This document shows, one piece after another, positions 1 to 64,000 of a DNA stretch of 64,000 nt (the first letter of the stretch is position 1; each line of letters begins with the position of its first letter). Under the pieces are notes generated by a model. It saw nothing but the letters and a program-made list of their open reading frames with translations, did no database searches and was not told where the DNA came from. Source of the stretch: a virus; the IMG/VR virus record IMGVR_UViG_3300036853_000134, positions 1 through 64,000 of that record; one strand, 5' to 3'. The translations under genes and the position numbers were made by a program.

Positions 1-2842
1 GCTCTCGCAGGACTTCTGGCGGTATCTCTTTGCCTTCCTTGATTGCCTGCGTAATACCCTGCTGTGCCGCCATCTGTGCGGGGCTTAACTTTTCAGACGG
101 CCTGCGCAGCGGTTCTGTCTTGCGCGCTTCCATTGCCGCAATAGCGGAGTCATTTTCCTGAATCTTACGACGGATAGAGGCATTCGCCGGATTCCCCGGG
201 TCGCGCACCATTTCCCCTTGCAGCCGCTCACTGTCGATTTTTAGTGGCCCTATCTTTCGATCCATCTCCGCGGCCAGCAGTTTCGGAGTCTCTCGCAGAT
301 AGTGCTCATCGAACTCTTTCGCCGTCATTTGCCAGGGCTCTTTAGTTGGCTCGGAACGCTTCGCGGGCTCAGGTTTTGCCGGTTCATCAAACTTCACGTC
401 GGCCGCTTTAATCGGCGGCTGTTTTACTTCTGGCTGCTTCACTTCTGGAACTGGCTCATTCGCCTTCTGACGCTCTAATTGCCGCGCCCTGATTCGCTCA
501 ATTGCAGATTGGCGACCTTCGTCGGTTCGCTGAAGTTTTGGTTTTACCGTTTCTTGCGCGGGTGGCTGACGTGGACCGTCTTCCCGTCCGGGTAGATTAT
601 CTTGAGTAGCCTGCTCCCCGGCGGGACGTTCTGCGCCCACCGCGTCAGGAGTATCTCTCGCCCCTTTTCTGAGTCCTTCGTCTTTTCTGCGTTGTTTGTC
701 TCGTGCGGCTGCGGCTTCTGCTGCGTCGGTACTATCGGCTGTGCCATAACTTAACCCCGTTCCATTTGCTGTACGAATATTGCCGTCCATGTCTTCGTAG
801 ACGAATCTTGATGCTGTCAATTCTTTGTTTACCCGGTCAACTACCCGGCCCATCGCCTCAGGATCACTCGACCGTGCGTAAAACTCATCGCCCGACCGAT
901 GATAGACCTTAATCGTTCCCGGGGGCTCTTCAGCGACCGCACGCTTAAACATCTCCCCGACGCCAGGCAAGGCGACTCTATCAACTCCTTCGTGCCCAAG
1001 CCCCTTCGCCTCGTTCATCGGCTTGAAGTCGTCAAGATCGGCGTAACTGATATGCGGATGCGACTCCGCCATTTTGCGCTCATCATTTCGAAAGGCTTCC
1101 TGATTCGGGAGGTCCATTCTATTGCTGGTTGTGTACGCCGCGCGAATCTCCGCATCGGTCATCTCGTCGGGAATCTTCCGCTCTTCTGATCGGGCTGTAA
1201 TGTCACGGCGCTCCGGAGTGCCTGCTGGTGGCTCGCCTGTTGTCTGCCGTCTATCCTCGCCCCGTGGCTCTGCGCGACGGTCAGCGGGCAGGCTTTCCGG
1301 CGTCGTTGATTCAGGGGCGGCGGGCTGTCTCACGGCTTCTATCGCAAGCGTTTTCCTGTCGGCATCGTCAAGCGGTTGACCTTTTGCGTGCTTCATATCT
1401 ATACGAGCAAGATCGTCTTCGTGTCCAGGCGGCAGAGATTCCATTGTCGGCACTGACTCAGGAGTCATCGATGGGGCCGATTCTTTCACGCTCTGCATCG
1501 TCGCCGTTGCCTGTCTGGGATCCATTCCAGCATTAATCATTGCTGTTTTAAGTGCGGCTTCAGATTCGGGCGATTTGGTCGTCGCGAATTCCTGCGCAGC
1601 CCGAACGACGTTTGTGTCGTTGCCAATCTTTTCAGCGCGTGCAATATCTTCCGGCGTGGTTTTCGCCTGCAATTCTTCAACGGAGCCGGGCTTGCCGTGC
1701 CATCCGATTGCGCCAGCCATTATTCCAGTCGTCAATATGCTATGCAGGTCTTTTGCGCCACCGGCCATCCCAGCGGTCACTTCATTTAAGGCGACGTTTG
1801 CCGCCACCCTGCCGAGAAGCGGAGCGCCGCGGAAAAGTCGAGCGCCTGCAATCGGCGTCACGTTGCTAAGTCCGGCTTTAATAATATCCTCGGAATTGCC
1901 TCCACGTCCGGCCGCGCCAGCCATTCCGACTGCAGGCCAATAAGCCTCAGACGCCACACCACCACCGGGAACAGCGCGAGCCAGGGTCAGGTCGGGTACT
2001 AATTCACCTATCGTCCCGAGAGTGTCGCCTGTGTATCCGCGAACGCCTGAGATATTCCCGCGCAACCGATCCTCTTCCGCTGCGTTTTTCAGATACTCAT
2101 AGCCTGATTGAGCGCCAGGGATTCCGATCTTCCCGCCAAGGCGAGCGACGCCGCCAGCAATCTCTTCAGAACGGGCAAATAGTGGATCCATTAAACTTTG
2201 CAGATAATGAGAATCAATACCGAGAGCCTTCTGTTCATTCTCTTCCAGCGGGCCGAGCTTCGCCAATTCTCGTATCGCGGCTTTCTTTTGCTCCGGTGGC
2301 GCGTTTAACGCATTTTGAAATACTGTATCGTGAATAGCCTGTTGCTGTTCAAAGCGGGCTTTTGCCGCGTCAAGATTCGCTTGGCCGCCAGCGCGTTCGG
2401 CTAGTGACTGCGTGGGCCGGTTGGTGATGCTTGAAACCTGATGTCCGGTAGTTTCCGCTTGCGGCTGGTCCAGCAGATCGTCAAGCGTTCTCTGCGGCGG
2501 CGCAACCGGTTTCTGCGTGCCCGGACGATTGGCAGCATTAAACGGACTTTGCGGTTGCGGCTGTTGTTGAATTTGCTTACCGAGTTCGCGGCCCTTCTGC
2601 CAAGCTGATTGTGGGGCTGCAGGCTGTGCTTGTTGATAAGCCCCGCTGAACTTCGGATCCATTGTTTCCGTAGCGGCCGGCTTCGGCGCATCCTCAAACT
2701 GAACATCTGACATTTTGATCGGGGCTTGTTTGGGCGCAGGTTCATCGTCGAACTGCACATCGCTCAGCTTCAGTGGTTTTTGAGCGGGAGGCGGTGCGGT
2801 ATCTTGCTGGTCATCAAATTGAACATCTGCAACATTCAGCAT
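1..2842 (-). CDS. N-terminal part of a giant virion-associated protein (runs off the window start)
   Basis: At least 947 codons, open to base 1. The ATG at 2842 overlaps the upstream stop (TAATG), the coupling used throughout this operon. The N-terminus is Pro/Gln-rich with three copies of an acidic motif DVQF(D/E)D (residues 6-11, 28-33, 46-51); a variant DVKFDE lies near the broken end. The middle is Ala/Gly-rich, the rest charged and helical. No catalytic motif was recognised. Its place as last gene of the virion operon suggests an internal, possibly ejected, virion protein (inference). The frame joins in phase with the one entering at base 64000; together they would encode about 1,781 residues. 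Confidence 0.8.
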   Translation of the reverse strand, partial: MLNVADVQFDDQQDTAPPPAQKPLKLSDVQFDDEPAPKQAPIKMSDVQFEDAPKPAATETMDPKFSGAYQQAQPAAPQSAWQKGRELGKQIQQQPQPQSPFNAANRPGTQKPVAPPQRTLDDLLDQPQAETTGHQVSSITNRPTQSLAERAGGQANLDAAKARFEQQQAIHDTVFQNALNAPPEQKKAAIRELAKLGPLEENEQKALGIDSHYLQSLMDPLFARSEEIAGGVARLGGKIGIPGAQSGYEYLKNAAEEDRLRGNISGVRGYTGDTLGTIGELVPDLTLARAVPGGGVASEAYWPAVGMAGAAGRGGNSEDIIKAGLSNVTPIAGARLFRGAPLLGRVAANVALNEVTAGMAGGAKDLHSILTTGIMAGAIGWHGKPGSVEELQAKTTPEDIARAEKIGNDTNVVRAAQEFATTKSPESEAALKTAMINAGMDPRQATATMQSVKESAPSMTPESVPTMESLPPGHEDDLARIDMKHAKGQPLDDADRKTLAIEAVRQPAAPESTTPESLPADRRAEPRGEDRRQTTGEPPAGTPERRDITARSEERKIPDEMTDAEIRAAYTTSNRMDLPNQEAFRNDERKMAESHPHISYADLDDFKPMNEAKGLGHEGVDRVALPGVGEMFKRAVAEEPPGTIKVYHRSGDEFYARSSDPEAMGRVVDRVNKELTASRFVYEDMDGNIRTANGTGLSYGTADSTDAAEAAAARDKQRRKDEGLRKGARDTPDAVGAERPAGEQATQDNLPGREDGPRQPPAQETVKPKLQRTDEGRQSAIERIRARQLERQKANEPVPEVKQPEVKQPPIKAADVKFDEPAKPEPAKRSEPTKEPWQMTAKEFDEHYLRETPKLLAAEMDRKIGPLKIDSERLQGEMVRDPGNPANASIRRKIQENDSAIAAMEARKTEPLRRPSEKLSPAQMAAQQGITQAIKEGKEIPPEVLRE

Positions 2843-4374
2843 TAGTGATACTTCGTAATATTACCGTCTTTGTCGATTTCGTCCGCTGTGTACTTTTTAC
2901 CATCGGCAGGATTCGTGAAAGTCTTACCGACCATCGGATGCGATTTTCCGCCCGTCGAAGTGCCTGCGTTATTTGACTGCTCCATTGCCGCCGCCTGTGC
3001 CCACTTCGCAGCAAGCGCTTCTTTCTGTGCGTTCAACGGCGCAACCTTCTGATTGAATTCGTCCTCGGTAATATCCCCGGCCGCCTGCTTCTTCCGCCAG
3101 ACGTTAATCATCGCCTGATTTGCGCGCTGCTCGTCTTCAACGGGTTTGAGCTTCAAACGCATCTGATAGTTTGCGGTCAGACCACCTGGACCTTTCGCTG
3201 GCGCGCGGAACTTTTCAGGATTCTCTGCCCGCTCTTTTGCCAGTAACGCCTGAGCCTCCGCGCGCGATTCTTCGGCAACAGTTTTGTCGAGTTTCGCCTG
3301 TCGCTGCTCCTGCCATCTATCGGAAATAAAGTCGCCCTTCTCAGCGTCGCTCATCGCCTCAAATGCCGGATTGCCCGCATAGCCAGCAGCAATCTGTCGC
3401 GTTTCCAGTGACGCTTTATCTTGAGCCGCCTTATTCTGAAGAAACAGTTTGCCGCCAAACTGCTTGTCAATCTTATCAAGGGCAAGCTTTCCAGCCTGAT
3501 CAATTTGCTGCTTCTTGTTTGCCGCTTTAACGTTCTCAAGACTCGTCTGACGCTGCTGCTCCGCTTCCTGCTGCGCTTTGAACGTTTGCAGCTTTACCGG
3601 CTGATCCATCCGCAGTTGCTCAGATTGCAACTGATTCTGATAGCGGGGATCATGGGCGTCTTGTGATTGATCTGCCTGCTTCTCTGTGTCAAATCGACTC
3701 AAATCCCGCTCGTACGCAGCACGATTGCCAAATCCGGGGTTAGCCAGTCCGAGTACTCCACCGATAAGAGCATTGATGGGCCCGCCCGCGATGCCTTTTT
3801 GCGCACCAGCGGAGAAACGCCCCCACGGCCCAATATGCTTTTTATTGGCATCCGTGCTGTTCTGGTAGGTAGTCTGGTCCGGCCGCAATGTCTTTTGGTA
3901 CGTTGAGTTCGGGTCCGAGTGTCGCGGATTATAGTAGTCAATTTCATTCGAAGTTATCGGCTGGTTAGGCGTCAACGGCTGCGGCTGCGACTGCGGCGGC
4001 GTCAGATTCGTCGGCACTATGCCCGCGAGATTTGAGTTGTCGAGTTGCGGATATGACGGTAATTCGGGGTATTGCTGAATCTCTGACTGGCCGGGATCAA
4101 CGCCCATTGCTGGATAATTGCGCCCATCAAAGGTAGTCGCTGGAAGGCTTGTCTTTGCGACTCCACCCGCAACCGGCGCGTTAGCCATCGGAGTAACCGG
4201 TACTTGATCACCCTGAATGTTATTTGACACAGCGCTGGCGAGCGGTCCATAGGTGCCGGAGCTGCCAAGCTTGGCCTCCGACATGTTGCTCGCAGCCTCA
4301 GTCGCCCGCTGGGCGTTATCCTGATCGAGTTGTTTTTTGTAATTCAGGATTCCAATGACAGTATTTGGGCTCAT
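2842..4374 (-). CDS. Virion-associated hypothetical protein, Gln/Pro-rich with coiled coils
   Basis: 510 residues. The N-terminal ~130 residues are Pro/Gln/Asn-rich and probably disordered. A Gly-rich hydrophobic stretch follows near residues 195-220 (GGPINALIGGVLGLANPG), then a long charged helical region (about 230-450) with coiled-coil character, and a small C-terminal segment ending GKKYTADEIDKDGNITKYH that resembles a short beta-hairpin tail. No family was recognised. It lies between the beta-helix protein and the giant protein and is coupled to the latter by TAATG, so a partner internal virion or ejection protein is plausible (inference from position and composition). Confidence 0.75.
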   Translation of the reverse strand: MSPNTVIGILNYKKQLDQDNAQRATEAASNMSEAKLGSSGTYGPLASAVSNNIQGDQVPVTPMANAPVAGGVAKTSLPATTFDGRNYPAMGVDPGQSEIQQYPELPSYPQLDNSNLAGIVPTNLTPPQSQPQPLTPNQPITSNEIDYYNPRHSDPNSTYQKTLRPDQTTYQNSTDANKKHIGPWGRFSAGAQKGIAGGPINALIGGVLGLANPGFGNRAAYERDLSRFDTEKQADQSQDAHDPRYQNQLQSEQLRMDQPVKLQTFKAQQEAEQQRQTSLENVKAANKKQQIDQAGKLALDKIDKQFGGKLFLQNKAAQDKASLETRQIAAGYAGNPAFEAMSDAEKGDFISDRWQEQRQAKLDKTVAEESRAEAQALLAKERAENPEKFRAPAKGPGGLTANYQMRLKLKPVEDEQRANQAMINVWRKKQAAGDITEDEFNQKVAPLNAQKEALAAKWAQAAAMEQSNNAGTSTGGKSHPMVGKTFTNPADGKKYTADEIDKDGNITKYH

Positions 4375-4378
4375 CTAC

Positions 4379-5101
4379 CTACCATTTAGCGTACGACTCG
4401 GCTTTGAATTCCTCTGGCACAAAGTTCTCAATGATTAGCTCGGCGAAAATCTCCATTTGATCGTCTGTTAATCCCATAGCTCTGCCATATCGACGACCAC
4501 CAGTAACCCACCTTTCGACAGTCATGCAGTGACAGCCGCCAATTACGTGGACCTGCATCGGATCGGGATTTGGGACACATTCAATCACGTTATAATGGCA
4601 GCCAGTTAACCAGACGCGGGGACTGATAGTCCATAGTCCTTCATGGATAATCACTCCCGACCCAAGCTCGCAATCTTCAACTCTGGCGTTACCACGAATA
4701 GTAACATCCCCGTCGGCCGTAACGTTCTTCAGCGACGCATTCTCCCTGACCCTGACCTGCCCATAGAGATAAGAATTCTCTACCCGCGCCTCATCGCAAA
4801 CAAGCGGGCAGTCCCGCTTTCCACTGTCGCTAGAAAGAACCGAGCCGACGACTTCCGCCTGATCTGCAACACAAGAGAAGTCAAGTATCTTTCCGCCACG
4901 AACAACCGCCTTGCCCATCACGCGAGCGAGTCTGCCAATCTCCGCCGTGCCTTCAACGCGAGCCTTCCCGTAAACTTCAGCCCCAGGGCGAATTATTGCA
5001 GCCGGAGCGATATAGGCGTGGCGTGAGACATCGCTATCCCGAGCGACAAGACCCTGCCCCTTGCTGTGAGATTCCCAAAGTGGCAATGCGGATGTTGTCA
5101 T
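4379..5101 (-). CDS. Left-handed beta-helix (hexapeptide-repeat) protein
   Basis: 240 residues. Residues ~25-155 are a run of hexapeptide-type repeats, for example AEVYGKARVEG, AEIGRLARVMG, ARVENSYLYG, VTIRGNARVED, the signature of a left-handed parallel beta-helix as in hexapeptide acyltransferases and polymer-forming YdcK-like proteins. The C-terminal 80 residues contain a Cys/His cluster (GCHYN, GGCHCM) and a helical end. No acetyltransferase active-site His could be assigned, so a structural or glycan-binding role is as likely as catalysis. GGAG precedes the ATG. It lies within the virion operon just after the secreted-type proteins. Confidence 0.75.
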   Translation of the reverse strand: MTTSALPLWESHSKGQGLVARDSDVSRHAYIAPAAIIRPGAEVYGKARVEGTAEIGRLARVMGKAVVRGGKILDFSCVADQAEVVGSVLSSDSGKRDCPLVCDEARVENSYLYGQVRVRENASLKNVTADGDVTIRGNARVEDCELGSGVIIHEGLWTISPRVWLTGCHYNVIECVPNPDPMQVHVIGGCHCMTVERWVTGGRRYGRAMGLTDDQMEIFAELIIENFVPEEFKAESYAKW

Positions 5102-5107
5102 AATCTC

Positions 5108-5482
5108 CTACGGATTCAGCGCGCTATCTACCGCCCGCTGCGCTGTCGCTGCTGTATCCGCCGCCGCCTTCGCGTTGAACTCCTGAACGGTCTGCTTAAA
5201 ATCAGCTTTGTAATAAGCGACAACCGCAGGTGCAACCTTCGTCGCGTCAACCACCGTTCGGGTTGCGTCCGTGTAGACATCCAATTGATGCGCCTTCGCA
5301 AATGACAGCAGGTTCGCGGCTTTATTCGCGTCAGCCGATGCCTGATCCACGGTCGAAATGCCGGTTGCCATCGTAATCGTTGAGTTGGATGTGAAGGTCA
5401 CGGGAGCGCCTGCCCGTCCAATCACAACGCCGAATGCAAGTCCAATCAACAAAATGGGTAACGCATACTTCATAATCTTCAT
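5108..5482 (-). CDS. Small exported or membrane-anchored protein with N-terminal signal sequence
   Basis: 124 residues. An N-terminal hydrophobic segment (KYALPILLIGLAFGVVIG, about residues 5-22) is followed by RAGA|PVT, an acceptable signal peptidase I site; otherwise it is a single membrane anchor. The rest is Ala-rich and probably helical. GGAGG lies 4 bases before the ATG. No family was recognised. It is one of four consecutive products in the tail region that start with a signal sequence, so it may belong to an exported or periplasmic set; cleavage versus anchoring cannot be told from sequence. Confidence 0.75.
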   Translation of the reverse strand: MKIMKYALPILLIGLAFGVVIGRAGAPVTFTSNSTITMATGISTVDQASADANKAANLLSFAKAHQLDVYTDATRTVVDATKVAPAVVAYYKADFKQTVQEFNAKAAADTAATAQRAVDSALNP

Positions 5483-5490
5483 AGAACCTC

Positions 5491-5949
5491 CTAGTACAGC
5501 GGCTCGCCAAACAGATAGACATCCACGGTTGCCGCCGATCCGTGGGCCAGGATATTTCTGATAAATAAGGTTTGCGCAGTTACAGTGTCGGTGTTCACGG
5601 CAATCGTCATATCCACGAACTTCGTTGCGCCAGTCAATCCGGTAATTGTTGCCCCAGTTACAATGGTTGTGCCGCCACCAGAAGCCGCGGTGAACACGCC
5701 AATAGTGGCAACGGAGACTGCCAGGCTTGTTGACGCATTTGTGATGATAACCCGACGAACAATATACTTCGGGACGCCAATCGGGATTGAGTTGTCCGAG
5801 CCAGCGGAATTGATGTTCATCCCTTTGACGCGGCCGAGATAGGTGGACATCTCGCCAATTACAACCTGTTGCGCCGAGACAGATCCCAATCGGAATTCAA
5901 AACCAATTACCAGCCCGAGAATTAATAAGGCAATCAATAGATTTTTCAT
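5491..5949 (-). CDS. Exported beta-rich protein with signal peptide
   Basis: 152 residues. The N-terminus has a Lys, a hydrophobic core (LLIALLILGLVIGF) and the end GSVSA|QQ, a good signal peptidase I site. The mature part is rich in Thr, Val, Ile and Gly and predicted beta (ITNASTSLAVSVATIGVFTA). It ends VDVYLFGEPLY. No family was recognised. It starts two bases after the stop of the next upstream signal-peptide protein. It is either a small virion decoration/tail protein carrying a signal peptide or a periplasmic phage protein (inference). Confidence 0.75.
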   Translation of the reverse strand: MKNLLIALLILGLVIGFEFRLGSVSAQQVVIGEMSTYLGRVKGMNINSAGSDNSIPIGVPKYIVRRVIITNASTSLAVSVATIGVFTAASGGGTTIVTGATITGLTGATKFVDMTIAVNTDTVTAQTLFIRNILAHGSAATVDVYLFGEPLY

Positions 5950-5950
5950 C

Positions 5951-7330
5951 TTATGTCACCACCCAACTGCCCGAAATATAGATTGCTATCCAGGTCGTGG
6001 ACGAGGTCGCAATCAGGGTTACGACGCCGCCAATTGTTGAATTCGTGATATTTCCCGCTGCCGCACTGACTGAGCCCGCGATTCTAATCGTCGTTGACGC
6101 ACCGGCGATAACCTTAAGAACCTGCGCGGCCTCCACGATGAAGGTGTAGCGCATCCCGGCCACGGCGGTCGGCAACGTAAAATCAACCTCACCACCAGCC
6201 CCGACGTTGGTAAAGTATGTTCCCTTGTCGGCGGTAACAACGGAATAGTTGGTGGTCTTGGCGGTAACGACGACGCCAGTCAGAAGCTTGCCCAGACCCC
6301 CGAGGGTTCCGGTGTTGACTTCAAGGACCCCGGCAGCATTGCGCCCAAGTCCGACATCCCGCGTGCCCTCAACCGCGTTTGAAGTCCACGCCAGCATCCC
6401 AGTCGAGTAGGTTTGGAGCGCCGTGCCATTAACCGACCATCGCTCGCCATTGGCCATAAACCGAAGCACATTTGACGCGCCCCCTATTCCAGTAAGCGAG
6501 ATACCGGGAAACGCCAGCCCAGGCGTATCGCTGTCTGCGCCGACAGGAACGACAACCTGACCCGTGCCCTTTGGAACGAGATTGATTGGAGCGTTCGATC
6601 CGCTCGATAACGCCGTGAGGTTGACACCTGAACCGGCCGCGAGTCCGGTTATTGATAGTCCATCAGCCTGTGACGCCGTGGAGTTTACAAGCTGAAATAC
6701 CGGGTTTGTCGCGCCATTCGGGCCAGAAGAAAAAGCCGTCGCCGACGCGCTTGTTTGCGTAATCGTCCCTGAATTAGTGGTAGCGCCAAACGCCTGAGTA
6801 CCGGTAAACGTCTGCCCGGCGTCCGTTCGCGCAATAGTCGCCGCCGCGTCTGGAAATGTGTAGGTCCTCGCTGCCGTCGGTCCTGCAAACGTAATAACTT
6901 GCGACGCAATTGGGATTGTCGTATTTGAGTCAGGGAAGGTCGCGGTTCTTGTGCCAGTCGGCGTACCTGTTAGCTTGATATAGGTGGTCGCATACGTGCC
7001 GCTGCCAAATAGGTAGTAATCACGAAACGGCTTGACTGTCGAGCCAGAATCAACACCTGCTTGCGCGAGTAACGACGTATTGATTGACACGGAGGCAAGA
7101 TTGGATAGCGCGGTATTCGCGCCAGAAGAGCCGCCTGTGCCAAAATCAACCCACGTCCCGGCCGGACAAAAGAAGGCGTGTCCGGTATCGGTCGAAGTCC
7201 AGATGCTGCCAGCCGTACAGGTCGCCCCTTTGTTAGCGTCAAGCCCACGCCGGACAAGGTTCGTTGACGGCTGAGCCTGCGCAACACTGACGAACGCAAG
7301 GAAGATAAACAGTAGCAATAGTTTTTTCAT
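5951..7330 (-). CDS. Tail-fibre-like protein with signal peptide
   Basis: 459 residues from the ATG at 7330, which overlaps the upstream stop (TAATG); an upstream in-frame start at 7399 is rejected. Residues 1-19 are a classic signal peptide (MKKLLLLFIF...SVAQA|QPS). The mature protein is Thr/Ser/Gly-rich with repeated short beta segments of the kind seen in fibre stalks (TFTGTQAFGATTNSGTITQ), and a C-terminal segment with VVTADKGTYFTNVGAGGEVDFTLP, typical of phage fibre tips. Function: probable receptor-binding or accessory fibre. A Sec signal on a fibre is unusual. Confidence 0.8.
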   Translation of the reverse strand: MKKLLLLFIFLAFVSVAQAQPSTNLVRRGLDANKGATCTAGSIWTSTDTGHAFFCPAGTWVDFGTGGSSGANTALSNLASVSINTSLLAQAGVDSGSTVKPFRDYYLFGSGTYATTYIKLTGTPTGTRTATFPDSNTTIPIASQVITFAGPTAARTYTFPDAAATIARTDAGQTFTGTQAFGATTNSGTITQTSASATAFSSGPNGATNPVFQLVNSTASQADGLSITGLAAGSGVNLTALSSGSNAPINLVPKGTGQVVVPVGADSDTPGLAFPGISLTGIGGASNVLRFMANGERWSVNGTALQTYSTGMLAWTSNAVEGTRDVGLGRNAAGVLEVNTGTLGGLGKLLTGVVVTAKTTNYSVVTADKGTYFTNVGAGGEVDFTLPTAVAGMRYTFIVEAAQVLKVIAGASTTIRIAGSVSAAAGNITNSTIGGVVTLIATSSTTWIAIYISGSWVVT

Positions 7331-7686
7331 TATCTCACGATTGTCTCGCAGCGAAACTTCTGGTTGATCGCTAATCCCATTACCCAGTAATCGCCGCAAT
7401 GCACCATATTGACATCGCGACCCCCGCCGGAGTTGTACGGCGTGCTGCTGTCGCCATCAAGCGCCCAGATGTAATTCACCGGCGGTAATCCCGCGCCAGG
7501 ACTTGCCATTGACGAGTCGCCGATGTAGACGGTACTGCCTGCAACGCCGATCAGGTTCAACTCGGCGCAATGAATCCACGCGCCAGGTTGAGCGGCAATC
7601 ATCAGTGGCGATAACTGAGTTGGCGTGTCAGCGGCTGCTACTGTCAGGGTTTTAATGAACTTGCCGGGTGTCGGTACTGAAGCCAT
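7330..7686 (-). CDS. Small virion protein, function unknown
   Basis: 118 residues, GAGG seven bases before the ATG. It is beta-rich with Gly-Asp turns (VYIGDSSMASPGAG) and a central Ser/Gly loop. The C-terminus overlaps the fibre start (TAATG), so the two are translationally coupled. It looks like a small baseplate or fibre-associated protein; no family was recognised. Confidence 0.7.
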   Translation of the reverse strand: MASVPTPGKFIKTLTVAAADTPTQLSPLMIAAQPGAWIHCAELNLIGVAGSTVYIGDSSMASPGAGLPPVNYIWALDGDSSTPYNSGGGRDVNMVHCGDYWVMGLAINQKFRCETIVR

Positions 7687-7729
7687 AGTTTAACCTCGAA
7701 GGTGTGCGGGCCGGATGACCCGCTTCAGA

Positions 7730-8113
7730 CTAACGTATATCAATCACTGCCGCGTTACTGGCGTAGAGATTCGTGCCATCCCCAATGAATGTCACGCTGT
7801 CACGCTTGCTCGCGCCGGTTGAAAGAGTCGGGGCAGTTGCGGTCGCAAACTTCGCGGTAGCAGGCCAGGTGAGGGTGCGACTCCCGACGGAATCCTGAAT
7901 GAACTGGATGGTTATTCGCCGACCATTAGGGATATTTGAAAAGGTGAGCGTGCAGTTTCCCGCGCCGAACGTGCAAACAAGAAAGTCCCCGAGTGAAAAG
8001 TCGAGGTTGGTTGTGCCACCCACGGCAAGCGCAATCGCCTGAACACCTGCGCCAGACGAGAGAGGAGAGGTTGGCGTTGCTGGATTTCCCGTACTTGTTT
8101 TAGCTAAAGGCAT
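7730..8113 (-). CDS. Stand-alone copy of the tailspike C-terminal domain
   Basis: 127 residues, GGAG seven bases before the ATG. The whole protein after a 25-residue Pro/Thr/Ser leader matches the last ~100 residues of the tailspike encoded at 8527: shared stretches include FGAGN, the QD...GSRT(L/V)TWPA block and the APTLSTGA block, with both ending in D(I/V)R. Such domains cap phage fibres and are often trimerisation or assembly modules. A free-standing copy could be an extra tip subunit, a chaperone, or a product of gene splitting. It has no signal peptide. Confidence 0.8.
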   Translation of the reverse strand: MPLAKTSTGNPATPTSPLSSGAGVQAIALAVGGTTNLDFSLGDFLVCTFGAGNCTLTFSNIPNGRRITIQFIQDSVGSRTLTWPATAKFATATAPTLSTGASKRDSVTFIGDGTNLYASNAAVIDIR

Positions 8114-8124
8114 CGTGTCTCTCC

Positions 8125-8400
8125 TTACTGTCCTGAGTATTCAGTGACGCAAACTTTTGGCGCTCCGGCCGTGCCGATAACGGTCCATTGCGAAAAGCCC
8201 ACGTCGTCGATGTATTGCTGGCCAGCCAGCAATGGAATGTGATCAGATGTTGCCGCCGCGCCACCGCTACAGATGTAGACCGTGATTGCGGCGTCCCTGT
8301 TGATGAATTCAGCACGGATGCGCTTATTGTTTCCGGCGAGCAGAGTCTTTGAGGTGGCCGCGGTCGTAACCGTTGTGGTTATGCCATTACCTTTATACAT
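8125..8400 (-). CDS. Small virion-associated beta protein
   Basis: 91 residues. The ATG at 8400 has GGAG nine bases upstream; a TTG at 8415 lies on that ribosome site and is rejected. The sequence (TTVTTAATSKTLLAGNNKRIRAEFINRD) resembles small phage proteins with a beta-sandwich built around a solvent-exposed RxEFIN segment, seen near tail genes; no name can be given. It lies between two tail proteins that share a C-terminal domain. Confidence 0.7.
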   Translation of the reverse strand: MYKGNGITTTVTTAATSKTLLAGNNKRIRAEFINRDAAITVYICSGGAAATSDHIPLLAGQQYIDDVGFSQWTVIGTAGAPKVCVTEYSGQ

Positions 8401-8526
8401 AATTAGATTCTCCAAATAGCAGAGAACCCCTTGTTACCTGAGTCAGCCGAGGCGACCCGATGCGTTGGCAATTATGCCCTACATACTTTAACAGATTTGT
8501 ACCGAAACCGTCACAAAATCTCGTTT
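8401..8526. other. Intergenic stretch upstream of 8125-8400
   Basis: 126 bases without an open frame of note. It separates the tailspike from the next gene, unlike the tight spacing around it, and is AT-richer near 8480-8510, where a leftward promoter could lie. No convincing -35/-10 pair was found. Confidence 0.3.
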
Positions 8527-11226
8527 CTACCGAACATCAAGTGCTCGCGACATTTCATTGACCGTCGTACCAGTTGAATAGAAATGGAAAATATCTTTCT
8601 TTCCCGCACCTGTCGAGAGCGTTGGCGCAGTACCGCCGACCCACTTAACGGAAGCAGGCCAGGTAACGGTTCGCGAACCTGTACCGTCCTGAATCAGCGC
8701 AATCGTGTAATAACCCGGAAGCAGATTGGTGAAGGAAAGCGTCGTGTTCCCCGCTCCGAATGTACCCTCGACGATATTCCCCAGCGCAAGATTCAGGGCC
8801 GACGCTCCACCTGCTGTCAGTGAAACCGTCTGGACCGTTAGTCCCAACGACGCGCCATTGATATTTACATCTTTGGTCATCGTCAACCCGGTGGTTGCGT
8901 CCATTGAGCCTACGAGGGTCGTGTTTGGCTTGAAATCTATCGTTGTCGCAGCGTCTATGGTCTCAAGCAGAATCCCTTTTGCGGTGTAGATTCGGAGCTT
9001 ATTCCGCAGGGCGGTCGTGGCATCAGCCGATCCGCTCACAGAGAAAATGGCGTAATTATCGAGGTCGTTATAGAGTCCGAATTGATTGCCGGGGCTTGCC
9101 GCCAGCGATGAATGGAAATATTGCTTTGGCTCCGCGCCCCTGATCACGTTCTCTTGAGTAAGCAACTCGTGATGCTGAAAGCCTGAGCTATGGCCACCAG
9201 TTACTCCAAGTTCACCTTTGGCGGCCGTGCCATTCTCGTACATTATTATTGAGCCGCTAGCTATATTGGAAGCATCGACTATCCGGTTACCGGCTGGCGT
9301 ATCCCACCAAATACCAGTCCCGGTATAAAGCTCCGATTGTCCCGTAAGTTGGATAGCGTCGCCAAAGCCAGTGCCAAACCTGTTGGTTATCAGTATTCCC
9401 GTGTGAGCTTCGTAGATTCCGACCGAGCCGGACACGATTGCTGGGTTAGCCTCGATTTGGAGCGCAATCCAGTTTTGGGCGAGTTCAACAGATCCATAAA
9501 ACCGCGCATTGTCAGACGCGACGATAGCGGTGTAATAACCAATGACGCTCACATTCTGAAGTCCGCCGCCGTATACGTTGTTCAGTCCCGGCATCAGAAT
9601 GCCTACCGCTCGAACATTTGTCGGCTGGGTCAGAACCGTAAACCCCGCGGAATCCGTAAAAGACAGCGCCTCACCCTGATCTATCGCAACGTCCTCCAAA
9701 TCCAGACCCTGCCCGTTGTTGAATTGCAAGGCTGTAAGAACCGGATTGGGTTTGCCCCTAAAGCGGATACCGTTAATTCCAACCTGAAGATAATTAAAAG
9801 TAGAATCGGCAATTATATTTGTGTCGCTGTAGGTCTTCGCGCTCAAGATAGCCGAGTAGTTAGTTGCCGTACCGTCCCAGTCCGAGGAGTCGATAATCGT
9901 TCCAGTTATGGGAATGGCAAGCGAGCCGCCGAGGACAGTCGTACCTTCCCCGGTCAGCCCAATTCGAGTGGTCCCGGCCGACAGTCGGTTGTAGATCGGC
10001 GTGCATAGGATGGAATTGCAGTTTGATTGAAGCGCTCCGTTGGCTCTGTATATTCCAGCCTTGAAGAAGATATTTCCGCCGCCTGCCGTGCCGACGGTCG
10101 CGAGCGCGGTATTGATTGCCGCAGAGTCGTCATGCTGAACAGTCACGCCCGAAACGGTCGTGCTGGCATTCGTGCCGAGTACCAGGGACAATGTTCCGCA
10201 GCCCGATGTTATGGTCGTTACCAGATGTTTAGCGGCGGCACCGGCACCCTTTACGAGTATCCCCTGTCCGTTGGTGCAGGAAAAGGAACCACCGAGCGTC
10301 AGGGTATTCGTTCCAGTGGAGATCGATCCGGATGTCGTCGCGCCGGAACCGCTCGCGCCAAAGTCTCGTTGAATGTCGTATCTCGCCTTGCCCTGGTAGG
10401 CATTCGGGAAATTGATTGTCGTTGTTCCCGCCGATGTAACGACATTCGGGGCTGTTCCAGACGTTCCTACGGTGATAACTTGCGCGTTTGTGGCGTCACC
10501 GTTAATCGACAGAATGCCGCCAGTTGCAGAGTTCGCATCGAGCGTCCAGTGCCCAGGCGTACCGGTAGTGTCACAACGATACAGGCCCTTGGTGACAGCG
10601 TTGCCAGTGTAGATAAACAAATCAGCTTGTGGCGGACCAGCAACACACGATGACGGAAACGTAGAATCTGCTGGCGGCCTGACCCTTGGGGTCTGCGCAA
10701 GTACGCCGATCGTACCTGGATAGCCCACGGTGGGCGCGAACGGACTTTGAAACCGCAGAACCGTTACCAGATTCGGCGTCGATGTGGTTTGCAAAACTCC
10801 GTGCGCGCAGACTGTCTCGCCCCAGGGAATCTTCTTCTGAATGCTGGGCGTGTACTGGATAAAGACCTTTGAATTTGTCCCATTGGTCGTAACATTGTAA
10901 TCACCAACTGTTACTGCTGGCGACACCGCCGGAGAGTTTGGCGCGGGTGTCAGATAGACATTCGAGTCCATGCTCGTAATAACCGCAAACTCTGGATTGA
11001 TTGAAAATATATGCTGGTTCGACTCTGATTCGTTTATTGACTGATCTGGACCGTTTGGCTGAAAGCAAAAGTTAACATCGGTCGTATCCGACGGCATAAA
11101 CTCATGGGGATAGATGCCCCAGAATACCATTGACGCCTGTTGCTGCGCTTTTGAAGGCGGCAGGATGAAATCGACAAAGCCTAAAAAACAGGCAAGAACT
11201 AAAACGACGAGGACAGATTTTCTCAC
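8527..11226 (-). CDS. Tailspike with pectate-lyase-like beta-helix and Sec signal peptide
   Basis: 899 residues from the GTG at 11226 (GGAG five bases upstream). An in-frame ATG at 11292 directly follows the stop of 11293-11475 and also has GGAGGT, but 11 bases away; it would add 22 residues. Residues 1-30 form a signal peptide (RK, hydrophobic core, PPSKA|QQQ). A GAG-type beta module (~330-390) is followed by the pectate-lyase-3 type start (DDSAAINTALATV then GGGNIFFKAGIYR) and a long right-handed beta-helix. The last ~100 residues are a fibre-tip domain shared with 7730-8113. Likely host-glycan binding or depolymerisation. Confidence 0.85.
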   Translation of the reverse strand: MRKSVLVVLVLACFLGFVDFILPPSKAQQQASMVFWGIYPHEFMPSDTTDVNFCFQPNGPDQSINESESNQHIFSINPEFAVITSMDSNVYLTPAPNSPAVSPAVTVGDYNVTTNGTNSKVFIQYTPSIQKKIPWGETVCAHGVLQTTSTPNLVTVLRFQSPFAPTVGYPGTIGVLAQTPRVRPPADSTFPSSCVAGPPQADLFIYTGNAVTKGLYRCDTTGTPGHWTLDANSATGGILSINGDATNAQVITVGTSGTAPNVVTSAGTTTINFPNAYQGKARYDIQRDFGASGSGATTSGSISTGTNTLTLGGSFSCTNGQGILVKGAGAAAKHLVTTITSGCGTLSLVLGTNASTTVSGVTVQHDDSAAINTALATVGTAGGGNIFFKAGIYRANGALQSNCNSILCTPIYNRLSAGTTRIGLTGEGTTVLGGSLAIPITGTIIDSSDWDGTATNYSAILSAKTYSDTNIIADSTFNYLQVGINGIRFRGKPNPVLTALQFNNGQGLDLEDVAIDQGEALSFTDSAGFTVLTQPTNVRAVGILMPGLNNVYGGGLQNVSVIGYYTAIVASDNARFYGSVELAQNWIALQIEANPAIVSGSVGIYEAHTGILITNRFGTGFGDAIQLTGQSELYTGTGIWWDTPAGNRIVDASNIASGSIIMYENGTAAKGELGVTGGHSSGFQHHELLTQENVIRGAEPKQYFHSSLAASPGNQFGLYNDLDNYAIFSVSGSADATTALRNKLRIYTAKGILLETIDAATTIDFKPNTTLVGSMDATTGLTMTKDVNINGASLGLTVQTVSLTAGGASALNLALGNIVEGTFGAGNTTLSFTNLLPGYYTIALIQDGTGSRTVTWPASVKWVGGTAPTLSTGAGKKDIFHFYSTGTTVNEMSRALDVR

Positions 11227-11292
11227 GCGATCTCCTTTGAAGAACTTGTACAAATTGAAATTGAGTTTCTTTGAGACTGCGTTGATAGCCAT

Positions 11293-11475
11293 CTATTGGT
11301 GGACCTCCAAAGCCAAACGCAGCCTGAGCGATAAATCGCGCGGTGATTTTATCCAACTGGCCGCGATATTGGCAATCGAAAATTTACTATGTGAAGTTTC
11401 GTACATATAAGCGTTTAAAGACCTTGCCGTTTCCGGCCGGCCTAAGAGTTCACGGAACTGAACATTAGCCTCCAA
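11293..11475 (-). CDS. Possible 60-residue protein between tail genes
   Basis: Open frame from a TTG at 11475 that overlaps the end of the upstream gene; AGGGGG lies five bases before it. The stop is directly followed by the upstream ATG option of the tailspike. Composition is helical and basic (RDLSLRLRLALEVHQ). No family was recognised. It may be only a translated spacer that couples the tailspike start. Confidence 0.35.
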   Translation of the reverse strand: MEANVQFRELLGRPETARSLNAYMYETSHSKFSIANIAASWIKSPRDLSLRLRLALEVHQ

Positions 11476-12134
11476 TTTGCCCCCTGCTTGATATAGGCAA
11501 GCGTGTCACCCACGGAGCTTCGCGCAAGCCCAGGAAAAGTACTGAAATTATCACCGACGGTGATGAATATCCACCAGCCTTCCGGCGCGTCGTCGAATAC
11601 CCCTGAATAGTTCGTCGTTGCGGTATTCGCGGTTTTCCAGTTATGAAACCCGACAACCGACGGAGTGGTATCGCCATCAAGAAAGGTCTGTTGAATGTCT
11701 AGCAGCGCAACGGTCTGTAGAATGTACGCCGTGAAATCATAAGTTCGCATTCGCGGAACACGGTTGATTAGCGCGATCCCGCCCCAGGTCGTTTCGGTCG
11801 GATTGTAGGGCAAAAAGAAGTCAAGATAGTTTGCGAAATCAACAATCCTTTGATTAACGCTGGTTCCGTCATAGAACGTCGCTCGATAGGTTGCGTTCTG
11901 ATTCTCTTCGCCATCCGTAGTGCTGTACAGGGTAAACGATGGGATTGAAAGCGTTTTGGCTGTCGTATCCGGCGTGCAGGTTACCGATTTGTAATTGCCG
12001 GGCTGCACTGGCTGGCCGTCCGATGCCGTAAACGCCTCACTAATATCAATTCGCAATTCGACCGTCGCGTTATTGTAGTGCCAGTTTTGAAGAGTTAACG
12101 CATCAACTGTGATTAACGGCAAGCGCCCCTCCAC
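11442..12134 (-). CDS. Tail protein, function unknown
   Basis: About 230 residues. The start is uncertain: GTG at 12134 overlaps the upstream gene, while a TTG at 12122 has GGAGG five bases upstream. The N-terminal half is beta-rich with a Thr/Ser/Tyr pattern (TVELRIDISEAFTASDG). The C-terminal 80 residues resemble a fibre-type end: a GFHNWKTANT segment and DDAPEGWWIFITVGDN followed by W-R-L-M-F. Likely a tail or fibre accessory component by position between a CFI-box protein and the tailspike. Confidence 0.7.
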   Translation of the reverse strand: MEGRLPLITVDALTLQNWHYNNATVELRIDISEAFTASDGQPVQPGNYKSVTCTPDTTAKTLSIPSFTLYSTTDGEENQNATYRATFYDGTSVNQRIVDFANYLDFFLPYNPTETTWGGIALINRVPRMRTYDFTAYILQTVALLDIQQTFLDGDTTPSVVGFHNWKTANTATTNYSGVFDDAPEGWWIFITVGDNFSTFPGLARSSVGDTLAYIKQGANWRLMFSSVNS

Positions 12135-12895
12135 GCAAAGTATTCAAACATCGGACGAATCAACGCTCTAATGAATCGGCGACCTTTCAGCCGTCGCGCA
12201 AAAGCTTCACCGTGCTTTAGGTAGAGCCGCAGGAAGAACTTCGGAGCGCGTTCATTGACATACCATCGAGCCGCCACGGTCTTTGGCATATCCCAGCCGC
12301 CAAAGAGTTCAGCCGCAACCCAGCAACCGCCCATCTTCGTACCAAATGCAGTACCCGCACCACCGGCCGCCGCGATGAGCATCCCTTTTGAAACCTCACC
12401 CAGCCACGATGGACGCCGCGAGAATTGATACATCTGATCGGCTTGGCTCGCCTGGGTGTTTGCAAGCCCAGCTTTCGCCAGATCGACGTTTTGATTCATC
12501 CCGGAAGTCGCGAATAGCCCCTGTTGCGCATTTGAAATGTCCTGCCCGACCACACCGGGCACCATTGACGCGACACTACCCATAAACGCACGCTTTCGGT
12601 CGTCGGCGAGCTGTTTGGTATACGCGTCGCCGTTTCCGCCGGCATAGCCAAGTAGCGCCTCGTCGCCGGTCGGTGTCAGGTTCATGTCGCGCATCTTCGT
12701 GCCAGTCGTTACGAGCGCTTGATATTCGGGAGCGGAGCTGTAGTCACCTTTATCATATTGATCCAATTGCTTGGAATACCGGGCTTCCTGCGCGACAATC
12801 GCAGGGTCACGAGCGACGGCCTTCAGCGCTTCCTGCTGTTGCTGTGTGGCCGTTGCCAGTCTTGCGTCGGCTTCTGATTTCTCTTTATTGTGCGT
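12113..12895 (-). CDS. Tail protein with C-terminal CFI-type box; start codon non-canonical
   Basis: Coding-quality frame extends upstream of the first usual start (TTG at 12766) to a TGA at 12914-12916. A strong AAGGAGG (12904-12910) lies in that upstream part, and the only in-frame codons at normal spacing are ACG (12895, 8 bases) and ATC (12901, too close). ACG is taken as the start, giving 260 residues. The N-terminal half is Gln/Ala-rich helix. The C-terminal ~70 residues start with CWVAAELFGGW and continue into a basic helix with FARRLKG, resembling the CFIA-type box found in phage virion proteins. Function unknown. Confidence 0.65.
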   Translation of the reverse strand, partial: THNKEKSEADARLATATQQQQEALKAVARDPAIVAQEARYSKQLDQYDKGDYSSAPEYQALVTTGTKMRDMNLTPTGDEALLGYAGGNGDAYTKQLADDRKRAFMGSVASMVPGVVGQDISNAQQGLFATSGMNQNVDLAKAGLANTQASQADQMYQFSRRPSWLGEVSKGMLIAAAGGAGTAFGTKMGGCWVAAELFGGWDMPKTVAARWYVNERAPKFFLRLYLKHGEAFARRLKGRRFIRALIRPMFEYFAWRGACR

Positions 12896-12936
12896 ATGGA
12901 TACCCTCCTTGTGTCATAATAACACATTGCTACCAA

Positions 12937-14433
12937 TTAGAAGCCCAAAAATGGACCGCCGCCATCCAGAGGATCTTCGCCCCGGCCGCCCGAACCGCCG
13001 CCTCCGCCACCGCTGCCCCCGACCGATGGGTCAGGTGCGGTGATGACCACATTGCCGCTGAATTGCAGATCCTCAAGGGCGTAATCAAATCCGCCCTTGG
13101 TCAATCCCGCTCCAATCTGATCGAGTAGCACGGTCAGATCATCCATTGTTGCCGGCGTGTCCGTGTCGTCAACTACATCAATCCGCAAATATTGCTTATC
13201 AGTTGTCGCGGAGTATTTATAGCCGCCGGGCATCACCAGCATTCGCTTGAACACCAGCCAGTTGTCCCTGATCCCGGTGCCAAAATTCTCAACAAATACC
13301 TCTGCTCGCGGATTTACCTGTGCCGCGAACGCGAAAGGAGAGCCGGGCCGTCCGCCCTGATCGATAAAGGTCGTATCGCCGTTTGTGATTCGAATCAGTT
13401 TGTAGTAATCGGACAAACTCGTTCCGTCATCGGAGCGGTAAACTTCGTAAGCATCGGCATCTGTAAACGAAGGCCAGGACAGTCCGACAGCCCCGGCGCT
13501 TCCAGCGGGGACAACAGCGGGCAAGCTTCCAATCGACAGCGGAGATACCACATCGGAAAGGTAATAGACGGTCGTCGGGGTAATGACCTTGACGATATAA
13601 TGCCTAGTTGCCGCACCAGAGCCGGAAATTACCGAACCGGTGACCTTAAAGGCCGCGCCCTCTATGATCTTCTGTTGCCCAACGGTATTATCCCAAATCG
13701 CCAATCGCAATCTCCATGTCGGATCAAGCGCCGTCCGTGTAATATCGCTGTTGAACTTCGCCTTTCCGACGATAAAGACTTCTTTGCCGGGGTAAAAGAG
13801 CGTTTTTGGAATCGGAGCGTAAAGAGCATCAATGCCACCCAGCCAGATGTTGCCTTGCCCCTTGTGCCAGGCGGAATGAGCCGCTGCTGCGTAGGTCGCA
13901 AAGAATCGTCCCGACACGGCCGTCGACGCCGCTGCGGTCAAGGTTACCTGAGTTGCCGATACAAACGTCGCAATCGTGGTTGAAAGGTCATCCCCAGCGG
14001 CCCCAGCCCCGGCGATGACGATCTTTGCGCCTGCGTCGCCCGCCACAAACTGACCGCTCGCAGAGTCCAGTTGATTCGGAGTCCCAAGGCTGATAATCGC
14101 GTCCGTTCCAGTTTTCAGAAGCTTGATCGACCGTGCCGATTCGGTGGCTGCAACAGTCTCGGTAATCGAAGTTGTAACGGTCGAATCCTGAGTATACCAG
14201 CCAAAAGGACGGTCAGCGTTTCCGGTATAACTCGCGCTGATATAAACAGCGTCGTTGAAATCAAATTCGCCATTGCGAACACGGTTGCCTATCGTCGGAA
14301 CAACAACCGGTGCCGTGACTGTGTTCTGTAGTTGAGTATTCGCGGAACCAAGCCCACTCTCGAGCTCGCTGATACGGTCGTTCAGCGCTCTCTCGCGGCT
14401 CATCTGCGCGTAGTCAACTATGAACATGCTCAT
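12937..14433 (-). CDS. Tail protein with GAG module and fibronectin-III-like domain
   Basis: 498 residues. The ATG at 14433 forms ATGA with the upstream stop and has GAGG eight bases before it; an upstream in-frame start at 14526 is rejected. A short N-terminal coiled coil (SRERALNDRISELESGLG) is followed by a carbohydrate-binding-like beta region, one GAG module (~124-175), a fibronectin-III-like segment (VGLSWPSFTDADAYEVYRS) and a Gly-rich tail ending GGGPFLGF. Likely a structural tail or appendage protein that displays beta domains outward (inference). Confidence 0.8.
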   Translation of the reverse strand: MSMFIVDYAQMSRERALNDRISELESGLGSANTQLQNTVTAPVVVPTIGNRVRNGEFDFNDAVYISASYTGNADRPFGWYTQDSTVTTSITETVAATESARSIKLLKTGTDAIISLGTPNQLDSASGQFVAGDAGAKIVIAGAGAAGDDLSTTIATFVSATQVTLTAAASTAVSGRFFATYAAAAHSAWHKGQGNIWLGGIDALYAPIPKTLFYPGKEVFIVGKAKFNSDITRTALDPTWRLRLAIWDNTVGQQKIIEGAAFKVTGSVISGSGAATRHYIVKVITPTTVYYLSDVVSPLSIGSLPAVVPAGSAGAVGLSWPSFTDADAYEVYRSDDGTSLSDYYKLIRITNGDTTFIDQGGRPGSPFAFAAQVNPRAEVFVENFGTGIRDNWLVFKRMLVMPGGYKYSATTDKQYLRIDVVDDTDTPATMDDLTVLLDQIGAGLTKGGFDYALEDLQFSGNVVITAPDPSVGGSGGGGGGSGGRGEDPLDGGGPFLGF

Positions 14434-16676
14434 ATGAAGATCCTCGAAACCGTTCCCTGATTCCAGAGCCCGAAAAACTTGTAACCGATGCCCGTCCCGG
14501 AAATCTTTATCGCGTAGACTTTGCAATTAGTGGCCGCCGAGGTCAGCCAGTCGGTTATCGCCTTGGCATTGACGGAAGAAAAAGTGATCGTATCGACAGC
14601 GTTTGTCGTATCAAAATCCTTGTAGACCGTGAGCGTGACGGTATTCGTATTGCCGCCCTGATAATCAAGCATCGACAAATAGATTGTCTTCAGCCATTGA
14701 GCATAGCCACCGGTTCGCCAGGCGTGCGTAAAGCTCCAGCTAATCGTAGTTGTCCCGCCGTCAAACTGCCAGAGATTGTATGCTGAGATCGTAAACGGTT
14801 GCGCAGTTACTGCTGTTATCGCGTTGGTCGCGAGTACTACGTGAGTGGCGTCGGTAAAGGTCAGGATGGTGGTCGTAAGGATTCCGCCAGCCGTTCCAGC
14901 GCCAGTTATCGCAATGATCTTGCCAACATCAGCAGAGGTAAACGCCGCACCGCTGGTTTTGGTAAAGTTCGGACTTCCAGCGCCTACCGTCCCCGCGCCG
15001 GGGGCGGCAGCGTCCAGCGAAACAAAAGTTGCGCGACCGTTCAGATTCACCCCCGAGGTCATCGCCTGCGGATATTGCCCAAGCGTTCCGGTAGTCGCGT
15101 TGTCGATCTTCGGGCTGAACATCTCATTTGTGCCGAGCATATACGGATAGACCGTGGCAGCGTGAGCAAAAAGGACCGTTCGACGACCTTCATCATAGGT
15201 AACAATTATGTTTGCCGGTGTCCAGCCAGCGGTATCAGCTTCAATCTCAGCGCCGAAATCAAGGTCAACCTGTCCATCAGGTGTCGCGCGCATAAACTTG
15301 CCGGTCGGAGTTGCCCAGTAAAGGACAGTCCCGACGACACAGGCGGACAATTGCCCGGCGCATCCGTGACGATCCCAGATAGGACGCAGTACCAGTGGCG
15401 GGCCGTCAGTCGCGCCCGTCCAGATAAGCTGATGAATGGAGTTCTTGCATAGAATGTAAACAAATCCGTCCTGTGGGCGTCCAATGACCGCCACGGCAGG
15501 CTCTGGCAATGACTGCGCCCAGCGAGCCGGATAGCTTTCCGGAAACCCCGGACGCGAGACCGAAACCGTCATCCCGTCAAACGTTCCAATAACCGCCATC
15601 ACATCGGCAATTGAGACCACGAACATTCCAGCTTCCGGCGGGTTTGCGTCGATCGGAGGGACAATCGGCAGCAATTCGCCGCCCAGCCATTCAATCTCGA
15701 CCGACCGCTCGACACCATCGACAATTGATGCCCAGTGCGTCACGGCCGCGACTACCGTAGTGCTGGCGGCGTCGGCTAAAGTCGCAATCTGATTAACAAC
15801 GTCAACTGACGAAATAGTGGTTGTGAGCGTCGCGGCGGCTACTCCAGCGCCAGCGACGGTAATCGTCTTTCCTTCATCATCGGCTGTCCATAAATCGCCT
15901 GACGTTCGGGTTAGTAGAAACCCTGCGCTTGAGATCGAACCGTGCCCGTCGCCACTGGAAATCTGAGTCTCGCGATATTCAGTTGCGCCGCCTGGAAAGC
16001 TAAACAGTAGATACGGCCCGAGCGCAGCCAGCCCCGGCGGGCTTGGATACCATCGCCATCCGTCCGTCCCGTCAACAGGCTCAGGCGGAAATTCGAGTCG
16101 CATCGACTGTCCAGAAGCGGAGACAATCGGAGTCGCTTCGCTTGGGTTACTCTCAGCGCCAGTGGTTGACCTGAATTTTGTCATTACGCCAGAGTACGTT
16201 CCGGTGTTCTTGCCGATCATTCCCGGCCCGAGTTCGCTGCGCGCGGCCAGCCCCGGAGTTTCGGGAGCGGCGAGTCCGGCCTGCGCGCCCGCGTTATAAT
16301 GACCGTTTGAAATCGTGAATAACTGAAGGATGCTGGAGTTCGTACCGATATTCGTCAGTGTTCCAGAGGTCGGGTCTGGAGCGTAGATCGCGCCGCTACT
16401 GCCAATAATGAAGAGGGTTCGGGCGATGTACTGAATCGCATTTCCGCCCAACACAAAAACCATCGTCGAGCCAGCTTCTATGATGATTGGATTGCGGCGA
16501 TTTGCAGACGAGGCGGTGTAGCCGGGATAGGTTTCGAGCGGACGAAAGCCCTTGCGTGAGCGTCCGTAGATCATATTGGTGGAAGGTGCGATTAGTGCAT
16601 CCGAGTCTACGGCATCGGGCAGTATCTCCGGACCAATATATCCGCCATCCAGCTTGGTTAGACCAAAATCCAGCAC
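14430..16676 (-). CDS. Large beta-rich tail protein (nozzle/stabiliser-like)
   Basis: 748 residues; the GTG at 16676 overlaps the upstream stop (TAGTG). The N-terminus (GFRPLETYPGY) and repeated beta segments with short loops resemble the propeller-like tail nozzle or stabilisation proteins of short-tailed phages; this is a fold-level guess. Two GAG-type modules are present, at ~262-311 and ~578-628, of which the second looks inserted before the C-terminal domain. No enzyme motif was seen. It is the largest tail protein and lies between small adaptors and the fibronectin-type protein. Confidence 0.75.
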   Translation of the reverse strand: MLDFGLTKLDGGYIGPEILPDAVDSDALIAPSTNMIYGRSRKGFRPLETYPGYTASSANRRNPIIIEAGSTMVFVLGGNAIQYIARTLFIIGSSGAIYAPDPTSGTLTNIGTNSSILQLFTISNGHYNAGAQAGLAAPETPGLAARSELGPGMIGKNTGTYSGVMTKFRSTTGAESNPSEATPIVSASGQSMRLEFPPEPVDGTDGWRWYPSPPGLAALGPYLLFSFPGGATEYRETQISSGDGHGSISSAGFLLTRTSGDLWTADDEGKTITVAGAGVAAATLTTTISSVDVVNQIATLADAASTTVVAAVTHWASIVDGVERSVEIEWLGGELLPIVPPIDANPPEAGMFVVSIADVMAVIGTFDGMTVSVSRPGFPESYPARWAQSLPEPAVAVIGRPQDGFVYILCKNSIHQLIWTGATDGPPLVLRPIWDRHGCAGQLSACVVGTVLYWATPTGKFMRATPDGQVDLDFGAEIEADTAGWTPANIIVTYDEGRRTVLFAHAATVYPYMLGTNEMFSPKIDNATTGTLGQYPQAMTSGVNLNGRATFVSLDAAAPGAGTVGAGSPNFTKTSGAAFTSADVGKIIAITGAGTAGGILTTTILTFTDATHVVLATNAITAVTAQPFTISAYNLWQFDGGTTTISWSFTHAWRTGGYAQWLKTIYLSMLDYQGGNTNTVTLTVYKDFDTTNAVDTITFSSVNAKAITDWLTSAATNCKVYAIKISGTGIGYKFFGLWNQGTVSRIFI

Positions 16677-17287
16677 TATTTGACCATCCTTGCGCGCAGA
16701 CCCGCCTGATGCATTGCCGCGTACTTCTGCCGGTCAGCATCTGTTGCGTGACCCAGCCGCCGCTCATCTTCAGGCGTCAATTGCGGATGAACTTTATCCT
16801 CGGAAACGTTGAGATCGCCGCACTCAGCGCATTTACGAACGGGCATTATCTTTCCGTGCTTTTTTGACTTTATGTGAAACAAAATCCCATGTCGTGAACT
16901 GAAATTGTGGCCTCTATGCACGATGGCTTTGCAGTCGCAATGATCGCTGTCATCAGAATCAATTGCGGCTTTCAGTGCAACGGCGCGGGATTTTAACTCT
17001 TCTGTCGGCGCAATCTCGATAGCCTTGTCGAGTTCCCCCACCACGATCAAGGACTCGGCGAGTCTGCGCCGTTCAAGGATTATATGCTCTTCCGGAACAG
17101 TTGAATCATTCTGCCAGTTTGCGAGATTTGCGGAGGAAAGAGCGACCTGCCTCTGATGCCATTCAATAGAGGCTTCGGCGGACCCGATCTTACGATGAAG
17201 TCGACCGGAAACAGAGCGTAATTGGGTTTCGGACTGCGCTTTCATTGCGGCCAATCGGTCGTCTGACATTTTCTCCCAGTGGGCCAT
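16676..17287 (-). CDS. Hypothetical protein with coiled coil and Cys cluster
   Basis: 203 residues; ATG at 17287 with GAGG four bases upstream. The N-terminal ~110 residues are helical and charged. A Cys/His group follows (CDCKAIVHRGH, then CAECGDLNV), suggesting one zinc site, and a helical C-terminus ends with AGLRARMVK. It lies between the adaptor paralogues and the large tail protein. Whether it is in the virion is unknown. Confidence 0.7.
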   Translation of the reverse strand: MAHWEKMSDDRLAAMKAQSETQLRSVSGRLHRKIGSAEASIEWHQRQVALSSANLANWQNDSTVPEEHIILERRRLAESLIVVGELDKAIEIAPTEELKSRAVALKAAIDSDDSDHCDCKAIVHRGHNFSSRHGILFHIKSKKHGKIMPVRKCAECGDLNVSEDKVHPQLTPEDERRLGHATDADRQKYAAMHQAGLRARMVK

Positions 17288-17293
17288 TCATCC

Positions 17294-17875
17294 TCATGCT
17301 GTCGAAATTTTAGTCGTACCGCTGTCTGCGCGAGCCTTCAAGTCAACCGCACGGCCAGCCGCGAGCTCAACAATAGAGTCCAGCAAAAGTGGCTCAAGTT
17401 CATCGGGCACATTCGCCAGACTGGGTATAAAGTTCGCGACGATAGTCAGCGTTCCAGTCACCGTCGACGGTCCGCGCAGATAAATTGTCGTTCCTTCGAG
17501 AGTGTAGTAACTCTCGCCATCATCCATCAGCAGATCGTCAAGCGCGTTTTTATCGGCGACAAAGTGAAATTTGGTTGTTCCGACGCGAACAGTCGCGAAT
17601 GCCCGGCCGCGAATAATCAGCATCGGCTCGGTGGCGTTTATCCCGACACTGGCGGCGTCAAGGTCAACTGACTGACCGGTAATCGTGAAGGCGAACGGCT
17701 TCTGGAACAGCAGGCGTTTTTCGTACAAAGACGGATCGAGCATCAGGCGCTGAGCCATAATCTTTATCGCCGTCGGAACGTGCAGCGTAAAGTCGGACTC
17801 TTTCGGCACGCTGGCGTTACTCAGCAGCAACCGCGAAAGAACTTGTCTTGATAGTCTGTTTTCGTCTAACGCCAT
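17294..17875 (-). CDS. Head-tail adaptor-like protein, paralogue of the next upstream gene
   Basis: 193 residues; its ATG overlaps the upstream stop (TAATG). It aligns over most of its length with 17875-18393: VPTA(I/M) followed by a helix, a beta strand (FAFTIT / FTITLT), an EPM(L)I / EPIIL strand, KFHF.ADKNALD / YKF.DDRNSLD, a short hairpin, and a TLTIVA / TLVIVA strand before a C-terminal amphipathic helix. This architecture suits a ring-forming adaptor or stopper at the portal-tail junction (inference). Confidence 0.75.
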   Translation of the reverse strand: MALDENRLSRQVLSRLLLSNASVPKESDFTLHVPTAIKIMAQRLMLDPSLYEKRLLFQKPFAFTITGQSVDLDAASVGINATEPMLIIRGRAFATVRVGTTKFHFVADKNALDDLLMDDGESYYTLEGTTIYLRGPSTVTGTLTIVANFIPSLANVPDELEPLLLDSIVELAAGRAVDLKARADSGTTKISTA

Positions 17876-18393
17876 TAGTTTTTACTCGTGAGTACCAGGG
17901 CCACCAGTTGATTAACCACGTTGTCCTTGAACTGATTCGGGAAATTGGTGGGCGACGGTACGTAACTCGCCACAATGACCAGTGTTGTCGGTGGAGTAGT
18001 CGCGCGCGCAATCAGGTTTCGACCCACCAGGCAATAGAACCTACCGTTTTCGCCGAGCGTCTGCGCGTCCAGGCTGTTCCGGTCGTCGCAAAACTTATAC
18101 TCGTTGCCGGTCGCTTCCCGGACGCTGATAAACGGCGGGACGAGGATGATCGGCTCGTCAGCGGTAATTGCAGTCAGCAGCGAGCCGGACGACGTGTCGC
18201 CGGTCGCGGTCAGTGTGATGGTAAAGCTCGCCCCTAGAGCATTCCTTTCAGGTGAGCTTGCTATCTGTTGCGCCACTGTCTGCATTGCGGTCGGAACTTG
18301 TTTGACCATGTTCGGCAACCACATAGCCGAGTCAGGCACGCCGAGATGCGCGATTCGAGATTGGGCTGTACGGGCAATGTCTACTTTATCCAT
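17875..18393 (-). CDS. Head-tail adaptor-like protein, paralogue of the next downstream gene
   Basis: 172 residues; TGATG overlap with the upstream stop. It shares order of secondary structure and many residues with 17294-17875 (see there). Compared with its partner it has a longer beta-hairpin around TATGDTSSGSLLTAI and lacks the ~20-residue C-terminal extension. The pair probably arose by tandem duplication and diverged; they may form alternating or stacked rings (inference). Confidence 0.75.
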   Translation of the reverse strand: MDKVDIARTAQSRIAHLGVPDSAMWLPNMVKQVPTAMQTVAQQIASSPERNALGASFTITLTATGDTSSGSLLTAITADEPIILVPPFISVREATGNEYKFCDDRNSLDAQTLGENGRFYCLVGRNLIARATTPPTTLVIVASYVPSPTNFPNQFKDNVVNQLVALVLTSKN

Positions 18394-19304
18394 CAGTCCG
18401 TCCTCCCTGTCTCAAACTGCATCAGCGGCGGAAAGGTCATCTTTCCTTCGCGGATCAAGCCCAGGCACATATTCGCGTAACCGGCATAATACTGGGCGGC
18501 ATCCATCTTTATCGAATCCTTGGCGAACAGCGTACCGAGCGCCATTCCCTTGATACCGTTGATACATTCCAGTGGCGACAGTAGCCCGGTTGTCGGGTTA
18601 TTTGTTCCACGTGAAACCTCGCAGACGGTCAGATTGAATGTCGTGCCAAGAAAATAAACCCTGTCTTCGACTACATCCCAATGGCCTTCCGTGGCCTCAG
18701 GACCGCCATAGGTATCGTTGCCGGTCCATGTAGCGGTTGCACCCGTAACGCCGACAATCGCGGGACTGCTTACGGTAATGCTCTGCAAAAAGGTGTCGAC
18801 TGTCAGGATTGTCGCCACCAGCGGGCCGCCAGTGCCAGCCCCGGCAATGCTGATCGTCTTGCCAACGTCCGACTGTGTAAATCGCCAGCCGGAATTACGC
18901 CCCGCCACACTGGTATTGATCGCGATATTGACGCTTGCCGTTCTACTCGCTTGATCGTCCGCCCACGCCCTGATCCACTCGGCCGGAGTACGAATACCCG
19001 GCCATAGCTCACCGTTCTGGTAGGTTATCTGAACAGGGCCTATGGGTCCGGTATGCGCCGGAATCAACGCCGCCTGAGCGACTGCCACCGGTGCCTGATA
19101 GAACATTATCCGGCGGGGATGCTTGTCGGTCTCACAGATTGCACGCTGAAACTCCACGTCGGCGTCTATTATCGCATCTTCGATTTCAGTTTCCTTCCAG
19201 CGCTTTTCGTTCGCGTCAAACGTGCCATAGGTCGTACGCGACACCCCAAGGAGCGCCATCGTCTGATTTTTGGCTACGCTGAACGGAACGACTGGGACGG
19301 CCAA
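18393..19304 (-). CDS. Adaptor-like virion protein carrying a GAG beta module
   Basis: 303 residues from a TTG at 19304, with AGGTGA just upstream. The N-terminal ~115 residues are helical (KRWKETEIEDAIIDADVEFQRAI) and fit a head-tail connector. A GAG module occupies ~141-190 (FTQSDVGKTISIAGAG), apparently inserted, followed by a beta segment and a helical end. The insertion of a surface beta module into an otherwise compact adaptor suggests it projects outward (inference). Confidence 0.7.
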   Translation of the reverse strand: MAVPVVPFSVAKNQTMALLGVSRTTYGTFDANEKRWKETEIEDAIIDADVEFQRAICETDKHPRRIMFYQAPVAVAQAALIPAHTGPIGPVQITYQNGELWPGIRTPAEWIRAWADDQASRTASVNIAINTSVAGRNSGWRFTQSDVGKTISIAGAGTGGPLVATILTVDTFLQSITVSSPAIVGVTGATATWTGNDTYGGPEATEGHWDVVEDRVYFLGTTFNLTVCEVSRGTNNPTTGLLSPLECINGIKGMALGTLFAKDSIKMDAAQYYAGYANMCLGLIREGKMTFPPLMQFETGRTD

Positions 19305-19311
19305 GGGTCAC

Positions 19312-20010
19312 CTACTTCTTGGGTTTTTTCTTCTCTTCGGTTGAACCAGCAACAGCCGCCGCAAGCTCCGGGGTCATAAACTCTTCGGTGGCAGCGTCAA
19401 GCTCGTTGATTTTGGCGTCAAGTTCAGCCTCAGTCAAATCAGGGTCAAGAGTCCCACCGACAGGCCACGCTTTGTGGGCGAGAATCAGCTTGCGCTTTTC
19501 ATCGACTCTTTTGACGGTCGCGGCTCGCTCGCCAGCGGCAGCGGCTTTCTTTGCGTTCGCGGCCTCAGCGGGGTCGGGGTTGTCCAGCTTTTGCAACACC
19601 GCGTCCAGCTCCGGCTCTGTCATCTTTGAGGTATCGACTGAGACAACGGCATTCGGGTGACCGGCAACGCGTTTGCGCTTTTCCACAATCCGGACCTCGG
19701 AGGCGTGCTTTTCTTCAGCTTCCAGCGCCAGTTGATCGGATTTTGCCTTCTCGGCCGCCACCTGCGCAAGATGTTCGTTGAAAGATTTTACTTCCTCGTC
19801 GGTTGCAGCTTCGAAAAACCTGTCGAATTCCGCCTTGTCCCACGGCTCGAACAGCTCAACGACCTTTTGCGCGCCCTTGTCCCATTCGACAAGCTTTTCC
19901 AGGAAAGTACCGGGTGCATACGAATGGAATCCGTCGCGTGTGCGGTACTGACGATCAAGAACCGCTGTCTCAAATTCAGCAATCGCGTTTTTTGTTTTGT
20001 AAAATGCCAT
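19312..20010 (-). CDS. Lys/Ala/Glu-rich virion-operon protein
   Basis: 232 residues from the ATG at 20010, with GGAG seven bases upstream; an upstream in-frame start at 20181 lies in a non-coding-looking extension and is rejected. The N-terminal ~90 residues are folded (AFYKTKNAIAEFETAVLD), the rest is Ala/Glu/Lys helix with two similar segments, KMTEPELDAVLQKLDN and DLTEAELDAKINELD, each a short two-helix repeat. No family was recognised. By position, a minor head or head-completion protein. Confidence 0.7.
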   Translation of the reverse strand: MAFYKTKNAIAEFETAVLDRQYRTRDGFHSYAPGTFLEKLVEWDKGAQKVVELFEPWDKAEFDRFFEAATDEEVKSFNEHLAQVAAEKAKSDQLALEAEEKHASEVRIVEKRKRVAGHPNAVVSVDTSKMTEPELDAVLQKLDNPDPAEAANAKKAAAAGERAATVKRVDEKRKLILAHKAWPVGGTLDPDLTEAELDAKINELDAATEEFMTPELAAAVAGSTEEKKKPKK

Positions 20011-20050
20011 CTCAAATCTCCTATTCAATTGGTACCAGGTGGGGCTGGTT

Positions 20051-20743
20051 TTAACGTCTGTGATATGCGCTAAACGGTCGCATGTAGGTCGGCCCTTCAA
20101 TTGGCGCGCGAAACATCTCTGTGTGCCAGGCGTTGCTCCATCGATCAACGAGGCCACCGTCACGCAGCAACGACCGCTCAATATCTCTCTTCACGTCGGG
20201 ATTCTTAATCATCTGAGGCGCGAAGTCCACGAACGGAACGAGGTCAACCGCTGTATCGGTCGCAATCTTCCATAGGAATAAATCGCAAAACTGAATATTG
20301 GAGGCGCGGGTCTTCTCGTGCTCGCTGCCGGGCTTGTAGACTATCCGCAGCGTTGTTTGACCTGAAGGCGACCACGAAATACGATAATGAACCGGGTCTG
20401 TTCCCCGGAACGCAATCGCCTTGTGGTGACTATCGCGGTTTATCAGGTCGCCAAGGTTGACAGTTTCAATATACTCCAGCCGGTTGCCAAGATCGTCGAC
20501 GGTCTCGCACCAGATAGGGCGAAAAAAGTCACTGGGTAGCCCTACGTAGTCAAGGGTGTCCTGCTGCAAGGCTCTGGTTATCTGCTCACCGGTCTGATTA
20601 TTCGTTGAAGTCGTGACCTCGGCTAAACAGACGTTCAGGTTGTTGTCCCGAAAGGAAAACAAGGTTTTGGGGTCTATCTGCTCATCGCCGATATTCCCCA
20701 AAAGCAGCTTGATTCGACTGTCGAGAACAAGAATCTGTGTCAT
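20051..20743 (-). CDS. Head-tail adaptor or head-completion protein
   Basis: 230 residues, TAATG overlap with the upstream stop. It has an N-terminal helix with small beta inserts, a central block (PSDFFRPIWCETVDD), and a C-terminal helical part with an aromatic end (RWSNAWHTEMF). Alternating helix and beta hairpins fit connector proteins of podovirus-like phages. No sharp motif. Located between the 323-residue protein and the 232-residue helical protein. Confidence 0.65.
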   Translation of the reverse strand: MTQILVLDSRIKLLLGNIGDEQIDPKTLFSFRDNNLNVCLAEVTTSTNNQTGEQITRALQQDTLDYVGLPSDFFRPIWCETVDDLGNRLEYIETVNLGDLINRDSHHKAIAFRGTDPVHYRISWSPSGQTTLRIVYKPGSEHEKTRASNIQFCDLFLWKIATDTAVDLVPFVDFAPQMIKNPDVKRDIERSLLRDGGLVDRWSNAWHTEMFRAPIEGPTYMRPFSAYHRR

Positions 20744-21714
20744 TATGGCTTCGGTTTCGGCGCTGCCTGGGCAGGTTTTACCTCAATAGCGGACTTTGGT
20801 GCTTCGATTGATCGTGATTCAAGCTGTTCCAGTCGTTTCCGCATCTCAGCGTTATCGGACAATAAGGCAGCGAGCATGTCGTTCTGATTCTCAGGCTCGC
20901 GGCTTCGCATCGCTTCCATAATCTGCGTCAAAAATCCCTGATTTGCGCCAGCGGCGGCCTCGGCCTGTCGGATTTCCGGTTTCTTGCGCTCCAACCACTC
21001 GTAATAGATTTCTTCATCAGCGCCATAGGCGGTAAAGCCCTTTTTACCGTTCGGTCGCAATGCCTCTGCGCGCTCGGATTCACGAGCCGCCAGCCAATAA
21101 CTCTGATATTGAAAGGCTTTCTCGCGTGCCTGAATCAGCTTGTCAAGGCATTCTCTGGCGATTGGCTGCAAGCGCGATTCAAGCTTCTTAATCGCCTCCA
21201 TCCGACCTTGCAGGTACTCGCCAAGCTGTCTGTGGGTCTGGCAACGGTCATCTTTTGGCGTTCGCGGCAACATTCGATCAAAGCAAGTGATCAGAATTTG
21301 CGCCGTGTCATAACTGGATTCACCGACAAGAGGCTCAAGACTGACAACCCCGACGTTCATCCCGTTTGGACCGCTGAAATGGGTCAGGTCATAAGCGATA
21401 TTGCGCGGCTCTCGGATATCGGGCTTCACTGAGTCTTCCCATCTGGTGACATTCACGTCCTCGTCTTCAGGGCCAATCATCACGTGCGTTCTGAATCGTC
21501 CAACCTGAAAGATTACAGCACGCGGAATCGAAATCGGCGAGGCGTTCGCGTCTACGATCCCGTGTTTTACCGGGTCCGGCCTAATCTCCTGTCCGGCGCT
21601 GAAGATAAATCGCGGGTGCTGGTCAGTTACTACCTTCCGCGCCACTTCCCCCGGCTTCGTTCCCGGCGGCGGGCCGTAAATCTGATCCAGTCCCAAGGGC
21701 GTCTGAGTTGACAT
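20743..21714 (-). CDS. Virion-operon protein with coiled-coil C-terminus
   Basis: 323 residues. The start lies 92 bases inside the upstream gene in another frame; AGAGAG lies near the ATG. The N-terminal half is beta-rich (AVIFQVGRFRTHVMIGPEDEDV), the C-terminal half a charged helix with heptad-like DMLAALLSDNAEMRKRLEQL and a Pro/Ala/Lys tail. No family was recognised. It could be a structural or assembly protein. Confidence 0.7.
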   Translation of the reverse strand: MSTQTPLGLDQIYGPPPGTKPGEVARKVVTDQHPRFIFSAGQEIRPDPVKHGIVDANASPISIPRAVIFQVGRFRTHVMIGPEDEDVNVTRWEDSVKPDIREPRNIAYDLTHFSGPNGMNVGVVSLEPLVGESSYDTAQILITCFDRMLPRTPKDDRCQTHRQLGEYLQGRMEAIKKLESRLQPIARECLDKLIQAREKAFQYQSYWLAARESERAEALRPNGKKGFTAYGADEEIYYEWLERKKPEIRQAEAAAGANQGFLTQIMEAMRSREPENQNDMLAALLSDNAEMRKRLEQLESRSIEAPKSAIEVKPAQAAPKPKP

Positions 21715-22666
21715 TTTGGCTTCTCTCTTTCCACTCTTTCGAATTTTCGTAGTTATCGGGAACGGACAGCACCGACTCGTTGAGACATTGGTGCTTGAAT
21801 TCTTTGCCTAATGTGTAGGCGATTTGATCACGAAGACCGGCAATCGATTTCTCGCGGGCTTTAATGACAACGTCGCGCGAACGTCTGGCCGACTGTTCCG
21901 GCGTCTCTCGCTCGTGCTCGGCCACCTGATGGAGATGCTGCCGAAGCTCGTCAATCACCGACTGATCGAGCGCCCGATATTTTCCGTCCCTGGTTTCAAC
22001 CGGCATCAGTTCAGTATAGATTCCGTTGTCTGGATATGGGCCAAGCGCATCAACCAGGTCTTCAGGGTTATACCCGGCGGCAATCGCCTTTTCGCCGCTG
22101 ATATACCGGTGCGTGTCCCAATCCTTTTTATCCCGGAAATTCAGGTATTCGATTATCCAGTTGTGGCGACCGACTTCAATCACGTTTTCGCGGTGGTCAA
22201 GCTCGATCCACCATTCGGACGCGGGCTGCAGTTGTTTGACAAACTGGCGATGGAATATCTTGCCGGCGTCTTTCTTACTGAGTTGCCTGACTTCGCCGGT
22301 GAACAGGTTCTTTGCTGTGCCGCCGAAGACCAATTGCTGGACCTCGCGATAGCACAGATATTTCATATGCAGACCGGTGAATACCCACTTACCGGTTGAC
22401 TGGGTAAGTGGTTGACCGGTGACACTTACCAGCGCCGGGGTTTTATCGAATTCGTAGATTGCGCTAAATGCCCATTGACGCTCAGACTGACCCCAGACCG
22501 CGCGCAGCCACGGCCGACCTCCAGCATCGTCACAGTAGCCAGCCAGGTCGATCAATTGTTGATTAAACCATGTCGGGTCTTGTGGTGGCGGATCGTTGAC
22601 AGGCTTTCCGTGCTCCTGCCAGTACTTGCGTCTAACGTCTTCGGCTTTCCACTTTTGAGCGCTCAT
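21623..22666 (-). CDS. Conserved-looking virion-operon protein, function unknown
   Basis: About 347 residues from the ATG at 22666 (GGAG three bases upstream; a TTG at 22675 is the alternative). The central part (ERQWAFSAIYEFDKTPALVSVTG, then RHNWIIEYLNFRDKKDWDTHRY) is folded alpha/beta; a charged helical region and a Gly/Ser/Asn-rich end follow. It lies directly after the capsid gene and overlaps the next gene by 92 bases. No family was recognised. Confidence 0.7.
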   Translation of the reverse strand: MSAQKWKAEDVRRKYWQEHGKPVNDPPPQDPTWFNQQLIDLAGYCDDAGGRPWLRAVWGQSERQWAFSAIYEFDKTPALVSVTGQPLTQSTGKWVFTGLHMKYLCYREVQQLVFGGTAKNLFTGEVRQLSKKDAGKIFHRQFVKQLQPASEWWIELDHRENVIEVGRHNWIIEYLNFRDKKDWDTHRYISGEKAIAAGYNPEDLVDALGPYPDNGIYTELMPVETRDGKYRALDQSVIDELRQHLHQVAEHERETPEQSARRSRDVVIKAREKSIAGLRDQIAYTLGKEFKHQCLNESVLSVPDNYENSKEWKERSQNVNSDALGTGSDLRPAAGNEAGGSGAEGSN

Positions 22667-22729
22667 AAACTCCAAAATCCGGGGTGAGCCATCCCACCCC
22701 GAGGTGTTTCAGTAAGGAGCAACAGCAAA

Positions 22730-24055
22730 CTAAATAAACGGATTAGCGAATCCCGAAGGATCGAGATCGTCAATCCGGACAAATGGACCAGGATCGCGGA
22801 CAGCGATATTACCGCGGAAAGCCAGGGTGTAAACCTGCGCGTCGTACATCGCGCCGACTCCGCCGTTGGTAAAGCCGTTGACGAAGGTCATTCCGTATTC
22901 CTTGCCGGTGTAATTGACGAATCCCCACTTGTCGAATTCGTAATAGTCGATGCCGTTCCAATCGCCGTAATACATCTGGGTATTCGGGCAATGCGGATCG
23001 AACATAAACTTATTGCCGCCGTAGGAAATCACGTCATAGCCAAGGTCAAGGTTCTGCAATTTGCCGTCGAATCTCTTCAGCGGGTAGCTGTTTGCGCCCG
23101 CAGTCTGAGCCAGTTGCTCGTAGGCGTTTTTCATCGCCGGATTGCAGATCCACATAAATGGCGAGAACTCCGACATCACTTCTTTGCCGTTTGAACGCGG
23201 GAACATCAGAGTGTTTCGCGCCAGATCGAACAAAGCGGTCGACAGCGGCCGGGGTGTTCCGGAATTACTGAACACGATTGAGCGCAGGCGGTCATAGGTC
23301 AAGCGAGACAGCCCCTGCAATGAAACCGATGTCGAGTTGTCGAGCAACAGTTTCAATCCGGAGAGCGCCAATCCCGCTGAGTTTTCCTGCACAACCAGAT
23401 CGCCAGCGGCAACCGCGCCGCCAGCGCCAGAGGTGGCAACGGCAACGTCCAGAGTTACCGAACGGTCAAGATGATCGATACCCGGCTGAACGATGTAAGT
23501 CTGACCTGTTCCACGCTGTACAAGTCCGGTGGTCACGATGTTGTAGCGACCGTAGGGCTTCATATATTCAGCGCCGATGGGCAGTTTCAGCACCAGATTG
23601 GTTGTTGCGGTGGCGCTGTCAACGATGCCTTTGACGCCTGTACCGTCCTGATAAACGTCCTCGTTCGCTAATTGCGCCAGGGTCGCCAGATCGGCCGAGA
23701 TGTTATCCGGCATCACGTTGCCGATGACGTTCTTTCCCTGCGAAAGCAAAGTTGCCTGAGTGAGACGACCAGAAATGAAGTAGTTCTTGAAGGTCGTCTG
23801 CATTCGCTTATATTTGTTCGAGCTGGCTACCGGGTGCAAGCCGCCTTCAGCCGCCATACCGGCACCGGCGTTTTGGAACATTCGACCGGGAATAAAAGCG
23901 CCACGACCGTTAATGTCTTTGTACTCGCCTTTTTTCTTGGTCTGGATCAGATTGATGAACATCGCATAGGTTGGATACCACTGCTCAATCTGATTACTGA
24001 CGTACTCGCGTTCAATATCTTGAATCGCGGATATATCCTGTTGGTCAACTGCCAT
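22730..24055 (-). CDS. Major capsid protein
   Basis: 441 residues. Position right after the scaffold, size, and features of the HK97-type fold support this: an N-terminal helix (DIEREYVSNQIEQWYPTYAM), a GR-rich loop (DINGRGAFIPGRMFQNAG), a long helix with QLANEDVYQDGTG, and a C-terminal FTNGGVGAMYDAQVYTLAF block typical of capsid P-domain strands. It forms the capsid shell around the scaffold. No accessory decoration domain stands out. Confidence 0.85.
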   Translation of the reverse strand: MAVDQQDISAIQDIEREYVSNQIEQWYPTYAMFINLIQTKKKGEYKDINGRGAFIPGRMFQNAGAGMAAEGGLHPVASSNKYKRMQTTFKNYFISGRLTQATLLSQGKNVIGNVMPDNISADLATLAQLANEDVYQDGTGVKGIVDSATATTNLVLKLPIGAEYMKPYGRYNIVTTGLVQRGTGQTYIVQPGIDHLDRSVTLDVAVATSGAGGAVAAGDLVVQENSAGLALSGLKLLLDNSTSVSLQGLSRLTYDRLRSIVFSNSGTPRPLSTALFDLARNTLMFPRSNGKEVMSEFSPFMWICNPAMKNAYEQLAQTAGANSYPLKRFDGKLQNLDLGYDVISYGGNKFMFDPHCPNTQMYYGDWNGIDYYEFDKWGFVNYTGKEYGMTFVNGFTNGGVGAMYDAQVYTLAFRGNIAVRDPGPFVRIDDLDPSGFANPFI

Positions 24056-24076
24056 AATGATTCGCTCCTGACACCA

Positions 24077-25273
24077 CTAATCAGCGGCCTGAAGTCTCAT
24101 ATGGGCGAGCGCTTCCTTTGCTTTTTCCGCTTTCCCCTGCCATCTTGGATGGTTCAAAAAGAAGTGCTCGAACTCCGGGGTATCGGTTCGTCCGAGAGGT
24201 CCAATCGGTAGGGTCTGATCGGTTTTCAAAGGTTGCCCCGCCTGTTTCGAGCCTTTGGGCGCGTCGGTGGCTTTCTTGGTGACTGTCGATTTCTTTTGGA
24301 GCTCGCCAGTCCAGCTTTGGCCCACAACTTTAGCGACCTCGTCACAGACAGTCCGGTATTTTCTGGAAAGTTTTATCTCAAGCTCGCGCGCCGGTACTTT
24401 TTCGCCGCGCTGAATATGAGCCTGAAGTTCGGCTATCCACGCATCGCCGGTCTGTGTTCGACCGTCGATTGTCTGCTTGCCGTTCTGGAAGCGCAATCCG
24501 GCTGTCGAGTGAAAAGACTCAAGTTGATATTCTCTTACCGCTCTGGCATCCGCCGTTTCACCATCGGGAGCAACCGAGAGTCCGAGGGTTTTAGCCACGA
24601 CTTTCGCGGCTTCGACAATGCGGTTGGTCGCCGCTGTCGTCTCCTGCTGCAAAGCCGTCTGTTGCTGTCCCTGTGTGTACTTCTGAAGCTTCTGCTCGAG
24701 ATCGGCTATCCGGCTTGCGTCGGCCTGCCGCGCCTCCTGCACCTGCTTTGCCAGGATCATTACTGGGTCATCGTCGGCCCGGAGTACTTTCTGGCCATAG
24801 CCATCGTCGGTGTACAGAATCTCAGGCGGCAGATTCTCGAATCGGGATGCGCCTTCGCGCCACTGTCGAAACTCCCGAAGGGTATCGTTTGTGACGTTCG
24901 GCCCAAGGTATTCAGAGAGAATCTTTGCCGGGTCGACTGGTGCGGCGGCGGCTGAGCCATACTTATTGGCTAACTTCAGTCGCGCCTGCACGTTTCGTTC
25001 AGCGATTGCGGCATCAATGCGGTCGGGATCGCCGGAACGAATCGCTTCGTCCAGATCAATCTTCAACTGCAAGGACTCAATACCGCCGAACTTATCGACG
25101 AACTCGTGGGACGACTTGTAAGTTTCAAGCAGGTCTAACTTCGATTGGATATCGGGTGAAATTTCGGATACTGGTGCGGTTTCTACGTTTTCCGTGGTCG
25201 CAACTGCTGCTTCTTCGCCCGGCGAACCGGCGTCAGTAGCGGTGTCGGCTACGGCAGTGTCTTCTAATGGCAT
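24077..25273 (-). CDS. Scaffolding protein
   Basis: 398 residues: acidic, Ala/Thr/Glu-rich N-terminus, long Gln-rich coiled coil in the middle (ADLEQKLQKYTQGQQQ) and a basic C-terminal part (PLKTDQTLPIGPLG then HPRWQGKAEKAKEALAHM) that would contact capsid subunits. Composition and the slot between portal and capsid genes identify it. No protease domain or serine triad was seen. Confidence 0.8.
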   Translation of the reverse strand: MPLEDTAVADTATDAGSPGEEAAVATTENVETAPVSEISPDIQSKLDLLETYKSSHEFVDKFGGIESLQLKIDLDEAIRSGDPDRIDAAIAERNVQARLKLANKYGSAAAAPVDPAKILSEYLGPNVTNDTLREFRQWREGASRFENLPPEILYTDDGYGQKVLRADDDPVMILAKQVQEARQADASRIADLEQKLQKYTQGQQQTALQQETTAATNRIVEAAKVVAKTLGLSVAPDGETADARAVREYQLESFHSTAGLRFQNGKQTIDGRTQTGDAWIAELQAHIQRGEKVPARELEIKLSRKYRTVCDEVAKVVGQSWTGELQKKSTVTKKATDAPKGSKQAGQPLKTDQTLPIGPLGRTDTPEFEHFFLNHPRWQGKAEKAKEALAHMRLQAAD

Positions 25274-25333
25274 ATTCCCTCATTGTCCAGAGCGAATCGG
25301 ACAGGATTGTTCGAGGGGCCTTTCGACCCCGCA

Positions 25334-25409
25334 GATCGTGAATCAGGTTGGAATGGAGACGCTAATCGTGAAAAAAGCATACAAATTTCCCAGATGATTC
25401 ACGATTAGC
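25334..25409. promoter_or_regulatory. Cluster of inverted repeats between scaffold and the rightward gene
   Basis: A perfect 12-base inverted repeat, GCTAATCGTGAA at 25361-25372 and TTCACGATTAGC at 25398-25409, has a 25-base spacer. A third copy of its core, GATCGTGAATC at 25334-25344, lies upstream and is inverted relative to the right arm over ten bases. Three copies of one core in 76 bases, in a divergent intergenic region, look like binding sites for a regulator; an RNA stem is the alternative. No run of T follows, so it is not an intrinsic terminator. Confidence 0.6.
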
Positions 25410-25499
25410 TTTGAACAGGCAACAGCATACGCGTTTATGTATCGTTTTTGCAAACAAAATTTGAAACTGTGCTAAAATACGGGTCAAAAGGAGTCACTG

Positions 25500-25901
25500 A
25501 TGGGCATAATTTACGGTTTTCTAATCGGTGCTGCATGTGTCGGCGTCTTCACGGTCTGGCAATACACCAAATACAGGCAGGCCATCCGCGAGGTTTCGGA
25601 TAAGTGGAAGGCGATCAATGACGAGTGGGAAACACGGTATCACAAACTTTACAATTCGTGGATGTCGGGAATTCAACCGACCGCGCAGCAGCGAATGGAT
25701 TGGGATATGAGCAGAATGCTCAAAAAGATGAACCAGATGGAATACGCGCCGACTGAGGGCGATTTGAATTCGTCGGGATTACAAGAAATCGTTAAGTCAT
25801 CAAGTCACTATCGCTCGTTGACACAAGCAGAACTGGACGATGTGAACAGACGAATGCAAGGTCACCGCGAAGTTATTTCAAAGTCGGACCCTTCGGCTTA
25901 G
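25500..25901 (+). CDS. Rightward membrane protein embedded in the leftward virion operon
   Basis: 133 residues on the opposite strand to all neighbours; GGAG six bases before the ATG. Residues 4-22 form one membrane segment (YGFLIGAACVGVFTVWQY), then a charged helical domain with a KKMNQMEYAPTEG segment. Its 3' end overlaps the portal's 3' end by 29 bases. A weak -10 (TAAAAT at 25473-25478) lies upstream. It is organised like a moron gene with its own control (see repeats at 25334-25409); a role in superinfection exclusion or lysis timing is only a guess. Confidence 0.75.
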   Translation: MGIIYGFLIGAACVGVFTVWQYTKYRQAIREVSDKWKAINDEWETRYHKLYNSWMSGIQPTAQQRMDWDMSRMLKKMNQMEYAPTEGDLNSSGLQEIVKSSSHYRSLTQAELDDVNRRMQGHREVISKSDPSA

Positions 25902-28647
25902 GATCAGGATAGCGTTTATCTATCTGCTTTTCGTGAAGATACTGACCGACGTTGATAATCGCCTCCGCGCCCTTCTCTTTGATTGTGTTTGCGCTGGCGT
26001 GATCGGCCTTTGCAATTTCAAGCTTTGCTTTATGATCCGCTTGCAGCGCCTCAGTTTGCGCCTCTTGCTGAATCTTCGCCGCGTTGACAGCCTTTGCGTT
26101 ATCAACAACCGCTTGCTGCGCTGCCTGCTGTGGCGCTGAATCGGCGTCTCGATGCTGTTTAACCCACATTGAAACCACAGCCTGCTCAACCGGGCACGCG
26201 CTGATACCCTCATCGGTCAAAGCCCATTCCTTGTACTCTCCCATCAATAGCGCGTGTGGATCAAGCTCTGGTCTGATCGGAATCGATGACGCGATTTCAC
26301 CGACGATGGTCGCGAATTCAATCGTCTCCTGACTCGGCTGCGGCTGGCCTTGCGCATCAAGCATCGGTCGGCCATCCGGACCGATCGCCGGTTTTGGCTG
26401 CTGCGTCATCGGATCGACTTCAGGCTCTGGGATCTGTAGCCACTGCGGATTAGTCGTAAACGCTTTCTTCAGACGGTCGAGACGCTGATTCGCCAGTCGC
26501 TTTGCCGGTCGCACGTCGTTTATGTCAATCGGCAGGTTGAACAGCTTCAGCCCGTACTCCTGAATCGGCGCTGGGATGATCTGGCTGTTGAAGATACCGC
26601 CGGGGATACCGCCAGCCGCCGCCGCCTGATTGAAAGCCATCAGGTCGTCTTCCTGTGAGCGCGGCATCTCCGAGCCCTGCTGATGACGAATATCTATCTC
26701 ATCACGGATATTACATTGCCGGAAAGCCTCTTCTTCCTTTTTGCCATACTTGCCAAGTAATCCCTGATACCGTGAGCCATCGCCATAATGATCCTGGACT
26801 AGTTCCAGACACTGATAGATAACTTCCAGTTCCCATTCGATACCAATCTGGAGCAACGGCCCGAGTCTGCGTCTGGCGTTCTGCGCGGCTATCTGTTGAC
26901 CGCCCATTGTCCGGTTAGCCGGGTCTGTATCGCCGCCAAGCTCCTGAGTTGATGCCGATGACTGGTGGACCGCCTCTTCGTGATATTCGATAGTCTGCAT
27001 TGCGCCGGATAATTCACTGCCTGGATGCTGGTACATCGCAGCCGACGCTGGAATCTCCGGTCCAAGATTCGGCTTCATCTTCGCGACCTTCTCCGGATCG
27101 CCTTCCAATTCTGAAGCGTTCATTATGTCGGGGTTGACGATGGTTTTGGGCGTGGCGTTGACAGCCAGGTTACGCAGATTGAAGCGTGACGCGAAGTTAA
27201 TCGCTATCTGATGATCGATTGTGTCGTCAAGCATTCCGTCTGGATAGCAATGGTCCGCGCCGAGATCGGCGTTACCCCACGTCCATATCTTATTCTTGTC
27301 GACGCCCTGAACCGCTAACAACTGCTGCCCCGAAGTCTTAATAACCATGCCATCGGGGAACTTGTCGATGATCTTGTCACCCGGCATAAACTCAACATCG
27401 CCGATTTTCAGGTAACGCAAGGCTGTCCGGCGGCTGTACATCGATGGATCCATATACAAATCGCGCCGTTCGACCTGATGAGTGTATGCGCCACTATCGC
27501 CGACCTGCCCGCCATCCATTCCCATATAGCCGGTCGCTGACTGCAGTCTTTTGGCGTAAAGCATCGCCTGAGACATCGCGCCGGTCGCCTTGACTTTGAC
27601 GTAATCGAATTCTTCTTCGGTCTGTTCGGTTGTCGATAGATAGCGATGGAGTAGCCAGGGTGTTGACTTAACCGTCCCCTTGAAGTACCGGGAGGTCAGA
27701 TCAACCTTGATGTTGCGCGGGTGGATTACTTCGAAGCAGAAATCACCCAGCTTTTCGCGGCGGACCAGAGTTGATACCGGCTTGACTCCGGTATTACGCG
27801 AAACGAACTCCAAAGGCTTCTCTGCCTGCCCGCAGGCAGGGCAAGGCTGCATTATTCCGGGATTGGGTGCGGCTTCGGTACTCTCGGAAGTATTCAAATC
27901 AGGCTGGGGCAGCATTGCGCTTGATTGCGGGGCGGGAGATTCGCCCTCCTGAGCCTCTGCTTGTGGTGATTCCTGTTCGTCCGGAACGCTGGTGGTCGTC
28001 TGACAGTCCGGACACATATGAGTTGCTGAGCCCAAGTCGACATCCTGCTCAATTGGTTCGTAAATATCCTGCGTGCGCGTGCCCGCGTCGGGATTGTACG
28101 ACCAGCGACCGAAGTAGCAACCGGGAATAACCGCCATCTTCGCGCGTTCAAGACGGAAGCTTATGCCCAGATAGCGATCACGATGGTAATTCCACATCGT
28201 TTTAGCAAACAGCGCGGCGTCTTCGCCTTTGTCACCACCAGACCTTCCGCGAAAGATCGGAACCGGGTTTGACAGCGCGCATTGACTAATCAGGGTGTTG
28301 CCATCACGCCGCACCTGATTGTTTGTCAAATAACGCATCCGGCCTTCATCGGTCTCCTGTGTCTCCCAGGTGTTGGCGTATATTTGATCCGCTTGCCCAT
28401 TCATCCCAGGTACGCGAGTCATAAACTGTTTGTTGTGATAGAACGATTCCAGATAGAACCATTTCCACTGGATCGCGAGCTCGGCGGACTTATCGGCCCC
28501 GTCGGCTCTATCGACTTCCTGCGTGAACCACAATTCCAAGTCGGTGCGTAGCTCAATCTCTGATTGCTTCAAGTCACGCTCGTACTGTTCAAGTATCTCG
28601 TCAGGAAGTGGCACAAGCGATGCGGGAGCGGGCATATTATCAGCCAT
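25873..28647 (-). CDS. Portal protein
   Basis: 924 residues, typical of large podovirus-like portals. Recognised by position between terminase and scaffold, the N-terminal helical and wing-like part, a central DxxDP/EP segment, and a long C-terminal helical, Gln/Ala-rich barrel-like region. A zinc-ribbon-like insertion lies at ~210-280: CPDCQTT, an acidic/Pro-rich linker, then CPACG. GAGG lies seven bases before the ATG. It forms the DNA entry pore and binds TerL. Confidence 0.9.
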   Translation of the reverse strand: MADNMPAPASLVPLPDEILEQYERDLKQSEIELRTDLELWFTQEVDRADGADKSAELAIQWKWFYLESFYHNKQFMTRVPGMNGQADQIYANTWETQETDEGRMRYLTNNQVRRDGNTLISQCALSNPVPIFRGRSGGDKGEDAALFAKTMWNYHRDRYLGISFRLERAKMAVIPGCYFGRWSYNPDAGTRTQDIYEPIEQDVDLGSATHMCPDCQTTTSVPDEQESPQAEAQEGESPAPQSSAMLPQPDLNTSESTEAAPNPGIMQPCPACGQAEKPLEFVSRNTGVKPVSTLVRREKLGDFCFEVIHPRNIKVDLTSRYFKGTVKSTPWLLHRYLSTTEQTEEEFDYVKVKATGAMSQAMLYAKRLQSATGYMGMDGGQVGDSGAYTHQVERRDLYMDPSMYSRRTALRYLKIGDVEFMPGDKIIDKFPDGMVIKTSGQQLLAVQGVDKNKIWTWGNADLGADHCYPDGMLDDTIDHQIAINFASRFNLRNLAVNATPKTIVNPDIMNASELEGDPEKVAKMKPNLGPEIPASAAMYQHPGSELSGAMQTIEYHEEAVHQSSASTQELGGDTDPANRTMGGQQIAAQNARRRLGPLLQIGIEWELEVIYQCLELVQDHYGDGSRYQGLLGKYGKKEEEAFRQCNIRDEIDIRHQQGSEMPRSQEDDLMAFNQAAAAGGIPGGIFNSQIIPAPIQEYGLKLFNLPIDINDVRPAKRLANQRLDRLKKAFTTNPQWLQIPEPEVDPMTQQPKPAIGPDGRPMLDAQGQPQPSQETIEFATIVGEIASSIPIRPELDPHALLMGEYKEWALTDEGISACPVEQAVVSMWVKQHRDADSAPQQAAQQAVVDNAKAVNAAKIQQEAQTEALQADHKAKLEIAKADHASANTIKEKGAEAIINVGQYLHEKQIDKRYPDPKPKGPTLK

Positions 28648-28697
28648 TGATTAACCTCTGTGTCAGAATGGAACAGAGTATAAGCCGATGCGTCGAA

Positions 28698-28904
28698 TTA
28701 GGAAAGCATATCTATATTCGGTATCGTATTTTGGCAGGCTCGTTGAATCTGCATATACTCGGCCGCAGCCTTGATTCTGGCCTTTGCGATGATCTTATTG
28801 TCCACAGAAGAGATGCCCACGACCTCGCCGCATTTGACGCAATTGTAATACGACCACGGCACGTCGGTCTGTTGATCGTCGCAGTTTGGGCACCAGCTTG
28901 TCAT
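28698..28904 (-). CDS. Small zinc-ribbon protein
   Basis: 68 residues, ATGA overlap with the upstream stop. Two CxxC pairs, CPNC at residues 5-8 and CVKC at 22-25, form a zinc ribbon; a basic helix follows (KIIAKARIKAAAEYMQIQ). Small ribbons of this kind usually bind nucleic acid or protein. It lies between the portal and TerL genes, suggesting a packaging or early-assembly link (inference). Confidence 0.75.
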   Translation of the reverse strand: MTSWCPNCDDQQTDVPWSYYNCVKCGEVVGISSVDNKIIAKARIKAAAEYMQIQRACQNTIPNIDMLS

Positions 28905-29137
28905 AGATCAACACCCATTTTCCAGCCAAGGCGGCGAATCGGAAAAATCACATAGTTATACCAAAGCCCAATCGGCCGAGCATACCACGGCGCGGGCTTA
29001 ATCTTCAGATAGGTGCCGGCCTCTACGGAGGTGACAATAAAGTCCGATGAGACCCCGCCAAAATTGATAGAGACTCGGTCACCCTGGCGGAAACTCGTAT
29101 AATCCGTAACAGGCACGGTGTTGCTCATACTTGTCAT
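28901..29137 (-). CDS. Small protein with SH3-like beta barrel
   Basis: 78 residues; ATG at 29137 with GAGG four bases before it. FRQGDRVSINFGGVSSDFIV then VEAGTYLKIKP has the strand pattern of a small SH3/KOW-like barrel, followed by a partly hydrophobic basic end (WYNYVIFPIRRLGWKMG). Part of a run of overlapping micro-genes (29564 to 28698). Function unknown. Confidence 0.65.
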   Translation of the reverse strand: MTSMSNTVPVTDYTSFRQGDRVSINFGGVSSDFIVTSVEAGTYLKIKPAPWYARPIGLWYNYVIFPIRRLGWKMGVDL

Positions 29138-29286
29138 GTGGCCTCAACTTCGAATTCGCTGTATGCGTGATGCGCAGGATCGTCTTTACAGTACTCAACG
29201 GCTTCAGCTTCGGTGAGAAACACCGCTTCAGGTGATGAGCAGCCCTCATCACTATCGTAATCCCAATAACAGACAAAGACTTTCAT
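29134..29286 (-). CDS. 50-residue acidic protein
   Basis: ATG at 29286 overlaps the upstream stop (ATGA) and its own stop overlaps the next start (ATGA), which supports the frame. It is acidic with a few aromatic residues (VCYWDYDSDEG, then VEYCKDDPAHHAY). No family was recognised. Confidence 0.6.
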   Translation of the reverse strand: MKVFVCYWDYDSDEGCSSPEAVFLTEAEAVEYCKDDPAHHAYSEFEVEAT

Positions 29287-29564
29287 ACAATCCTCTGATA
29301 CTCTTTCGGCTTGTCGATCTGGACTTCCTTCGGCTCTGGCAACTGTTCATACACCCGGCGTTGATGCGCGGCGGCCATAACCGCATCGGTGAGCTTTTCC
29401 CTATGCCGGTCGGAATTCGCCTCACGCTTATCTATCTGGGCTTCGAGTTGACCAACGATTGCGCGCAGGGCTTCGGTTTCCCTGATACGACGCTGACGCT
29501 CGATGATTAACTGCTGAACGGCCAGCGCCAGGAGAATCATGATTATAGCGACGAGGATATTCAT
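29283..29564 (-). CDS. Membrane-anchored coiled-coil protein
   Basis: 93 residues: a signal-anchor at residues 3-22 (ILVAIIMILLALAVQQLIIE), then a charged coiled coil to the end. The layout, N-terminal anchor plus long coil, is that of Rz-like spanins, but no second spanin partner was found next to it and the length is modest. It starts 14 bases after the TerL stop without a clear Shine-Dalgarno site, so coupling to TerL is likely. Confidence 0.65.
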   Translation of the reverse strand: MNILVAIIMILLALAVQQLIIERQRRIRETEALRAIVGQLEAQIDKREANSDRHREKLTDAVMAAAHQRRVYEQLPEPKEVQIDKPKEYQRIV

Positions 29565-29578
29565 CTAATCACAGTATA

Positions 29579-31321
29579 TCACGAAAGCTTGCGCCATCCG
29601 TACTCTTTCTTGCGTTTATCGTCCTCATATTTCTGAACAGCAGCCCGGCGAGCGAGTAGCAACTGACTGCGCGTCTGATCGTCCTCGACATTGGCGATGG
29701 TTTCTATTTTGGCGTGAGTCGGCAGGGCCTGTTCCTGCTGCTCTGATTCGGTCAGTTCAGTTATCGACGGGAACGCTTTGTGAGCGCAGCAGCGAATCAT
29801 GTCCATGTAGTCGTTAAAGAACGCGTACGGCTTGGGTTCCGCCGACTCTTCGCCGCTACGCAGTTTCGCATAATGATATGAGTAAAACTCCGCCTCGACT
29901 CTCGCCCAGGGGCTGTCGGGTTGACGACGTATTTCGTCCGAGTCAGGGACAATGCAGACAAATCGCGTGTGCCCCATCAGGTCCGGATTAAACGGATTTG
30001 GCTTGTCGCGATTGATAACCGTAAGGTAATTGCGCATCTGCGCAATACCGACATTCGGCCCAGCTTTCCAGGTAACAAACGGCAAGCCAGCCTTTTGATA
30101 TTCCAATCGCTCTGACCCGGCTTCGTGTGAACTGATCCATCGATTAATCCGGCCCCGCTCACCCTTGCCAGCGTACCAGTCCGGTAGCAGGTCTTTGTTG
30201 ATCGAGTCTTGCGGCTTGCGGTCACCCATTAACACCAGCATTGCGTCGGCAACTTCAGACGGTGCCATTTGAACGAATTGAAACGGTCGATACATCGCGA
30301 CTAATCCAGGTATCGGCGAATTCTCTGCAGCGGTCGCAAACCATCCTGTTGCGCCTATGTGCCCCTCAGACGTGCCTTGATCTTGTGCGATTGATAATTG
30401 CCAGTGCTCAGGAATGCGACGGACCTTGAAGACTGATTCCCATTGCGACCAGGACACGAATACGTAGCGCGGATCGAACATCCAGTAAATATCCCCGTGC
30501 TCACTGATCGACCAGTCGCCGCGCTTTAATTGTTCGCGTGTGACCATATCCAATTCTGAAAGCGTCTCTTCGTATTCGTGCTGATCCAGATATGGATTGT
30601 CGGCAATACGTGCGGGGATGAACGCTCTATTGGCTTTGCGCCCCTCGCTGTCTTCCGTCTCTTTCCAGAATACACGGTCCTCGACGGCCATCTCTGGCTC
30701 GAAGTCATCGGGAATAAATCGCTTCCGCACCCATTGGGCACCGGCACCGCCAGGATTAGTCGCCGAGCGCATCCTAATCGGTATCTCAACCCCAGCCAGG
30801 CGGCGAAGACGCGAGAACAGATAGGTGTACTGGGTCTCTGTGAATTGGGTTAATTCGTCAAATAGTACGCACTGAAATTCAGACCCCTGGTACTGATATT
30901 TGTCGTTTTCGGATTCAAGGTAGCCAAATGTGATTGTCGCGTTAGACGGAAAGGTCCACTGCTTGCGTTGCTCATTCCAGCGCGCGGGAGTGCTCAACAG
31001 CCACTGTTTCGCACGGTCAATCAACGCACCCGGCTTGCTCAAATCGGAATAAGTACGACGCAGAATCAGCGCAGCGTATCCAGGAATATCAACGTAGCGC
31101 AACGCTTCCATTAGTAGCCAATCCGATTTGCCTCCACCGGCCGCCCCACCGTACAGGATTTCCTTTGATTGGCATTCAATCGCTATCCGCTGTCGAATTG
31201 TCGGAGAGTGCGGAGACCAGCCTTTATTGGCAAGCTTGCGCCGTCTGCGCTCGCGCTCGGCCAGCAGCGCGGCAATGGGATTATTTACAATGTCGTCGGA
31301 TAAGGGTGTCGAGTTGCTCAT
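29579..31321 (-). CDS. terL: Terminase large subunit
   Basis: 580 residues. ATPase: Walker A GGAAGGGKS at ~58-66, Walker B VLFDELTQF at ~152-160, coupling motif SATNPGG. Nuclease (RNase H-like) acids: IAQDQGTSEG and the C-terminal NDYMDMIRC block, typical of TerL enzymes. It translocates DNA into the prohead and cuts it. Its start lies 41 bases inside terS. Nothing is missing. Packaging type (cos, pac) cannot be told from this sequence. Confidence 0.93.
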   Translation of the reverse strand: MSNSTPLSDDIVNNPIAALLAERERRRRKLANKGWSPHSPTIRQRIAIECQSKEILYGGAAGGGKSDWLLMEALRYVDIPGYAALILRRTYSDLSKPGALIDRAKQWLLSTPARWNEQRKQWTFPSNATITFGYLESENDKYQYQGSEFQCVLFDELTQFTETQYTYLFSRLRRLAGVEIPIRMRSATNPGGAGAQWVRKRFIPDDFEPEMAVEDRVFWKETEDSEGRKANRAFIPARIADNPYLDQHEYEETLSELDMVTREQLKRGDWSISEHGDIYWMFDPRYVFVSWSQWESVFKVRRIPEHWQLSIAQDQGTSEGHIGATGWFATAAENSPIPGLVAMYRPFQFVQMAPSEVADAMLVLMGDRKPQDSINKDLLPDWYAGKGERGRINRWISSHEAGSERLEYQKAGLPFVTWKAGPNVGIAQMRNYLTVINRDKPNPFNPDLMGHTRFVCIVPDSDEIRRQPDSPWARVEAEFYSYHYAKLRSGEESAEPKPYAFFNDYMDMIRCCAHKAFPSITELTESEQQEQALPTHAKIETIANVEDDQTRSQLLLARRAAVQKYEDDKRKKEYGWRKLS

Positions 31322-31709
31322 CAGTCAGTTGCGATAATTCGTCAGGGCTGAAATTCAAATTAATCGTGGTATTGCGCTCGGCATACTTTTCCTTGCGCCC
31401 GCCTTTCAGTAGGAAGATAGCCAGGGTGTCGCTGTACTTGCGCACAACGCCACATTCCTCGCCTTTATAGAATACTGGCTCGTCTGTTCCGTGGAGCGCG
31501 CGACGCCTTGCCTCTTGCTCAAGCTCGTCTAGCCCTTTTTCAACAGCCTCTTCCCAGAGAGCGGAAAATACGGGATCCTCATTCTTCCATTTATATGCGG
31601 CGGTACGGCTTAAATTGATGGCATCACAGGCTTTAGCGACATTGCCGCCGGTCTCGCGCAAGGTGGCAATAAACTTGGCGGATGTTTTAGCTGTTCTAAT
31701 CGTACGCAT
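31281..31709 (-). CDS. terS: Terminase small subunit
   Basis: 142 residues. The N-terminal helix-turn-helix (GNVAKACDAINLSRTAAYKW) followed by a helical region with EQEARRRALHG and a short ordered C-terminus is the usual TerS layout. It recognises the packaging site and loads TerL. Overlap of 41 bases with terL fits coupled expression. AGG lies before the ATG. Confidence 0.88.
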   Translation of the reverse strand: MRTIRTAKTSAKFIATLRETGGNVAKACDAINLSRTAAYKWKNEDPVFSALWEEAVEKGLDELEQEARRRALHGTDEPVFYKGEECGVVRKYSDTLAIFLLKGGRKEKYAERNTTINLNFSPDELSQLTDEQLDTLIRRHCK

Positions 31710-31740
31710 TTATACCTATTTAGCCGGTTTCTATCGTGTT

Positions 31741-31887
31741 TCATTCTGACACATCGCCGGGGCGATTTCCAGTATTAAATACTTCGGGCACTTTCGGCCT
31801 CATCTCGCATTCCTGAATCTGCTGCCCAGCGGACACGATGATCGTATGCTCGCCAGTGCCGCAGTAGATGCAAATTAGATTGTTCAT
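31741..31887 (-). CDS. 48-residue Cys-pair micro-protein
   Basis: ATG at 31887 overlaps the upstream stop (ATGA). CIYC is followed by a short strand-like segment (GEHTIIVSAGQQ) and a Pro/Asn-rich tail. One CxxC only, plus a later lone Cys; it could be half a ribbon. No family was recognised. Directly upstream of terS. Confidence 0.55.
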   Translation of the reverse strand: MNNLICIYCGTGEHTIIVSAGQQIQECEMRPKVPEVFNTGNRPGDVSE

Positions 31888-32105
31888 AGTTGCCAATCTC
31901 CTAAATCGTCGGGCCATTGTGGCGACTCTAGCTGATCGCGTGGCGTTCCGTTCTCGTCAACGTCAGCGAATCCAGGGGCGGCCTGCAAGGATCGTAATTG
32001 CGTAATACTGATTGCGCTGCCTAATTCCTTCAGCGGTATACGGCAGTACGGGCACAGCTTCCAGTCGTTGCTTATTGCGTAGAATCCACAAACGCAATAC
32101 GTCAT
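31884..32105 (-). CDS. Zinc-ribbon protein with C-terminal WPDDLGD motif
   Basis: 73 residues from the ATG at 32105, which overlaps the stop of the upstream micro-gene (ATGA); a TTG-started 110-residue version from 32216 is rejected. CVCGFY and CPYC form a ribbon at the N-terminus. The C-terminus SPQWPDDLGDWQL is nearly identical to that of another zinc-ribbon protein at 48317-48535 (NEWPDDLGDYQ), so the motif likely has a shared binding role. Confidence 0.65.
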   Translation of the reverse strand: MTYCVCGFYAISNDWKLCPYCRIPLKELGSAISITQLRSLQAAPGFADVDENGTPRDQLESPQWPDDLGDWQL

Positions 32106-32206
32106 CCCCGTGCCCCTCTCATTTTCCACGTCACCCACAATATTACCACAACCCTGCGCGCAATCAGCGTCAAAAAGATAATTGAGATAGCGGTGGTGGG
32201 TCTCAT
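32102..32206 (-). CDS. 34-residue membrane peptide
   Basis: The ATG at 32206 overlaps the methyltransferase stop and its stop overlaps the next start (both ATGA). It has one hydrophobic segment with basic ends (AISIIFLTLIARRVVVILW). No family can be given. Its coupling at both ends supports translation; it may be holin-like or regulatory (inference). Confidence 0.5.
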   Translation of the reverse strand: MRPTTAISIIFLTLIARRVVVILWVTWKMRGARG

Positions 32207-32913
32207 ATTCCCTCAAACAGCGAAGACGTTACGATGAAATCAGGTAACGGCTCAAAGTCGAAATATTGCACTTCTAGTCGCTTGGCCGCTATCTCGCAAT
32301 ACTCTTCCGTTAACTCGATTCCAACTGCCGACAATCCAAGCATCTTCGCAGCGAGAAGAGTTGTGCCGCTTCCCATAAACGGGTCCAAAACCGATTCACC
32401 GGGAAGGCTCACGCGCTTTAAAAGTTTCGACCATTGACCGATAGGCTTCGGGCACGGATGACCGTTTCTAATTGCCGCCTCGGTGCTCACGAAGCTATCA
32501 GGCTGCGAACCGGACCCGCCAAACGGGTCTTTGCCATAATAGAAAATCGGTTGCCAGCAAGAAAAGCCCCACGGATTACAGCCATTTGCCGCTGGATAAA
32601 AGAAACTACCGCAATGGTCTGGCTTCGGATATGACCACATATTCTTGACGCCAGGAGTTATCACCGTTCGTGTGGATTTCTCAAAACATAAGACCAGCAC
32701 TTCATTCACCAATGAGACCACGGTATCTGCTGAATCATCAAAACCAGAATAAGGAACGCTTGCGAGCTTTTGGTTTCGCGCTTTATTACCCAAATCAACG
32801 CCGTAAGGCGGGTCGGTTAATACCAAATCCACCTTTGGCAACCCCGGCAGAATCTCACGGCAATCCGCGTTATATATTGTAATCCCGCCGTGCTGATAAT
32901 ACGGTTCGATCAT
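32203..32913 (-). CDS. DNA adenine-N6 / cytosine-N4 methyltransferase
   Basis: 236 residues. Motif IV DPPY at 34-37 and motif I DPFMGSGTT at ~168-176, in the order IV then I of the beta class (N6-adenine or N4-cytosine, DPPY favouring adenine). Target recognition region lies between. No restriction enzyme is adjacent, so an orphan enzyme protecting phage DNA or regulating timing is likely. GGAGG eight bases before the ATG. Confidence 0.85.
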   Translation of the reverse strand: MIEPYYQHGGITIYNADCREILPGLPKVDLVLTDPPYGVDLGNKARNQKLASVPYSGFDDSADTVVSLVNEVLVLCFEKSTRTVITPGVKNMWSYPKPDHCGSFFYPAANGCNPWGFSCWQPIFYYGKDPFGGSGSQPDSFVSTEAAIRNGHPCPKPIGQWSKLLKRVSLPGESVLDPFMGSGTTLLAAKMLGLSAVGIELTEEYCEIAAKRLEVQYFDFEPLPDFIVTSSLFEGI

Positions 32914-32999
32914 CGCCTCTTCCTCCCTTCCAGTCTCTTCAGTTCCTTGTTCAGCCGTTGCCTTACGTCGTCAGGCTGGGGCGCTGTGAGTTTCTTTAT
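32910..32999 (-). CDS. Possible 29-residue basic peptide with ATA start
   Basis: Between the endonuclease VII stop and the methyltransferase is a coding-like frame (KKLTAPQPDDVRQRLNKELK) ending in TGA that overlaps the methyltransferase ATG. No ATG, GTG or TTG precedes it in frame; the only near-start is ATA at 32999. It is either a rare-start peptide, a start lost by one base, or chance. Confidence 0.3.
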   Translation of the reverse strand: MKKLTAPQPDDVRQRLNKELKRLEGRKRR

Positions 33000-33348
33000 G
33001 CCTTATAAGATATTCTATCGCTTTTGCAAGAGAAGTTTGATTATCTTTGAAAAATCCCAGCCCCGAATTACACGATGAACATAAAAGAGCACGAACATTG
33101 CCGGATTCGTGGCAGTGATCGACAACTAATGGGATTGCCGCAAATTCAGCCGCCGGACCATCGCGGAGCACATAATCAAGATCAAATTTCGTCGCGCAAA
33201 TCGAACAGCACCCATCCTGGGCGAGATACATCACTTTATATTCCTTAAACGTAATTCCGTATGTTTTCTGTAGTCTCAGGTTCAGAAGTGTATGTTTCGA
33301 CTTTCCCAGTGATTTAACCTTGTCCCTGTACTTATCAACGTTTTCCAT
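32971..33348 (-). CDS. Recombination endonuclease VII
   Basis: 125 residues. The Endonuclease VII family pattern is clear: CSICATKF, then VDHCHESGNVRALLC and CSSCNSGLGFFKD, giving four Cys for zinc and the DHCH catalytic centre. It resolves branched DNA such as Holliday junctions before packaging. AGGT lies five bases before the ATG. It is the first clear gene leftward after the structured non-coding stretch. Confidence 0.88.
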   Translation of the reverse strand: MENVDKYRDKVKSLGKSKHTLLNLRLQKTYGITFKEYKVMYLAQDGCCSICATKFDLDYVLRDGPAAEFAAIPLVVDHCHESGNVRALLCSSCNSGLGFFKDNQTSLAKAIEYLIRHKETHSAPA

Positions 33349-33394
33349 TCGCTACCTGCTTCCGATTAACCGTCCAAGATTCCGAGGGTTTGAC

Positions 33395-33730
33395 GCACGC
33401 ATAGCTACCTATTAGCTATGCAAAGTATCCGTCCTGAGTTCGTCGGGCCTATACTTCGCGCGGGTTCGTTGAGTTAGGGTTACGGCTATTCGTCTTACCG
33501 CTCGTTACCGATTTATCGTGCCACCCAACCACAGGGGAAGTTCGTCCTTAGGCTCTTTGATTCCCGTTGCTCCCAAGCGAAACGTTGCCCGTCTTACAGA
33601 TGTTTGGTCTGCGGGTCGTTTCCCCTGCCACTGCCAGAATCGTTATTGTCGCCATAACCTGACTTCCTTCGTATACCGCAGGTGCTACCTTGACACGCCA
33701 GGGAATTGTTCAGCGATCCCTGAGTTTGTG
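33395..33730 (-). ncRNA. Candidate structured RNA upstream of endonuclease VII
   Basis: Between 33349 and 33762 no convincing gene was found, but several complementary segments are present: a perfect 9-base hairpin at 33399-33421 with a 5-base loop, an 8-base long-range stem 33532-33539 with 33620-33627, inside it CCCG (33588-33591) with CGGG (33612-33615) stacked near CAGA (33597-33600) with TCTG (33608-33611), and a 6-base stem 33699-33704 with 33717-33722. The leftward orientation is assumed from the operon. A group I intron core was looked for and not established. Confidence 0.4.
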
Positions 33731-33762
33731 AAGACAGAACTTTCCCGACTCGTTAGTTGTGC

Positions 33763-33945
33763 TTAATTGAGTTGTTCGATTCTGATGGTCACGTTTGCGA
33801 CTATACGCCGATTTTCCTTGAAGTCAACCCCTAATCTGTGACACAATGCGCCTAGTAACCGTGAGCCCTTCCAGCTATGGTTTATGTTTTGCCCGGTACG
33901 CATCTTGGTCTGATGGTCACGCACTTTCCAAAAGCTACCGGGCAT
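33763..33945 (-). CDS. Possible 60-residue basic protein
   Basis: ATG at 33945 overlaps the stop of the preceding frame (TAATG). Basic, mixed composition (RLLGALCHRLGVDFKENRR). An inverted repeat GCCCGGTA / TACCGGGC (33891-33898, 33936-33943) and one copy of a repeated 13-mer lie inside it, so it may instead be part of a structured RNA. No family was recognised. Confidence 0.4.
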   Translation of the reverse strand: MPGSFWKVRDHQTKMRTGQNINHSWKGSRLLGALCHRLGVDFKENRRIVANVTIRIEQLN

Positions 33946-34127
33946 TACTGCGTTTTGGGTCGTTTCTCGCACCTATTCTCTTCCGCGATTACCGCCGCGA
34001 TCCCCAGCAATCCGTAATTCCGTTTATCCAAAGTCCAGGCGAGCACCTATCCGCAGTGACTGCATTTCAGGCTATTGGCAGGTGAAAAGTCTTTCGGCCT
34101 CGGTCCGATTATCTCAGGATGCGGCAT
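33945..34127 (-). pseudogene. Frame interrupted by an amber codon, CxxC then hydrophobic segment
   Basis: An ATG at 34127 inside the upstream gene opens a 26-residue frame ending KCSHCG, then TAG (34047-34049), and the same frame continues directly with VLAWTLDKRNYGLLGIAAVIA to a TAA at 33945. Read through the TAG it would be one 60-codon protein with CSHCG.VL, a usual zinc-knuckle pattern. Either two micro-genes (second from GTG at 34046), a nonsense-mutated gene, or chance. Confidence 0.3.
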
Positions 34128-34308
34128 TCTTCCCTTTCGGCCCAGGCTTCTTATTCTTCAGGTTCAACACGTCAACGACCCGCAACAGTTTTGCGGGAGT
34201 ATGGGTGATCAGATTGCCGCGCTTTATATGCTGGGCAATCGACTGTCTTTTCAGCTTTATCAGCCTTGCGGCTTGCGCCTGTGTAATCAATTCGTTTTCA
34301 TTAACCAT
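34114..34308 (-). CDS. Small helix-turn-helix regulator, leaderless
   Basis: 64 residues. ITQAQAARLIKLKRQSIAQH is an excisionase/MerR-type helix-turn-helix; the C-terminus is basic with an AT-hook-like KKPGPKGK. A -10 box (TAGAAT, 34315-34320 read leftward) lies six bases before the ATG and a -35 (TTGCAT, 34338-34343) 17 bases further, so the transcript should start at or next to the ATG. It heads the leftward virion block and faces a strong rightward promoter, so repression or activation of one or both is likely. Confidence 0.75.
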   Translation of the reverse strand: MVNENELITQAQAARLIKLKRQSIAQHIKRGNLITHTPAKLLRVVDVLNLKNKKPGPKGKNAAS

Positions 34309-34314
34309 ATGCCT

Positions 34315-34343
34315 ATTCTAATCTATCTTATTTACATATGCAA
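34315..34343 (-). promoter_or_regulatory. Leftward promoter for the 34114-34308 regulator
   Basis: Read leftward: TTGCAT, 17 bases, TAGAAT, six bases, ATG. The spacing predicts a leaderless message. Just to the right, TTTAC repeats (within 34374-34399) could be operator sites shared with the rightward promoter. Confidence 0.6.
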
Positions 34344-34419
34344 TATAATTCTATAAACTTTCTTTCCCTTTACTTGCTATGATTTACAGGGAATTTACGA
34401 TATTAGCTAAATAATTATG

Positions 34420-34448
34420 TTGACACTTGTTCCAAGCGGGTGTATCTT
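34420..34448 (+). promoter_or_regulatory. Strong rightward promoter P34.4
   Basis: TTGACA (34420-34425), 17 bases, TATCTT (34443-34448). The 12 bases AATTATGTTGAC (34413-34424) recur at the promoter at 37774. It drives the small-gene block from 34483. Confidence 0.75.
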
Positions 34449-34482
34449 CTTGACAGTTCGAGAGAGAAAAGGGAGAAAGACG

Positions 34483-34815
34483 ATGGAGATCGACATTCAG
34501 GCAACTTTACAGAACTACCAGCACCATATGGAAATTGCCGGCAACTATAGCGACGAGGATAAAGCTCAATATATGAGATACGCAGAGAGCGATTACGCTT
34601 TTATCCCCCTGGAATATCTCGTGTTTAAGTCTCCAAGGCCCACAATGAACGAGATTACAATCATCGGCAACTACGAAGCGGCAATAGAGATCGTCACGTT
34701 TTCATTGGCAGCGTCAACGCCTGGTTCGCTGGCTATCCGCGCAAAGATTGAACGAATCAGCAGCTACCTCAACGAGCAAGTCCAAAAGAACTTGACGGCT
34801 ATTGAGCAATCATAA
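34483..34815 (+). CDS. Small early protein, function unknown
   Basis: 110 residues from the ATG at 34483, with GGGAG seven bases upstream; an in-frame ATG at 34417 lies before the promoter's start point and is rejected. Mostly helical, acidic (NYSDEDKAQYMRYAESDYAF) with a C-terminal coil. First gene after the strong promoter. No family was recognised. Confidence 0.7.
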   Translation: MEIDIQATLQNYQHHMEIAGNYSDEDKAQYMRYAESDYAFIPLEYLVFKSPRPTMNEITIIGNYEAAIEIVTFSLAASTPGSLAIRAKIERISSYLNEQVQKNLTAIEQS

Positions 34816-34826
34816 AAGGAGCACCC

Positions 34827-35006
34827 ATGCTATTCAAATCACCCGTCACCCCAGTCCGCTACTACTTGCGCTTCGACACCGGCGATTACCTGCTCACCTT
34901 CGACGGGCTACGCCGCGAGTTCGATACGCTCACTGATTTGCTTGCGTACGCGACGGCGGAGAATCTCAGGGATTACACGTGGAAATCTATTGGTGGGAAT
35001 TTATAA
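34827..35006 (+). CDS. 59-residue protein, function unknown
   Basis: GGAG lies before the ATG at 34827. Mixed alpha/beta with many aromatic residues (RYYLRFDTGDYLLTFDG). Tightly spaced in the early block (11 bases after the previous stop, 10 before the next ATG). No family was recognised. Confidence 0.6.
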   Translation: MLFKSPVTPVRYYLRFDTGDYLLTFDGLRREFDTLTDLLAYATAENLRDYTWKSIGGNL

Positions 35007-35016
35007 GGAGAATACT

Positions 35017-35178
35017 ATGAGCACTTTAACGATCTATCGATGGACGATTCTTGAAGCGTGGGGCATCGCCGAGATTCACTATGACAGGACCGCCAAAGAG
35101 ATCGCTGAGATTGCCGCAATATGGACGGATTTCGCGGTCAAGAATACTGCGCGCATCAGAATGGAGGTATCCGCCTAA
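35017..35178 (+). CDS. 53-residue protein, function unknown
   Basis: GGAG six bases before the ATG at 35017; an in-frame ATG at 34942 is rejected. Trp-containing helix (TIYRWTILEAWGIAEIHYD) and a second helix (AKEIAEIAAIWTDF). No family was recognised. Confidence 0.6.
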   Translation: MSTLTIYRWTILEAWGIAEIHYDRTAKEIAEIAAIWTDFAVKNTARIRMEVSA

Positions 35179-35206
35179 TACGCAAAATGCCATAATCTAC
35201 CCACGA

Positions 35207-35255
35207 CGGCCAGCCCCTCTGGGGTGCAGGGCGCGTTAAAGCCCAAGGCTGGCCG
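35207..35255 (+). ncRNA. Compact three-way-junction RNA element
   Basis: Outer stem CGGCCAG (35207-35213) with CTGGCCG (35249-35255); inside it a hairpin CCCC-TCT-GGGG (35214-35224) and a second GGGC (35229-35232) with GCCC (35241-35244). The outer pairing can be extended by two at the cost of the first hairpin. No T-run follows, so it is not an intrinsic terminator. It lies in the gap 35179-35337 between two small genes; orientation is assumed from the operon. It could control the next gene or stop RNA decay. Confidence 0.5.
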
Positions 35256-35337
35256 CTCGTGTTCACTATTGAACAGCCGTCAGGTACGCCCGTTGCTATC
35301 CTGATATTGCGCCCTAATCTTTCAACGAGGTATGACA

Positions 35338-35487
35338 ATGACGAAACACGAAACTGACAAACAACAGGCGATAAGGGATCTGGAATCGCTCCGCAACAAA
35401 CGCGCGCAGGCGATTGCCGCTGGGGATCAAGCGGCCGTGACCGCGCTCGACAAGCAGATAGCCGAAGCTGAAGCTAAAGCTGGCTAA
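35338..35487 (+). CDS. 49-residue charged coiled-coil protein
   Basis: GAGG seven bases before the ATG at 35338 (an ATG six bases earlier is in frame). Entirely helical and charged (DLESLRNKRAQAIAAGDQAA). Possibly a small oligomer or inhibitor; no family was recognised. Confidence 0.6.
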   Translation: MTKHETDKQQAIRDLESLRNKRAQAIAAGDQAAVTALDKQIAEAEAKAG

Positions 35488-35521
35488 TCGAAGAGGCGGG
35501 ACAGCAAACCGCCACAACTTA

Positions 35522-35530
35522 TGATATAAA
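35522..35530 (+). promoter_or_regulatory. Extended -10 promoter for leaderless 35537 gene
   Basis: TGATATAAA: an extended -10 (TGnTATAAA) with the ATG six bases after the box and no Shine-Dalgarno site. The same arrangement, TGGTATAAATA then six bases to GTG, occurs before 36156. Confidence 0.5.
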
Positions 35531-35536
35531 TACGCT

Positions 35537-35809
35537 ATGTCAACAATCGATCCATACGAACTCGCCGACAGACTTTGCAAAGAACATCCATTGATTTCCA
35601 CCGCAAAAGGAATTCACGGCGGCCAGCCTCATCTAGACCGTGTTCGCTTGCGAGTCACGGACATACTAGGCTTCCTGTTTCAATACAAAACCGTTGACTG
35701 GATTGTCCAGAACTACGCGCCCGATGTGAGTGAAGAGCAGGTTCTAGCCGCCATTGCGTGGGCCCAGGATTTCATCGAGGAAGCCTGCGACCCGCGTCGG
35801 CTCAAGTGA
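35537..35809 (+). CDS. DUF433-like protein, leaderless
   Basis: 90 residues. GIHGGQPHLDRVRLRVTDIL followed by a TVDWIVQNY helix and EEQVLAAIAWAQDFIEEA matches the DUF433 pattern (a small helix-turn-helix fold often found as antitoxin or regulator). The ATG is six bases after an extended -10, so the message is probably leaderless. No toxin is adjacent. Role as a DNA-binding regulator is inference. Confidence 0.7.
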   Translation: MSTIDPYELADRLCKEHPLISTAKGIHGGQPHLDRVRLRVTDILGFLFQYKTVDWIVQNYAPDVSEEQVLAAIAWAQDFIEEACDPRRLK

Positions 35810-35842
35810 CAACGCCGTGTCAGTGTGCCATACTCCCTCAGA

Positions 35843-35897
35843 GCGACCGGCTTTGAATGCCTACTCCGTGATAAGAGTTCCATTGTTGTCCGGTCGC
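35843..35897 (+). repeat. Inverted repeat with 8-base arms
   Basis: GCGACCGG (35843-35850) and CCGGTCGC (35890-35897), perfect, 39-base spacer, in the gap between the DUF433-like gene and the next. Possible mRNA stem. Confidence 0.4.
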
Positions 35898-35925
35898 AAT
35901 CTTAATACCCCAGGCTGGAGACGTG

Positions 35926-36108
35926 ATGCTACTTTTATCCGCTGAATCCGCACCGCTGTTGTTGATTGTGATGATTGTCCTTGCCGCTATCGCTTGCTTC
36001 GGAAGCCCTTACTTCGGGTTTGGCACTAATCGACCGTATATTTATTACGGTGGCGGCCTTGCCTTATTTTTGGTTCTGCTGCTGCTCATCCTAGGCGTCC
36101 ATCCGTAA
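35926..36108 (+). CDS. Two-helix membrane protein (holin-like)
   Basis: 60 residues from the ATG at 35926 (GGAG five bases upstream). Two membrane segments, about residues 8-26 (APLLLIVMIVLAAIACFG) and 41-58 (GGGLALFLVLLLLILGV), joined by a short Tyr/Gly-rich loop. Size and layout fit a class II holin or a small membrane modulator; the position in the early block speaks a little against a holin. Confidence 0.6.
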   Translation: MLLLSAESAPLLLIVMIVLAAIACFGSPYFGFGTNRPYIYYGGGLALFLVLLLLILGVHP

Positions 36109-36120
36109 CAGGAATTTGAT

Positions 36121-36149
36121 TTGTTTGGCGACCCTCTCCGTGGTATAAA
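36121..36149 (+). promoter_or_regulatory. Promoter for leaderless 36156 gene
   Basis: TTGTTT (36121-36126), 17 bases, TATAAA (36144-36149) with an extended TGn; the GTG start follows after six bases. Confidence 0.55.
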
Positions 36150-36155
36150 TAGCGC

Positions 36156-36515
36156 GTGGAAATCAACATTAATGTTCACATTCACCATTACGGCGACTCT
36201 GAAATATTGACTCGCCTTGATAAAATTGAAGCTTCAATAAAGAGAGGAATTGACGATATGGCACTATCAGTACAGGAAATCAAAGCCGCGATTTTGGCGG
36301 GAAACGCAGATATTAAGCAGCACGTGACCGACGCCGGAGCGCGCGTGACATCAACGGTCAATGTGCTGACTCAGAAGATTGCAGACCTGGAGGCGAAGGT
36401 AGGCGAGACGTTGACCCAGGCTGACCTTGACGAGATTAAGGCCGCTCAGACGGACGTTATCGCCGCAGCGGATTCAGTTGATCCGAATTCACCAAGTCCG
36501 ACACCGATTGCATAA
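36156..36515 (+). CDS. Coiled-coil protein, leaderless
   Basis: 119 residues from a GTG at 36156 with no Shine-Dalgarno site and a -10 box six bases away. A short beta segment with His (INVHIHHYGD) is followed by a long coiled coil (QEIKAAILAGNADIKQHV, then VLTQKIADLEAKVGETL) and a Pro/Ser tail. It resembles small phage coil proteins of unknown role. It converges on the YopX gene. Confidence 0.65.
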   Translation: MEININVHIHHYGDSEILTRLDKIEASIKRGIDDMALSVQEIKAAILAGNADIKQHVTDAGARVTSTVNVLTQKIADLEAKVGETLTQADLDEIKAAQTDVIAAADSVDPNSPSPTPIA

Positions 36516-36538
36516 CGATTTACCAATTGGGGGATAAC

Positions 36539-36949
36539 TCAGGGAGTCGAAGGGCTCCCATCTTTTTTGGCCGGTTCGTGGATATTGCCGAGCACTTCAA
36601 TTGTGTTGCCTTGCTGTGCCGCCGTACTGTCATAGATGGAATCCATTCCAATTTGCCAGCAGGCATTACCGTTGTCATACTTTACATCGCCTTTGAAGGT
36701 GAATCCGTGATGATAATGGACCCAGCAAATATCGGCCTCGTAAATCTCTTTGCCGTTGCGGTCCAATAGTCCGGTGAATTGCTCGCTCTGGCCGAATGCC
36801 GTACGGACTTCGCCGCATCCACACATAGAAATAATCGCGTTGCCCCTCACCAGTGAGCGATGCAGCCCGTGGAAAATCTCGGTTTCCATCCAGTCAAAAT
36901 GTCCGTTTTTGCATTTCATCGGCGTGCGAAACTTAATAAGTCTGTCCAT
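36539..36949 (-). CDS. YopX family protein
   Basis: 136 residues. The YopX pattern is clear: an N-terminal KFR, then GLLDRNGKEIYEADI, W-x-x-G and a C-terminal IEVLGNIHE. The family is common in phages, forms a beta-rich fold and has no established activity. GAGGTGAT precedes the ATG. First of a short leftward block that begins at the regulator 37513. Confidence 0.85.
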   Translation of the reverse strand: MDRLIKFRTPMKCKNGHFDWMETEIFHGLHRSLVRGNAIISMCGCGEVRTAFGQSEQFTGLLDRNGKEIYEADICWVHYHHGFTFKGDVKYDNGNACWQIGMDSIYDSTAAQQGNTIEVLGNIHEPAKKDGSPSTP

Positions 36950-36950
36950 A

Positions 36951-37136
36951 TCACCTCGTCAACATCTCGAATTCACTCGCCTCCGCCGTCCCCGCCCACG
37001 GTATTATCTGCGTGAAAAGATAGTCCGATATTCGCAGCAGCTTCGCAATCACGTCAGGATCGATCGAGGCTTTGCGCGCCTCGTGAATCGGCGTCATCGC
37101 GTTGAATATGTGCTTGTTGTGGGTTAAATTGGTCAT
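36951..37136 (-). CDS. 61-residue protein, function unknown
   Basis: ATG at 37136 overlaps the upstream stop (ATGA); an upstream in-frame start at 37169 is rejected. Helical, with HEARKASIDPDVIAKLLRIS resembling a short helix-turn-helix, too weak to assign. Placed between the HNH gene and YopX. Confidence 0.6.
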   Translation of the reverse strand: MTNLTHNKHIFNAMTPIHEARKASIDPDVIAKLLRISDYLFTQIIPWAGTAEASEFEMLTR

Positions 37137-37516
37137 TTTGCACCGTTCCGTTTCTTTGCTCTGGCGCATCGCTGCCTAATCTTATCCGGCATCCACGGAC
37201 GCAGACGATCACGAGCATTGTCCGCAATCGTCCCCGTTTCCAGGTGGTTAGGATTGCAGCACGGCGGGTTATCACATTTATGCCTCATAACTAATCTTTC
37301 ACCCTTTTCATTAAATTCTGGATAGGGTCCGAATGAAAATACATACGCGCCTTGTGGTGCTGTATTCACACCGATTAGAGCGCAAGAAAAGTAGCCATAG
37401 CCCTTTTTGGTGCGGCCGCGCTGTCATTCCCAGCATTGGCGAGGATTCCCAATCCGAATACGCTCCCAAAAGCCAGAACGGACGCGCTCCAGATATTTAT
37501 GATCCGCCTTGGTCAT
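37133..37516 (-). pseudogene. HNH endonuclease with in-frame UGA at a conserved Trp
   Basis: 128 codons from the ATG at 37516 (GGGAGG seven bases upstream, ATGA overlap with the regulator stop) to 37133. Codon 31 is TGA (37424-37426). The sequence around it, CWE[TGA]QRGRTKKGYGYF, matches the HNH pattern in which C-W-x-W precedes GYG, so TGA stands where Trp (TGG) is expected. The rest is a full HNH: RHKCDNPPCCNPNHL then GTIADNARD. Either a one-base nonsense mutation, or UGA read-through. A downstream GTG (37369) could give a 78-residue remnant. Confidence 0.7.
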
Positions 37517-37707
37517 TTCTTCGGCCTCCCTCTTTGTTTATTCCGCGCCAGAATAACATTCATTCCGCGCTGATTAAATATTATGATTCGCCCAAGCTTT
37601 CTATAGTGCAGCCCTTCTCGTAATTCGGCCTTTGCAATCTGGCGCACTCGCTCAGGCGTAATACCCGCATCAGTAGCGGCTCTTTGTATTGTTAGTTCAA
37701 TTGCCAT
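37513..37707 (-). CDS. Small helix-turn-helix regulator, leaderless
   Basis: 64 residues from the ATG at 37707. ATDAGITPERVRQIAKAELR is a helix-turn-helix and the C-terminus is AT-hook-like (RGRPKK), as in the regulator at 34114. A -10 box (TATAAT, 37714-37719 read leftward, extended TG) lies six bases before the ATG; an in-frame start at 37764 lies upstream of it and is rejected. A 6-base inverted repeat, ATCGTT (37708-37713) and AACGAT (37725-37730), straddles the -10 and suits autoregulation. Confidence 0.75.
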   Translation of the reverse strand: MAIELTIQRAATDAGITPERVRQIAKAELREGLHYRKLGRIIIFNQRGMNVILARNKQRGRPKK

Positions 37708-37713
37708 ATCGTT

Positions 37714-37741
37714 ATTATACATAGAACGATTTTCAATGCAA
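37714..37741 (-). promoter_or_regulatory. Leftward promoter for the 37513-37707 regulator
   Basis: Read leftward: TTGCAT (37736-37741), 16 bases, TATAAT, six bases, ATG. The same -35 hexamer is used at 34338. The flanking ATCGTT/AACGAT repeat may be its operator. Confidence 0.6.
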
Positions 37742-37773
37742 CTATTATTTATTGGCGAAAACAAAGAATTATG

Positions 37774-37802
37774 TTGACTCGCTCATTCTCCAATGCTACA
37801 TT
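37774..37802 (+). promoter_or_regulatory. Rightward promoter P37.8
   Basis: TTGACT (37774-37779), 17 bases, TACATT (37797-37802). Preceded by AATTATGTTGAC (37767-37778), identical to the promoter at 34420, so both may answer to one factor. It drives the block 37856-42197. Confidence 0.7.
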
Positions 37803-37855
37803 CCCCTTGCACTCAGCTACCGCAGCAAGCGGGCTGATTGAAGGGAGATTGATAT

Positions 37856-38062
37856 ATGGCAACCACAACGAGACCACTTGAGATGTTCAACAGGAAAACA
37901 ACGTTCTCAGCGATCAGACAGGGCGAATCGTTCATGTTTGACCGGGATGGCGCGATAACAATTTGGAAGAAATCCGGCGATGGATGCACCGACCAGGAAA
38001 GACGCTTGGTGTTCATTCCCGCCAACGCTCCGGTGCTGGCTTCTAATAGATCGCGGCGATAG
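37856..38062 (+). CDS. 68-residue protein, function unknown
   Basis: GGGAG eight bases before the ATG. Beta-rich with basic ends (GESFMFDRDGAITIWKKSGD). First gene after P37.8. No family was recognised. Confidence 0.6.
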   Translation: MATTTRPLEMFNRKTTFSAIRQGESFMFDRDGAITIWKKSGDGCTDQERRLVFIPANAPVLASNRSRR

Positions 38063-38093
38063 ATAGCCCCGCACGCGGGCAGGAGGTTGAGAG

Positions 38094-38306
38094 ATGGTCA
38101 AAGAGCCAAACAAGCGCGAGCAGGCCGCCATAGATGCCCTAGTCAAGCTATCAAAGACATGGCCTGATTCGTTAATGCTGTTTTCAAATAGTGGTACGCT
38201 GGAAGTACTGCGATACTCAGATTACAACAAAAACAATGCGTGCCAAGAGCTGGCAACGATAGACATCCACAACGACGGCGGGGATAGAGACACATTTCTC
38301 GAATAG
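38094..38306 (+). CDS. 70-residue protein, function unknown
   Basis: GGAGG before the ATG. N-terminal helix (REQAAIDALVKLSKTWPD), then two strands (LMLFSNSGTLEVLRY) and an acidic end. No family was recognised. Confidence 0.6.
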   Translation: MVKEPNKREQAAIDALVKLSKTWPDSLMLFSNSGTLEVLRYSDYNKNNACQELATIDIHNDGGDRDTFLE

Positions 38307-38328
38307 CCCCACACGGGCGAGGAGCACT

Positions 38329-38493
38329 ATGGGAATCGTGATGGAAGCGGATGCGCCCGAGCCTAACTATTGCATTCAATGTCTACGAATCGACACACTC
38401 ACCGAGGTTGCCGATCCTGACGACCTTTGCCCTGAATGCGAAAAGGATATGGCGCGGTTTATGAATGGATTGGGAGGTAGCAATGCCAAATAG
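38329..38493 (+). CDS. 54-residue zinc-ribbon protein
   Basis: GAGGAG before the ATG at 38329. CIQC and CPEC, 19 residues apart, make a ribbon; the spacer is acidic. Overlaps the next gene's start. One of about ten such small ribbons in this block. Confidence 0.65.
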   Translation: MGIVMEADAPEPNYCIQCLRIDTLTEVADPDDLCPECEKDMARFMNGLGGSNAK

Positions 38494-38878
38494 CGAGCTT
38501 TCGCCGCTGGAACTATCAATATTCCGCGCACTCCAACATGGTCCAGCAACAGCCGCGCTGATATGCGATGCCTATAGATCACCTTTTGCCGGTGACCGCG
38601 AGATAATGGCAGCAATCGCGTCGCTCATCAGCAATTCGTATGTGATCGGCTCGTCCGACACGCCGATCCGCTACAGCATAACCGCCAGCCCCGCATCAGA
38701 GTTCGTGAAATATTTGGAGGAGCGGATTAAGGACTGGAACGATGAAATTGATGCGCTGAATGCGGCCGGAGTCGTCAATAAATCATACAGAGAGCATATG
38801 AACGCGTTCACAACCGCTCGTGACGAGGACGTTGATATTCTGAGGCAATTCAAACGCCTGAACGGAATGGAGATTTAA
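38483..38878 (+). CDS. Winged-helix-like protein with coiled coil
   Basis: 131 residues from the ATG at 38483 (GGAGG five bases upstream; an in-frame ATG at 38465 rejected). LSPLELSIFRALQHGPATAA and the following helix-strand part resemble a winged helix; the C-terminal half is a charged coil. Possible DNA-binding regulator. Confidence 0.6.
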   Translation: MPNSELSPLELSIFRALQHGPATAALICDAYRSPFAGDREIMAAIASLISNSYVIGSSDTPIRYSITASPASEFVKYLEERIKDWNDEIDALNAAGVVNKSYREHMNAFTTARDEDVDILRQFKRLNGMEI

Positions 38879-39103
38879 ATGGAATCAATTTTCACCGCGA
38901 TATTCAGATCCGCCGAGACTGCCAAACGGATTTCCACGCGCCTGATCGACAAGCAGATTAACGGCTGTTACATCGAATTTGATTACACGGGTAATCAATG
39001 GCTCGTTAAAAAGTGGGGCATCGTCCAGGGGCGGGCGAAGCTGTTGAAAGAGGCGTGCGAGATTGCGACGGATGGGAAGTTGAGTTTTAAGGGAAAGGTT
39101 TAA
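38879..39103 (+). CDS. 74-residue protein, function unknown
   Basis: ATG directly follows the upstream stop, GGAG six bases away. Helix (AETAKRISTRLIDKQI) then beta strands with QWLVKKWGIVQGR. No family was recognised. Confidence 0.6.
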   Translation: MESIFTAIFRSAETAKRISTRLIDKQINGCYIEFDYTGNQWLVKKWGIVQGRAKLLKEACEIATDGKLSFKGKV

Positions 39104-39104
39104 G

Positions 39105-39434
39105 ATGCCATACGGACAGTGTAAACGATGCGGTGATAACGGGGCGCAGCCGATTGAGCCAGACTCAAAACTGTATCTCTGTTATGCCTGCGCGGAGGCT
39201 AAGCGAAAAGAAGATAATCCTGTAACCGTCGAATCCCTCCCGCCCACGGACACGCGGGGAGATGTTGAGGCGCTGAAGAGTTTTGACGAATACCTGAATA
39301 CAGAACTGGCACGGGCGCGCCACATAATGAAAACCAGTGCGCACGGACGCCATGTTGATGAGGCGTCCACCGGCGAGGATTATTTGTTGATGATACAGGC
39401 TGAATTCCGACGCCGGTTTCTGGAGGGCAAATGA
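39105..39434 (+). CDS. Zinc-ribbon protein with helical C-terminus
   Basis: 109 residues. CKRCGDNG and CYACAEAK give a zinc ribbon in the first 35 residues, followed by a Pro/Asp linker and a long helix (EALKSFDEYLNTELARARHI). ATGA overlap with the next gene. No family was recognised. Confidence 0.65.
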   Translation: MPYGQCKRCGDNGAQPIEPDSKLYLCYACAEAKRKEDNPVTVESLPPTDTRGDVEALKSFDEYLNTELARARHIMKTSAHGRHVDEASTGEDYLLMIQAEFRRRFLEGK

Positions 39435-40216
39435 GCAAACTTAAAGAAGCATTTGACGCATATCGTAACTGGCTGAAACAGACCGGACGCGGGATGGGGA
39501 GCGATGAATTCATAGCACTTGAAGAGCAGATCGCCATTGCGACCGCGCCCACGTTGGCAAAGGACAATAACGATAAATGGATACCATTCGGGCGGATAAA
39601 GGTGGACATTGAAAATGAGACTGAAACGTTTGAGAGATATGATCCTAAAGCGGCGACCGCGGCCGCTGATGGATTGCGCGAACGGATACGGGCGGCTCTC
39701 ATAGACGATGAATCACTATCAATCCACGCAGCGCCAGATGTCGAGCAGTATTGCCTGTTAATGGAGGCCGCGCTTGATCGGATTGCCGACATCGCGGCAC
39801 GGGTCGCCCAGGAGCGGGCTGGCGGGGGAATTGACAAGACGAAACTCTGTAAATGGCTTAATAGTACATCGGACCATCTCAGAGTTTACGCGCAACGGCC
39901 CGATCTAGATTCTGATTACGCATCGGATGCGGATTCTAAAAGTACTGGATACAGGTCCTTATTGCAGATGATCAGCAATGGCGACTTCGACCAGCCCGCG
40001 CCCGTGAGCGAGGATGATCGCCTGTTCAATCTTCTGATTACCAGCGTCAAGCAGGCCGTTGACGACTTTGACCTGGTGGATTCTGAAAGCATTTCACGGT
40101 CTTATCGATATGGCAGGCAGCTTTGCGAGTCAATGGTCATCGTGAAAGCTGCTTTATTAGCAATTGAAACAAGGCAAATAGCAGCCGCGATGACCAAGGA
40201 GGATCATGGAAACTGA
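39431..40216 (+). CDS. Helical protein of the early block, function unknown
   Basis: 261 residues, the largest in this block. Mostly helical and acidic with Ala-rich parts (ATAAADGLRERIRAALIDDE, then AALDRIADIAARVAQE). No catalytic motif. Its start overlaps the zinc-ribbon stop and its end overlaps the Lar-like gene, so it is translated as part of that series. Confidence 0.7.
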   Translation: MSKLKEAFDAYRNWLKQTGRGMGSDEFIALEEQIAIATAPTLAKDNNDKWIPFGRIKVDIENETETFERYDPKAATAAADGLRERIRAALIDDESLSIHAAPDVEQYCLLMEAALDRIADIAARVAQERAGGGIDKTKLCKWLNSTSDHLRVYAQRPDLDSDYASDADSKSTGYRSLLQMISNGDFDQPAPVSEDDRLFNLLITSVKQAVDDFDLVDSESISRSYRYGRQLCESMVIVKAALLAIETRQIAAAMTKEDHGN

Positions 40217-40577
40217 ATTGAAGCCGTGTCCCTCCTGCAGGGCGAACGATGACGATAATATCTATGAGATGACGCTATATCTGAGCGTTAAGATGATCGG
40301 CTGTGCCCAGTGTGGCTTAAAAGGCCCAACGGGAGGCGCAGCGGAAGCCCGCGACAAATGGAACGCTCTCCCCAGGCGTCCGCGCTACGAGAAGAGGATT
40401 CCGACCGAACCGGGCTGGTATTGGCGTAATAAGCAAATAGTAAAGGTTTATAGATTTCAATCACGACTCTGGGCGGATTGGGCAACAGGCAAATGCACTA
40501 TCGATGACGATGGAGAGAAACGGAGCGATGTGTTATGGGCAGGTCCAATCCCCGAACCGGAGGCCGCCAATGGTTAA
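40206..40577 (+). CDS. Lar-like restriction alleviation protein
   Basis: 123 residues. The N-terminal 55 residues match the Lar pattern: LKPCPSC, CAQCGLKGP, then AEARDKWNALP. Lar proteins modulate type I restriction in the host; activity here is by homology only. The C-terminal half (TEPGWYWRNKQIVKVY then WADWATGK) is a separate small beta domain seen next to Lar domains in phages. Confidence 0.75.
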   Translation: METELKPCPSCRANDDDNIYEMTLYLSVKMIGCAQCGLKGPTGGAAEARDKWNALPRRPRYEKRIPTEPGWYWRNKQIVKVYRFQSRLWADWATGKCTIDDDGEKRSDVLWAGPIPEPEAANG

Positions 40578-40821
40578 ATTGACGACGGCGCAAGATCAAG
40601 TAATCAAACCGTTAGCGTCGGGCAAGTCGATTCGATCATGTTTAGCTGGCTGGACCGTTCCGGGCGAGAACGTCTTGATTAGCCGAGACAGAGTCAGTGT
40701 ATTACGACAAGAAGGATTAGTAGATGCCCGGCAGTCGGGAATGTGGTTTTGGTTGAGCCTTACCCCGGCCGGTATCGAATATGCAAAATCAAAAGGATGG
40801 TTGAAAGATGGTTCAGTTTAA
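40570..40821 (+). CDS. Small winged-helix-like protein
   Basis: 83 residues from the ATG at 40570 (GGAGG six bases upstream; an in-frame ATG at 40504 rejected). LTTAQDQVIKPLASGKSI, then RDRVSVLRQEGLVDARQ and a strand fit a winged helix. No partner is known. Confidence 0.6.
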   Translation: MVKLTTAQDQVIKPLASGKSIRSCLAGWTVPGENVLISRDRVSVLRQEGLVDARQSGMWFWLSLTPAGIEYAKSKGWLKDGSV

Positions 40822-41011
40822 ATCATTGGACGATGCTGGGGATCGCTGGTATAGCCGGACGGAAGCAAGCCCACCCTCGTTAGTGGATGTTCTTGTGGTC
40901 GGGAATAACGGCAGAATGGAAGTCAGGCAATTCCACAGCCGATACCCGGACTGGTTTAACATAACCCATTGGCGTAAATTACCATCGCCACCGGAGGCCA
41001 CCAATGATTGA
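40808..41011 (+). CDS. DUF551-like protein
   Basis: 67 residues. W-Y near the start, a PPSLVDVLVVGNNGRMEV strand pair and the end ITHWRKLPSPP match the DUF551 layout (a short phage/prophage family of unknown role whose members end in HWxPLPxPP). Confidence 0.65.
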   Translation: MVQFKSLDDAGDRWYSRTEASPPSLVDVLVVGNNGRMEVRQFHSRYPDWFNITHWRKLPSPPEATND

Positions 41012-41162
41012 CCCCATCGCCGCGCGCCTCACGGTCATAGCCCGGCAGAATCGGGAGATTGCCGCAAGGATGATCCAGCGGCGTAGCGTACAATGGACGA
41101 TGACCCGGCACAACAGCGAGGAAGTGCTGGTGCAGCGGGCGAAGAAACGACGGAGGAAATGA
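41004..41162 (+). CDS. 52-residue basic protein
   Basis: GGAGG six bases before the ATG at 41004; the stop overlaps the next ATG. Strongly basic helix (IAARLTVIARQNREIAARMI, end RAKKRRRK). Probably nucleic-acid binding. Confidence 0.55.
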   Translation: MIDPIAARLTVIARQNREIAARMIQRRSVQWTMTRHNSEEVLVQRAKKRRRK

Positions 41163-41596
41163 TGAGCAATTTGAAGGTTGCGCTTACAAAAGCCCAATGG
41201 CGAACGGTAAAGGCTCTCCACGATGGACAGAAATTATTTTGGTCACGTCCTGAGAATTCATACTTTATCGGGATTCCAGGAACATCTACATGGCGACGGA
41301 CGCAACAAATAACCGTATTTGAATTGAAAGCGGCGGGGATGATCGACGGCAGGCTGGCGCTGACCCTAGATGGAACCAAGCTTGCCAGGGTGAGATCTGG
41401 CCGCAGTGGGGTGGTTCCGCGATGCGACAACTGTAGCCTCTGGACTAGAGAAGGTGATTCACAGATTGGCCGTTGCGGATTTGGTTTTGCGCAGCCGATA
41501 GCTATTAGTGATAATCCACAAGTTACCGACGCTCATTACTGCTGCAATAATTGGGCATCAAAAAAGGATCAAGAGGCCGAGTTGAGGGAACTATGA
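41162..41596 (+). CDS. Winged-helix protein with Cys cluster
   Basis: 144 residues from the ATG at 41162 (GGAGG five bases upstream; an in-frame start at 41093 rejected). N-terminal TKAQWRTVKALHDGQKLF and TVFELKAAGMIDGRLALT make a winged helix; the C-terminal part has five Cys (CDNC, RCGFG, YCCNNW), likely one zinc or iron-sulphur site. Possible regulator. Confidence 0.65.
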   Translation: MSNLKVALTKAQWRTVKALHDGQKLFWSRPENSYFIGIPGTSTWRRTQQITVFELKAAGMIDGRLALTLDGTKLARVRSGRSGVVPRCDNCSLWTREGDSQIGRCGFGFAQPIAISDNPQVTDAHYCCNNWASKKDQEAELREL

Positions 41597-41793
41597 AAGC
41601 ACACGAATTCTTTACCCGTCTTTTCTGTCGCCACGATTTCAGGTTTGCGCTCGATCTGTTTCTGGCGATTGAGCCGAGATATAAGAGTCTTTGGATTTGC
41701 TATAAATGTGACGCCGCCGAGGTGAGAGACTATTTTTATTGGAGCGATGAGGGGCGGAGGATAAGGAGTAAACATGTCGGCAGCGCCCACTGA
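41593..41793 (+). CDS. 66-residue zinc-ribbon-like protein
   Basis: ATGA overlap at 41593; an in-frame ATG at 41551 is rejected. FCRHDFRFAL and CYKCDAAE give Cys/His pairs; the shape LWICYKCDAAEVRDY is usual in small phage ribbons. No specific family. Confidence 0.6.
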   Translation: MKAHEFFTRLFCRHDFRFALDLFLAIEPRYKSLWICYKCDAAEVRDYFYWSDEGRRIRSKHVGSAH

Positions 41794-42055
41794 TAATATT
41801 GACGAGCTTTATATCGTGTACAAGGATATGACGCCCGACGAAGTATTCGACTGCGATAAGGAGACCGTCCAGAATTTCATCAAATGGTGCGAAGCGCGAG
41901 GAATCGAACTGCGCCAAGATATTGGCGGCGGGGATTATCGAACGTGGACGCCCGGCATGAATCTGGACGGCCTACTTGGTTTATACCGAAAGGATGCTAT
42001 TAATGCCTACAGAATGGACGATGCTACCGGAAAAGAAACTAATAGCGCGGATTAA
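41774..42055 (+). CDS. 93-residue acidic protein
   Basis: GGAG six bases before the ATG. Acidic helix (TPDEVFDCDKETVQNFIKWC), then a loop with GGGDYRTWTPGMNLDGL. No family was recognised. Confidence 0.6.
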   Translation: MSAAPTDNIDELYIVYKDMTPDEVFDCDKETVQNFIKWCEARGIELRQDIGGGDYRTWTPGMNLDGLLGLYRKDAINAYRMDDATGKETNSAD

Positions 42056-42197
42056 ACAAGCGAAGCGTTACCGTGAATTGGTTATGTCCGGTAAATGCAC
42101 GATCTGCGCTCACGCAGACGCGGAATCAGGCTATAAGGTTTGCGAACGCTGCCGGAAGATGCAAAATGAGCGGAAACGATTAACGCGGCTTGGTTAG
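42003..42197 (+). CDS. Basic zinc-ribbon protein
   Basis: 64 residues from the ATG at 42003. CTICAHADAESGYKVCERC is a compact zinc finger, followed by a basic helix (RKMQNERKRLTRL). Last gene of the rightward block, ending one base before the opposing block. Confidence 0.65.
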   Translation: MPTEWTMLPEKKLIARIKQAKRYRELVMSGKCTICAHADAESGYKVCERCRKMQNERKRLTRLG

Positions 42198-42198
42198 G

Positions 42199-42270
42199 TC
42201 ACCGCCTCAGCGCCGCATAGATAACCAGCAACGTCGCAATCAGCCCGACCGCGCCGATTTTTGCGCTCAA
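42199..42270 (-). CDS. 23-residue membrane peptide
   Basis: TTG at 42270 overlaps the upstream stop and has GGAG five bases before it. One membrane segment (IGAVGLIATLLVIYAALRR). Together with the next two products it forms a small membrane cassette, possibly for lysis (inference). Confidence 0.4.
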   Translation of the reverse strand: MSAKIGAVGLIATLLVIYAALRR

Positions 42271-42386
42271 TCTTTCTCCTGCGTCGTGACCCGAGAGAGC
42301 AGCAGCATAAACACGAGCCAGGTTACCGTCTCAAATATTGCAGCAACAATGCCAGTCCTATACCGACGATAATACCAACCGCCCAT
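42267..42386 (-). CDS. 39-residue membrane peptide in a frame nested in 42323-42775
   Basis: ATG at 42386 lies inside the C-terminal membrane segment of the 150-residue protein, in another frame; the stop overlaps the next start. One membrane segment (TVTWLVFMLLLSRV). Weak ribosome site. Nested membrane genes are typical of lysis cassettes, but this could be chance. Confidence 0.35.
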   Translation of the reverse strand: MGGWYYRRYRTGIVAAIFETVTWLVFMLLLSRVTTQEKD

Positions 42387-42775
42387 TTAAGCCATTCCGC
42401 CGAGCTTTTACCAGACGCCTCGGCTCCGCTTATCTTGCTCAGAATCCCCATGACGGTATCAAGTTTAGCATCCAACGCTTCCATCTTTGCGTTTGCTTCC
42501 AGGCGGGGGATAAAAGTCTGTTGCTGGTAGGCGATATTGTCAGTCGCCATTCCGCGGAACTCGTTGACCTTTTCAAAGGAACGCGCTGTCCCGGTTTCTT
42601 CCTTGATGGCGGCTTTGTCGCGCTCCTGAAGAGATAATGCGTTCGCTTCCTTGACGCCTTCGAGAGCCAGAGCCGATGCCGCTTTCACGTCGGCAAACAT
42701 TTGGAGGTAGCGTTTTTCACGCTCGTCCATAATGGCGATGACAAATTCACGAATGCTGATTGGTCCATCGGACAT
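42323..42775 (-). CDS. Coiled-coil protein with C-terminal membrane anchor
   Basis: 150 residues. A charged coil (DEREKRYLQMFADVKAASAL...) and a tail anchor at ~128-147 (WAVGIIVGIGLALLLQYL). Topology is tail-anchored, with the coil in the cytoplasm (inference). It lies at the end of the leftward early block, next to two small membrane peptides. Confidence 0.65.
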   Translation of the reverse strand: MSDGPISIREFVIAIMDEREKRYLQMFADVKAASALALEGVKEANALSLQERDKAAIKEETGTARSFEKVNEFRGMATDNIAYQQQTFIPRLEANAKMEALDAKLDTVMGILSKISGAEASGKSSAEWLKWAVGIIVGIGLALLLQYLRR

Positions 42776-42781
42776 TGATTC

Positions 42782-43213
42782 CTACGGTTCGAGCAACGTA
42801 TACGCAGCGCCCTGAACGCATTGCGTGGCGGTTGACAACGCGAGACATACCGCCTCTGCATTCTCCACAGCAACACCATTAGCGCCATTGCCAGCGGTCC
42901 CCACAATCGATTCAATTCCATTGAGCCACGCCAGGCACTTCTCCTGATCGTTCAGGTTGCTGTCCACGGTCGGCATCATATTACTGAGGTATGGATTCAA
43001 ACCAGCGTGTAGCCCACCGCAAGCGGTCGCCAGAGCCAGCGCGAGCACGTCTAGGCCTTCAACGTTGCCAATCTCGACTAAATGTGCCCTGAGATAGCCT
43101 GTAGCTGTAATCGTGCCGCCACCGGTGAGGATTATTAACCTGCACGCGGCATTGCAAAAGGCAAGAAATGAGAAGTTTTCGGGATCTATGAGTTCTGTAT
43201 ATATTCCGGGCAT
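42782..43213 (-). CDS. Ala/Gly-rich protein, function unknown
   Basis: 143 residues with five Cys and hydrophobic helices (FLAFCNAACRLIILTGGG, VLALALATACGGLHAG). No signal peptide in the usual form. It may be membrane-associated. No family was recognised. Confidence 0.55.
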   Translation of the reverse strand: MPGIYTELIDPENFSFLAFCNAACRLIILTGGGTITATGYLRAHLVEIGNVEGLDVLALALATACGGLHAGLNPYLSNMMPTVDSNLNDQEKCLAWLNGIESIVGTAGNGANGVAVENAEAVCLALSTATQCVQGAAYTLLEP

Positions 43214-43216
43214 TGT

Positions 43217-43945
43217 CTATTTCTCCAATTCATCTGAATAGTTCGGTCGCTTTGGTATCGACGGAGGTTTCAGCCCCGACTCCCTCATCTGATCGCGTAA
43301 CAAAAACACATATGCCCACGACATGTCAACGTCGTCTTTCATTATCTTAAGCAGTCGCTCTGTATGTTGCTGATCGGCTTTTAACTGACCTTGCATTTCA
43401 CCCTGCCAGCGTGCGTCAGAGATTCTATTCGAGATCGACCAGAGCGCGAGTCCCGCCAAAACGAAGATAACGATTGCTTTCAGGTAGTCATCGCCGCTCC
43501 GTGCAGCTCTTGTTACCCGCGTCCGCTCTGCCTGTCGCTCAGACTTGCGCCTAGCCAGGTGGTCCAGTTCTTCCAGGATCCCGAGTCCCGTATTCTGCGC
43601 CTTGGCGAGTACCGCGGACGCCCCAGACGTTGCGGTTAGCAGCTTGGTAAATGGGATTTGTCGATCAGTCAATATCACCCGAATGGAATCATCGTGAAAA
43701 TCGCACGCCGTTATCTCTTCACTGACCTGAAACCCGTCACGGTCGCCTTTCAAACTGGCGTCGATTAACACAAACTGCGGAGCGTTATCGGACTTTACGG
43801 CTGTCTTGAACGCGGACACTCCTTGTATGCTGCCGTTGTAGGTAGTTGATTTGACGTTGACCGATTGGAATAGCGATTCCAGCGCGCCGGATAGGGCTAA
43901 ATCATCCGTTATTATGTGAATTGGACCTATGACTTGGCTTTCCAT
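43217..43945 (-). CDS. Membrane-anchored receiver-domain protein
   Basis: 242 residues. Residues ~8-130 have the order of a response-regulator receiver domain: an acid pair (IITDD, D14-D15), the phospho-acceptor position FVLID (D62), a hydroxyl after strand 4 (VILTD, T93) and Lys after strand 5 (VLAKA, K115). A basic linker leads to one membrane segment (~156-172) and then a charged coil. No kinase lies nearby. It could tap host phosphorelay signalling at the membrane; whether D62 is phosphorylated is unknown. Confidence 0.65.
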   Translation of the reverse strand: MESQVIGPIHIITDDLALSGALESLFQSVNVKSTTYNGSIQGVSAFKTAVKSDNAPQFVLIDASLKGDRDGFQVSEEITACDFHDDSIRVILTDRQIPFTKLLTATSGASAVLAKAQNTGLGILEELDHLARRKSERQAERTRVTRAARSGDDYLKAIVIFVLAGLALWSISNRISDARWQGEMQGQLKADQQHTERLLKIMKDDVDMSWAYVFLLRDQMRESGLKPPSIPKRPNYSDELEK

Positions 43946-43952
43946 TAAAGAC

Positions 43953-44240
43953 CTATGGGATGCGCGGAGTGTGGGCGATTATCCAGATCGCGGTTATCAG
44001 CCAGATCGTAATCTGTCCGAACCCCAAAGCACGCGTGAAGTAATGAGTTGTGATGCTCATCTCCAGATTCTTAACGGTGAGTTCCTCTTTGCGTGTCATA
44101 AGGTGAAAGATTGCCCTCGTTTCTGAAACCGCGCCCTCTACCAGGACCATTCTACGGTCGAAATCGGCCTGATCGTGCTCTATATAGGCAAGCCTTTGAA
44201 GTATCTCGCCGTACGTCTGACCCCCATTTGGTTCCGGCAT
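43953..44240 (-). CDS. Small coiled-coil protein with C-terminal membrane anchor
   Basis: 95 residues. N-terminal coil (YGEILQRLAYIEHDQADFDR) and a hydrophobic C-terminus (FGQITIWLITAIWIIAHTP). Same tail-anchored layout as 42323-42775. The ATG directly follows the upstream stop. Confidence 0.6.
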   Translation of the reverse strand: MPEPNGGQTYGEILQRLAYIEHDQADFDRRMVLVEGAVSETRAIFHLMTRKEELTVKNLEMSITTHYFTRALGFGQITIWLITAIWIIAHTPRIP

Positions 44241-44348
44241 CTAATATTCCCTCGCATAACAGATTCTCCAGATTCCTGAGCTTTCGTGTCGCCGGTACTT
44301 TGCCAGCGGTTCAATCTTAGAGCCAAGCAATATTATTTCCCGCTTCAT
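44241..44348 (-). CDS. 35-residue basic peptide
   Basis: ATG at 44348 two bases after the upstream stop; its TAG is directly followed by the next ATG. Strand then basic segment (REIILLGSKIEPLAKYRR). Weak ribosome site. Accepted mainly for its exact fit between neighbours. Confidence 0.4.
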   Translation of the reverse strand: MKREIILLGSKIEPLAKYRRHESSGIWRICYAREY

Positions 44349-44350
44349 TT

Positions 44351-44575
44351 CTACGTAACTGCTGCAAATGCGGGATTTTCCGGCGCGCCAGTCGATTTCA
44401 TTTCCACGGGTTTTTCCACGGCATACACCGTACTGACCTGATCGGCGATCAGCATATGCCCGAGATGGTCGTTGCAGGCGTGCAGGAAGTTGTCATAGGT
44501 CAGATGTGGCCCGTCAAAGAATTCCCACTCAGCGTCTTTGCCGCAATCAAGGAAACAGCAGATTGGTTTATTCAT
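44351..44575 (-). CDS. 74-residue Cys/His protein
   Basis: ATG at 44575, GAGG six bases upstream; an in-frame start at 44611 is rejected. CCFLDCGKDAEWEF and HACNDHLGHM give four Cys/His for a zinc finger of the kind found in small phage proteins. No family was recognised. Confidence 0.6.
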   Translation of the reverse strand: MNKPICCFLDCGKDAEWEFFDGPHLTYDNFLHACNDHLGHMLIADQVSTVYAVEKPVEMKSTGAPENPAFAAVT

Positions 44576-44654
44576 ATTCAACCTCAACTCTTCACAGCCG
44601 CGACTCGTCATTATTCCTTATTGAGTTATCCTATCCCGGACGCGGCTGTAAATT

Positions 44655-45185
44655 CTATTTCCCTCTCGCCGCCAACTCCGCCTTGTAATCCTTGACGTGC
44701 TGATCCAATTCCTTCTGCTGTGCCTTGTAATCCACCGGTGCGCTACCAGCCCCGGCAGGCGCTCCATTCCCTGTAAACGCATTCCTGATCGAATTAAACA
44801 ACCCCACGCCGATATTGATTGCGAGCACAAGATTGCTCCCCGCGCCGAACGTGATTGCCAGCGACGATGCCAGGGACGCCAGTGAGTTGATTTTCTGCTC
44901 AGTCGTACCGTTGAACGCGCCGTTTTGAATATCCGCGTTGATCGTCCCGGCGATGCCTAACACTTGATTGATCGCCGCCAACTCGTCGCGGAATTGGGTT
45001 TTGCCTGCGTTGACGAGCGATTGGAGCGTTGACTGGACAGCGGTTAGGGACGTGAGGACGCCGGAGCTGATGCCCTTGGCATTGAAGCCGCCGCTACCGG
45101 GGGTGTTTGGCTTTGGAGTACCGCACGCGGAGAGGGTCAGTAGGATCGCTATCAGGGAAAGGGTCAAAACTTGTTTAAGCTTCAT
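44655..45185 (-). CDS. Lipoprotein
   Basis: 176 residues from the ATG at 45185 (AAGGA four bases upstream; an in-frame start at 45221 is rejected). Lipobox LSAC at residues 18-21 after a basic n-region and hydrophobic core (VLTLSLIAILLTLSAC). The residue after Cys is Gly, compatible with outer-membrane or cell-surface placement in Gram-negatives. A helical mature part includes a hydrophobic stretch near LVLAINIGVGLF. It may block superinfection or belong to lysis; both are guesses. Confidence 0.75.
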   Translation of the reverse strand: MKLKQVLTLSLIAILLTLSACGTPKPNTPGSGGFNAKGISSGVLTSLTAVQSTLQSLVNAGKTQFRDELAAINQVLGIAGTINADIQNGAFNGTTEQKINSLASLASSLAITFGAGSNLVLAINIGVGLFNSIRNAFTGNGAPAGAGSAPVDYKAQQKELDQHVKDYKAELAARGK

Positions 45186-45270
45186 AGATTCCTTTGTATC
45201 AAAAAGATGCGCGACAAGCACCGTAAGAGCCAGTTTGGCACAGGTTGCGTTTTAGTACAACAATAAATTA

Positions 45271-45507
45271 CTACAGGTCGAACAGCGTCCCCTGCGCATG
45301 CCACTCTATCGCATGCTCCCATGTCCCGTAAAACTTATCCCGCGCGCTCTCCCGCTGGCTTTTCAGGACGCGACCGCCGCGATGCCTGTAATCGAAGATG
45401 CCCAGGCGGAATACGCGCTCCTCTACGGGAATCTTTTTCTGTGCCGCAAGCTCCAGCCGGGCAACAGCGGGTTCACGACCGTCACAAAAATGGCAGAGAC
45501 ATGTCAT
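45271..45507 (-). CDS. 78-residue protein with Cys pair
   Basis: ATG at 45507 overlaps the DUF1937 stop (ATGA). CLCHFC at the N-terminus, then a charged middle, and an aromatic C-terminus (DKFYGTWEHAIEWHAQGTLF). No family was recognised. Confidence 0.6.
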   Translation of the reverse strand: MTCLCHFCDGREPAVARLELAAQKKIPVEERVFRLGIFDYRHRGGRVLKSQRESARDKFYGTWEHAIEWHAQGTLFDL

Positions 45508-45854
45508 ACGGCTAACTCGTATCCATCATCGGTCGGACGAATAAATTTGACCGGCTTCTTATATTCATCGGCGATCAATATTTCCGCGCTGATACCTTTG
45601 GATTCCCGCCAACCATCAATCATCAGTATCCAAAGTTCGTCACAGCGGGATATGAATTCCGTATCGAACTTGCGCCAGAATCCCCAATCGCCGGGCATCA
45701 TGAACAAAACGGCTATTGGATGATTATGAACTATGGGCGAAAAAACGACCGTATCGTTTTGCGTATAGAACGCGACGCATTGAAGGGCGGCATGGTAGCG
45801 CGCCTCTCTTATGCCAGGGTCTTTGTGTGAGTATGGCGACGCAAGATAAATCAC
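45504..45854 (-). CDS. DUF1937 family protein (deoxyribosyltransferase-like fold)
   Basis: 116 residues from a GTG at 45854 that overlaps the upstream stop (GTGA). The family pattern is plain: MIYLASPYSHKDP, FSPIVHNHPIA, DWGFWRKFD, CDELWILMIDGW, S.G..AEI. The fold is related to nucleoside 2-deoxyribosyltransferases and nucleotide-binding proteins; the role in phages is not established, perhaps handling modified nucleotides. Confidence 0.85.
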   Translation of the reverse strand: MIYLASPYSHKDPGIREARYHAALQCVAFYTQNDTVVFSPIVHNHPIAVLFMMPGDWGFWRKFDTEFISRCDELWILMIDGWRESKGISAEILIADEYKKPVKFIRPTDDGYELAV

Positions 45855-48157
45855 GCGGTTTCCTCCATGTTCTCAATTCCGGCAAACAGCCCCTGAGCGC
45901 CAGACGCATAAATAGCGCGCTCCATATTCTTGCTGGCGGCTCTGAAATATTCCGGCTTTAATTCGCAGCCGATACCTTTGCGTCCAAGTAGCAGTGATTG
46001 ATAAACCTCAGTGCCAATACCAAGAAAAGGGGTCAGGACTATTTCACCGGGATTTGACCACAATCGCACGCACCTTTCAACGGTCTCTAATTGAAGTGGT
46101 GCAATATGTCGCTCATCCTCTTGCCCCCGACCTTCCGCCGCGCTCAACGTTGCGGTTTCTTTTATGTCGTACCAGACGGGATGCGCCCATTTGATCCATT
46201 GTTCGTGACTCACGTCGGGATGGATTGCAACTTCGTTTTCACCGGGCTTGTGGAATATCAGAATATAATCTGCAAGCGCAGGGCGCAGCCAGCTCGAATC
46301 TTTTCGCAACTGGACGAACATCAGGCTTTTCGATTTCGTTCTAATTGCCTGTGATTGCGGGTTCTTTTGTATACAAATCTCCCCATAATATATAAAGCCT
46401 TTGTCGATAAAATGCCTGATTGTTTCCCCGCGAAAATCCATCATTCCGATGTAACCGTCCCGACCCTTCATCATTGGGATTTGCGCGACGTGAACACACA
46501 TTGAGCGGCCGGGCTTGAGCACGCGGAGCATATTTGACGAGATGAATTGAAAGTGCTCCCAGAATTCCGTCATCGTTTTACAGTTACCCAGATCCCTTTC
46601 GGTTGCCGAATAAGTGAATAGCGACCCGAATGGCGGAGAGTAAACCGAAAGATCAATGGAATTGTCAGGCAGTCCCGCAAGCACTTCGCAGGAATCACCG
46701 TGATAGATTGAATAGTCGTCGCCGTGTTTCTGGTTCATCACCTGAACATCAGCCGCTTTGGTGCCGAGCCATTTTGGTATTTGCATTGGCTGTACCGCGT
46801 CGTAATCCAGACGCGTCGTAACTTGTCCAATTTCCGCTTTCTCAAATTCGGCAACGTGTTTGATTAGCTCTTTCGTCATCGTGTCCGCCTCTCTCTCTTT
46901 TCGCAAAACGTTATCAAAAATATCCATTTCAATATCGGTCAGCACAATATAAACATTGACCGGCCGTGTTTGACCGAATCGCCACTCGCGCCGGATACCC
47001 TGAAAATATTCCTCATAGCTGTCATTCATTCCAAGGAAGAGCATGCGCGCGGCCGATTGAAAGTTCATCCCCTGCCCGGCAATCTTAGGCTTACTTATCA
47101 TCGTCTTGACTTCGCCCCGACCGAAGCCCATCAGGGTTTCCGTTTTACGCTCGATTGAATCACTGCCCTGAACGTTGACCGCATTGCCCAGTGCTTTTGC
47201 CAGCGCATCAGCTTCATCGTTCAGTCCGCACCAAATCAGCCATTGCTCATCCGGTTCTCGCTGGATTATTTCGACGGCCGCCTTGACCCGCTCGGCGATT
47301 GTTGATTTACGGACCTTTGCGCGGTCACCTACACCATGCAGACGGGTCGGGAATAATTGCCCATCGGGAACATAAGTTGACGGGACGACAACGGGAATGA
47401 TGCTCAACTCCGGCAAATCATATCCAGTGTCATCATGTCCAATATCCGATGGCTTGAGCAGCGACATTGCCCAGGATGCAAGCCACTTGTGGAACGCATC
47501 ACGTCCATGTTTTTTCAATCGCCAGCCATCTTCGTCATGAACAAAAAACGTCGATAGCATTTCCGTTCGTGTCATCACGCCAAGGAATTCGGCATGGTTC
47601 GCAATCTCCGAGATATCATTAGGGGCAGGTGTGGCTGTACAGCAAAGACGCAGCGGAATTACAGAGCAAAGCTTTATCAGTAAAGATCGGCGTTTGCCTT
47701 CAAAATGCTTCAGGCAGCTTGATTCGTCCAGAACGACCGCGCCGAATTTCGACATATTGAAATGCTCAATCATCTCGTAATTGATAATCGTGATACCGGA
47801 TTCCGGCGACTCTTCCATCTTGCGCGCATACGTGACCTTGATGCCCCACCTCGCGCCTTCTTCAACAGTTTGATGAGCAACCGCAAGCGGAGCGATTACA
47901 AGCGAGCGTCGCGCGGCCAGTTCGGCCCAGGACAACTGCATAATCGTCTTGCCAAGGCCAGTGGTAGCGAAAAGCGCGGATCGTCCTTTACGCAGTGACC
48001 ATCGCACTAAATCACGTTGAAACGGAAATAGATTCTTATTTAAGTCAGCGGCGTCAACCTCAAATCCGGCCGCAGATGCAACGACAGCTTTCGTTGAAAG
48101 AAACTCTTGATAAGAACTTGATATTGCGTTAGATTGCTCAACAGGCATTTGATTCAC
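45851..48157 (-). CDS. Fused superfamily-2 helicase and DNA methyltransferase
   Basis: 768 residues. Helicase part (~1-450): Q-like FPFQRDLVRW, Walker A ATTGLGKT at ~64-71, a DESS (DExx) box in VVLDESSCLKHF, TATPAPND, and C-terminal motifs with PKIAGQGMNFQSA and QGIRREWRFGQTRPV. Methyltransferase part (~490-768): YSPPFGS (motif IV of N4-C/N6-A type) and LTPFLGIGTEV (motif I). Such fusions occur in environmental phages. It may translocate DNA and modify it, or act in replication/anti-restriction. No nuclease motif was seen. Confidence 0.85.
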   Translation of the reverse strand: MNQMPVEQSNAISSSYQEFLSTKAVVASAAGFEVDAADLNKNLFPFQRDLVRWSLRKGRSALFATTGLGKTIMQLSWAELAARRSLVIAPLAVAHQTVEEGARWGIKVTYARKMEESPESGITIINYEMIEHFNMSKFGAVVLDESSCLKHFEGKRRSLLIKLCSVIPLRLCCTATPAPNDISEIANHAEFLGVMTRTEMLSTFFVHDEDGWRLKKHGRDAFHKWLASWAMSLLKPSDIGHDDTGYDLPELSIIPVVVPSTYVPDGQLFPTRLHGVGDRAKVRKSTIAERVKAAVEIIQREPDEQWLIWCGLNDEADALAKALGNAVNVQGSDSIERKTETLMGFGRGEVKTMISKPKIAGQGMNFQSAARMLFLGMNDSYEEYFQGIRREWRFGQTRPVNVYIVLTDIEMDIFDNVLRKEREADTMTKELIKHVAEFEKAEIGQVTTRLDYDAVQPMQIPKWLGTKAADVQVMNQKHGDDYSIYHGDSCEVLAGLPDNSIDLSVYSPPFGSLFTYSATERDLGNCKTMTEFWEHFQFISSNMLRVLKPGRSMCVHVAQIPMMKGRDGYIGMMDFRGETIRHFIDKGFIYYGEICIQKNPQSQAIRTKSKSLMFVQLRKDSSWLRPALADYILIFHKPGENEVAIHPDVSHEQWIKWAHPVWYDIKETATLSAAEGRGQEDERHIAPLQLETVERCVRLWSNPGEIVLTPFLGIGTEVYQSLLLGRKGIGCELKPEYFRAASKNMERAIYASGAQGLFAGIENMEETA

Positions 48158-48182
48158 TCTCCTACTAGGGTGATGAAATTGA

Positions 48183-48320
48183 TTAGGGCCGGAAAGAAGT
48201 TATCAGCGACTTTCTGGCCTGAAACATCTTAACATAACCCCTTGCGATTACAAGCGAAATCCACCGCCCCGGCTCGTGCTCAACATCCGGCGCGTCAAAT
48301 GCGTCGAAGAGGGCGGTCAT
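48183..48320 (-). CDS. 45-residue protein, function unknown
   Basis: ATG at 48320 overlaps the upstream stop (ATGA). Acidic start, then helix (GRWISLVIARGYVKMFQARK). No family was recognised. Confidence 0.5.
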   Translation of the reverse strand: MTALFDAFDAPDVEHEPGRWISLVIARGYVKMFQARKSLITSFRP

Positions 48321-48535
48321 TGGTAATCCCCTAGATCATCCGGCCATTCGTTCAGATACGCAGCGATTAACGTTCGCACGGCAACCATATGATCGGATTT
48401 CCAGCAACTCGTACAGGTTTCAGCGCCAGACACCTTAAGGCATTTCGTACAGGCCCACGGGCCAGTATATTCATCCTCTAGCCGCTTGTATTCTGCGTAT
48501 TCGGCGTCACGCTGAGCCTGAGTCTTACGCGCCAT
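48317..48535 (-). CDS. Zinc-ribbon protein with C-terminal WPDDLGD motif
   Basis: 72 residues. N-terminal charged coil, CTKC and CTSC ribbon, helix, and the end NEWPDDLGDYQ, shared with 31884-32105. The shared tail on two otherwise different zinc ribbons in separate operons suggests a common partner. Confidence 0.7.
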   Translation of the reverse strand: MARKTQAQRDAEYAEYKRLEDEYTGPWACTKCLKVSGAETCTSCWKSDHMVAVRTLIAAYLNEWPDDLGDYQ

Positions 48536-48578
48536 CTCGCGCTCCTTTGCCGGGTGGCGGTCCCCGGCTTTGGTTATG

Positions 48579-48875
48579 CTAAAAATCGCCCGTTGCGAAA
48601 AATCCCTTCGTCTCGCCAGCGGCTATTTTTCGGTTCAATTGCTCCCGATACGTCCGGCGCTCGGACGCTTCAGGGTCAGTTAAATCATCCAGGAATTCCA
48701 TCAGATCGAGCTCGGCCGGCGTTAGAGATCGCGGAATATCATTCGGTAGCGCATCAAAAACATCGTCCTTGTCGATACCGTAGTCTTCGCAATCATACAG
48801 CGCCTCTTCGAGTGTGACACCGATACCCCAATAGCTGTCCGTGATTTCCCAAACCTTTACCACGTTGTCGGGCAT
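48579..48875 (-). CDS. 98-residue acidic protein
   Basis: From the ATG at 48875 (GGAG five bases upstream); an ATG at 48893 overlapping the upstream stop is the alternative. Acidic (ALYDCEDYGIDKDDVFDALP, SLTPAELDLMEFLDDL). Could be a DNA-mimic or simply a small regulator; no family was recognised. Confidence 0.6.
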   Translation of the reverse strand: MPDNVVKVWEITDSYWGIGVTLEEALYDCEDYGIDKDDVFDALPNDIPRSLTPAELDLMEFLDDLTDPEASERRTYREQLNRKIAAGETKGFFATGDF

Positions 48876-48889
48876 GTAATCTCCTTTAT

Positions 48890-49660
48890 TCATTTCCCCG
48901 CCAAAGCTGCGTCGGCTTCGCGGGCGGCTAACGGAGCAGCCTTGTCCAATTCGGCCGCCGCCTTTTCACCTGCTGTTATCAGTCGATATTTCGTCGCTTC
49001 AATCTGTCGACCTTCCCTGAATGCTTCCAACTGACGCGCCCCGGATGCCGTAAGCTGCCCTGTTGATCCGCTAAACGGCAAACGCTTTTCAATCACATCG
49101 TCGCCGCTGACCAAATAGACCGGTTGCCAGTATTCAGCCATCTGAACATTCCATTTGCCGACCGATTGCCGGTTTGAGCATTCAGCCTTTCCAGGAAAGT
49201 ACAAAGGCGTTGATTGATCCGCCGTCCGCTGACCGATTTTGTAATTCGTGGCAAACGTGCGCTTCCGATTCGCAATCATCTCATCTGACAGCGTGTAAAG
49301 TTCGTTCGCGCAGTTCGTCCAAGTCGTGAAAGTCTTCTGCATAGCATAAGCCATTGCAGCATCCTGAAAACAAACGGAGTCCATCTCTCCTGCTTTGCGA
49401 TAAGCTTTGTTGAGTAGATTCCATGCGTTCTGTATCTGATCCTCTAACGAGCCCTCACACAGCTCGCGGATTTCAGCGGGTTTCGGAAAGAACTTGCCTG
49501 TACGGATAATTGCCCCGGCGGCCTTCTCAATCGCGCCAATCGGTAAATCTTCCAGCGCCGTGAAATACGCCAGCGTCAAGCTATCGGACGGTTGTTTCTC
49601 AAACACGTTCGCTATGCTGCCCAGGATTTCACCGAATTTGTCAGCGTCTTTAGTTTCCAC
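48890..49660 (-). CDS. Replication protein, helicase-loader/organiser-like
   Basis: 256 residues from a GTG at 49660 (AAGGA nine bases upstream); an upstream start at 49789 is rejected. LTLAYFTALEDLPIGAIEKA followed by ..RTGKFFPKPAEIREL matches the N-terminal pattern of phage replisome organisers and helicase loaders; the C-terminal half is helical and Ala-rich. No Walker motif, so it would load a host helicase rather than be an ATPase. It lies next to a possible origin (50.9-51.05 kb). Confidence 0.65.
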   Translation of the reverse strand: METKDADKFGEILGSIANVFEKQPSDSLTLAYFTALEDLPIGAIEKAAGAIIRTGKFFPKPAEIRELCEGSLEDQIQNAWNLLNKAYRKAGEMDSVCFQDAAMAYAMQKTFTTWTNCANELYTLSDEMIANRKRTFATNYKIGQRTADQSTPLYFPGKAECSNRQSVGKWNVQMAEYWQPVYLVSGDDVIEKRLPFSGSTGQLTASGARQLEAFREGRQIEATKYRLITAGEKAAAELDKAAPLAAREADAALAGK

Positions 49661-50075
49661 GATTCTTGATCCTTTCGATTCCCCGCTGTATACCGTCAAC
49701 CATTGTCGCTGTTTTCTGATCGGTATAGTTACCGTTCGCCACCGGGACGTTGATCGGCTTGCCGAACCTGTCACGCGGGCTACAGACAAACGCTGCGTAG
49801 TTGCAACATAGGTCAGCCAGAGTGTGCTTTCCTTGCGGGGTCAGGAAATAGTTACTTATCGCCTTGCACCAGCGCTCCATTACGATAGCGCCTTCGTGCA
49901 GCTTTAATAGTTTATTGAGATGAACAAAGTCGAACGCCTGACGCTGATACGGTTCGCCGTCATACCGGAGTTTAAATCCATCTTCAAATGCGTCAGAATA
50001 TATATTTCGGGGTCGTGGGGGTCTGGGTTTCGGTGTCTCATTAGTTACAAGCGCAAGATGTTTTTTTGCTCGCAT
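49650..50075 (-). CDS. Replication-module protein, function unknown
   Basis: 141 residues. Basic Pro-rich N-terminus (PKPRPPRPRN) then a helical domain (FVHLNKLLKLHEGAIVMERW, FLTPQGKHTLADLCC) resembling a small winged-helix. It overlaps the loader-like gene by 11 bases. Possibly DNA binding at the origin (inference). Confidence 0.6.
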   Translation of the reverse strand: MRAKKHLALVTNETPKPRPPRPRNIYSDAFEDGFKLRYDGEPYQRQAFDFVHLNKLLKLHEGAIVMERWCKAISNYFLTPQGKHTLADLCCNYAAFVCSPRDRFGKPINVPVANGNYTDQKTATMVDGIQRGIERIKNRGN

Positions 50076-50117
50076 TTGGGAAGAAGCTCGACTTTCATCT
50101 CGAAACTCAATATCTTG

Positions 50118-50190
50118 TTAGGCTATTGACTATCTTCGCCGTAGCAGAAGACCGAAAGTCAAGTCAGACGAAAATAAATCAACAGCCTAA
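50118..50190 (-). ncRNA. Stem-loop upstream of the replication-module gene
   Basis: TTAGGCTATTGA (50118-50129) pairs with TCAACAGCCTAA (50179-50190) over 12 positions with one G-U. Inside is a 5-base hairpin (TCTTC/GAAGA). It fills the 117-base gap 50076-50192 between the nuclease stop and the next start, so it sits in the leader of the latter. Confidence 0.45.
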
Positions 50191-50192
50191 TT

Positions 50193-50870
50193 CTATTGCG
50201 GCGAATACCTGGCCGCGAATCTTAAAACTGCGTGAAATTGTCCCTTTTCCAGCATTGCAATCTTCCGCTCTTCACGCTGTCGAAGTTTTTCATACCCGGC
50301 GTTTAGGTTGACGAATGTAATCTCTTTCGGTTTCTTCGACTTTGAGACCTGCTCTTTAAACCGGTCTAGTCGCTTTCGCTTGCCCTTGAGCACGCCAAAC
50401 TTTAAGCATCTGCGAATCCGTTTCGTTTCTCTCGCCAGATACCTATCACGCATCCGCTGCCATTCGACTGGATGGATATGGGCGAACCGCTTAAATTGCC
50501 AGTCGCGTGCGTTTTGCTCATCTTCGGTTTGAAGCGTTTTTATGTAGGTCAGCAGCGTAAGAAGCTCATTCTCTCTTTCGATTTCATAAAAGAGAATGCC
50601 ATGCTTTGAGCATAGATCGCGCTTCTGCTTATCAACAGAAAGCTGGCGCTTAAACCCCTCAATATCTTTGTGGAAAAACGGATTGTATTGTGAATGCTGG
50701 ACGCCTTGAACCTCTACCGCGATTCTTAAATCTTCGATATATAAGTCAAGTTCCATAGGCTTGCCTAGGTCGGATTTGAGCCAGTCAAAACGGTGATTTT
50801 CTTTGACTACCAAACCCTCGATACAATTAAGACGGCGCGTGGCTTCTTCTTGTAATTTGGAACTTCCCAA
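50193..50870 (-). CDS. PD-(D/E)XK-type nuclease
   Basis: 225 residues from a TTG at 50870 (GGAGG nine bases upstream). MELDLYIEDLRIAVEVQGVQ gives D, then E-x-Q as the catalytic core, followed by F...Q...D..K...C, the pattern of very-short-patch-repair/restriction-like nucleases. The C-terminal half is a basic helix region (RRCLKFGVLKGKRKRLDRF). It may cut host DNA or act in recombination. Its ribosome site lies against an unusual repeat element (50881-50987). Confidence 0.75.
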   Translation of the reverse strand: MGSSKLQEEATRRLNCIEGLVVKENHRFDWLKSDLGKPMELDLYIEDLRIAVEVQGVQHSQYNPFFHKDIEGFKRQLSVDKQKRDLCSKHGILFYEIERENELLTLLTYIKTLQTEDEQNARDWQFKRFAHIHPVEWQRMRDRYLARETKRIRRCLKFGVLKGKRKRLDRFKEQVSKSKKPKEITFVNLNAGYEKLRQREERKIAMLEKGQFHAVLRFAARYSPQ

Positions 50871-50880
50871 ATTGAAAAAC

Positions 50881-50987
50881 CTCCGAACTTTATTCAGGCG
50901 GTGCGGTGAACGTGAACAGTTGCGTGGTTAATGCAAAAGCCCGCGTCCGCCTGAATAAAATCCAGAGGTCGTCGGAGTTCACGTTCA
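50881..50987 (-). promoter_or_regulatory. Interleaved inverted repeats (pseudoknot-like element)
   Basis: Two perfect inverted repeats interleave in the order A-B-A'-B': TTTATTCAGGCGG (50889-50901) with CCGCCTGAATAAA (50947-50959), 13 bases, and TGAACGTGAAC (50907-50917) with GTTCACGTTCA (50977-50987), 11 bases. A third pair, CTCCGA (50881-50886) with TCGGAG (50972-50977), includes the ribosome site of the nuclease gene. As RNA this is a pseudoknot just before the start codon; as DNA it could be an origin or operator. A 30-codon GTG frame (50890-50982) lies within it. Confidence 0.65.
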
Positions 50988-51039
50988 GACTGTGCCCGAC
51001 CGGAACCACCCGATCAGTATCCCTTTCAGGACTCCCCTA

Positions 51040-51048
51040 TTATCCACA
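51040..51048 (+). promoter_or_regulatory. DnaA box
   Basis: TTATCCACA, the consensus DnaA site, alone in the 233-base non-coding stretch 50871-51103, beside the interleaved repeats and close to replication genes. A candidate origin component; a single box is weak evidence. Confidence 0.4.
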
Positions 51049-51103
51049 AAACCGCATTCCCGCGCAACAGAAAAGTAGCGTCAGCCCAATTTATCGCGGG
51101 CGG

Positions 51104-51373
51104 TTAGTCGTTTTTCGGCGTTCCTTTGATTTTCCAATGCTCATCGCGAAATATTCCTACGAACGGCTTCTCGATTGGCAGTCTATTCACAACCTCTTGC
51201 AGCTTCGATCCAATGGATTCATCGCGGTATCGAATCGCCATCCGCCGCAGATACAGCCACCTGTCGTCTTCTCTGCCTTCCACGGACAACCGCAACGCGT
51301 GGAACAGATCGGTTAGTATTTTCTGGCGGCGTGATTCGTGGCCGTCCTCAATGAATTTACTTTCCTTTGGCAT
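51104..51373 (-). CDS. 89-residue protein, function unknown
   Basis: From the ATG at 51373 (GGGAG six bases upstream; a start at 51406 rejected). Charged helices (RQKILTDLFHALRLSVEGRE, RWLYLRRMAIRYRDE). The TAATG overlap couples it to the next upstream gene. No family was recognised. Confidence 0.6.
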   Translation of the reverse strand: MPKESKFIEDGHESRRQKILTDLFHALRLSVEGREDDRWLYLRRMAIRYRDESIGSKLQEVVNRLPIEKPFVGIFRDEHWKIKGTPKND

Positions 51374-51561
51374 TATATTCTCCCACTTTCCAGCACCTTC
51401 AAGCACGCCTCACACGTCGCTTTGCTCGCATCACCCGTCCACGTATTCGGCGCGGTAATCGCAACAGGTACGGGGCTGTGCAACGCGGACACGCCGCCAA
51501 GGGCTACCATCGATGCGATACATACAACGGGCTTCTTGATTGATTTTGATTTAACTGGCAT
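51373..51561 (-). CDS. 62-residue Cys protein
   Basis: GGAGG before the ATG. A hydrophobic strand-rich middle and a C-terminal CEACLKVLESG resembling the end of small phage zinc proteins (K-H...C then CxxCL). Only one clear CxxC remains. Confidence 0.55.
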   Translation of the reverse strand: MPVKSKSIKKPVVCIASMVALGGVSALHSPVPVAITAPNTWTGDASKATCEACLKVLESGRI

Positions 51562-51766
51562 TTAATCCTCCATTGAATGGGCAATCGAATTCACAATATT
51601 CAGAACCGGCCCCAGTGCAATATCCATCTGGGGTTTTTCCGCAGAGGCCGACCGCTATCCCGAACTCCGTCCGTTCCTCGTCTTCGTCGCATCCTTCGCA
51701 GTCGTTGTCCGCATAGGGAAAGTAGTCGGACGGTGGATCGTCTTCAGAATCATCGTAAAAGCCCAT
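51551..51766 (-). CDS. Acidic Cys-rich protein
   Basis: 71 residues. Very acidic N-terminal half, six Cys (CEGC, LCGKTPDGYC, YCEFDC), probably one metal site. Overlaps the 51373-51561 gene by 11 bases. No family was recognised. Confidence 0.55.
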   Translation of the reverse strand: MGFYDDSEDDPPSDYFPYADNDCEGCDEDEERTEFGIAVGLCGKTPDGYCTGAGSEYCEFDCPFNGGLNAS

Positions 51767-52210
51767 CTACGCCGCCTTTCCCTCTTGAAACTCTGTCGCC
51801 GTCATCCCCGTCAGCCGCCTAAACGTCCGGCTGAAGAAGTGGCTGTCCTCAAACCCGCACGCGTATGCAATCTGCTTAATGCTCTTATCCGTCGTGCTCA
51901 TCATCAGCTTGGCCTTCTGAATCCGCCGCGTGTTAACCAGTGTCGGCAGGCCAGCGCCGAGGTATTTGTTTATCAGTGTCGATACGCGGGGAAACGACAG
52001 GCTGAACTCCGCCGCGATGAATTCAACACACATGTTCTCGTTCGCAAACTCTTTTTCAATGAACGCCAGTATCCGCGCCGCTAATTCCTTGTCGCTCGCA
52101 TCGCCTGGTATCAGCGAGATACGCTTTTGCAGGAGCATATCAATTGTTGAGTAATGCCCGCCGATCAGAGAATCAATTTCCGTTATCGCGTCTTTTGTTG
52201 CTTGATCCAT
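51767..52210 (-). CDS. AraC-family transcription regulator
   Basis: 147 residues. The C-terminal ~100 residues are a full AraC-type double helix-turn-helix, with the well-kept second half IKQIAYACGFEDSHFFSRTF and FRRLTGMTATEFQEG. The N-terminal ~45 residues are a short helix, not a sugar-binding cupin, so it is a minimal, perhaps constitutive DNA-binding protein. Such proteins usually are bacterial; one in a phage block may control host genes or phage promoters. Likely acquired from a bacterium (inference). Confidence 0.85.
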   Translation of the reverse strand: MDQATKDAITEIDSLIGGHYSTIDMLLQKRISLIPGDASDKELAARILAFIEKEFANENMCVEFIAAEFSLSFPRVSTLINKYLGAGLPTLVNTRRIQKAKLMMSTTDKSIKQIAYACGFEDSHFFSRTFRRLTGMTATEFQEGKAA

Positions 52211-52223
52211 TTGCCCTCACTTT

Positions 52224-52682
52224 CTATCCGATCACCTGCTCAATAACCCAGTTTCCTTTTATTCTCTGCACTAGATAAACCGGCCATAATGACATCTTCG
52301 CAAACATTCGCAATTTCACCCGGCCGCCTTCGGTCATAAAACCCTTAACCTGTCGCTCCTGTATTGATCCGTCTCGCAATTCGACCAGAAAGTCAGATCG
52401 GTAATGAACGCCTTGCGCCAGCTTGAATGATGCAAACTCAAACCGATACGCGATAACCTCACCCGCAAGAATCTCGGCGTCAATATGCCGTGCGTATGCG
52501 GCCTCCAGTTTATTCATCTGACCCGATTTGTGACCGCCCAGTTTTGCGCGGCCGGCTGGTTCTTTTACCGGCTTGTTGTACAGCGGATCACGAGTAAGCG
52601 GGAGTGGCGTACGATTCCGGCCAGCCTTCACCCGCGCTTGATGTGCAGCGATTTCAGCTTCACTCATCTCAAATCTACTCAT
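52224..52682 (-). CDS. DUF1064-like endonuclease
   Basis: 152 residues. The pattern is MNKLEAAYARHIDA, then a Y-x-F-E strand, YRSDFLVELRDGSIQERQVKG and KLRMFAKMSLWPVYLV, as in DUF1064, a phage restriction-like fold with catalytic D (in SDF), E/Q and K (VKG). The acid before K is Gln-Val here rather than the usual Glu, so activity is uncertain. Role: Holliday junction or branched DNA processing (family-based). Confidence 0.75.
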   Translation of the reverse strand: MSRFEMSEAEIAAHQARVKAGRNRTPLPLTRDPLYNKPVKEPAGRAKLGGHKSGQMNKLEAAYARHIDAEILAGEVIAYRFEFASFKLAQGVHYRSDFLVELRDGSIQERQVKGFMTEGGRVKLRMFAKMSLWPVYLVQRIKGNWVIEQVIG

Positions 52683-52833
52683 TAAAATCCTCTTCCCAGA
52701 CGCGCCCGCACTTTGAGCATTTACAGTCGTCCACGATGATCCGGCGTCCGCAATGAAACGAATAATCAGGATGATTGCCCACTACGACGCGGCTCTTGGC
52801 GTGGAATATCACGCACCAAATTGATCTGAACAT
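52675..52833 (-). CDS. 52-residue zinc-ribbon protein
   Basis: GGAGG four bases before the ATG at 52833; the stop overlaps the nuclease start. A strand-rich N-terminus and DCKCSKCGRVWEEDF at the end, half of a ribbon with CGRRII upstream. No family was recognised. Confidence 0.6.
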   Translation of the reverse strand: MFRSIWCVIFHAKSRVVVGNHPDYSFHCGRRIIVDDCKCSKCGRVWEEDFNE

Positions 52834-52841
52834 TACCCCTC

Positions 52842-52985
52842 CTAATCCCTGTCGTACCTATCAAAATCCGGTTGCCCTTCCGCGCGCTCGACCCGTTCGC
52901 AACAGACAAGGCAAAGGTGGCCGCCGCAAATCATGCAATCTTCTTCGCAAAGATTTTCCCGGCCGCAATGTTCGCAAGTGTCCAT
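52842..52985 (-). CDS. 47-residue Cys-rich protein
   Basis: ATG at 52985, preceded by a weak GGTGGG. Eight Cys in the first 29 residues (CEHCGRENLCEEDCMICGG, then CLVCC), enough for two zinc ions in a RING-like or B-box-like cluster. No family was recognised. Confidence 0.55.
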   Translation of the reverse strand: MDTCEHCGRENLCEEDCMICGGHLCLVCCERVERAEGQPDFDRYDRD

Positions 52986-52991
52986 ACCCAC

Positions 52992-53237
52992 CTACCTTTC
53001 CAGTTTCCTCAACTCTCGTATCTGAACCGCCTCGCTCTGATTCGCCGCCAGCCATTTACTCGCTAATTCAAGCTGTCGCGGGAAAGACGCGGGCGTGCCC
53101 TTTGCCGCAATCGGAGCGGTCACGATCTTGCGTGAGCGCCGCGGCGAGCCTTTGACGAACAGGCGACCGTCGAGCTTCGCCTGTTGACGCTCGCGCTTGG
53201 CCTGTAATAGTTGCGCTAACTTTCGTGCGAAAAACAT
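52992..53237 (-). CDS. Basic 81-residue protein
   Basis: GGAGG before the ATG; it starts inside the 3' end of the upstream gene. Highly basic (KLAQLLQAKRERQQAKLDGR, SPRRSRK). Probably nucleic-acid binding; no family. Confidence 0.55.
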   Translation of the reverse strand: MFFARKLAQLLQAKRERQQAKLDGRLFVKGSPRRSRKIVTAPIAAKGTPASFPRQLELASKWLAANQSEAVQIRELRKLER

Positions 53238-53987
53238 TTAACCTCCGGGAATTCGTGATATTCAACGCCGTTCAGCAGGTGACCGAGTTCGCCGGAATAT
53301 TTGCCGCCGATCTGTTTGAAGAAGTACGGAACTTTGAACGCCTCGCACTGTTCGCGCAAATGTTCAGCGCTATCAATATCCAGCGGTCTATAGTTTGCGC
53401 CGCTCTCGCCGCCGACAATTATCCAATCAACCACCCCGGCCTGCAGAAATCTTATAATGTCCATTCTTCCCAGTAATGGCTCAACGGAAAGCCACCGGAG
53501 AGTTGCGGGAACTCTGGCCAGGATCGGGATTCTAATATTTGCGTATTCCTGATTTTCAACGGTCGCGCCAAGCCAGACGTTCGATTGTGGTTTATCAAGC
53601 CATTCTTCCGGCAGGAAGCGGCTATAATTTTCAGGGCGCTTCGTGAGCAATTGCCAGTCAAGGAACGGAGTCTTTTCAATCAACGACCACAACCGCGTGC
53701 GGGCTTCGTTCAGCGCGGGATGATCTTCGCAAATGTCAGCCATCGACGCGCAAAATACCTTTCGGCGAACCCCTTCCTTTTGGGCCTTCGCGTTCCATTT
53801 AATAGGCTCGTTCCAGTGCTTATCACCGAAGAATCGACGCTCTGTATCCGGCCCCCATATCTGAAACCCGGTCCTCTTCGCAAAAGTATCCGCATAGCAA
53901 CTCGTACAGGCCGGACTGATTTTCACGCAGCCCCACCAGGGGTTAAAACGTATGATCAGTCCAGCTAATCCCAGTAATTTCGCCCAT
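53216..53987 (-). pseudogene. Gp37/Gp68-family protein with +1 frameshift near the N-terminus
   Basis: The ATG at 53987 (GGAG eight bases upstream) opens MGEITGISWTDHTF then TAA (53943-53945). In the +1 frame the sequence continues as NPWWGCVKISPACTSCYAD, exactly the Gp37/Gp68 (DUF5131) signature FNPWxGC.K.SPgC..CYA. The switch site is ACG TTT TAA C: four T allow Phe-tRNA to slip +1 at a stop codon, as in prfB. The remainder (VGGESGANYRPLD, KQIGG) is intact to residue ~257. Either an indel, or programmed frameshifting. Function of the family is unknown; it resembles radical-SAM folds. Confidence 0.75.
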
Positions 53988-54016
53988 CCTGATCACTCCT
54001 TTCTTTGCGCAGTTTT

Positions 54017-54568
54017 TCAGCGCTCCAGTGCCTCCCTTTTTCCGTTAAACCGCCCCGTCGTCAGGTCGTTTTGCACTTTACCCGTTCTCTTTCGCTCTCT
54101 GTGATAATGGCACCTTGAGCAAACCGCTTGCACGTCCTCGTGGTGAATTGCAGCATACCCAAGGTAGTGGTCGTATTCGTGGCGACGACCACCGGGAGCG
54201 TATTGATGCCCGCAGTCCACACAAGGAAGATTATCCGGATCATCCAATATCCCCGCATGGACAAAATAATTAATACGTCCTCGTGCTTGCTTTCTATCGC
54301 CATCACGGGCCGGAACAAAAGCACGGCCTTTTTCTGGGCGATTCCTTTTTACATATCTGAGACGATGCTTGATATTTCTGCCATCCCGGCAGCCCACCGC
54401 AAGGCCATCACTGCGCGATGAGTCTCTTCCGAAAGACTCTTTCGGGTGCCAGCGCTTGCAGGCTACACACCATTTATTACCAGCGTCCAGATTGCGCCTA
54501 TATTGTTGCTCAGTGGTTCCCAGCAGCCTAGCCGCCGACTTGATCGCCCCGTCGCGTGTTTGCGCCAT
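54017..54568 (-). CDS. HNH-type endonuclease with extra zinc motif
   Basis: 183 residues. N-terminal CVACKRWHPKESFGRD (a zinc ribbon with CxxC), then the HNH-like core CVDCGH...RHEYDHYLGY, AVCSRCHYHRERKRTG. Basic throughout. It is probably a homing or packaging-associated nuclease; it is free-standing, not in an intron. Confidence 0.75.
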   Translation of the reverse strand: MAQTRDGAIKSAARLLGTTEQQYRRNLDAGNKWCVACKRWHPKESFGRDSSRSDGLAVGCRDGRNIKHRLRYVKRNRPEKGRAFVPARDGDRKQARGRINYFVHAGILDDPDNLPCVDCGHQYAPGGRRHEYDHYLGYAAIHHEDVQAVCSRCHYHRERKRTGKVQNDLTTGRFNGKREALER

Positions 54569-54627
54569 GATTCAATTATACGATGGACAGCAGATGAATG
54601 TCCATGAAATTCCAGTTGTTTCACCCA

Positions 54628-54969
54628 TTAATCCAACCTCTCAAATTCTATTCGATTTACTTTCGCCATTGGCGGGCATTGATTGGCCGCACAGAAGAAG
54701 TCGATAAACTCTTCCTTCGACACGTCAGGGAATCCCTCTAACGCGCATTCACCGTCAGCCATCGCGTCCAGTCGCTCATTGGTGACGCTGATGATACGAA
54801 TCTGACCGAGTCGCTGAACCTTCTCGCCCTTCTTCAATCCCTGCGACTTCACGACAGCATTGACAATATCGCCTGGCTTCAGATTCGCCCAACCAAGTCG
54901 TCGCGTAACGGTTTTGGACCGATCAAGAAACTGTTTCGTTGTCAGCGCAAATGACATATTTCGTGGCAT
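54628..54969 (-). CDS. ASCH-like protein
   Basis: 113 residues from an ATG at 54969 that overlaps the upstream stop (TGATG). SFALTTKQFLDRSKTVTRRL, GWANLKPGDIV, KSQGLKKGEKV and a VNRIEFERL end match the ASCH domain (PUA-like RNA-binding fold) seen in phages. May bind RNA or nucleotides. Confidence 0.7.
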   Translation of the reverse strand: MPRNMSFALTTKQFLDRSKTVTRRLGWANLKPGDIVNAVVKSQGLKKGEKVQRLGQIRIISVTNERLDAMADGECALEGFPDVSKEEFIDFFCAANQCPPMAKVNRIEFERLD

Positions 54970-55172
54970 CAATCCCATTCCCTTCTATCGCAATCTGGAC
55001 ATGGCTCGTTTCCATCGCCGTGGATACATCCGTCATCACTGCCGTGACAAATATCATCGATACAAACCACAATGAATCCGCGCCCATAACAGGTGTGACA
55101 GAATCCGCTACCGCGATCTTCGTCATCACCGAACGTTTCGAGATACTCGTCCTCAGTTTGTATGTCGCGCAT
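54969..55172 (-). CDS. Zinc-finger protein, DnaJ-like Cys repeats
   Basis: 67 residues from the ATG at 55172 (AGGA six bases upstream; a GTG at 55190 rejected). Acidic N-terminus, FCHTCYGRGFIVVC, then C...C and PCPDC form CxxCxGxG-type pairs. Coupled to the ASCH-like gene by TGATG. Confidence 0.6.
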   Translation of the reverse strand: MRDIQTEDEYLETFGDDEDRGSGFCHTCYGRGFIVVCIDDICHGSDDGCIHGDGNEPCPDCDRREWD

Positions 55173-55173
55173 A

Positions 55174-55389
55174 TTAAATCCTGCCTTCACGGGCAGCTTT
55201 CGTCAGTCTGAATCCGTCCGTTACGAATCCAGCCCTTTGTAGAGCGCCCACATCGTCATAACCAAGATGCTCAAACTTGCCATCGCCGCAGAGAAATATA
55301 TGGCCAGAACTAACTTGGTCGATCTTGCGGCCATCGCGCATTAAGCGGAGAATCCTTTGTTGATTGGGCGTTAATTCTACTTTCGCCAT
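55174..55389 (-). CDS. Small winged-helix-like protein
   Basis: 71 residues from the ATG at 55389 (GGAGG four bases upstream). LTPNQQRILRLMRDGRKI, then a strand pair and DDVGALQRAGFVTDGFRLT make a winged helix. Similar in shape to 40570-40821 and 41162-41596. Possible regulator. Confidence 0.6.
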   Translation of the reverse strand: MAKVELTPNQQRILRLMRDGRKIDQVSSGHIFLCGDGKFEHLGYDDVGALQRAGFVTDGFRLTKAAREGRI

Positions 55390-55628
55390 AAATCCTCCAT
55401 TCATTCGGAGCGGTGGCCGTCCCGCTCCATCTCAGAAACCCCATAACTATTGTGAGTCACCTGTTATTATGTAGCCGCGTTTACCGTGCAACCGCGCAGG
55501 CCGTACGCTCCCGCTTCCCGGAATCAAGGCGGCGCATAGGCATTCTCCTTTCGGGAAACTCTCAACCCCACCCGGCCGTGCTCGCCTCCTCGGTCCTAAC
55601 GATTCTGCGGCGCGACCGAGTGAGATGT
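55390..55628. other. Intergenic stretch with one hairpin and a possible 20-residue frame
   Basis: 239 bases without a convincing gene. GGAGCGG and CCGCTCC (55409-55430 region) pair perfectly over seven bases just upstream of the 55389 start, and a leftward ATG with AAAGGAGA gives a 20-residue basic frame near 55535-55480. Likely a leader with control function; nothing more can be supported. Confidence 0.3.
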
Positions 55629-55847
55629 CTAAAGTTCGTTTATCAACTTCCGCATATACTCAGCAATCAGCGCCGTGCTGCCAATCGCGTTTAAATCCTG
55701 ACCGCGTAAATCAAACATGAAATTCTCGTCGTTGACCTGTTCGCGCATTGCCGCTTTGCAAGCCTCCCAGGCTCTCTCGCCAGCCTTGAAATCAATTGAT
55801 GCGTCAGGCGTCGTAGCCCACCACATTTTATAATGCTCGCTTGCCAT
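55629..55847 (-). CDS. 72-residue protein, function unknown
   Basis: From the ATG at 55847; GTG at 55859 is the alternative. Trp-rich start (EHYKMWWATTPDASIDF), then a helix (AGERAWEACKAAMREQV) and a C-terminal helix. No family was recognised; looks like a short phage protein made of paired helices. Confidence 0.6.
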   Translation of the reverse strand: MASEHYKMWWATTPDASIDFKAGERAWEACKAAMREQVNDENFMFDLRGQDLNAIGSTALIAEYMRKLINEL

Positions 55848-55849
55848 TT

Positions 55850-55972
55850 TTACCACCACCCGAATGCGCGACCTACCGCGTTCTGGAAACCGTTAATCAG
55901 CCACCGATAGATAATAAATCCGCCGATGATCGCACCAGCCACAAACGAACCTGCCATCCATAACCAGAACAT
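55850..55972 (-). CDS. 40-residue membrane peptide
   Basis: ATG at 55972 with GGAGG five bases upstream. Mostly one hydrophobic, Gly-rich segment (AGSFVAGAIIGGFIIYRWL) and an aromatic end. Strong ribosome site supports it. Role unknown. Confidence 0.6.
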   Translation of the reverse strand: MFWLWMAGSFVAGAIIGGFIIYRWLINGFQNAVGRAFGWW

Positions 55973-56049
55973 AATCTCCTCCATCCCGCCACCCGGACCC
56001 GCCGCCGCATCTCCCCAGAAATGGAACGACGGGTTGCCGGGCAGGGGAG

Positions 56050-57111
56050 CTATTTAAACCTTGCCTTTTTGTTCGCGTTCAACTTTTCCGTCAGCGCCTT
56101 TGCCAGTGCCGCTATCAACTTCTGTCCATCGCCGGCCGCCACATGCTCGATACTTCTCACGCCGGTAGCGGTTTCGATAATCGAATCAATGTCATCATTG
56201 TCCAGTCCAGCATCGGCAAGCTTGACGGTAAACTCTTCGGCTTTCATCGCGGTTTCGTCATCAATGAATTCAGCGGTCAACGGATCGGTCGTTTCCGCGT
56301 CCAGTGCGGCGGATTCATATTGCGGATCGTCCAGTTTCCGTTCGCGATCGCGCTGTAGATCGGTCTTTTTGGGACCATCAACTATTTCCGCTATCATAAT
56401 TTCGCCTTGATTGACGTGCTTCGGTTCGTCGTTCGCGTGGAAATCGCGGCGTGCATCGTTGAAGTTTTCAATCTCGCCTTCGTCACCAGGAAGACCCATG
56501 CCCATAAAGTAATCGGTAAACTGATCCTTCAGCGCCTCACCTGTTACGCGATGACCGAGCATTGTGGACGGTTGCGATTTGTAATTGTGCGCGTTCTTGT
56601 CGAACCATCCGCGCTTTTTGGCGTCCTCAATGGTGACCGTAAAGGTTCTCTGCTCGTACCCGCGTCGCTTGATCGTACAGGTTGCCTTCTGTTCGGTTTT
56701 TACGAGATTGAACATCTCAAGCTGTCCTGACCGTCGCGCGACCGCCAGCATCAGGATCGGCTTAACAAATGGACGCTCCATTATTAGGTCGATGCCGCGA
56801 ATCGAAGCCATAGGCGCAAGTCCCATCTCGCGGCCTGTCAGAATTACCGTGAGCGCGGCTTCAGGTGTCTTCAGATGCTTTGCGATGCCGCTGGCAATCA
56901 GAGCCTTTCCGACTCGCATCAGCACGTCCAATTCCTTTTCGGTCGGAATCGAAAGCGCCATTGATTTGTCAACGTTCCCGAATCCATCGCCGGGGTCGTT
57001 CCATTGATCATTTCTCCATTTATCGTCGGGCATTTTTCTACCGACAGCCTTTGGTTCTTTGCCTCTCACAAAGGCAACCGCCGCGTTATTATCGTCGTTA
57101 TCTGGTAACAT
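56050..57111 (-). CDS. RecT-like single-strand annealing protein
   Basis: 353 residues. The central part, KHLKTPEAALTVILTGREMG then PMASIRGIDLIMERPFVKPI, LMLAVARRSGQLE, RRGYEQ, and a KSQPSTMLGHRVTGEAL block, is the pattern of phage RecT-related recombinases. The C-terminus is acidic and repetitive. It would anneal single strands during recombination and replication. Near coil protein 57420, which may act with it. Confidence 0.7.
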   Translation of the reverse strand: MLPDNDDNNAAVAFVRGKEPKAVGRKMPDDKWRNDQWNDPGDGFGNVDKSMALSIPTEKELDVLMRVGKALIASGIAKHLKTPEAALTVILTGREMGLAPMASIRGIDLIMERPFVKPILMLAVARRSGQLEMFNLVKTEQKATCTIKRRGYEQRTFTVTIEDAKKRGWFDKNAHNYKSQPSTMLGHRVTGEALKDQFTDYFMGMGLPGDEGEIENFNDARRDFHANDEPKHVNQGEIMIAEIVDGPKKTDLQRDRERKLDDPQYESAALDAETTDPLTAEFIDDETAMKAEEFTVKLADAGLDNDDIDSIIETATGVRSIEHVAAGDGQKLIAALAKALTEKLNANKKARFK

Positions 57112-57120
57112 AAAATCTCC

Positions 57121-57423
57121 TTAAGAATAGTTAGATTGCGTGTATGAACTTGCCGCCATATCTCTGAATCTGTCGATCTGCGCCTGCTCCGACCGGGTTA
57201 ACTCAAATTCCTTTTCAATCGGATGCGCCTTGGCAATCTCAAACATCATCATCGCGCTTCCGTTAAGGCTCATCGTGAGACGCAGTTCGCCGCTGGCCTT
57301 TTGCCACACGCAGATGTGGTCACCAGCGGGAAGCGTTGCGCGGTCAACGTATTTGTAGCCATCGTCAATTAGCGTACCCATTACGCTCTTCGGTTTTGGA
57401 TCCTCGTCCGCGAATGTAATCAT
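57121..57423 (-). CDS. 100-residue protein of the recombination module
   Basis: ATGA overlap with the upstream stop. A beta-rich N-terminal half (DDGYKYVDRATLPAGDHICVW) and a C-terminal helix (ELTRSEQAQIDRFRDMAAS). No family was recognised. It lies between RecT-like and the coil protein. Confidence 0.6.
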   Translation of the reverse strand: MITFADEDPKPKSVMGTLIDDGYKYVDRATLPAGDHICVWQKASGELRLTMSLNGSAMMMFEIAKAHPIEKEFELTRSEQAQIDRFRDMAASSYTQSNYS

Positions 57424-57860
57424 AATTCACCCAGGGCTTTCTCAAGGTCGGTTGCGATTGTCGCCTTCGGAACTTGCGTAACCAACACAAAGTCCAGATT
57501 GGCGGTCGGTGCGATCTTCTCGAATGCTTTCGTGTCCAGGGTCAGCGCGATCTTATGCTCAAGTGCCCAATCGAAAGCGAGCTTCTTGTCGTAGCCGATT
57601 TCCGTGAACATCTTAATCGTGACACCCGGCGCGACTTTCTTGTTGGTGGGATCCGTATCATAGGCATTGGCTGCCAAATGTCTCAGTTTCTCTTCGGCGA
57701 GCACCAGATCGGCCGCGCCGCCCTTGACTTCTTGAATCAGTTCCGCGTTATCCTCTTCAAACTTTTTCTTCAGTTCGGCAAGTTGAGCCGTTAGCGAAGC
57801 CTGACAGCGCCGAATAGACGCGACTTCGTGAATCATCAATAGCAGTTCTTCACTTACCAT
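57420..57860 (-). CDS. Coiled-coil protein next to RecT-like gene
   Basis: 146 residues from the ATG at 57860 (GGAGG six bases upstream). N-terminal coil (TAQLAELKKKFEEDNAELIQ), then a conserved-looking domain: KKVAPGVTIKMFTEIGYD then AFDWALEHKIALTLDTKAFE. Similar proteins occur beside phage recombinases and include nuclease inhibitors; that link is not proved here. Confidence 0.6.
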   Translation of the reverse strand: MVSEELLLMIHEVASIRRCQASLTAQLAELKKKFEEDNAELIQEVKGGAADLVLAEEKLRHLAANAYDTDPTNKKVAPGVTIKMFTEIGYDKKLAFDWALEHKIALTLDTKAFEKIAPTANLDFVLVTQVPKATIATDLEKALGEL

Positions 57861-58038
57861 TTTCAACCTCCATTGTAGCCTTGACTATCTGCTCATCGTC
57901 CTCTTCTTCAACCCACACAATCTCAGCATCCCCGGCTTTAAAGAACTCCATCGTGTCAACCGCTGATTTATGCGGCTGTAGTTTTCGGACGACAAATTCG
58001 CCATTTTCCTGCTGCCCGACTTGCGTGTTATTTGGCAT
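57850..58038 (-). CDS. 62-residue acidic protein
   Basis: From the ATG at 58038 (GGAGG six bases upstream). FFKAGDAEIVWVEEEDDEQI is very acidic at the centre. Overlaps both neighbours by a few bases. No family was recognised. Confidence 0.6.
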   Translation of the reverse strand: MPNNTQVGQQENGEFVVRKLQPHKSAVDTMEFFKAGDAEIVWVEEEDDEQIVKATMEVENGK

Positions 58039-58222
58039 CTGATACCTCCGTTGGAAGATACATACTCTGATAGAAGAGAGTTTGATCCCCGGTAAACACA
58101 GTCCGAAATCCTTCGGGAATGATCTTCCATCCCTTGGATAGCGCATCATTGACGCCCATCTCAAATTCAAGGACATCGCCTTCGCCTAGCACGACCTGAT
58201 ATTCTTTTGCCTCAACTGCCAT
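58028..58222 (-). CDS. 64-residue protein, function unknown
   Basis: From the ATG at 58222 (GGAGG five bases upstream; an ATG-like start at 58234 rejected). EYQVVLGEGDVLEFEMGVND then GWKIIPEGFRTVF, a small alpha/beta fold seen in phage proteins of the DUF1737 kind (weak). No other clue. Confidence 0.55.
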   Translation of the reverse strand: MAVEAKEYQVVLGEGDVLEFEMGVNDALSKGWKIIPEGFRTVFTGDQTLFYQSMYLPTEVSDAK

Positions 58223-58261
58223 AATCCCCTCCATTCGCCCGGCAGACCGCCAGGGAAGCTA

Positions 58262-58582
58262 TTAAGTATTTCGCCTGACCGTGACCGTAAACTTATCGCC
58301 CGATTTCGTGTCTGGAAATTCGACCGCGCCGACCTCAAGCGTATTCGATCCACAATGTTCGTTATAAACGGCGAGCCAGATTACTTCATCGCTAATAACA
58401 TCGGCTTCGGCATCCATTGCTACCTCAAACGTCGCGCATTCCCTCTCCGCGCTGGCCAGGATGCGCTTGGCGGCGTCGATTGCATCCCTCATCGCTGGAC
58501 CAAAAGAGCTATCCCAGTCGCGTACAAGTGCCCGCAGCGCGTCAATATCGGCTGGCGTGATGCTGATTAGCTTATTTGCCAT
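58262..58582 (-). CDS. 106-residue protein, function unknown
   Basis: From the ATG at 58582 (AAGG six bases upstream; a start at 58621 is rejected). N-terminal helices (ITPADIDALRALVRDWDS, AIDAAKRILASAERE) and a C-terminal beta part ending KFTVTVRRNT. Follows the regulator 58572-58778 with an 11-base overlap. Confidence 0.6.
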   Translation of the reverse strand: MANKLISITPADIDALRALVRDWDSSFGPAMRDAIDAAKRILASAERECATFEVAMDAEADVISDEVIWLAVYNEHCGSNTLEVGAVEFPDTKSGDKFTVTVRRNT

Positions 58583-58778
58583 TGGACGCCTTCTTTCCGT
58601 TCTTTGCGGGCTTGCCGTCAAACGGAGTCCGCTTAGTCTGTCCGGGCTTCCAAAATCCGTTACTGACCATCCATAACTGAAAACCCTTTTCGAGTATCCA
58701 ATACATTTTGAGACCGGTTTTCTCAGACATCAACGATAACTCTTGATGTGCTTCGTCTGAAATCTTTATCGTTTTCAT
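58572..58778 (-). CDS. Ribbon-helix-helix regulator, leaderless
   Basis: 68 residues from the ATG at 58778. MKTIKISDEAHQELSLMSEK followed by a second helix is an Arc/MetJ-type ribbon-helix-helix; the C-terminus is basic (KPAKNGKKASNGK). A -10 box lies seven bases upstream, with no ribosome site. It heads the leftward early block and faces the rightward promoter at 59041, so it is a good candidate for a switch protein. Confidence 0.75.
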   Translation of the reverse strand: MKTIKISDEAHQELSLMSEKTGLKMYWILEKGFQLWMVSNGFWKPGQTKRTPFDGKPAKNGKKASNGK

Positions 58779-58785
58779 ATTCAAC

Positions 58786-58814
58786 ACAATAAACCCGTCC
58801 AGTCTACTTGTCAA
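58786..58814 (-). promoter_or_regulatory. Leftward promoter of the early block
   Basis: Read leftward: TTGACA (58809-58814), 17 bases, TATTGT (58786-58791), seven bases, ATG of the ribbon-helix-helix gene. GTCCA and TGGAC flank the -35 region as a possible operator. Confidence 0.65.
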
Positions 58815-58924
58815 CACTTATTTCTACTTTTGGACACTAACTGCAAAAATAAATTTATCGCAAAATTATTTCATCCCATCAGGCGCGGGGTTCGCTTGAG
58901 CAGGATTGGCGCGAGGCTGGGCGG

Positions 58925-58986
58925 GTAAAAATCAAAACCGCTCAGCTTGTGTTACAAGGACTGGTGGGTTCTTGTGCTGAGCGGTT
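58925..58986 (-). terminator. Leftward intrinsic terminator
   Basis: Perfect 11-base arms AACCGCTCAGC (58936-58946) and GCTGAGCGGTT (58976-58986), with inner ACAAG/CTTGT pairing. Read leftward, the stem is followed by TTTTGATTTTT. It would stop leftward transcripts just before the promoter at 58.8 kb. Confidence 0.7.
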
Positions 58987-59040
58987 ATGAATGTCCATGC
59001 GCTGGATTAACGGTTTTCATATTAACTGAAAAGAATATCG

Positions 59041-59070
59041 TTGACAACCGAAATCGAATCGTCGTATATT
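59041..59070 (+). promoter_or_regulatory. Rightward promoter P59.0
   Basis: TTGACA (59041-59046), 18 bases, TATATT (59065-59070). The start point falls at about 59077, the first base of a GTGTTACAAGG copy (59077-59087) repeated at 58949-58959 inside the terminator loop. Confidence 0.75.
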
Positions 59071-59076
59071 GACCGC

Positions 59077-59521
59077 GTGTTACAAGGGAATCCAAACAAT
59101 TCCCAATTTTGAATCCGTAATTCCTTCAACCTGTCACTTTGTAAGTGAACGTTTTGAAGCTTTAAATACGGCGTGTCAGTAGAAGGCCACGACCGAGCTT
59201 GTCAAAGGGTAAGGCGGGGTCAAGAATCCGACCGAAGGCGATACGAAGTCGCGGGATTCATCAGCGAGGAGCAATCCAAGCAAATCAATCTTCCCCGGTG
59301 TGGAAGTGGCGCGATGAGGTTTAAGCAGTCGGGAGCGGTCGAATAGTCGCGCAATATAAATCAAAGGACACAACGGCACACCGAACAAGACCGTTGAAAC
59401 GAAACGACACGCCCGGACTCTGGAAACAATTCCGTGGGGATGAAACAGAGATTTGAGCCGGGGACGGTTCTTATCTCCCAGTGTCCACGCGTAAGGATGT
59501 AATCGGATAGGAGTTGAGTAA
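59077..59521 (+). ncRNA. Long structured 5' leader
   Basis: About 445 bases between P59.0 and the HNH start, with no gene. Local pairings: GGGAAT (59086-59091) with ATTCCC (59099-59104); TCACTT-TGT-AAGTGA (59134-59148); GAATCC (59224-59229) with GGATTC (59254-59259), enclosing GCGA (59238-59241) with TCGC (59249-59252). The length and hairpins suggest a regulatory or free-standing RNA. The rest (58818-58924) holds nothing recognisable. No tRNA was found. Confidence 0.5.
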
Positions 59522-60079
59522 GTGGCAGTTTCAAAAAAAATAATAGAACAGCCGACGATCAAAGAAATGCTGGTTAAGCTATGGTCGGTTGCGGCAGCGC
59601 AGCCAGGGTACGATTCCATCGCTTGGCGTCAATTTCAAGGCGCTCTGGTAAAAGCCGGGATCAAGCCACTTGTCATCACAGACGATGATATTAAGTCTGG
59701 TGCGGCTGTTGAATTGCCGATTATCAGAAAGAAGATTCGCGGGCTTTGCTATACACACGCAGAGATTAATTTGCCGGAAGTTCAAGCGTTGCGAGCGATG
59801 CCGTATAGACAGTATCTTACAACTGCCCACTGGAAAGCCGTTAGAGAAAGGGCGATTCGTGAGGCAAACGGCGAATGCAGAATGTGCGGCCATTCGAGAA
59901 AACTAATCGGGCACCATCAGAACTATGATTTTGTGGGATGCGAAGAAAGCAAGGATGTGATCGCAATTTGTAATGGCTGTCACGAAAAACATCACGGAAA
60001 GAGCAAGCGCAAGAGAAGGCTATTCAATCGGAAATCACGCGGCGATTATTACGGACTTACGCGACAGTCTGATATTTGA
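59522..60079 (+). CDS. HNH endonuclease
   Basis: 185 residues from a GTG at 59522 (GGAG eight bases upstream). C-terminal HNH: CRMCGHSRKLIGHHQNYDF, then VIAICNGCHEKHHG, with a basic tail (KSKRKRRLFNRKSRG). The N-terminal ~100 residues are helix-rich and could bind DNA. First gene after the long leader. Probably a free-standing homing nuclease. Confidence 0.8.
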   Translation: MAVSKKIIEQPTIKEMLVKLWSVAAAQPGYDSIAWRQFQGALVKAGIKPLVITDDDIKSGAAVELPIIRKKIRGLCYTHAEINLPEVQALRAMPYRQYLTTAHWKAVRERAIREANGECRMCGHSRKLIGHHQNYDFVGCEESKDVIAICNGCHEKHHGKSKRKRRLFNRKSRGDYYGLTRQSDI

Positions 60080-60110
60080 TTTAACGATTAGCCGCCCACG
60101 GGAGGACGCG

Positions 60111-60557
60111 ATGGACGAGAAATCAGCAATAGACCGTGATAGATATAATATAGGAATTGCAAAAGCGCTGAAGTCTGATTTAGCACAGCAGGCCCGAGAA
60201 CACTATAGCCGGCTCTCGGACAGCGCCAACGAATTCAACTCCGTCATTCCTAGCGCGATTAACGTATGGGAATGTATTGACGATGTTCTGATGGGAGAAA
60301 TTAGCCCTGATATTCCAACTGCGAGCCTTCTTCAGTCTGTCAACGATGCGCGTCTCCGCTCTATCCGGTCATTGATCGACTACGCACTACGCGTCAAGGT
60401 AGCCGCCGCTGTCCAGGCGCAGCGCGAAAAAGACGCGGGGATCGTGGAAACAATGATGGCAAGCTATGAATATTGTCCTGATAACGACAAGATTACCGTA
60501 GGCGGGATGCGCTCACTGATAAAAATGGCCATCGAAAAGATAAAGGAGCAGCCGTGA
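60111..60557 (+). CDS. Helical protein, function unknown
   Basis: 148 residues from the ATG at 60111 (GGGAGG five bases upstream; a start at 59973 rejected). Mostly amphipathic helix with an Ala-rich stretch near AAAVQAQREKDAGIVETM and an end IKMAIEKIKEQP shared with the next gene's end (ILEKIKEQS), a hint of duplication or shared ribosome-site context. Confidence 0.65.
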   Translation: MDEKSAIDRDRYNIGIAKALKSDLAQQAREHYSRLSDSANEFNSVIPSAINVWECIDDVLMGEISPDIPTASLLQSVNDARLRSIRSLIDYALRVKVAAAVQAQREKDAGIVETMMASYEYCPDNDKITVGGMRSLIKMAIEKIKEQP

Positions 60558-60739
60558 CTATCCGAGAATTCTTTCGCCGTATCTTTAAACCGTATCCGAG
60601 ATGCTCCGTGAAAGGCTGCATTCTTCGTCATGGACTATTCCAATCAGGCAAGAAGTATCACGTCCATTGCACGACCGACGGCACCATGTTTGTGCGCGGG
60701 ATCGATATAATTCTGGAAAAGATTAAGGAGCAATCGTGA
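60554..60739 (+). CDS. 61-residue Cys/His protein
   Basis: GTGA overlap with the upstream stop. FKPYPRCSVKGCILRHGLF and YHVHCTTDG give C-x4-C-x3-H and a later H-x-C, a likely zinc site. No family was recognised. Confidence 0.6.
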   Translation: MTIREFFRRIFKPYPRCSVKGCILRHGLFQSGKKYHVHCTTDGTMFVRGIDIILEKIKEQS

Positions 60740-60984
60740 TAACCCTAAAAGACATTGATTTCAAGGAATTCGACATAGCGGAGGACCGGTTGACGCTGAT
60801 TAAGACCGGCATCCGCGATTTGCTGCAAGAGGCTCTGGTTACGGCGCAACGGGCAGAGCGGGAAAGGTGCGCGGGGATTGTACGTAGCTACAAGAATAAC
60901 GGAATTGATCTGCCGGAAAACCCGCACGATTTCAATCATTGCATAGAAGCAGCGGCCCGTGAAATGGAGGACGGAAAGTTATGA
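60736..60984 (+). CDS. 82-residue protein, function unknown
   Basis: GTGA overlap with the upstream stop. Helical (DRLTLIKTGIRDLLQEAL, AERERCAGIVRSYK), with an acidic C-terminus. The RERCAGIV segment recalls the EKDAGIVE of 60111-60557, so they may be related small helical proteins. Confidence 0.6.
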   Translation: MITLKDIDFKEFDIAEDRLTLIKTGIRDLLQEALVTAQRAERERCAGIVRSYKNNGIDLPENPHDFNHCIEAAAREMEDGKL

Positions 60985-61205
60985 TTACGATACCGCAAGC
61001 TGAACCGGGCGAGATCGAAGTGGGAGAACTCTACCTAATGACGTGTAAGGAATTTGGGACGCCGAGGCTTGTCACGATAGACAAAAATATAGACGGCAAA
61101 TACTGGGAACTGATGACTGCGGGCCACGCAAGGCATGTCGATATGACGCCTGGTATTAAGCTGTTCGGCCCAATCGAAATCCGGCAGGGGAAGGAAGGTG
61201 AGTGA
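60981..61205 (+). CDS. 74-residue beta-rich protein
   Basis: ATGA overlap. ELYLMTCKEFGTPRLVTIDK then KYWELMTAGHARHVDMTP suggests a small barrel. No family was recognised. Confidence 0.6.
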   Translation: MITIPQAEPGEIEVGELYLMTCKEFGTPRLVTIDKNIDGKYWELMTAGHARHVDMTPGIKLFGPIEIRQGKEGE

Positions 61206-61426
61206 TGAGTTTATTTCCAGGCGAAGCCGAAGCGATTGAAACTGTTAAGCGGTTAGGCGCTCAGTTTGGCTACGGCAATCTTATCCATCATTTGAAAGAC
61301 GCGTGGTCAGAGTCGCTACAGAAACAAAACGCCATCTTTGATAAACAGACAGCAGATAGAGCGGCGGGCCACGTCTGCGCGTGGTGCAAGGTTGACGGAC
61401 GAACAGGTAAGAAGGTCAAAGGGTGA
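61205..61426 (+). CDS. 73-residue protein with Cys pair
   Basis: ATG at 61205 with GGAAGG six bases upstream (GTG at 61202 is the alternative). Helix then VCAWCKVDGR near the end. No family was recognised. Confidence 0.55.
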   Translation: MSLFPGEAEAIETVKRLGAQFGYGNLIHHLKDAWSESLQKQNAIFDKQTADRAAGHVCAWCKVDGRTGKKVKG

Positions 61427-61503
61427 CCACCTCCCCCACCGCATACCGCTCCGGCGGCTTCACCTACGCGTCATACATGCGCCATCGCTGCGGGTATCAG
61501 TGA
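61423..61503 (+). CDS. 26-residue peptide at the block end
   Basis: GTGA overlap with the upstream stop. Ser/Tyr/Arg-rich (YASYMRHRCGYQ). Its stop overlaps, on the other strand, the end of the giant-protein gene by seven bases. Translation is uncertain. Confidence 0.4.
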   Translation: MTTSPTAYRSGGFTYASYMRHRCGYQ

Positions 61504-64000
61504 GTGCCTTGCAGTAGCTTCGTAAATCGTTGCCACGCCTCTTTTCGTGCGGTCACAGCCCTACCGTAAGTCTCTCTCTGCGCGGGTGTGAGCGATTGCT
61601 TGAACTTCGCTTCATTCGTGGCGCTGCCGGTAAACAGCGGTCTGAATCCGGCGTCCGCGTACTCCGCTTTTTCCGTACCCGCGTGAAATCCCGCCCATTC
61701 GTCAATGGCTTTCTTGATCTTCGTCCGAGCTTCCAGCCGGTCGTCGATCCCTGGTTTCGTCCCGCGCAATTCACCGAGCAATCGCTTAATCTCAGATTCG
61801 GCAGTCGGTAAGTCGGCGGTTTCCAGCGACCGTTTTAGCTGCGTCAACTCTGACGCGCCACCGCTGAAAGTATCCATTGGGATGCGATTCGCCTGCTTGA
61901 ACTTCGTGGCGAGCGACTGCACGTCTCTAATCTCCTGTGGCGTGCGTTTGTAGGTCTGCGTACCGATACCGATGACTGTCGGCAGGGTTTTCACGAATCC
62001 CGGCGCGCCAGAGTCCTTGTAGCCTTCGTACAGGTCACGTCCTACCATTGGAGCGACCATGTTTGCCGCCGCGCCTTTCCATGTGAATTTATCCCCGACG
62101 ATATTCGAGCCCATCTTATAATCGATTGCTGTACCCAGCGCTGGTGCTGTCTTTCCACGTAGATAATGAAGCGCGACGTTGCCCGGTTGCTGAGCCTGTG
62201 TATTTTCAATACCGCGAGCATTATTCGACAGTCCGCGCACAAGCTGAAACGCGACTCTCATATCCTGATTCTGTCCGCGCGTGAGATCATAGCTGGTATT
62301 TCCCGCTCTGACCTTCAGAAAATCCGGGTCGTCTGGATCTGTACTTACTTTCAGTCCAGCCGCAGCCGCGAGCCCCAGCGCCGTAACAACACCGCCATAA
62401 TAGAGTCCCAATGTCCGCCCGGCGATTCGACGCATCGCTGGATTCTTGCTTGCCAGCCCATTGAGCATCTGAAAACGCGATGCCATATATCGTGGACTAA
62501 ACAGGAACAGATTGGCTACTCCGGTCGCGACTTTTGCCTCATGTGGATACCATCCCTCGCCCAGGTCGCCGCGCCCGGTCGTTCGATTGATGAACTTCGC
62601 GAGTTGCTGGAATGCTTCTGGGTTCTTCTCTGGAGTGTAACCACCTGCCTTATCAGACTTCATTAACTGCGATTCAACTTGATATGCGCGAATCCTTTGC
62701 CAGTCGAGGAACGCGGAATATGCGCGCTCGGAACCAGCGTAGAGCCTACCAATATATGGAATCTTTTCGGGTAGCTTCGATAGAAACGCCTCTTCACGTC
62801 CAGCGGATTGCAGCGGATCACCGGCAAAGTATAGTCCCGCTTTCTTGGCTTCACCAAAAAACGGCATCTTTTGAATCTCATCATAGACGCGGGTTTGCCC
62901 GACTTCCGACATCGCCTGAAATTGTTTTATGAATGCCTCTGCCGCGATCTTTGGATGCGCGAATACCTGGACCAATCCCTGGCGACCACCAGCGGATATG
63001 TCGATAGAGGTCAGTAGTGATTTCGGCGCGTTGATTACATCGGATGCTGCGCGCAGGACCTTTGCACCGATACCCTCATTCATCCGTTTGATAATCTGCT
63101 GAACTTCGCGAGTCGCCGCCCGGTTCTCGTTTTGCAGCTTGACATTTTCAGCGGTCAGCGGCAATTTTGCTTTCGGTGTTTTTTCAAAGTTGCCCGTCCG
63201 CAACATCTCTTCGAGCTCAGCCTGACGCTTGACGAGTCGTTTACGGAGCGCCTCATTCTGGCTGGCCTGCTTCTTTGCGATCGCCGCCGGGTCAGCATCT
63301 TTGAGAGCTTGGTAGGTTTTCTTTGCGGCGTCGCGTCGCTGTTTGAGCGCTTCCAATTGCAGGTTGGTCACCGGGTCGGCCTTGGCTTTCGCGGTAAAAT
63401 CCTTGTCGCTTATCCGCCGATCATATTCGGTAATCGACTTTTCAAGTGAGCGTTGCGCCATTTCGATCCGCTGGGCATCGGTCATCCTGCGCGGTCCGTT
63501 GATAGCGTCAAGGGTTGCGCGCAAAGAATCCCGTTCGGCCTGCAATGCTTTCGCCTCGGCGTCTAATGGCACAGGCGTCCGTTGTGGCGGCTTCTCGCCA
63601 GTCTTTATCTGCCGATCCAGATCCTGAATTGCATTCTTCAGCCGCGTCTTCACACCATCAAGCGCCGACTTCTGTTGCTGCTCCGGTGACCGCTCACTGC
63701 CTTCAATTTTAATACCGTGTTCTCGCTTTAGCTGATTCAATCGCTGGGTCCGCGCGCGTTCTTCGGCTGTCGGCGGATCGGGTTGGTATCCACTTCGCGG
63801 CGGTCGTTTACCAGCAACGATATCCTCTTCAGCGGAAACGTCTCGCAATTCCCGTTTGATCTTGCGCAATTCGGTGTCAATCGCATCCTTTGATGGGCGG
63901 CTGGTTTTACCTGATCCGCTAATTGCATCCCGAATATCACGATAGGTGAATCCATCTGGCAGGGCATCTTTTACATCGGAGTAGATAGAATCCACTATAT
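61497..64000 (-). CDS. C-terminal part of a giant virion-associated protein (enters at window end)
   Basis: At least 834 codons, open at base 64000; a GTG at 63995 is not a convincing start. The N-terminal ~330 residues are charged coiled coil (LDRQIKTGEKPPQ, LVKRQAELEEMLRTG). Then comes an ordered region with AFLDWQRIRAYQVESQL and LFLFSPRYMASRFQMLNGLA, the pattern seen in large polyvalent-associated (LPD38-like) phage proteins, with a hydrophobic segment (LYYGGVVTALGLAAAAGL). It ends RFTKLLQGTH. Likely ejected or internal virion protein. Its frame continues in phase with 1-2842. Confidence 0.8.
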   Translation of the reverse strand, partial: IVDSIYSDVKDALPDGFTYRDIRDAISGSGKTSRPSKDAIDTELRKIKRELRDVSAEEDIVAGKRPPRSGYQPDPPTAEERARTQRLNQLKREHGIKIEGSERSPEQQQKSALDGVKTRLKNAIQDLDRQIKTGEKPPQRTPVPLDAEAKALQAERDSLRATLDAINGPRRMTDAQRIEMAQRSLEKSITEYDRRISDKDFTAKAKADPVTNLQLEALKQRRDAAKKTYQALKDADPAAIAKKQASQNEALRKRLVKRQAELEEMLRTGNFEKTPKAKLPLTAENVKLQNENRAATREVQQIIKRMNEGIGAKVLRAASDVINAPKSLLTSIDISAGGRQGLVQVFAHPKIAAEAFIKQFQAMSEVGQTRVYDEIQKMPFFGEAKKAGLYFAGDPLQSAGREEAFLSKLPEKIPYIGRLYAGSERAYSAFLDWQRIRAYQVESQLMKSDKAGGYTPEKNPEAFQQLAKFINRTTGRGDLGEGWYPHEAKVATGVANLFLFSPRYMASRFQMLNGLASKNPAMRRIAGRTLGLYYGGVVTALGLAAAAGLKVSTDPDDPDFLKVRAGNTSYDLTRGQNQDMRVAFQLVRGLSNNARGIENTQAQQPGNVALHYLRGKTAPALGTAIDYKMGSNIVGDKFTWKGAAANMVAPMVGRDLYEGYKDSGAPGFVKTLPTVIGIGTQTYKRTPQEIRDVQSLATKFKQANRIPMDTFSGGASELTQLKRSLETADLPTAESEIKRLLGELRGTKPGIDDRLEARTKIKKAIDEWAGFHAGTEKAEYADAGFRPLFTGSATNEAKFKQSLTPAQRETYGRAVTARKEAWQRFTKLLQGTH

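Follow-up and report, generated by a model that had tools for sequence, protein, structure and literature searches.

The locus

The DNA analysed here, referred to as the window, is a 64,000-nucleotide stretch of a 66,935-base virus record. Within it, two interleaved inverted repeats lie at 50881-51048, immediately upstream of a minus-strand nuclease gene, and both the 13- and the 11-base repeats described in the first-pass annotation are found where it placed them. The 11-nt arms (50907-50917 and 50977-50987) are 100% complementary; the 13-nt perfect arms (50889-50901 and 50947-50959) are nested in 23-nt arms which are 87% complementary as DNA. All three DNA mismatches of this outer repeat are G·U pairs in minus-strand RNA and A·C on the plus strand. 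Together with one further G·U pair they complete an unbroken outer helix of 24 bp (20 Watson-Crick and 4 G·U pairs, 50970-50947 with 50901-50878). As the neighbouring genes lie on the minus strand according to the open reading frame list and PHROG matches, the element was read as minus-strand RNA. This RNA, on the same strand as the nuclease gene, is the functional unit of the interleaved repeats. Along it, the following features are found from 5' to 3':

51062-51067, minus strand: candidate -35 box (TTGCGC) of a leader promoter, the best consensus site upstream of the RNA
51039-51044, minus strand: candidate -10 box (GATAAT), overlapping a DnaA-like box at 51040-51048; not significant alone
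50977-50987, minus strand: A, the 5' strand of the 11-bp helix
50947-50970, minus strand: B, the 5' strand of the 24-bp helix
50918-50946, minus strand: part of the loop, from B to A', where the predicted fold places a small hairpin
50907-50917, minus strand: A', the 3' strand of the 11-bp helix, within the B:B' loop
50878-50901, minus strand: B', the 3' strand of the 24-bp helix, holding the Shine-Dalgarno sequence
50879-50884, minus strand: Shine-Dalgarno sequence GGAGGT, 8 nt 5' of the start codon and paired in B:B'
50875-50879, minus strand: five consecutive T where B:B' ends, terminator-like
50854-50873, minus strand: 7-bp hairpin AATTTGG-GAAGTT-CCAAATT over the TTG start codon, from sequence and centroid fold
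50193-50870, minus strand: Vsr-like homing endonuclease gene with TTG start, 225 aa, from PHROG and ME3_68 matches

The loop between B and B' measures 45 nt. In the predicted folds, the stretch from A to A' reaches -29.6 kcal/mol with A:A' formed and the stretch from B to B' -47.1 kcal/mol, and the Shine-Dalgarno region has a mean unpaired probability of 0.07. The start-codon hairpin (AATTTGG/CCAAATT) comes right after the long B:B' helix. The candidate promoter, with a 17-nt spacer, is weak (shuffle p 0.146), and a standard terminator scan listed nothing at B:B' of the window.

On neither strand of the 64 kb is there a helix longer than this one of 24 bp, the next having 16 bp. None of 400 Markov-simulated 64-kb sequences reached a helix of 24 (largest 21), and none contained interleaved Watson-Crick helices that were both at least 11 bp long (largest 10). 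The earlier judgement that the arrangement is not due to chance is thus borne out for the single helix as well as for the interleaved pair.

The nuclease and its phage

The nuclease matches the homing endonuclease family phrog_9084 (2e-8) as well as phrog_559 (2.1e-11), and aligns at 52% over 52 aa with the "homing nuclease" ME3_68 of Acinetobacter phage ME3. ME3_68 lies within a split gene, flanked by its parts, and its annotation points to a relationship with a nuclease of phage 0305phi8-36, which we take to be I-Bth0305I. The homology to I-Bth0305I-like or EDxHD homing endonucleases lies in the N-terminal 100 residues; in contrast to these, the window nuclease belongs to a subfamily of its own with a different C-terminal part. 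No Pfam or NCBIfam model matched it at cut-off. A match to designed PPR proteins falls in a charged stretch of the C-terminal part and was put down to composition, and the single-sequence structure prediction was poor (mean pLDDT 51.9) and was not used for a fold search. Judged by its sequence, the gene is a Vsr-like (EDxHD), free-standing phage homing endonuclease, with homing and cutting as predicted activities. EDxHD/Vsr-like homing endonucleases occur in phage introns (PMC12350094).

No close relatives of the phage were found by DNA among named phages, nor through the nuclease and its neighbouring proteins in viral contigs or genomes; the helicase-methylase and the terminase have distant relatives only. 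Three further genes of the window can be recorded here. A 768-aa frame at 45851-48157 (minus strand) fuses a helicase and a DNA methyltransferase (phrog_16, phrog_67), which are often two genes in relatives from named phages. The HNH/endonuclease VII-like gene at 54017-54568 (minus strand) is a possible further homing endonuclease; scanning the window gave no strong crossed leader ahead of this gene. At 59522-60079 (plus strand), a weak match to an IscB model, with 16.5 bits where 175 is the cut-off, is probably a mere HNH-like stretch.

The same layout before related nucleases

Relatives of the nuclease were gathered by alignment-based scans. The closest relative of the first scan (L030, 49% over 71 aa) carries an A-B-A'-B' arrangement immediately 5' of its start codon, in letters entirely different from those of the window. 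Overall, the layout is present in 11 of the 14 distinct subfamily members scored (the window, L030, L110, L114, L146, L147, L148, L150, L151, L154 and L155) and absent from L111, L152 and L153; copies of L030 (L112, L113) and of L148 (L149) were counted once. Its recurrence before ten distinct related nucleases, together with a G·U bias, supports the earlier reading of an RNA in pseudoknot order that includes the nuclease ribosome site. Every source that carries the RNA is a metagenomic virus contig.

In 260-nt upstream regions, 0 of 60 shuffles reached the observed score for each of the 11 leaders. With B:B' held fixed, A:A' was better than in shuffles in 10 of 11 (p 0.001 to 0.027; combined p 2.7e-13); for L154 the p value was 0.30 with the weak A found by the script, a longer split A being a hand reading. 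The crossing of the helices in A-B-A'-B' order is beyond chance. A further 166 loci had a nuclease match, and within 1500 nt upstream of it none of them contained a crossed pair scoring above 63; the pairs at 63 lay about 1 kb or more away, that of L033 within another frame. In a protein tree of 60 rows, which has few columns and leaves many forks unresolved, the RNA-bearing members fall into one supported group of 19 rows (11 with the RNA and 8 without). The N-terminus of the subfamily reads M-x-[ST]-S-[KR]-LQ or similar. Two members without the RNA, L152 and L111, have a TATAAT-type site near the nuclease start codon; in L152 it is 7 nt from this codon, perhaps indicating a leaderless message.

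The leaders of L030, L112 and L113 are identical to each other, as are those of L148 and L149, and between all other pairs there is no local alignment of score 34 or more and no detectable sequence similarity. As leaders were either identical or unalignable, no covariance model was built. Across the set, B:B' comprises 13-34 bp and the B-B' loop about 19-53 nt. Since the helices stay paired while their letters differ, it is the pairing which is kept and not the sequence. Relatives with unpaired substitutions, which the first-pass annotation had named as evidence against the element, are the opposite of what is seen: every partner sequence differs and pairing is preserved. The leader class is defined by the order of its helices, A-B-A'-B', not by sequence.

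Selection at the RNA level

G·U and A·C positions allow RNA and DNA pairing to be told apart, and both were penalised equally in counting B:B'. Over all 11 helices this gave 242 Watson-Crick pairs, 31 G·U and 4 A·C positions, and 5 of other kinds (p 1.7e-6). This excess of G·U over A·C, 31:4, implies that selection acts on the sense-strand RNA. A hand-summed count over nine of ten further leaders described below (G005 not included) gives 23 G·U against 2 A·C, from a scan which itself favoured G·U.

Leaders beyond one nuclease family

When both strands of 1.22 Mb were scanned as background, the layout also turned up ahead of other genes in these phages; from the 19 matches, L014 was dropped for its tandem repeats and the opposite-strand matches at L147, L150 and L154 as mirror images. 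In the whole contigs of leader-bearing phages, ten further leaders were identified. They precede nucleases of the HNH_3, HNH, GIY-YIG and HNH/HNH_5 types, an HNH-like protein with a sub-cut-off match only, a Phage_rep_O protein, a replication-initiator-like protein (about 41-43% over its N-terminal part against phage DnaD/replication initiation proteins) and three unknown proteins.

In simulated sequence of the same composition (6 strands of 420,774 bases), 31 matches scored at least 58 and none above 66.5. The real contigs gave 27 matches above 66.5; sorted by hand, 17 of these were leaders in sense orientation, 8 were their mirror images and 2 were unrelated. Among all 54 matches of the contig scan, the weaker and coding-region ones as well as G007 +2637 and G006 +24075 were left out of the leader count; it does include G003 +2914, which equals the simulated maximum (66.5), and the L148 leader at G006 +30507 (65.5), which falls below it. 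Stretches of six named phages (T4 1-50000, LUZ24, Vibrio 1.191.O, ctkAd229, RBC57 and Mx9) yielded no convincing leader. The GC-rich RBC57 and Mx9 gave many coding-region matches in the same score range, which means that the scan does not discriminate at high G+C.

Some of the further leaders have letters in common. L209 (G003 54342-54455) and L214 (G005, about 1289-1179), which precede HNH genes in different phages, have CCCTTTGGCCGGGG in common upstream of A as well as apparent extra outer pairings, and are a possible alignable pair for covariation. L207 (2914) and L210 (G003 67519), before an HNH and a GIY-YIG gene of one phage, both start with TGTCACCCAAA, and several other leaders start with TGTC; this perhaps reflects a start-site preference or an exchange of leaders between unrelated genes.

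Shared parts of the leaders

Ten of the 11 nuclease leaders have at least five T among the 8 nt that follow B', the exception being L030 (3 of 8), and eight of the ten further leaders have at least six. The Shine-Dalgarno sequence lies within B' in the window, L110 and L114 only and partly so in L030; in the other seven it comes after the T-run. With the Shine-Dalgarno sequence outside B' in most leaders, masking cannot be the function that they share. Nor is there a trend towards it among more distant relatives (p 0.61 for accessibility, comparing 15 nucleases with a clear Shine-Dalgarno sequence with 34 control genes). What the leaders have in common is that their last helix is terminator-like, and masking of the ribosome site is a local extra.

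Sigma70-like promoter sites beat shuffles (p 0.02 or less) before 7 of the 11 nuclease leaders and in 8 of the 10 further ones. In six of the latter ten the promoter-like site ends 0-5 nt 5' of A. The transcript would then begin with A or only just before it, and such a free end could be threaded into the loop.

When the growing RNA is folded without pseudoknots, A:A' reaches at least 0.83 once A' has emerged in 9 of 11 leaders, or in 10 with a hand-picked A for L114. At full length, likewise without pseudoknots, B:B' reaches 0.79-0.99 in 10 of 11, with L148 at 0.55. By a rough length estimate, eight of the 11 leaders have linkers that would let the two full helices coexist, and those of L146, L150 and L154 look too short.

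A model for leader function

These data point towards a cis-acting, pseudoknot-capable leader whose terminator-like last helix throttles a selfish homing endonuclease gene, a reading to which we assign a probability of roughly 0.55. Transcription would start upstream of or at A, from the leader's own promoter, and in the nascent RNA A would pair with A' first. As B' emerges, the longer B:B' helix would form beside the U run and most transcripts would end there by attenuation. In this phage, B:B' would also lock the Shine-Dalgarno sequence so that leaked transcripts are poorly translated, and the 7-bp hairpin would additionally cover the start codon. With attenuation and masking combined, the nuclease would be made only at a low level, by leakage, from its own cassette. 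Least certain in this scheme is what A:A' does: it may hold back B:B', giving more read-through, or lock the pseudoknot, giving less. We infer termination, translational masking and this order of folding in the cell, and likewise the benefit of keeping a DNA-cutting selfish gene quiet.

Comparison with known leaders

The T4-type leaders are among the nearest known systems. The T4 genes e, soc, 49 and I-TevI, as well as mobE and segB, have proven or supposed leaders masking the ribosome site (PMC3014915). Those of homing endonucleases (I-TevI, I-TevII, I-TevIII, Aeh1 mobE and T4 segB) are likewise structured and directly 5' of the phage gene, and a paired ribosome site is also found in the window, L110 and L114. 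However, the T4-type helices are described as surrounding the start site, whereas B:B' here has 13-34 bp and is crossed by A:A'; unlike the T4-type leaders, those described here often end in a T-run and have a promoter-like site of their own upstream. Eight T4 genes were checked and lack the crossed A-B-A'-B' layout; their best helices score 19-31 and their best crossed pair at most 48.5, against helix scores of at least 47 in 10 of our 11 leaders.

Intrinsic terminators and attenuator leaders likewise have a stable stem and a U-run before the coding region with a promoter upstream. Yet their short loop of 3-8 nt contrasts with the B-B' loop of about 19-53 nt, which holds A', and the partner of A' here lies 5' of the stem; the leaders showed neither a leader peptide nor a ligand motif. 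H-type pseudoknot leaders such as the T4 gene 32 operator have the same A-B-A'-B' order, with the loop of the second helix pairing outside, but their helices are far shorter; the leaders here also differ in having no conserved sequence and are putative pseudoknots. No Rfam family, including HEARO/IscB RNA and group I/II introns, matched the window or 8 related loci at curated threshold. The best permissive match, to a microRNA model, was set aside as chance. The A-B-A'-B' layout before homing endonucleases was not described in the titles and opening parts of abstracts found, a partial coverage of the literature.

Alternative explanations

The ToxIN system also consists of a pseudoknot RNA, a terminator-like helix and then a nuclease gene, an order that resembles the leaders here. 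The leader could therefore end up as a separate stable small RNA partnering the nuclease, likened to type III RNA antitoxins or IscB/TnpB guide RNAs, with its 5' end tied in A:A', its 3' end set by the terminator and the protein made by read-through. The order of promoter, pseudoknot-order RNA, terminator-like helix and nuclease gene fits this, as does the position of A at the transcript start in several leaders. We nevertheless consider it unlikely: unlike type III toxin-antitoxin systems, the leaders have neither tandem repeats nor a conserved RNA motif in the loop, words above shuffles being either rich in T or GGTTTT-like and 3'-terminal, and the proteins match homing endonucleases. A guide function was discarded, as the longest RNA-to-flank match of 9-11 nt is the same as for shuffled RNA, so that no flank match exceeds chance. 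Furthermore, a single RNA partner would hardly fit a layout found before proteins as unrelated as Vsr-like, HNH and GIY-YIG nucleases and replication genes. A pure translational switch of the T4 type, in which read-through transcripts have their ribosome site buried in the long helix and translation takes place on a transcript that begins in the loop, is about as improbable. It is known for I-TevI and mobE (PMC3014915), and in the window GGAGGT lies in B' within a region only 0.07 unpaired; against this, most family members have their Shine-Dalgarno sequence outside B', and the loop that separates B from B' in the window showed no sigma70-type promoter.

Less probable still is that the nuclease gene inserts behind terminators, with B:B' as a target site and not a part of the cassette. 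Each B:B' does have its own sequence, and some mobile introns insert after intrinsic terminators (PMC12350094), but promoter-like sites lie between the previous gene and A, the upstream neighbour of L030 appears to be oppositely oriented, and the crossed A:A' helix is left unexplained. The least probable alternative is an element acting as DNA, either a replication origin, as had been proposed from the DnaA box and the neighbouring replication genes, or an inverted-repeat protein site. Replication genes are indeed close in the window, two other leaders precede replication genes, and a perfect DnaA-like box, TTATCCACA, does lie nearby at 51040-51048. However, such boxes occur at chance level (3 perfect ones in the window against 3.6 expected; 15 with one mismatch against 10.5 expected, reached by 12 of 100 shuffles), and a DnaA-dependent origin was rejected for want of a box cluster. 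Direct repeats at the element amount to one 8-nt pair, 333 nt apart, and no repeat family. The sense-strand bias of 31:4 and the recurrence of the layout elsewhere before nucleases, among them non-replication nucleases such as GIY-YIG, also speak against a DNA element. The short GTG frame once suggested as a leader peptide (50906-51316) is on the plus strand, opposite to the nuclease, and the suggestion was dropped.

Implications

Homing endonucleases need to be expressed and yet must not harm their carrier, and the leader-RNA control of these enzymes that was found described comes from T4-like phages. Here, unrelated nuclease families in uncultured phages have one leader layout without a common sequence, which points to exchange or to convergence on a simple folding device. 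More broadly, and at slightly under even odds, the leaders may represent a class of phage RNA defined by topology only, in which A at the 5' end pairs into the loop of a following terminator-like B:B' helix of 13-34 bp. Such an RNA would form part of a cassette of promoter, RNA and gene used by unrelated Vsr-like, HNH and GIY-YIG selfish genes and by some replication genes, with the order of folding and not a bound ligand setting the fraction of read-through. As no sequence is conserved, alignment-based RNA discovery would miss this class, and the leaders point to structured RNAs that are invisible to covariation searches.
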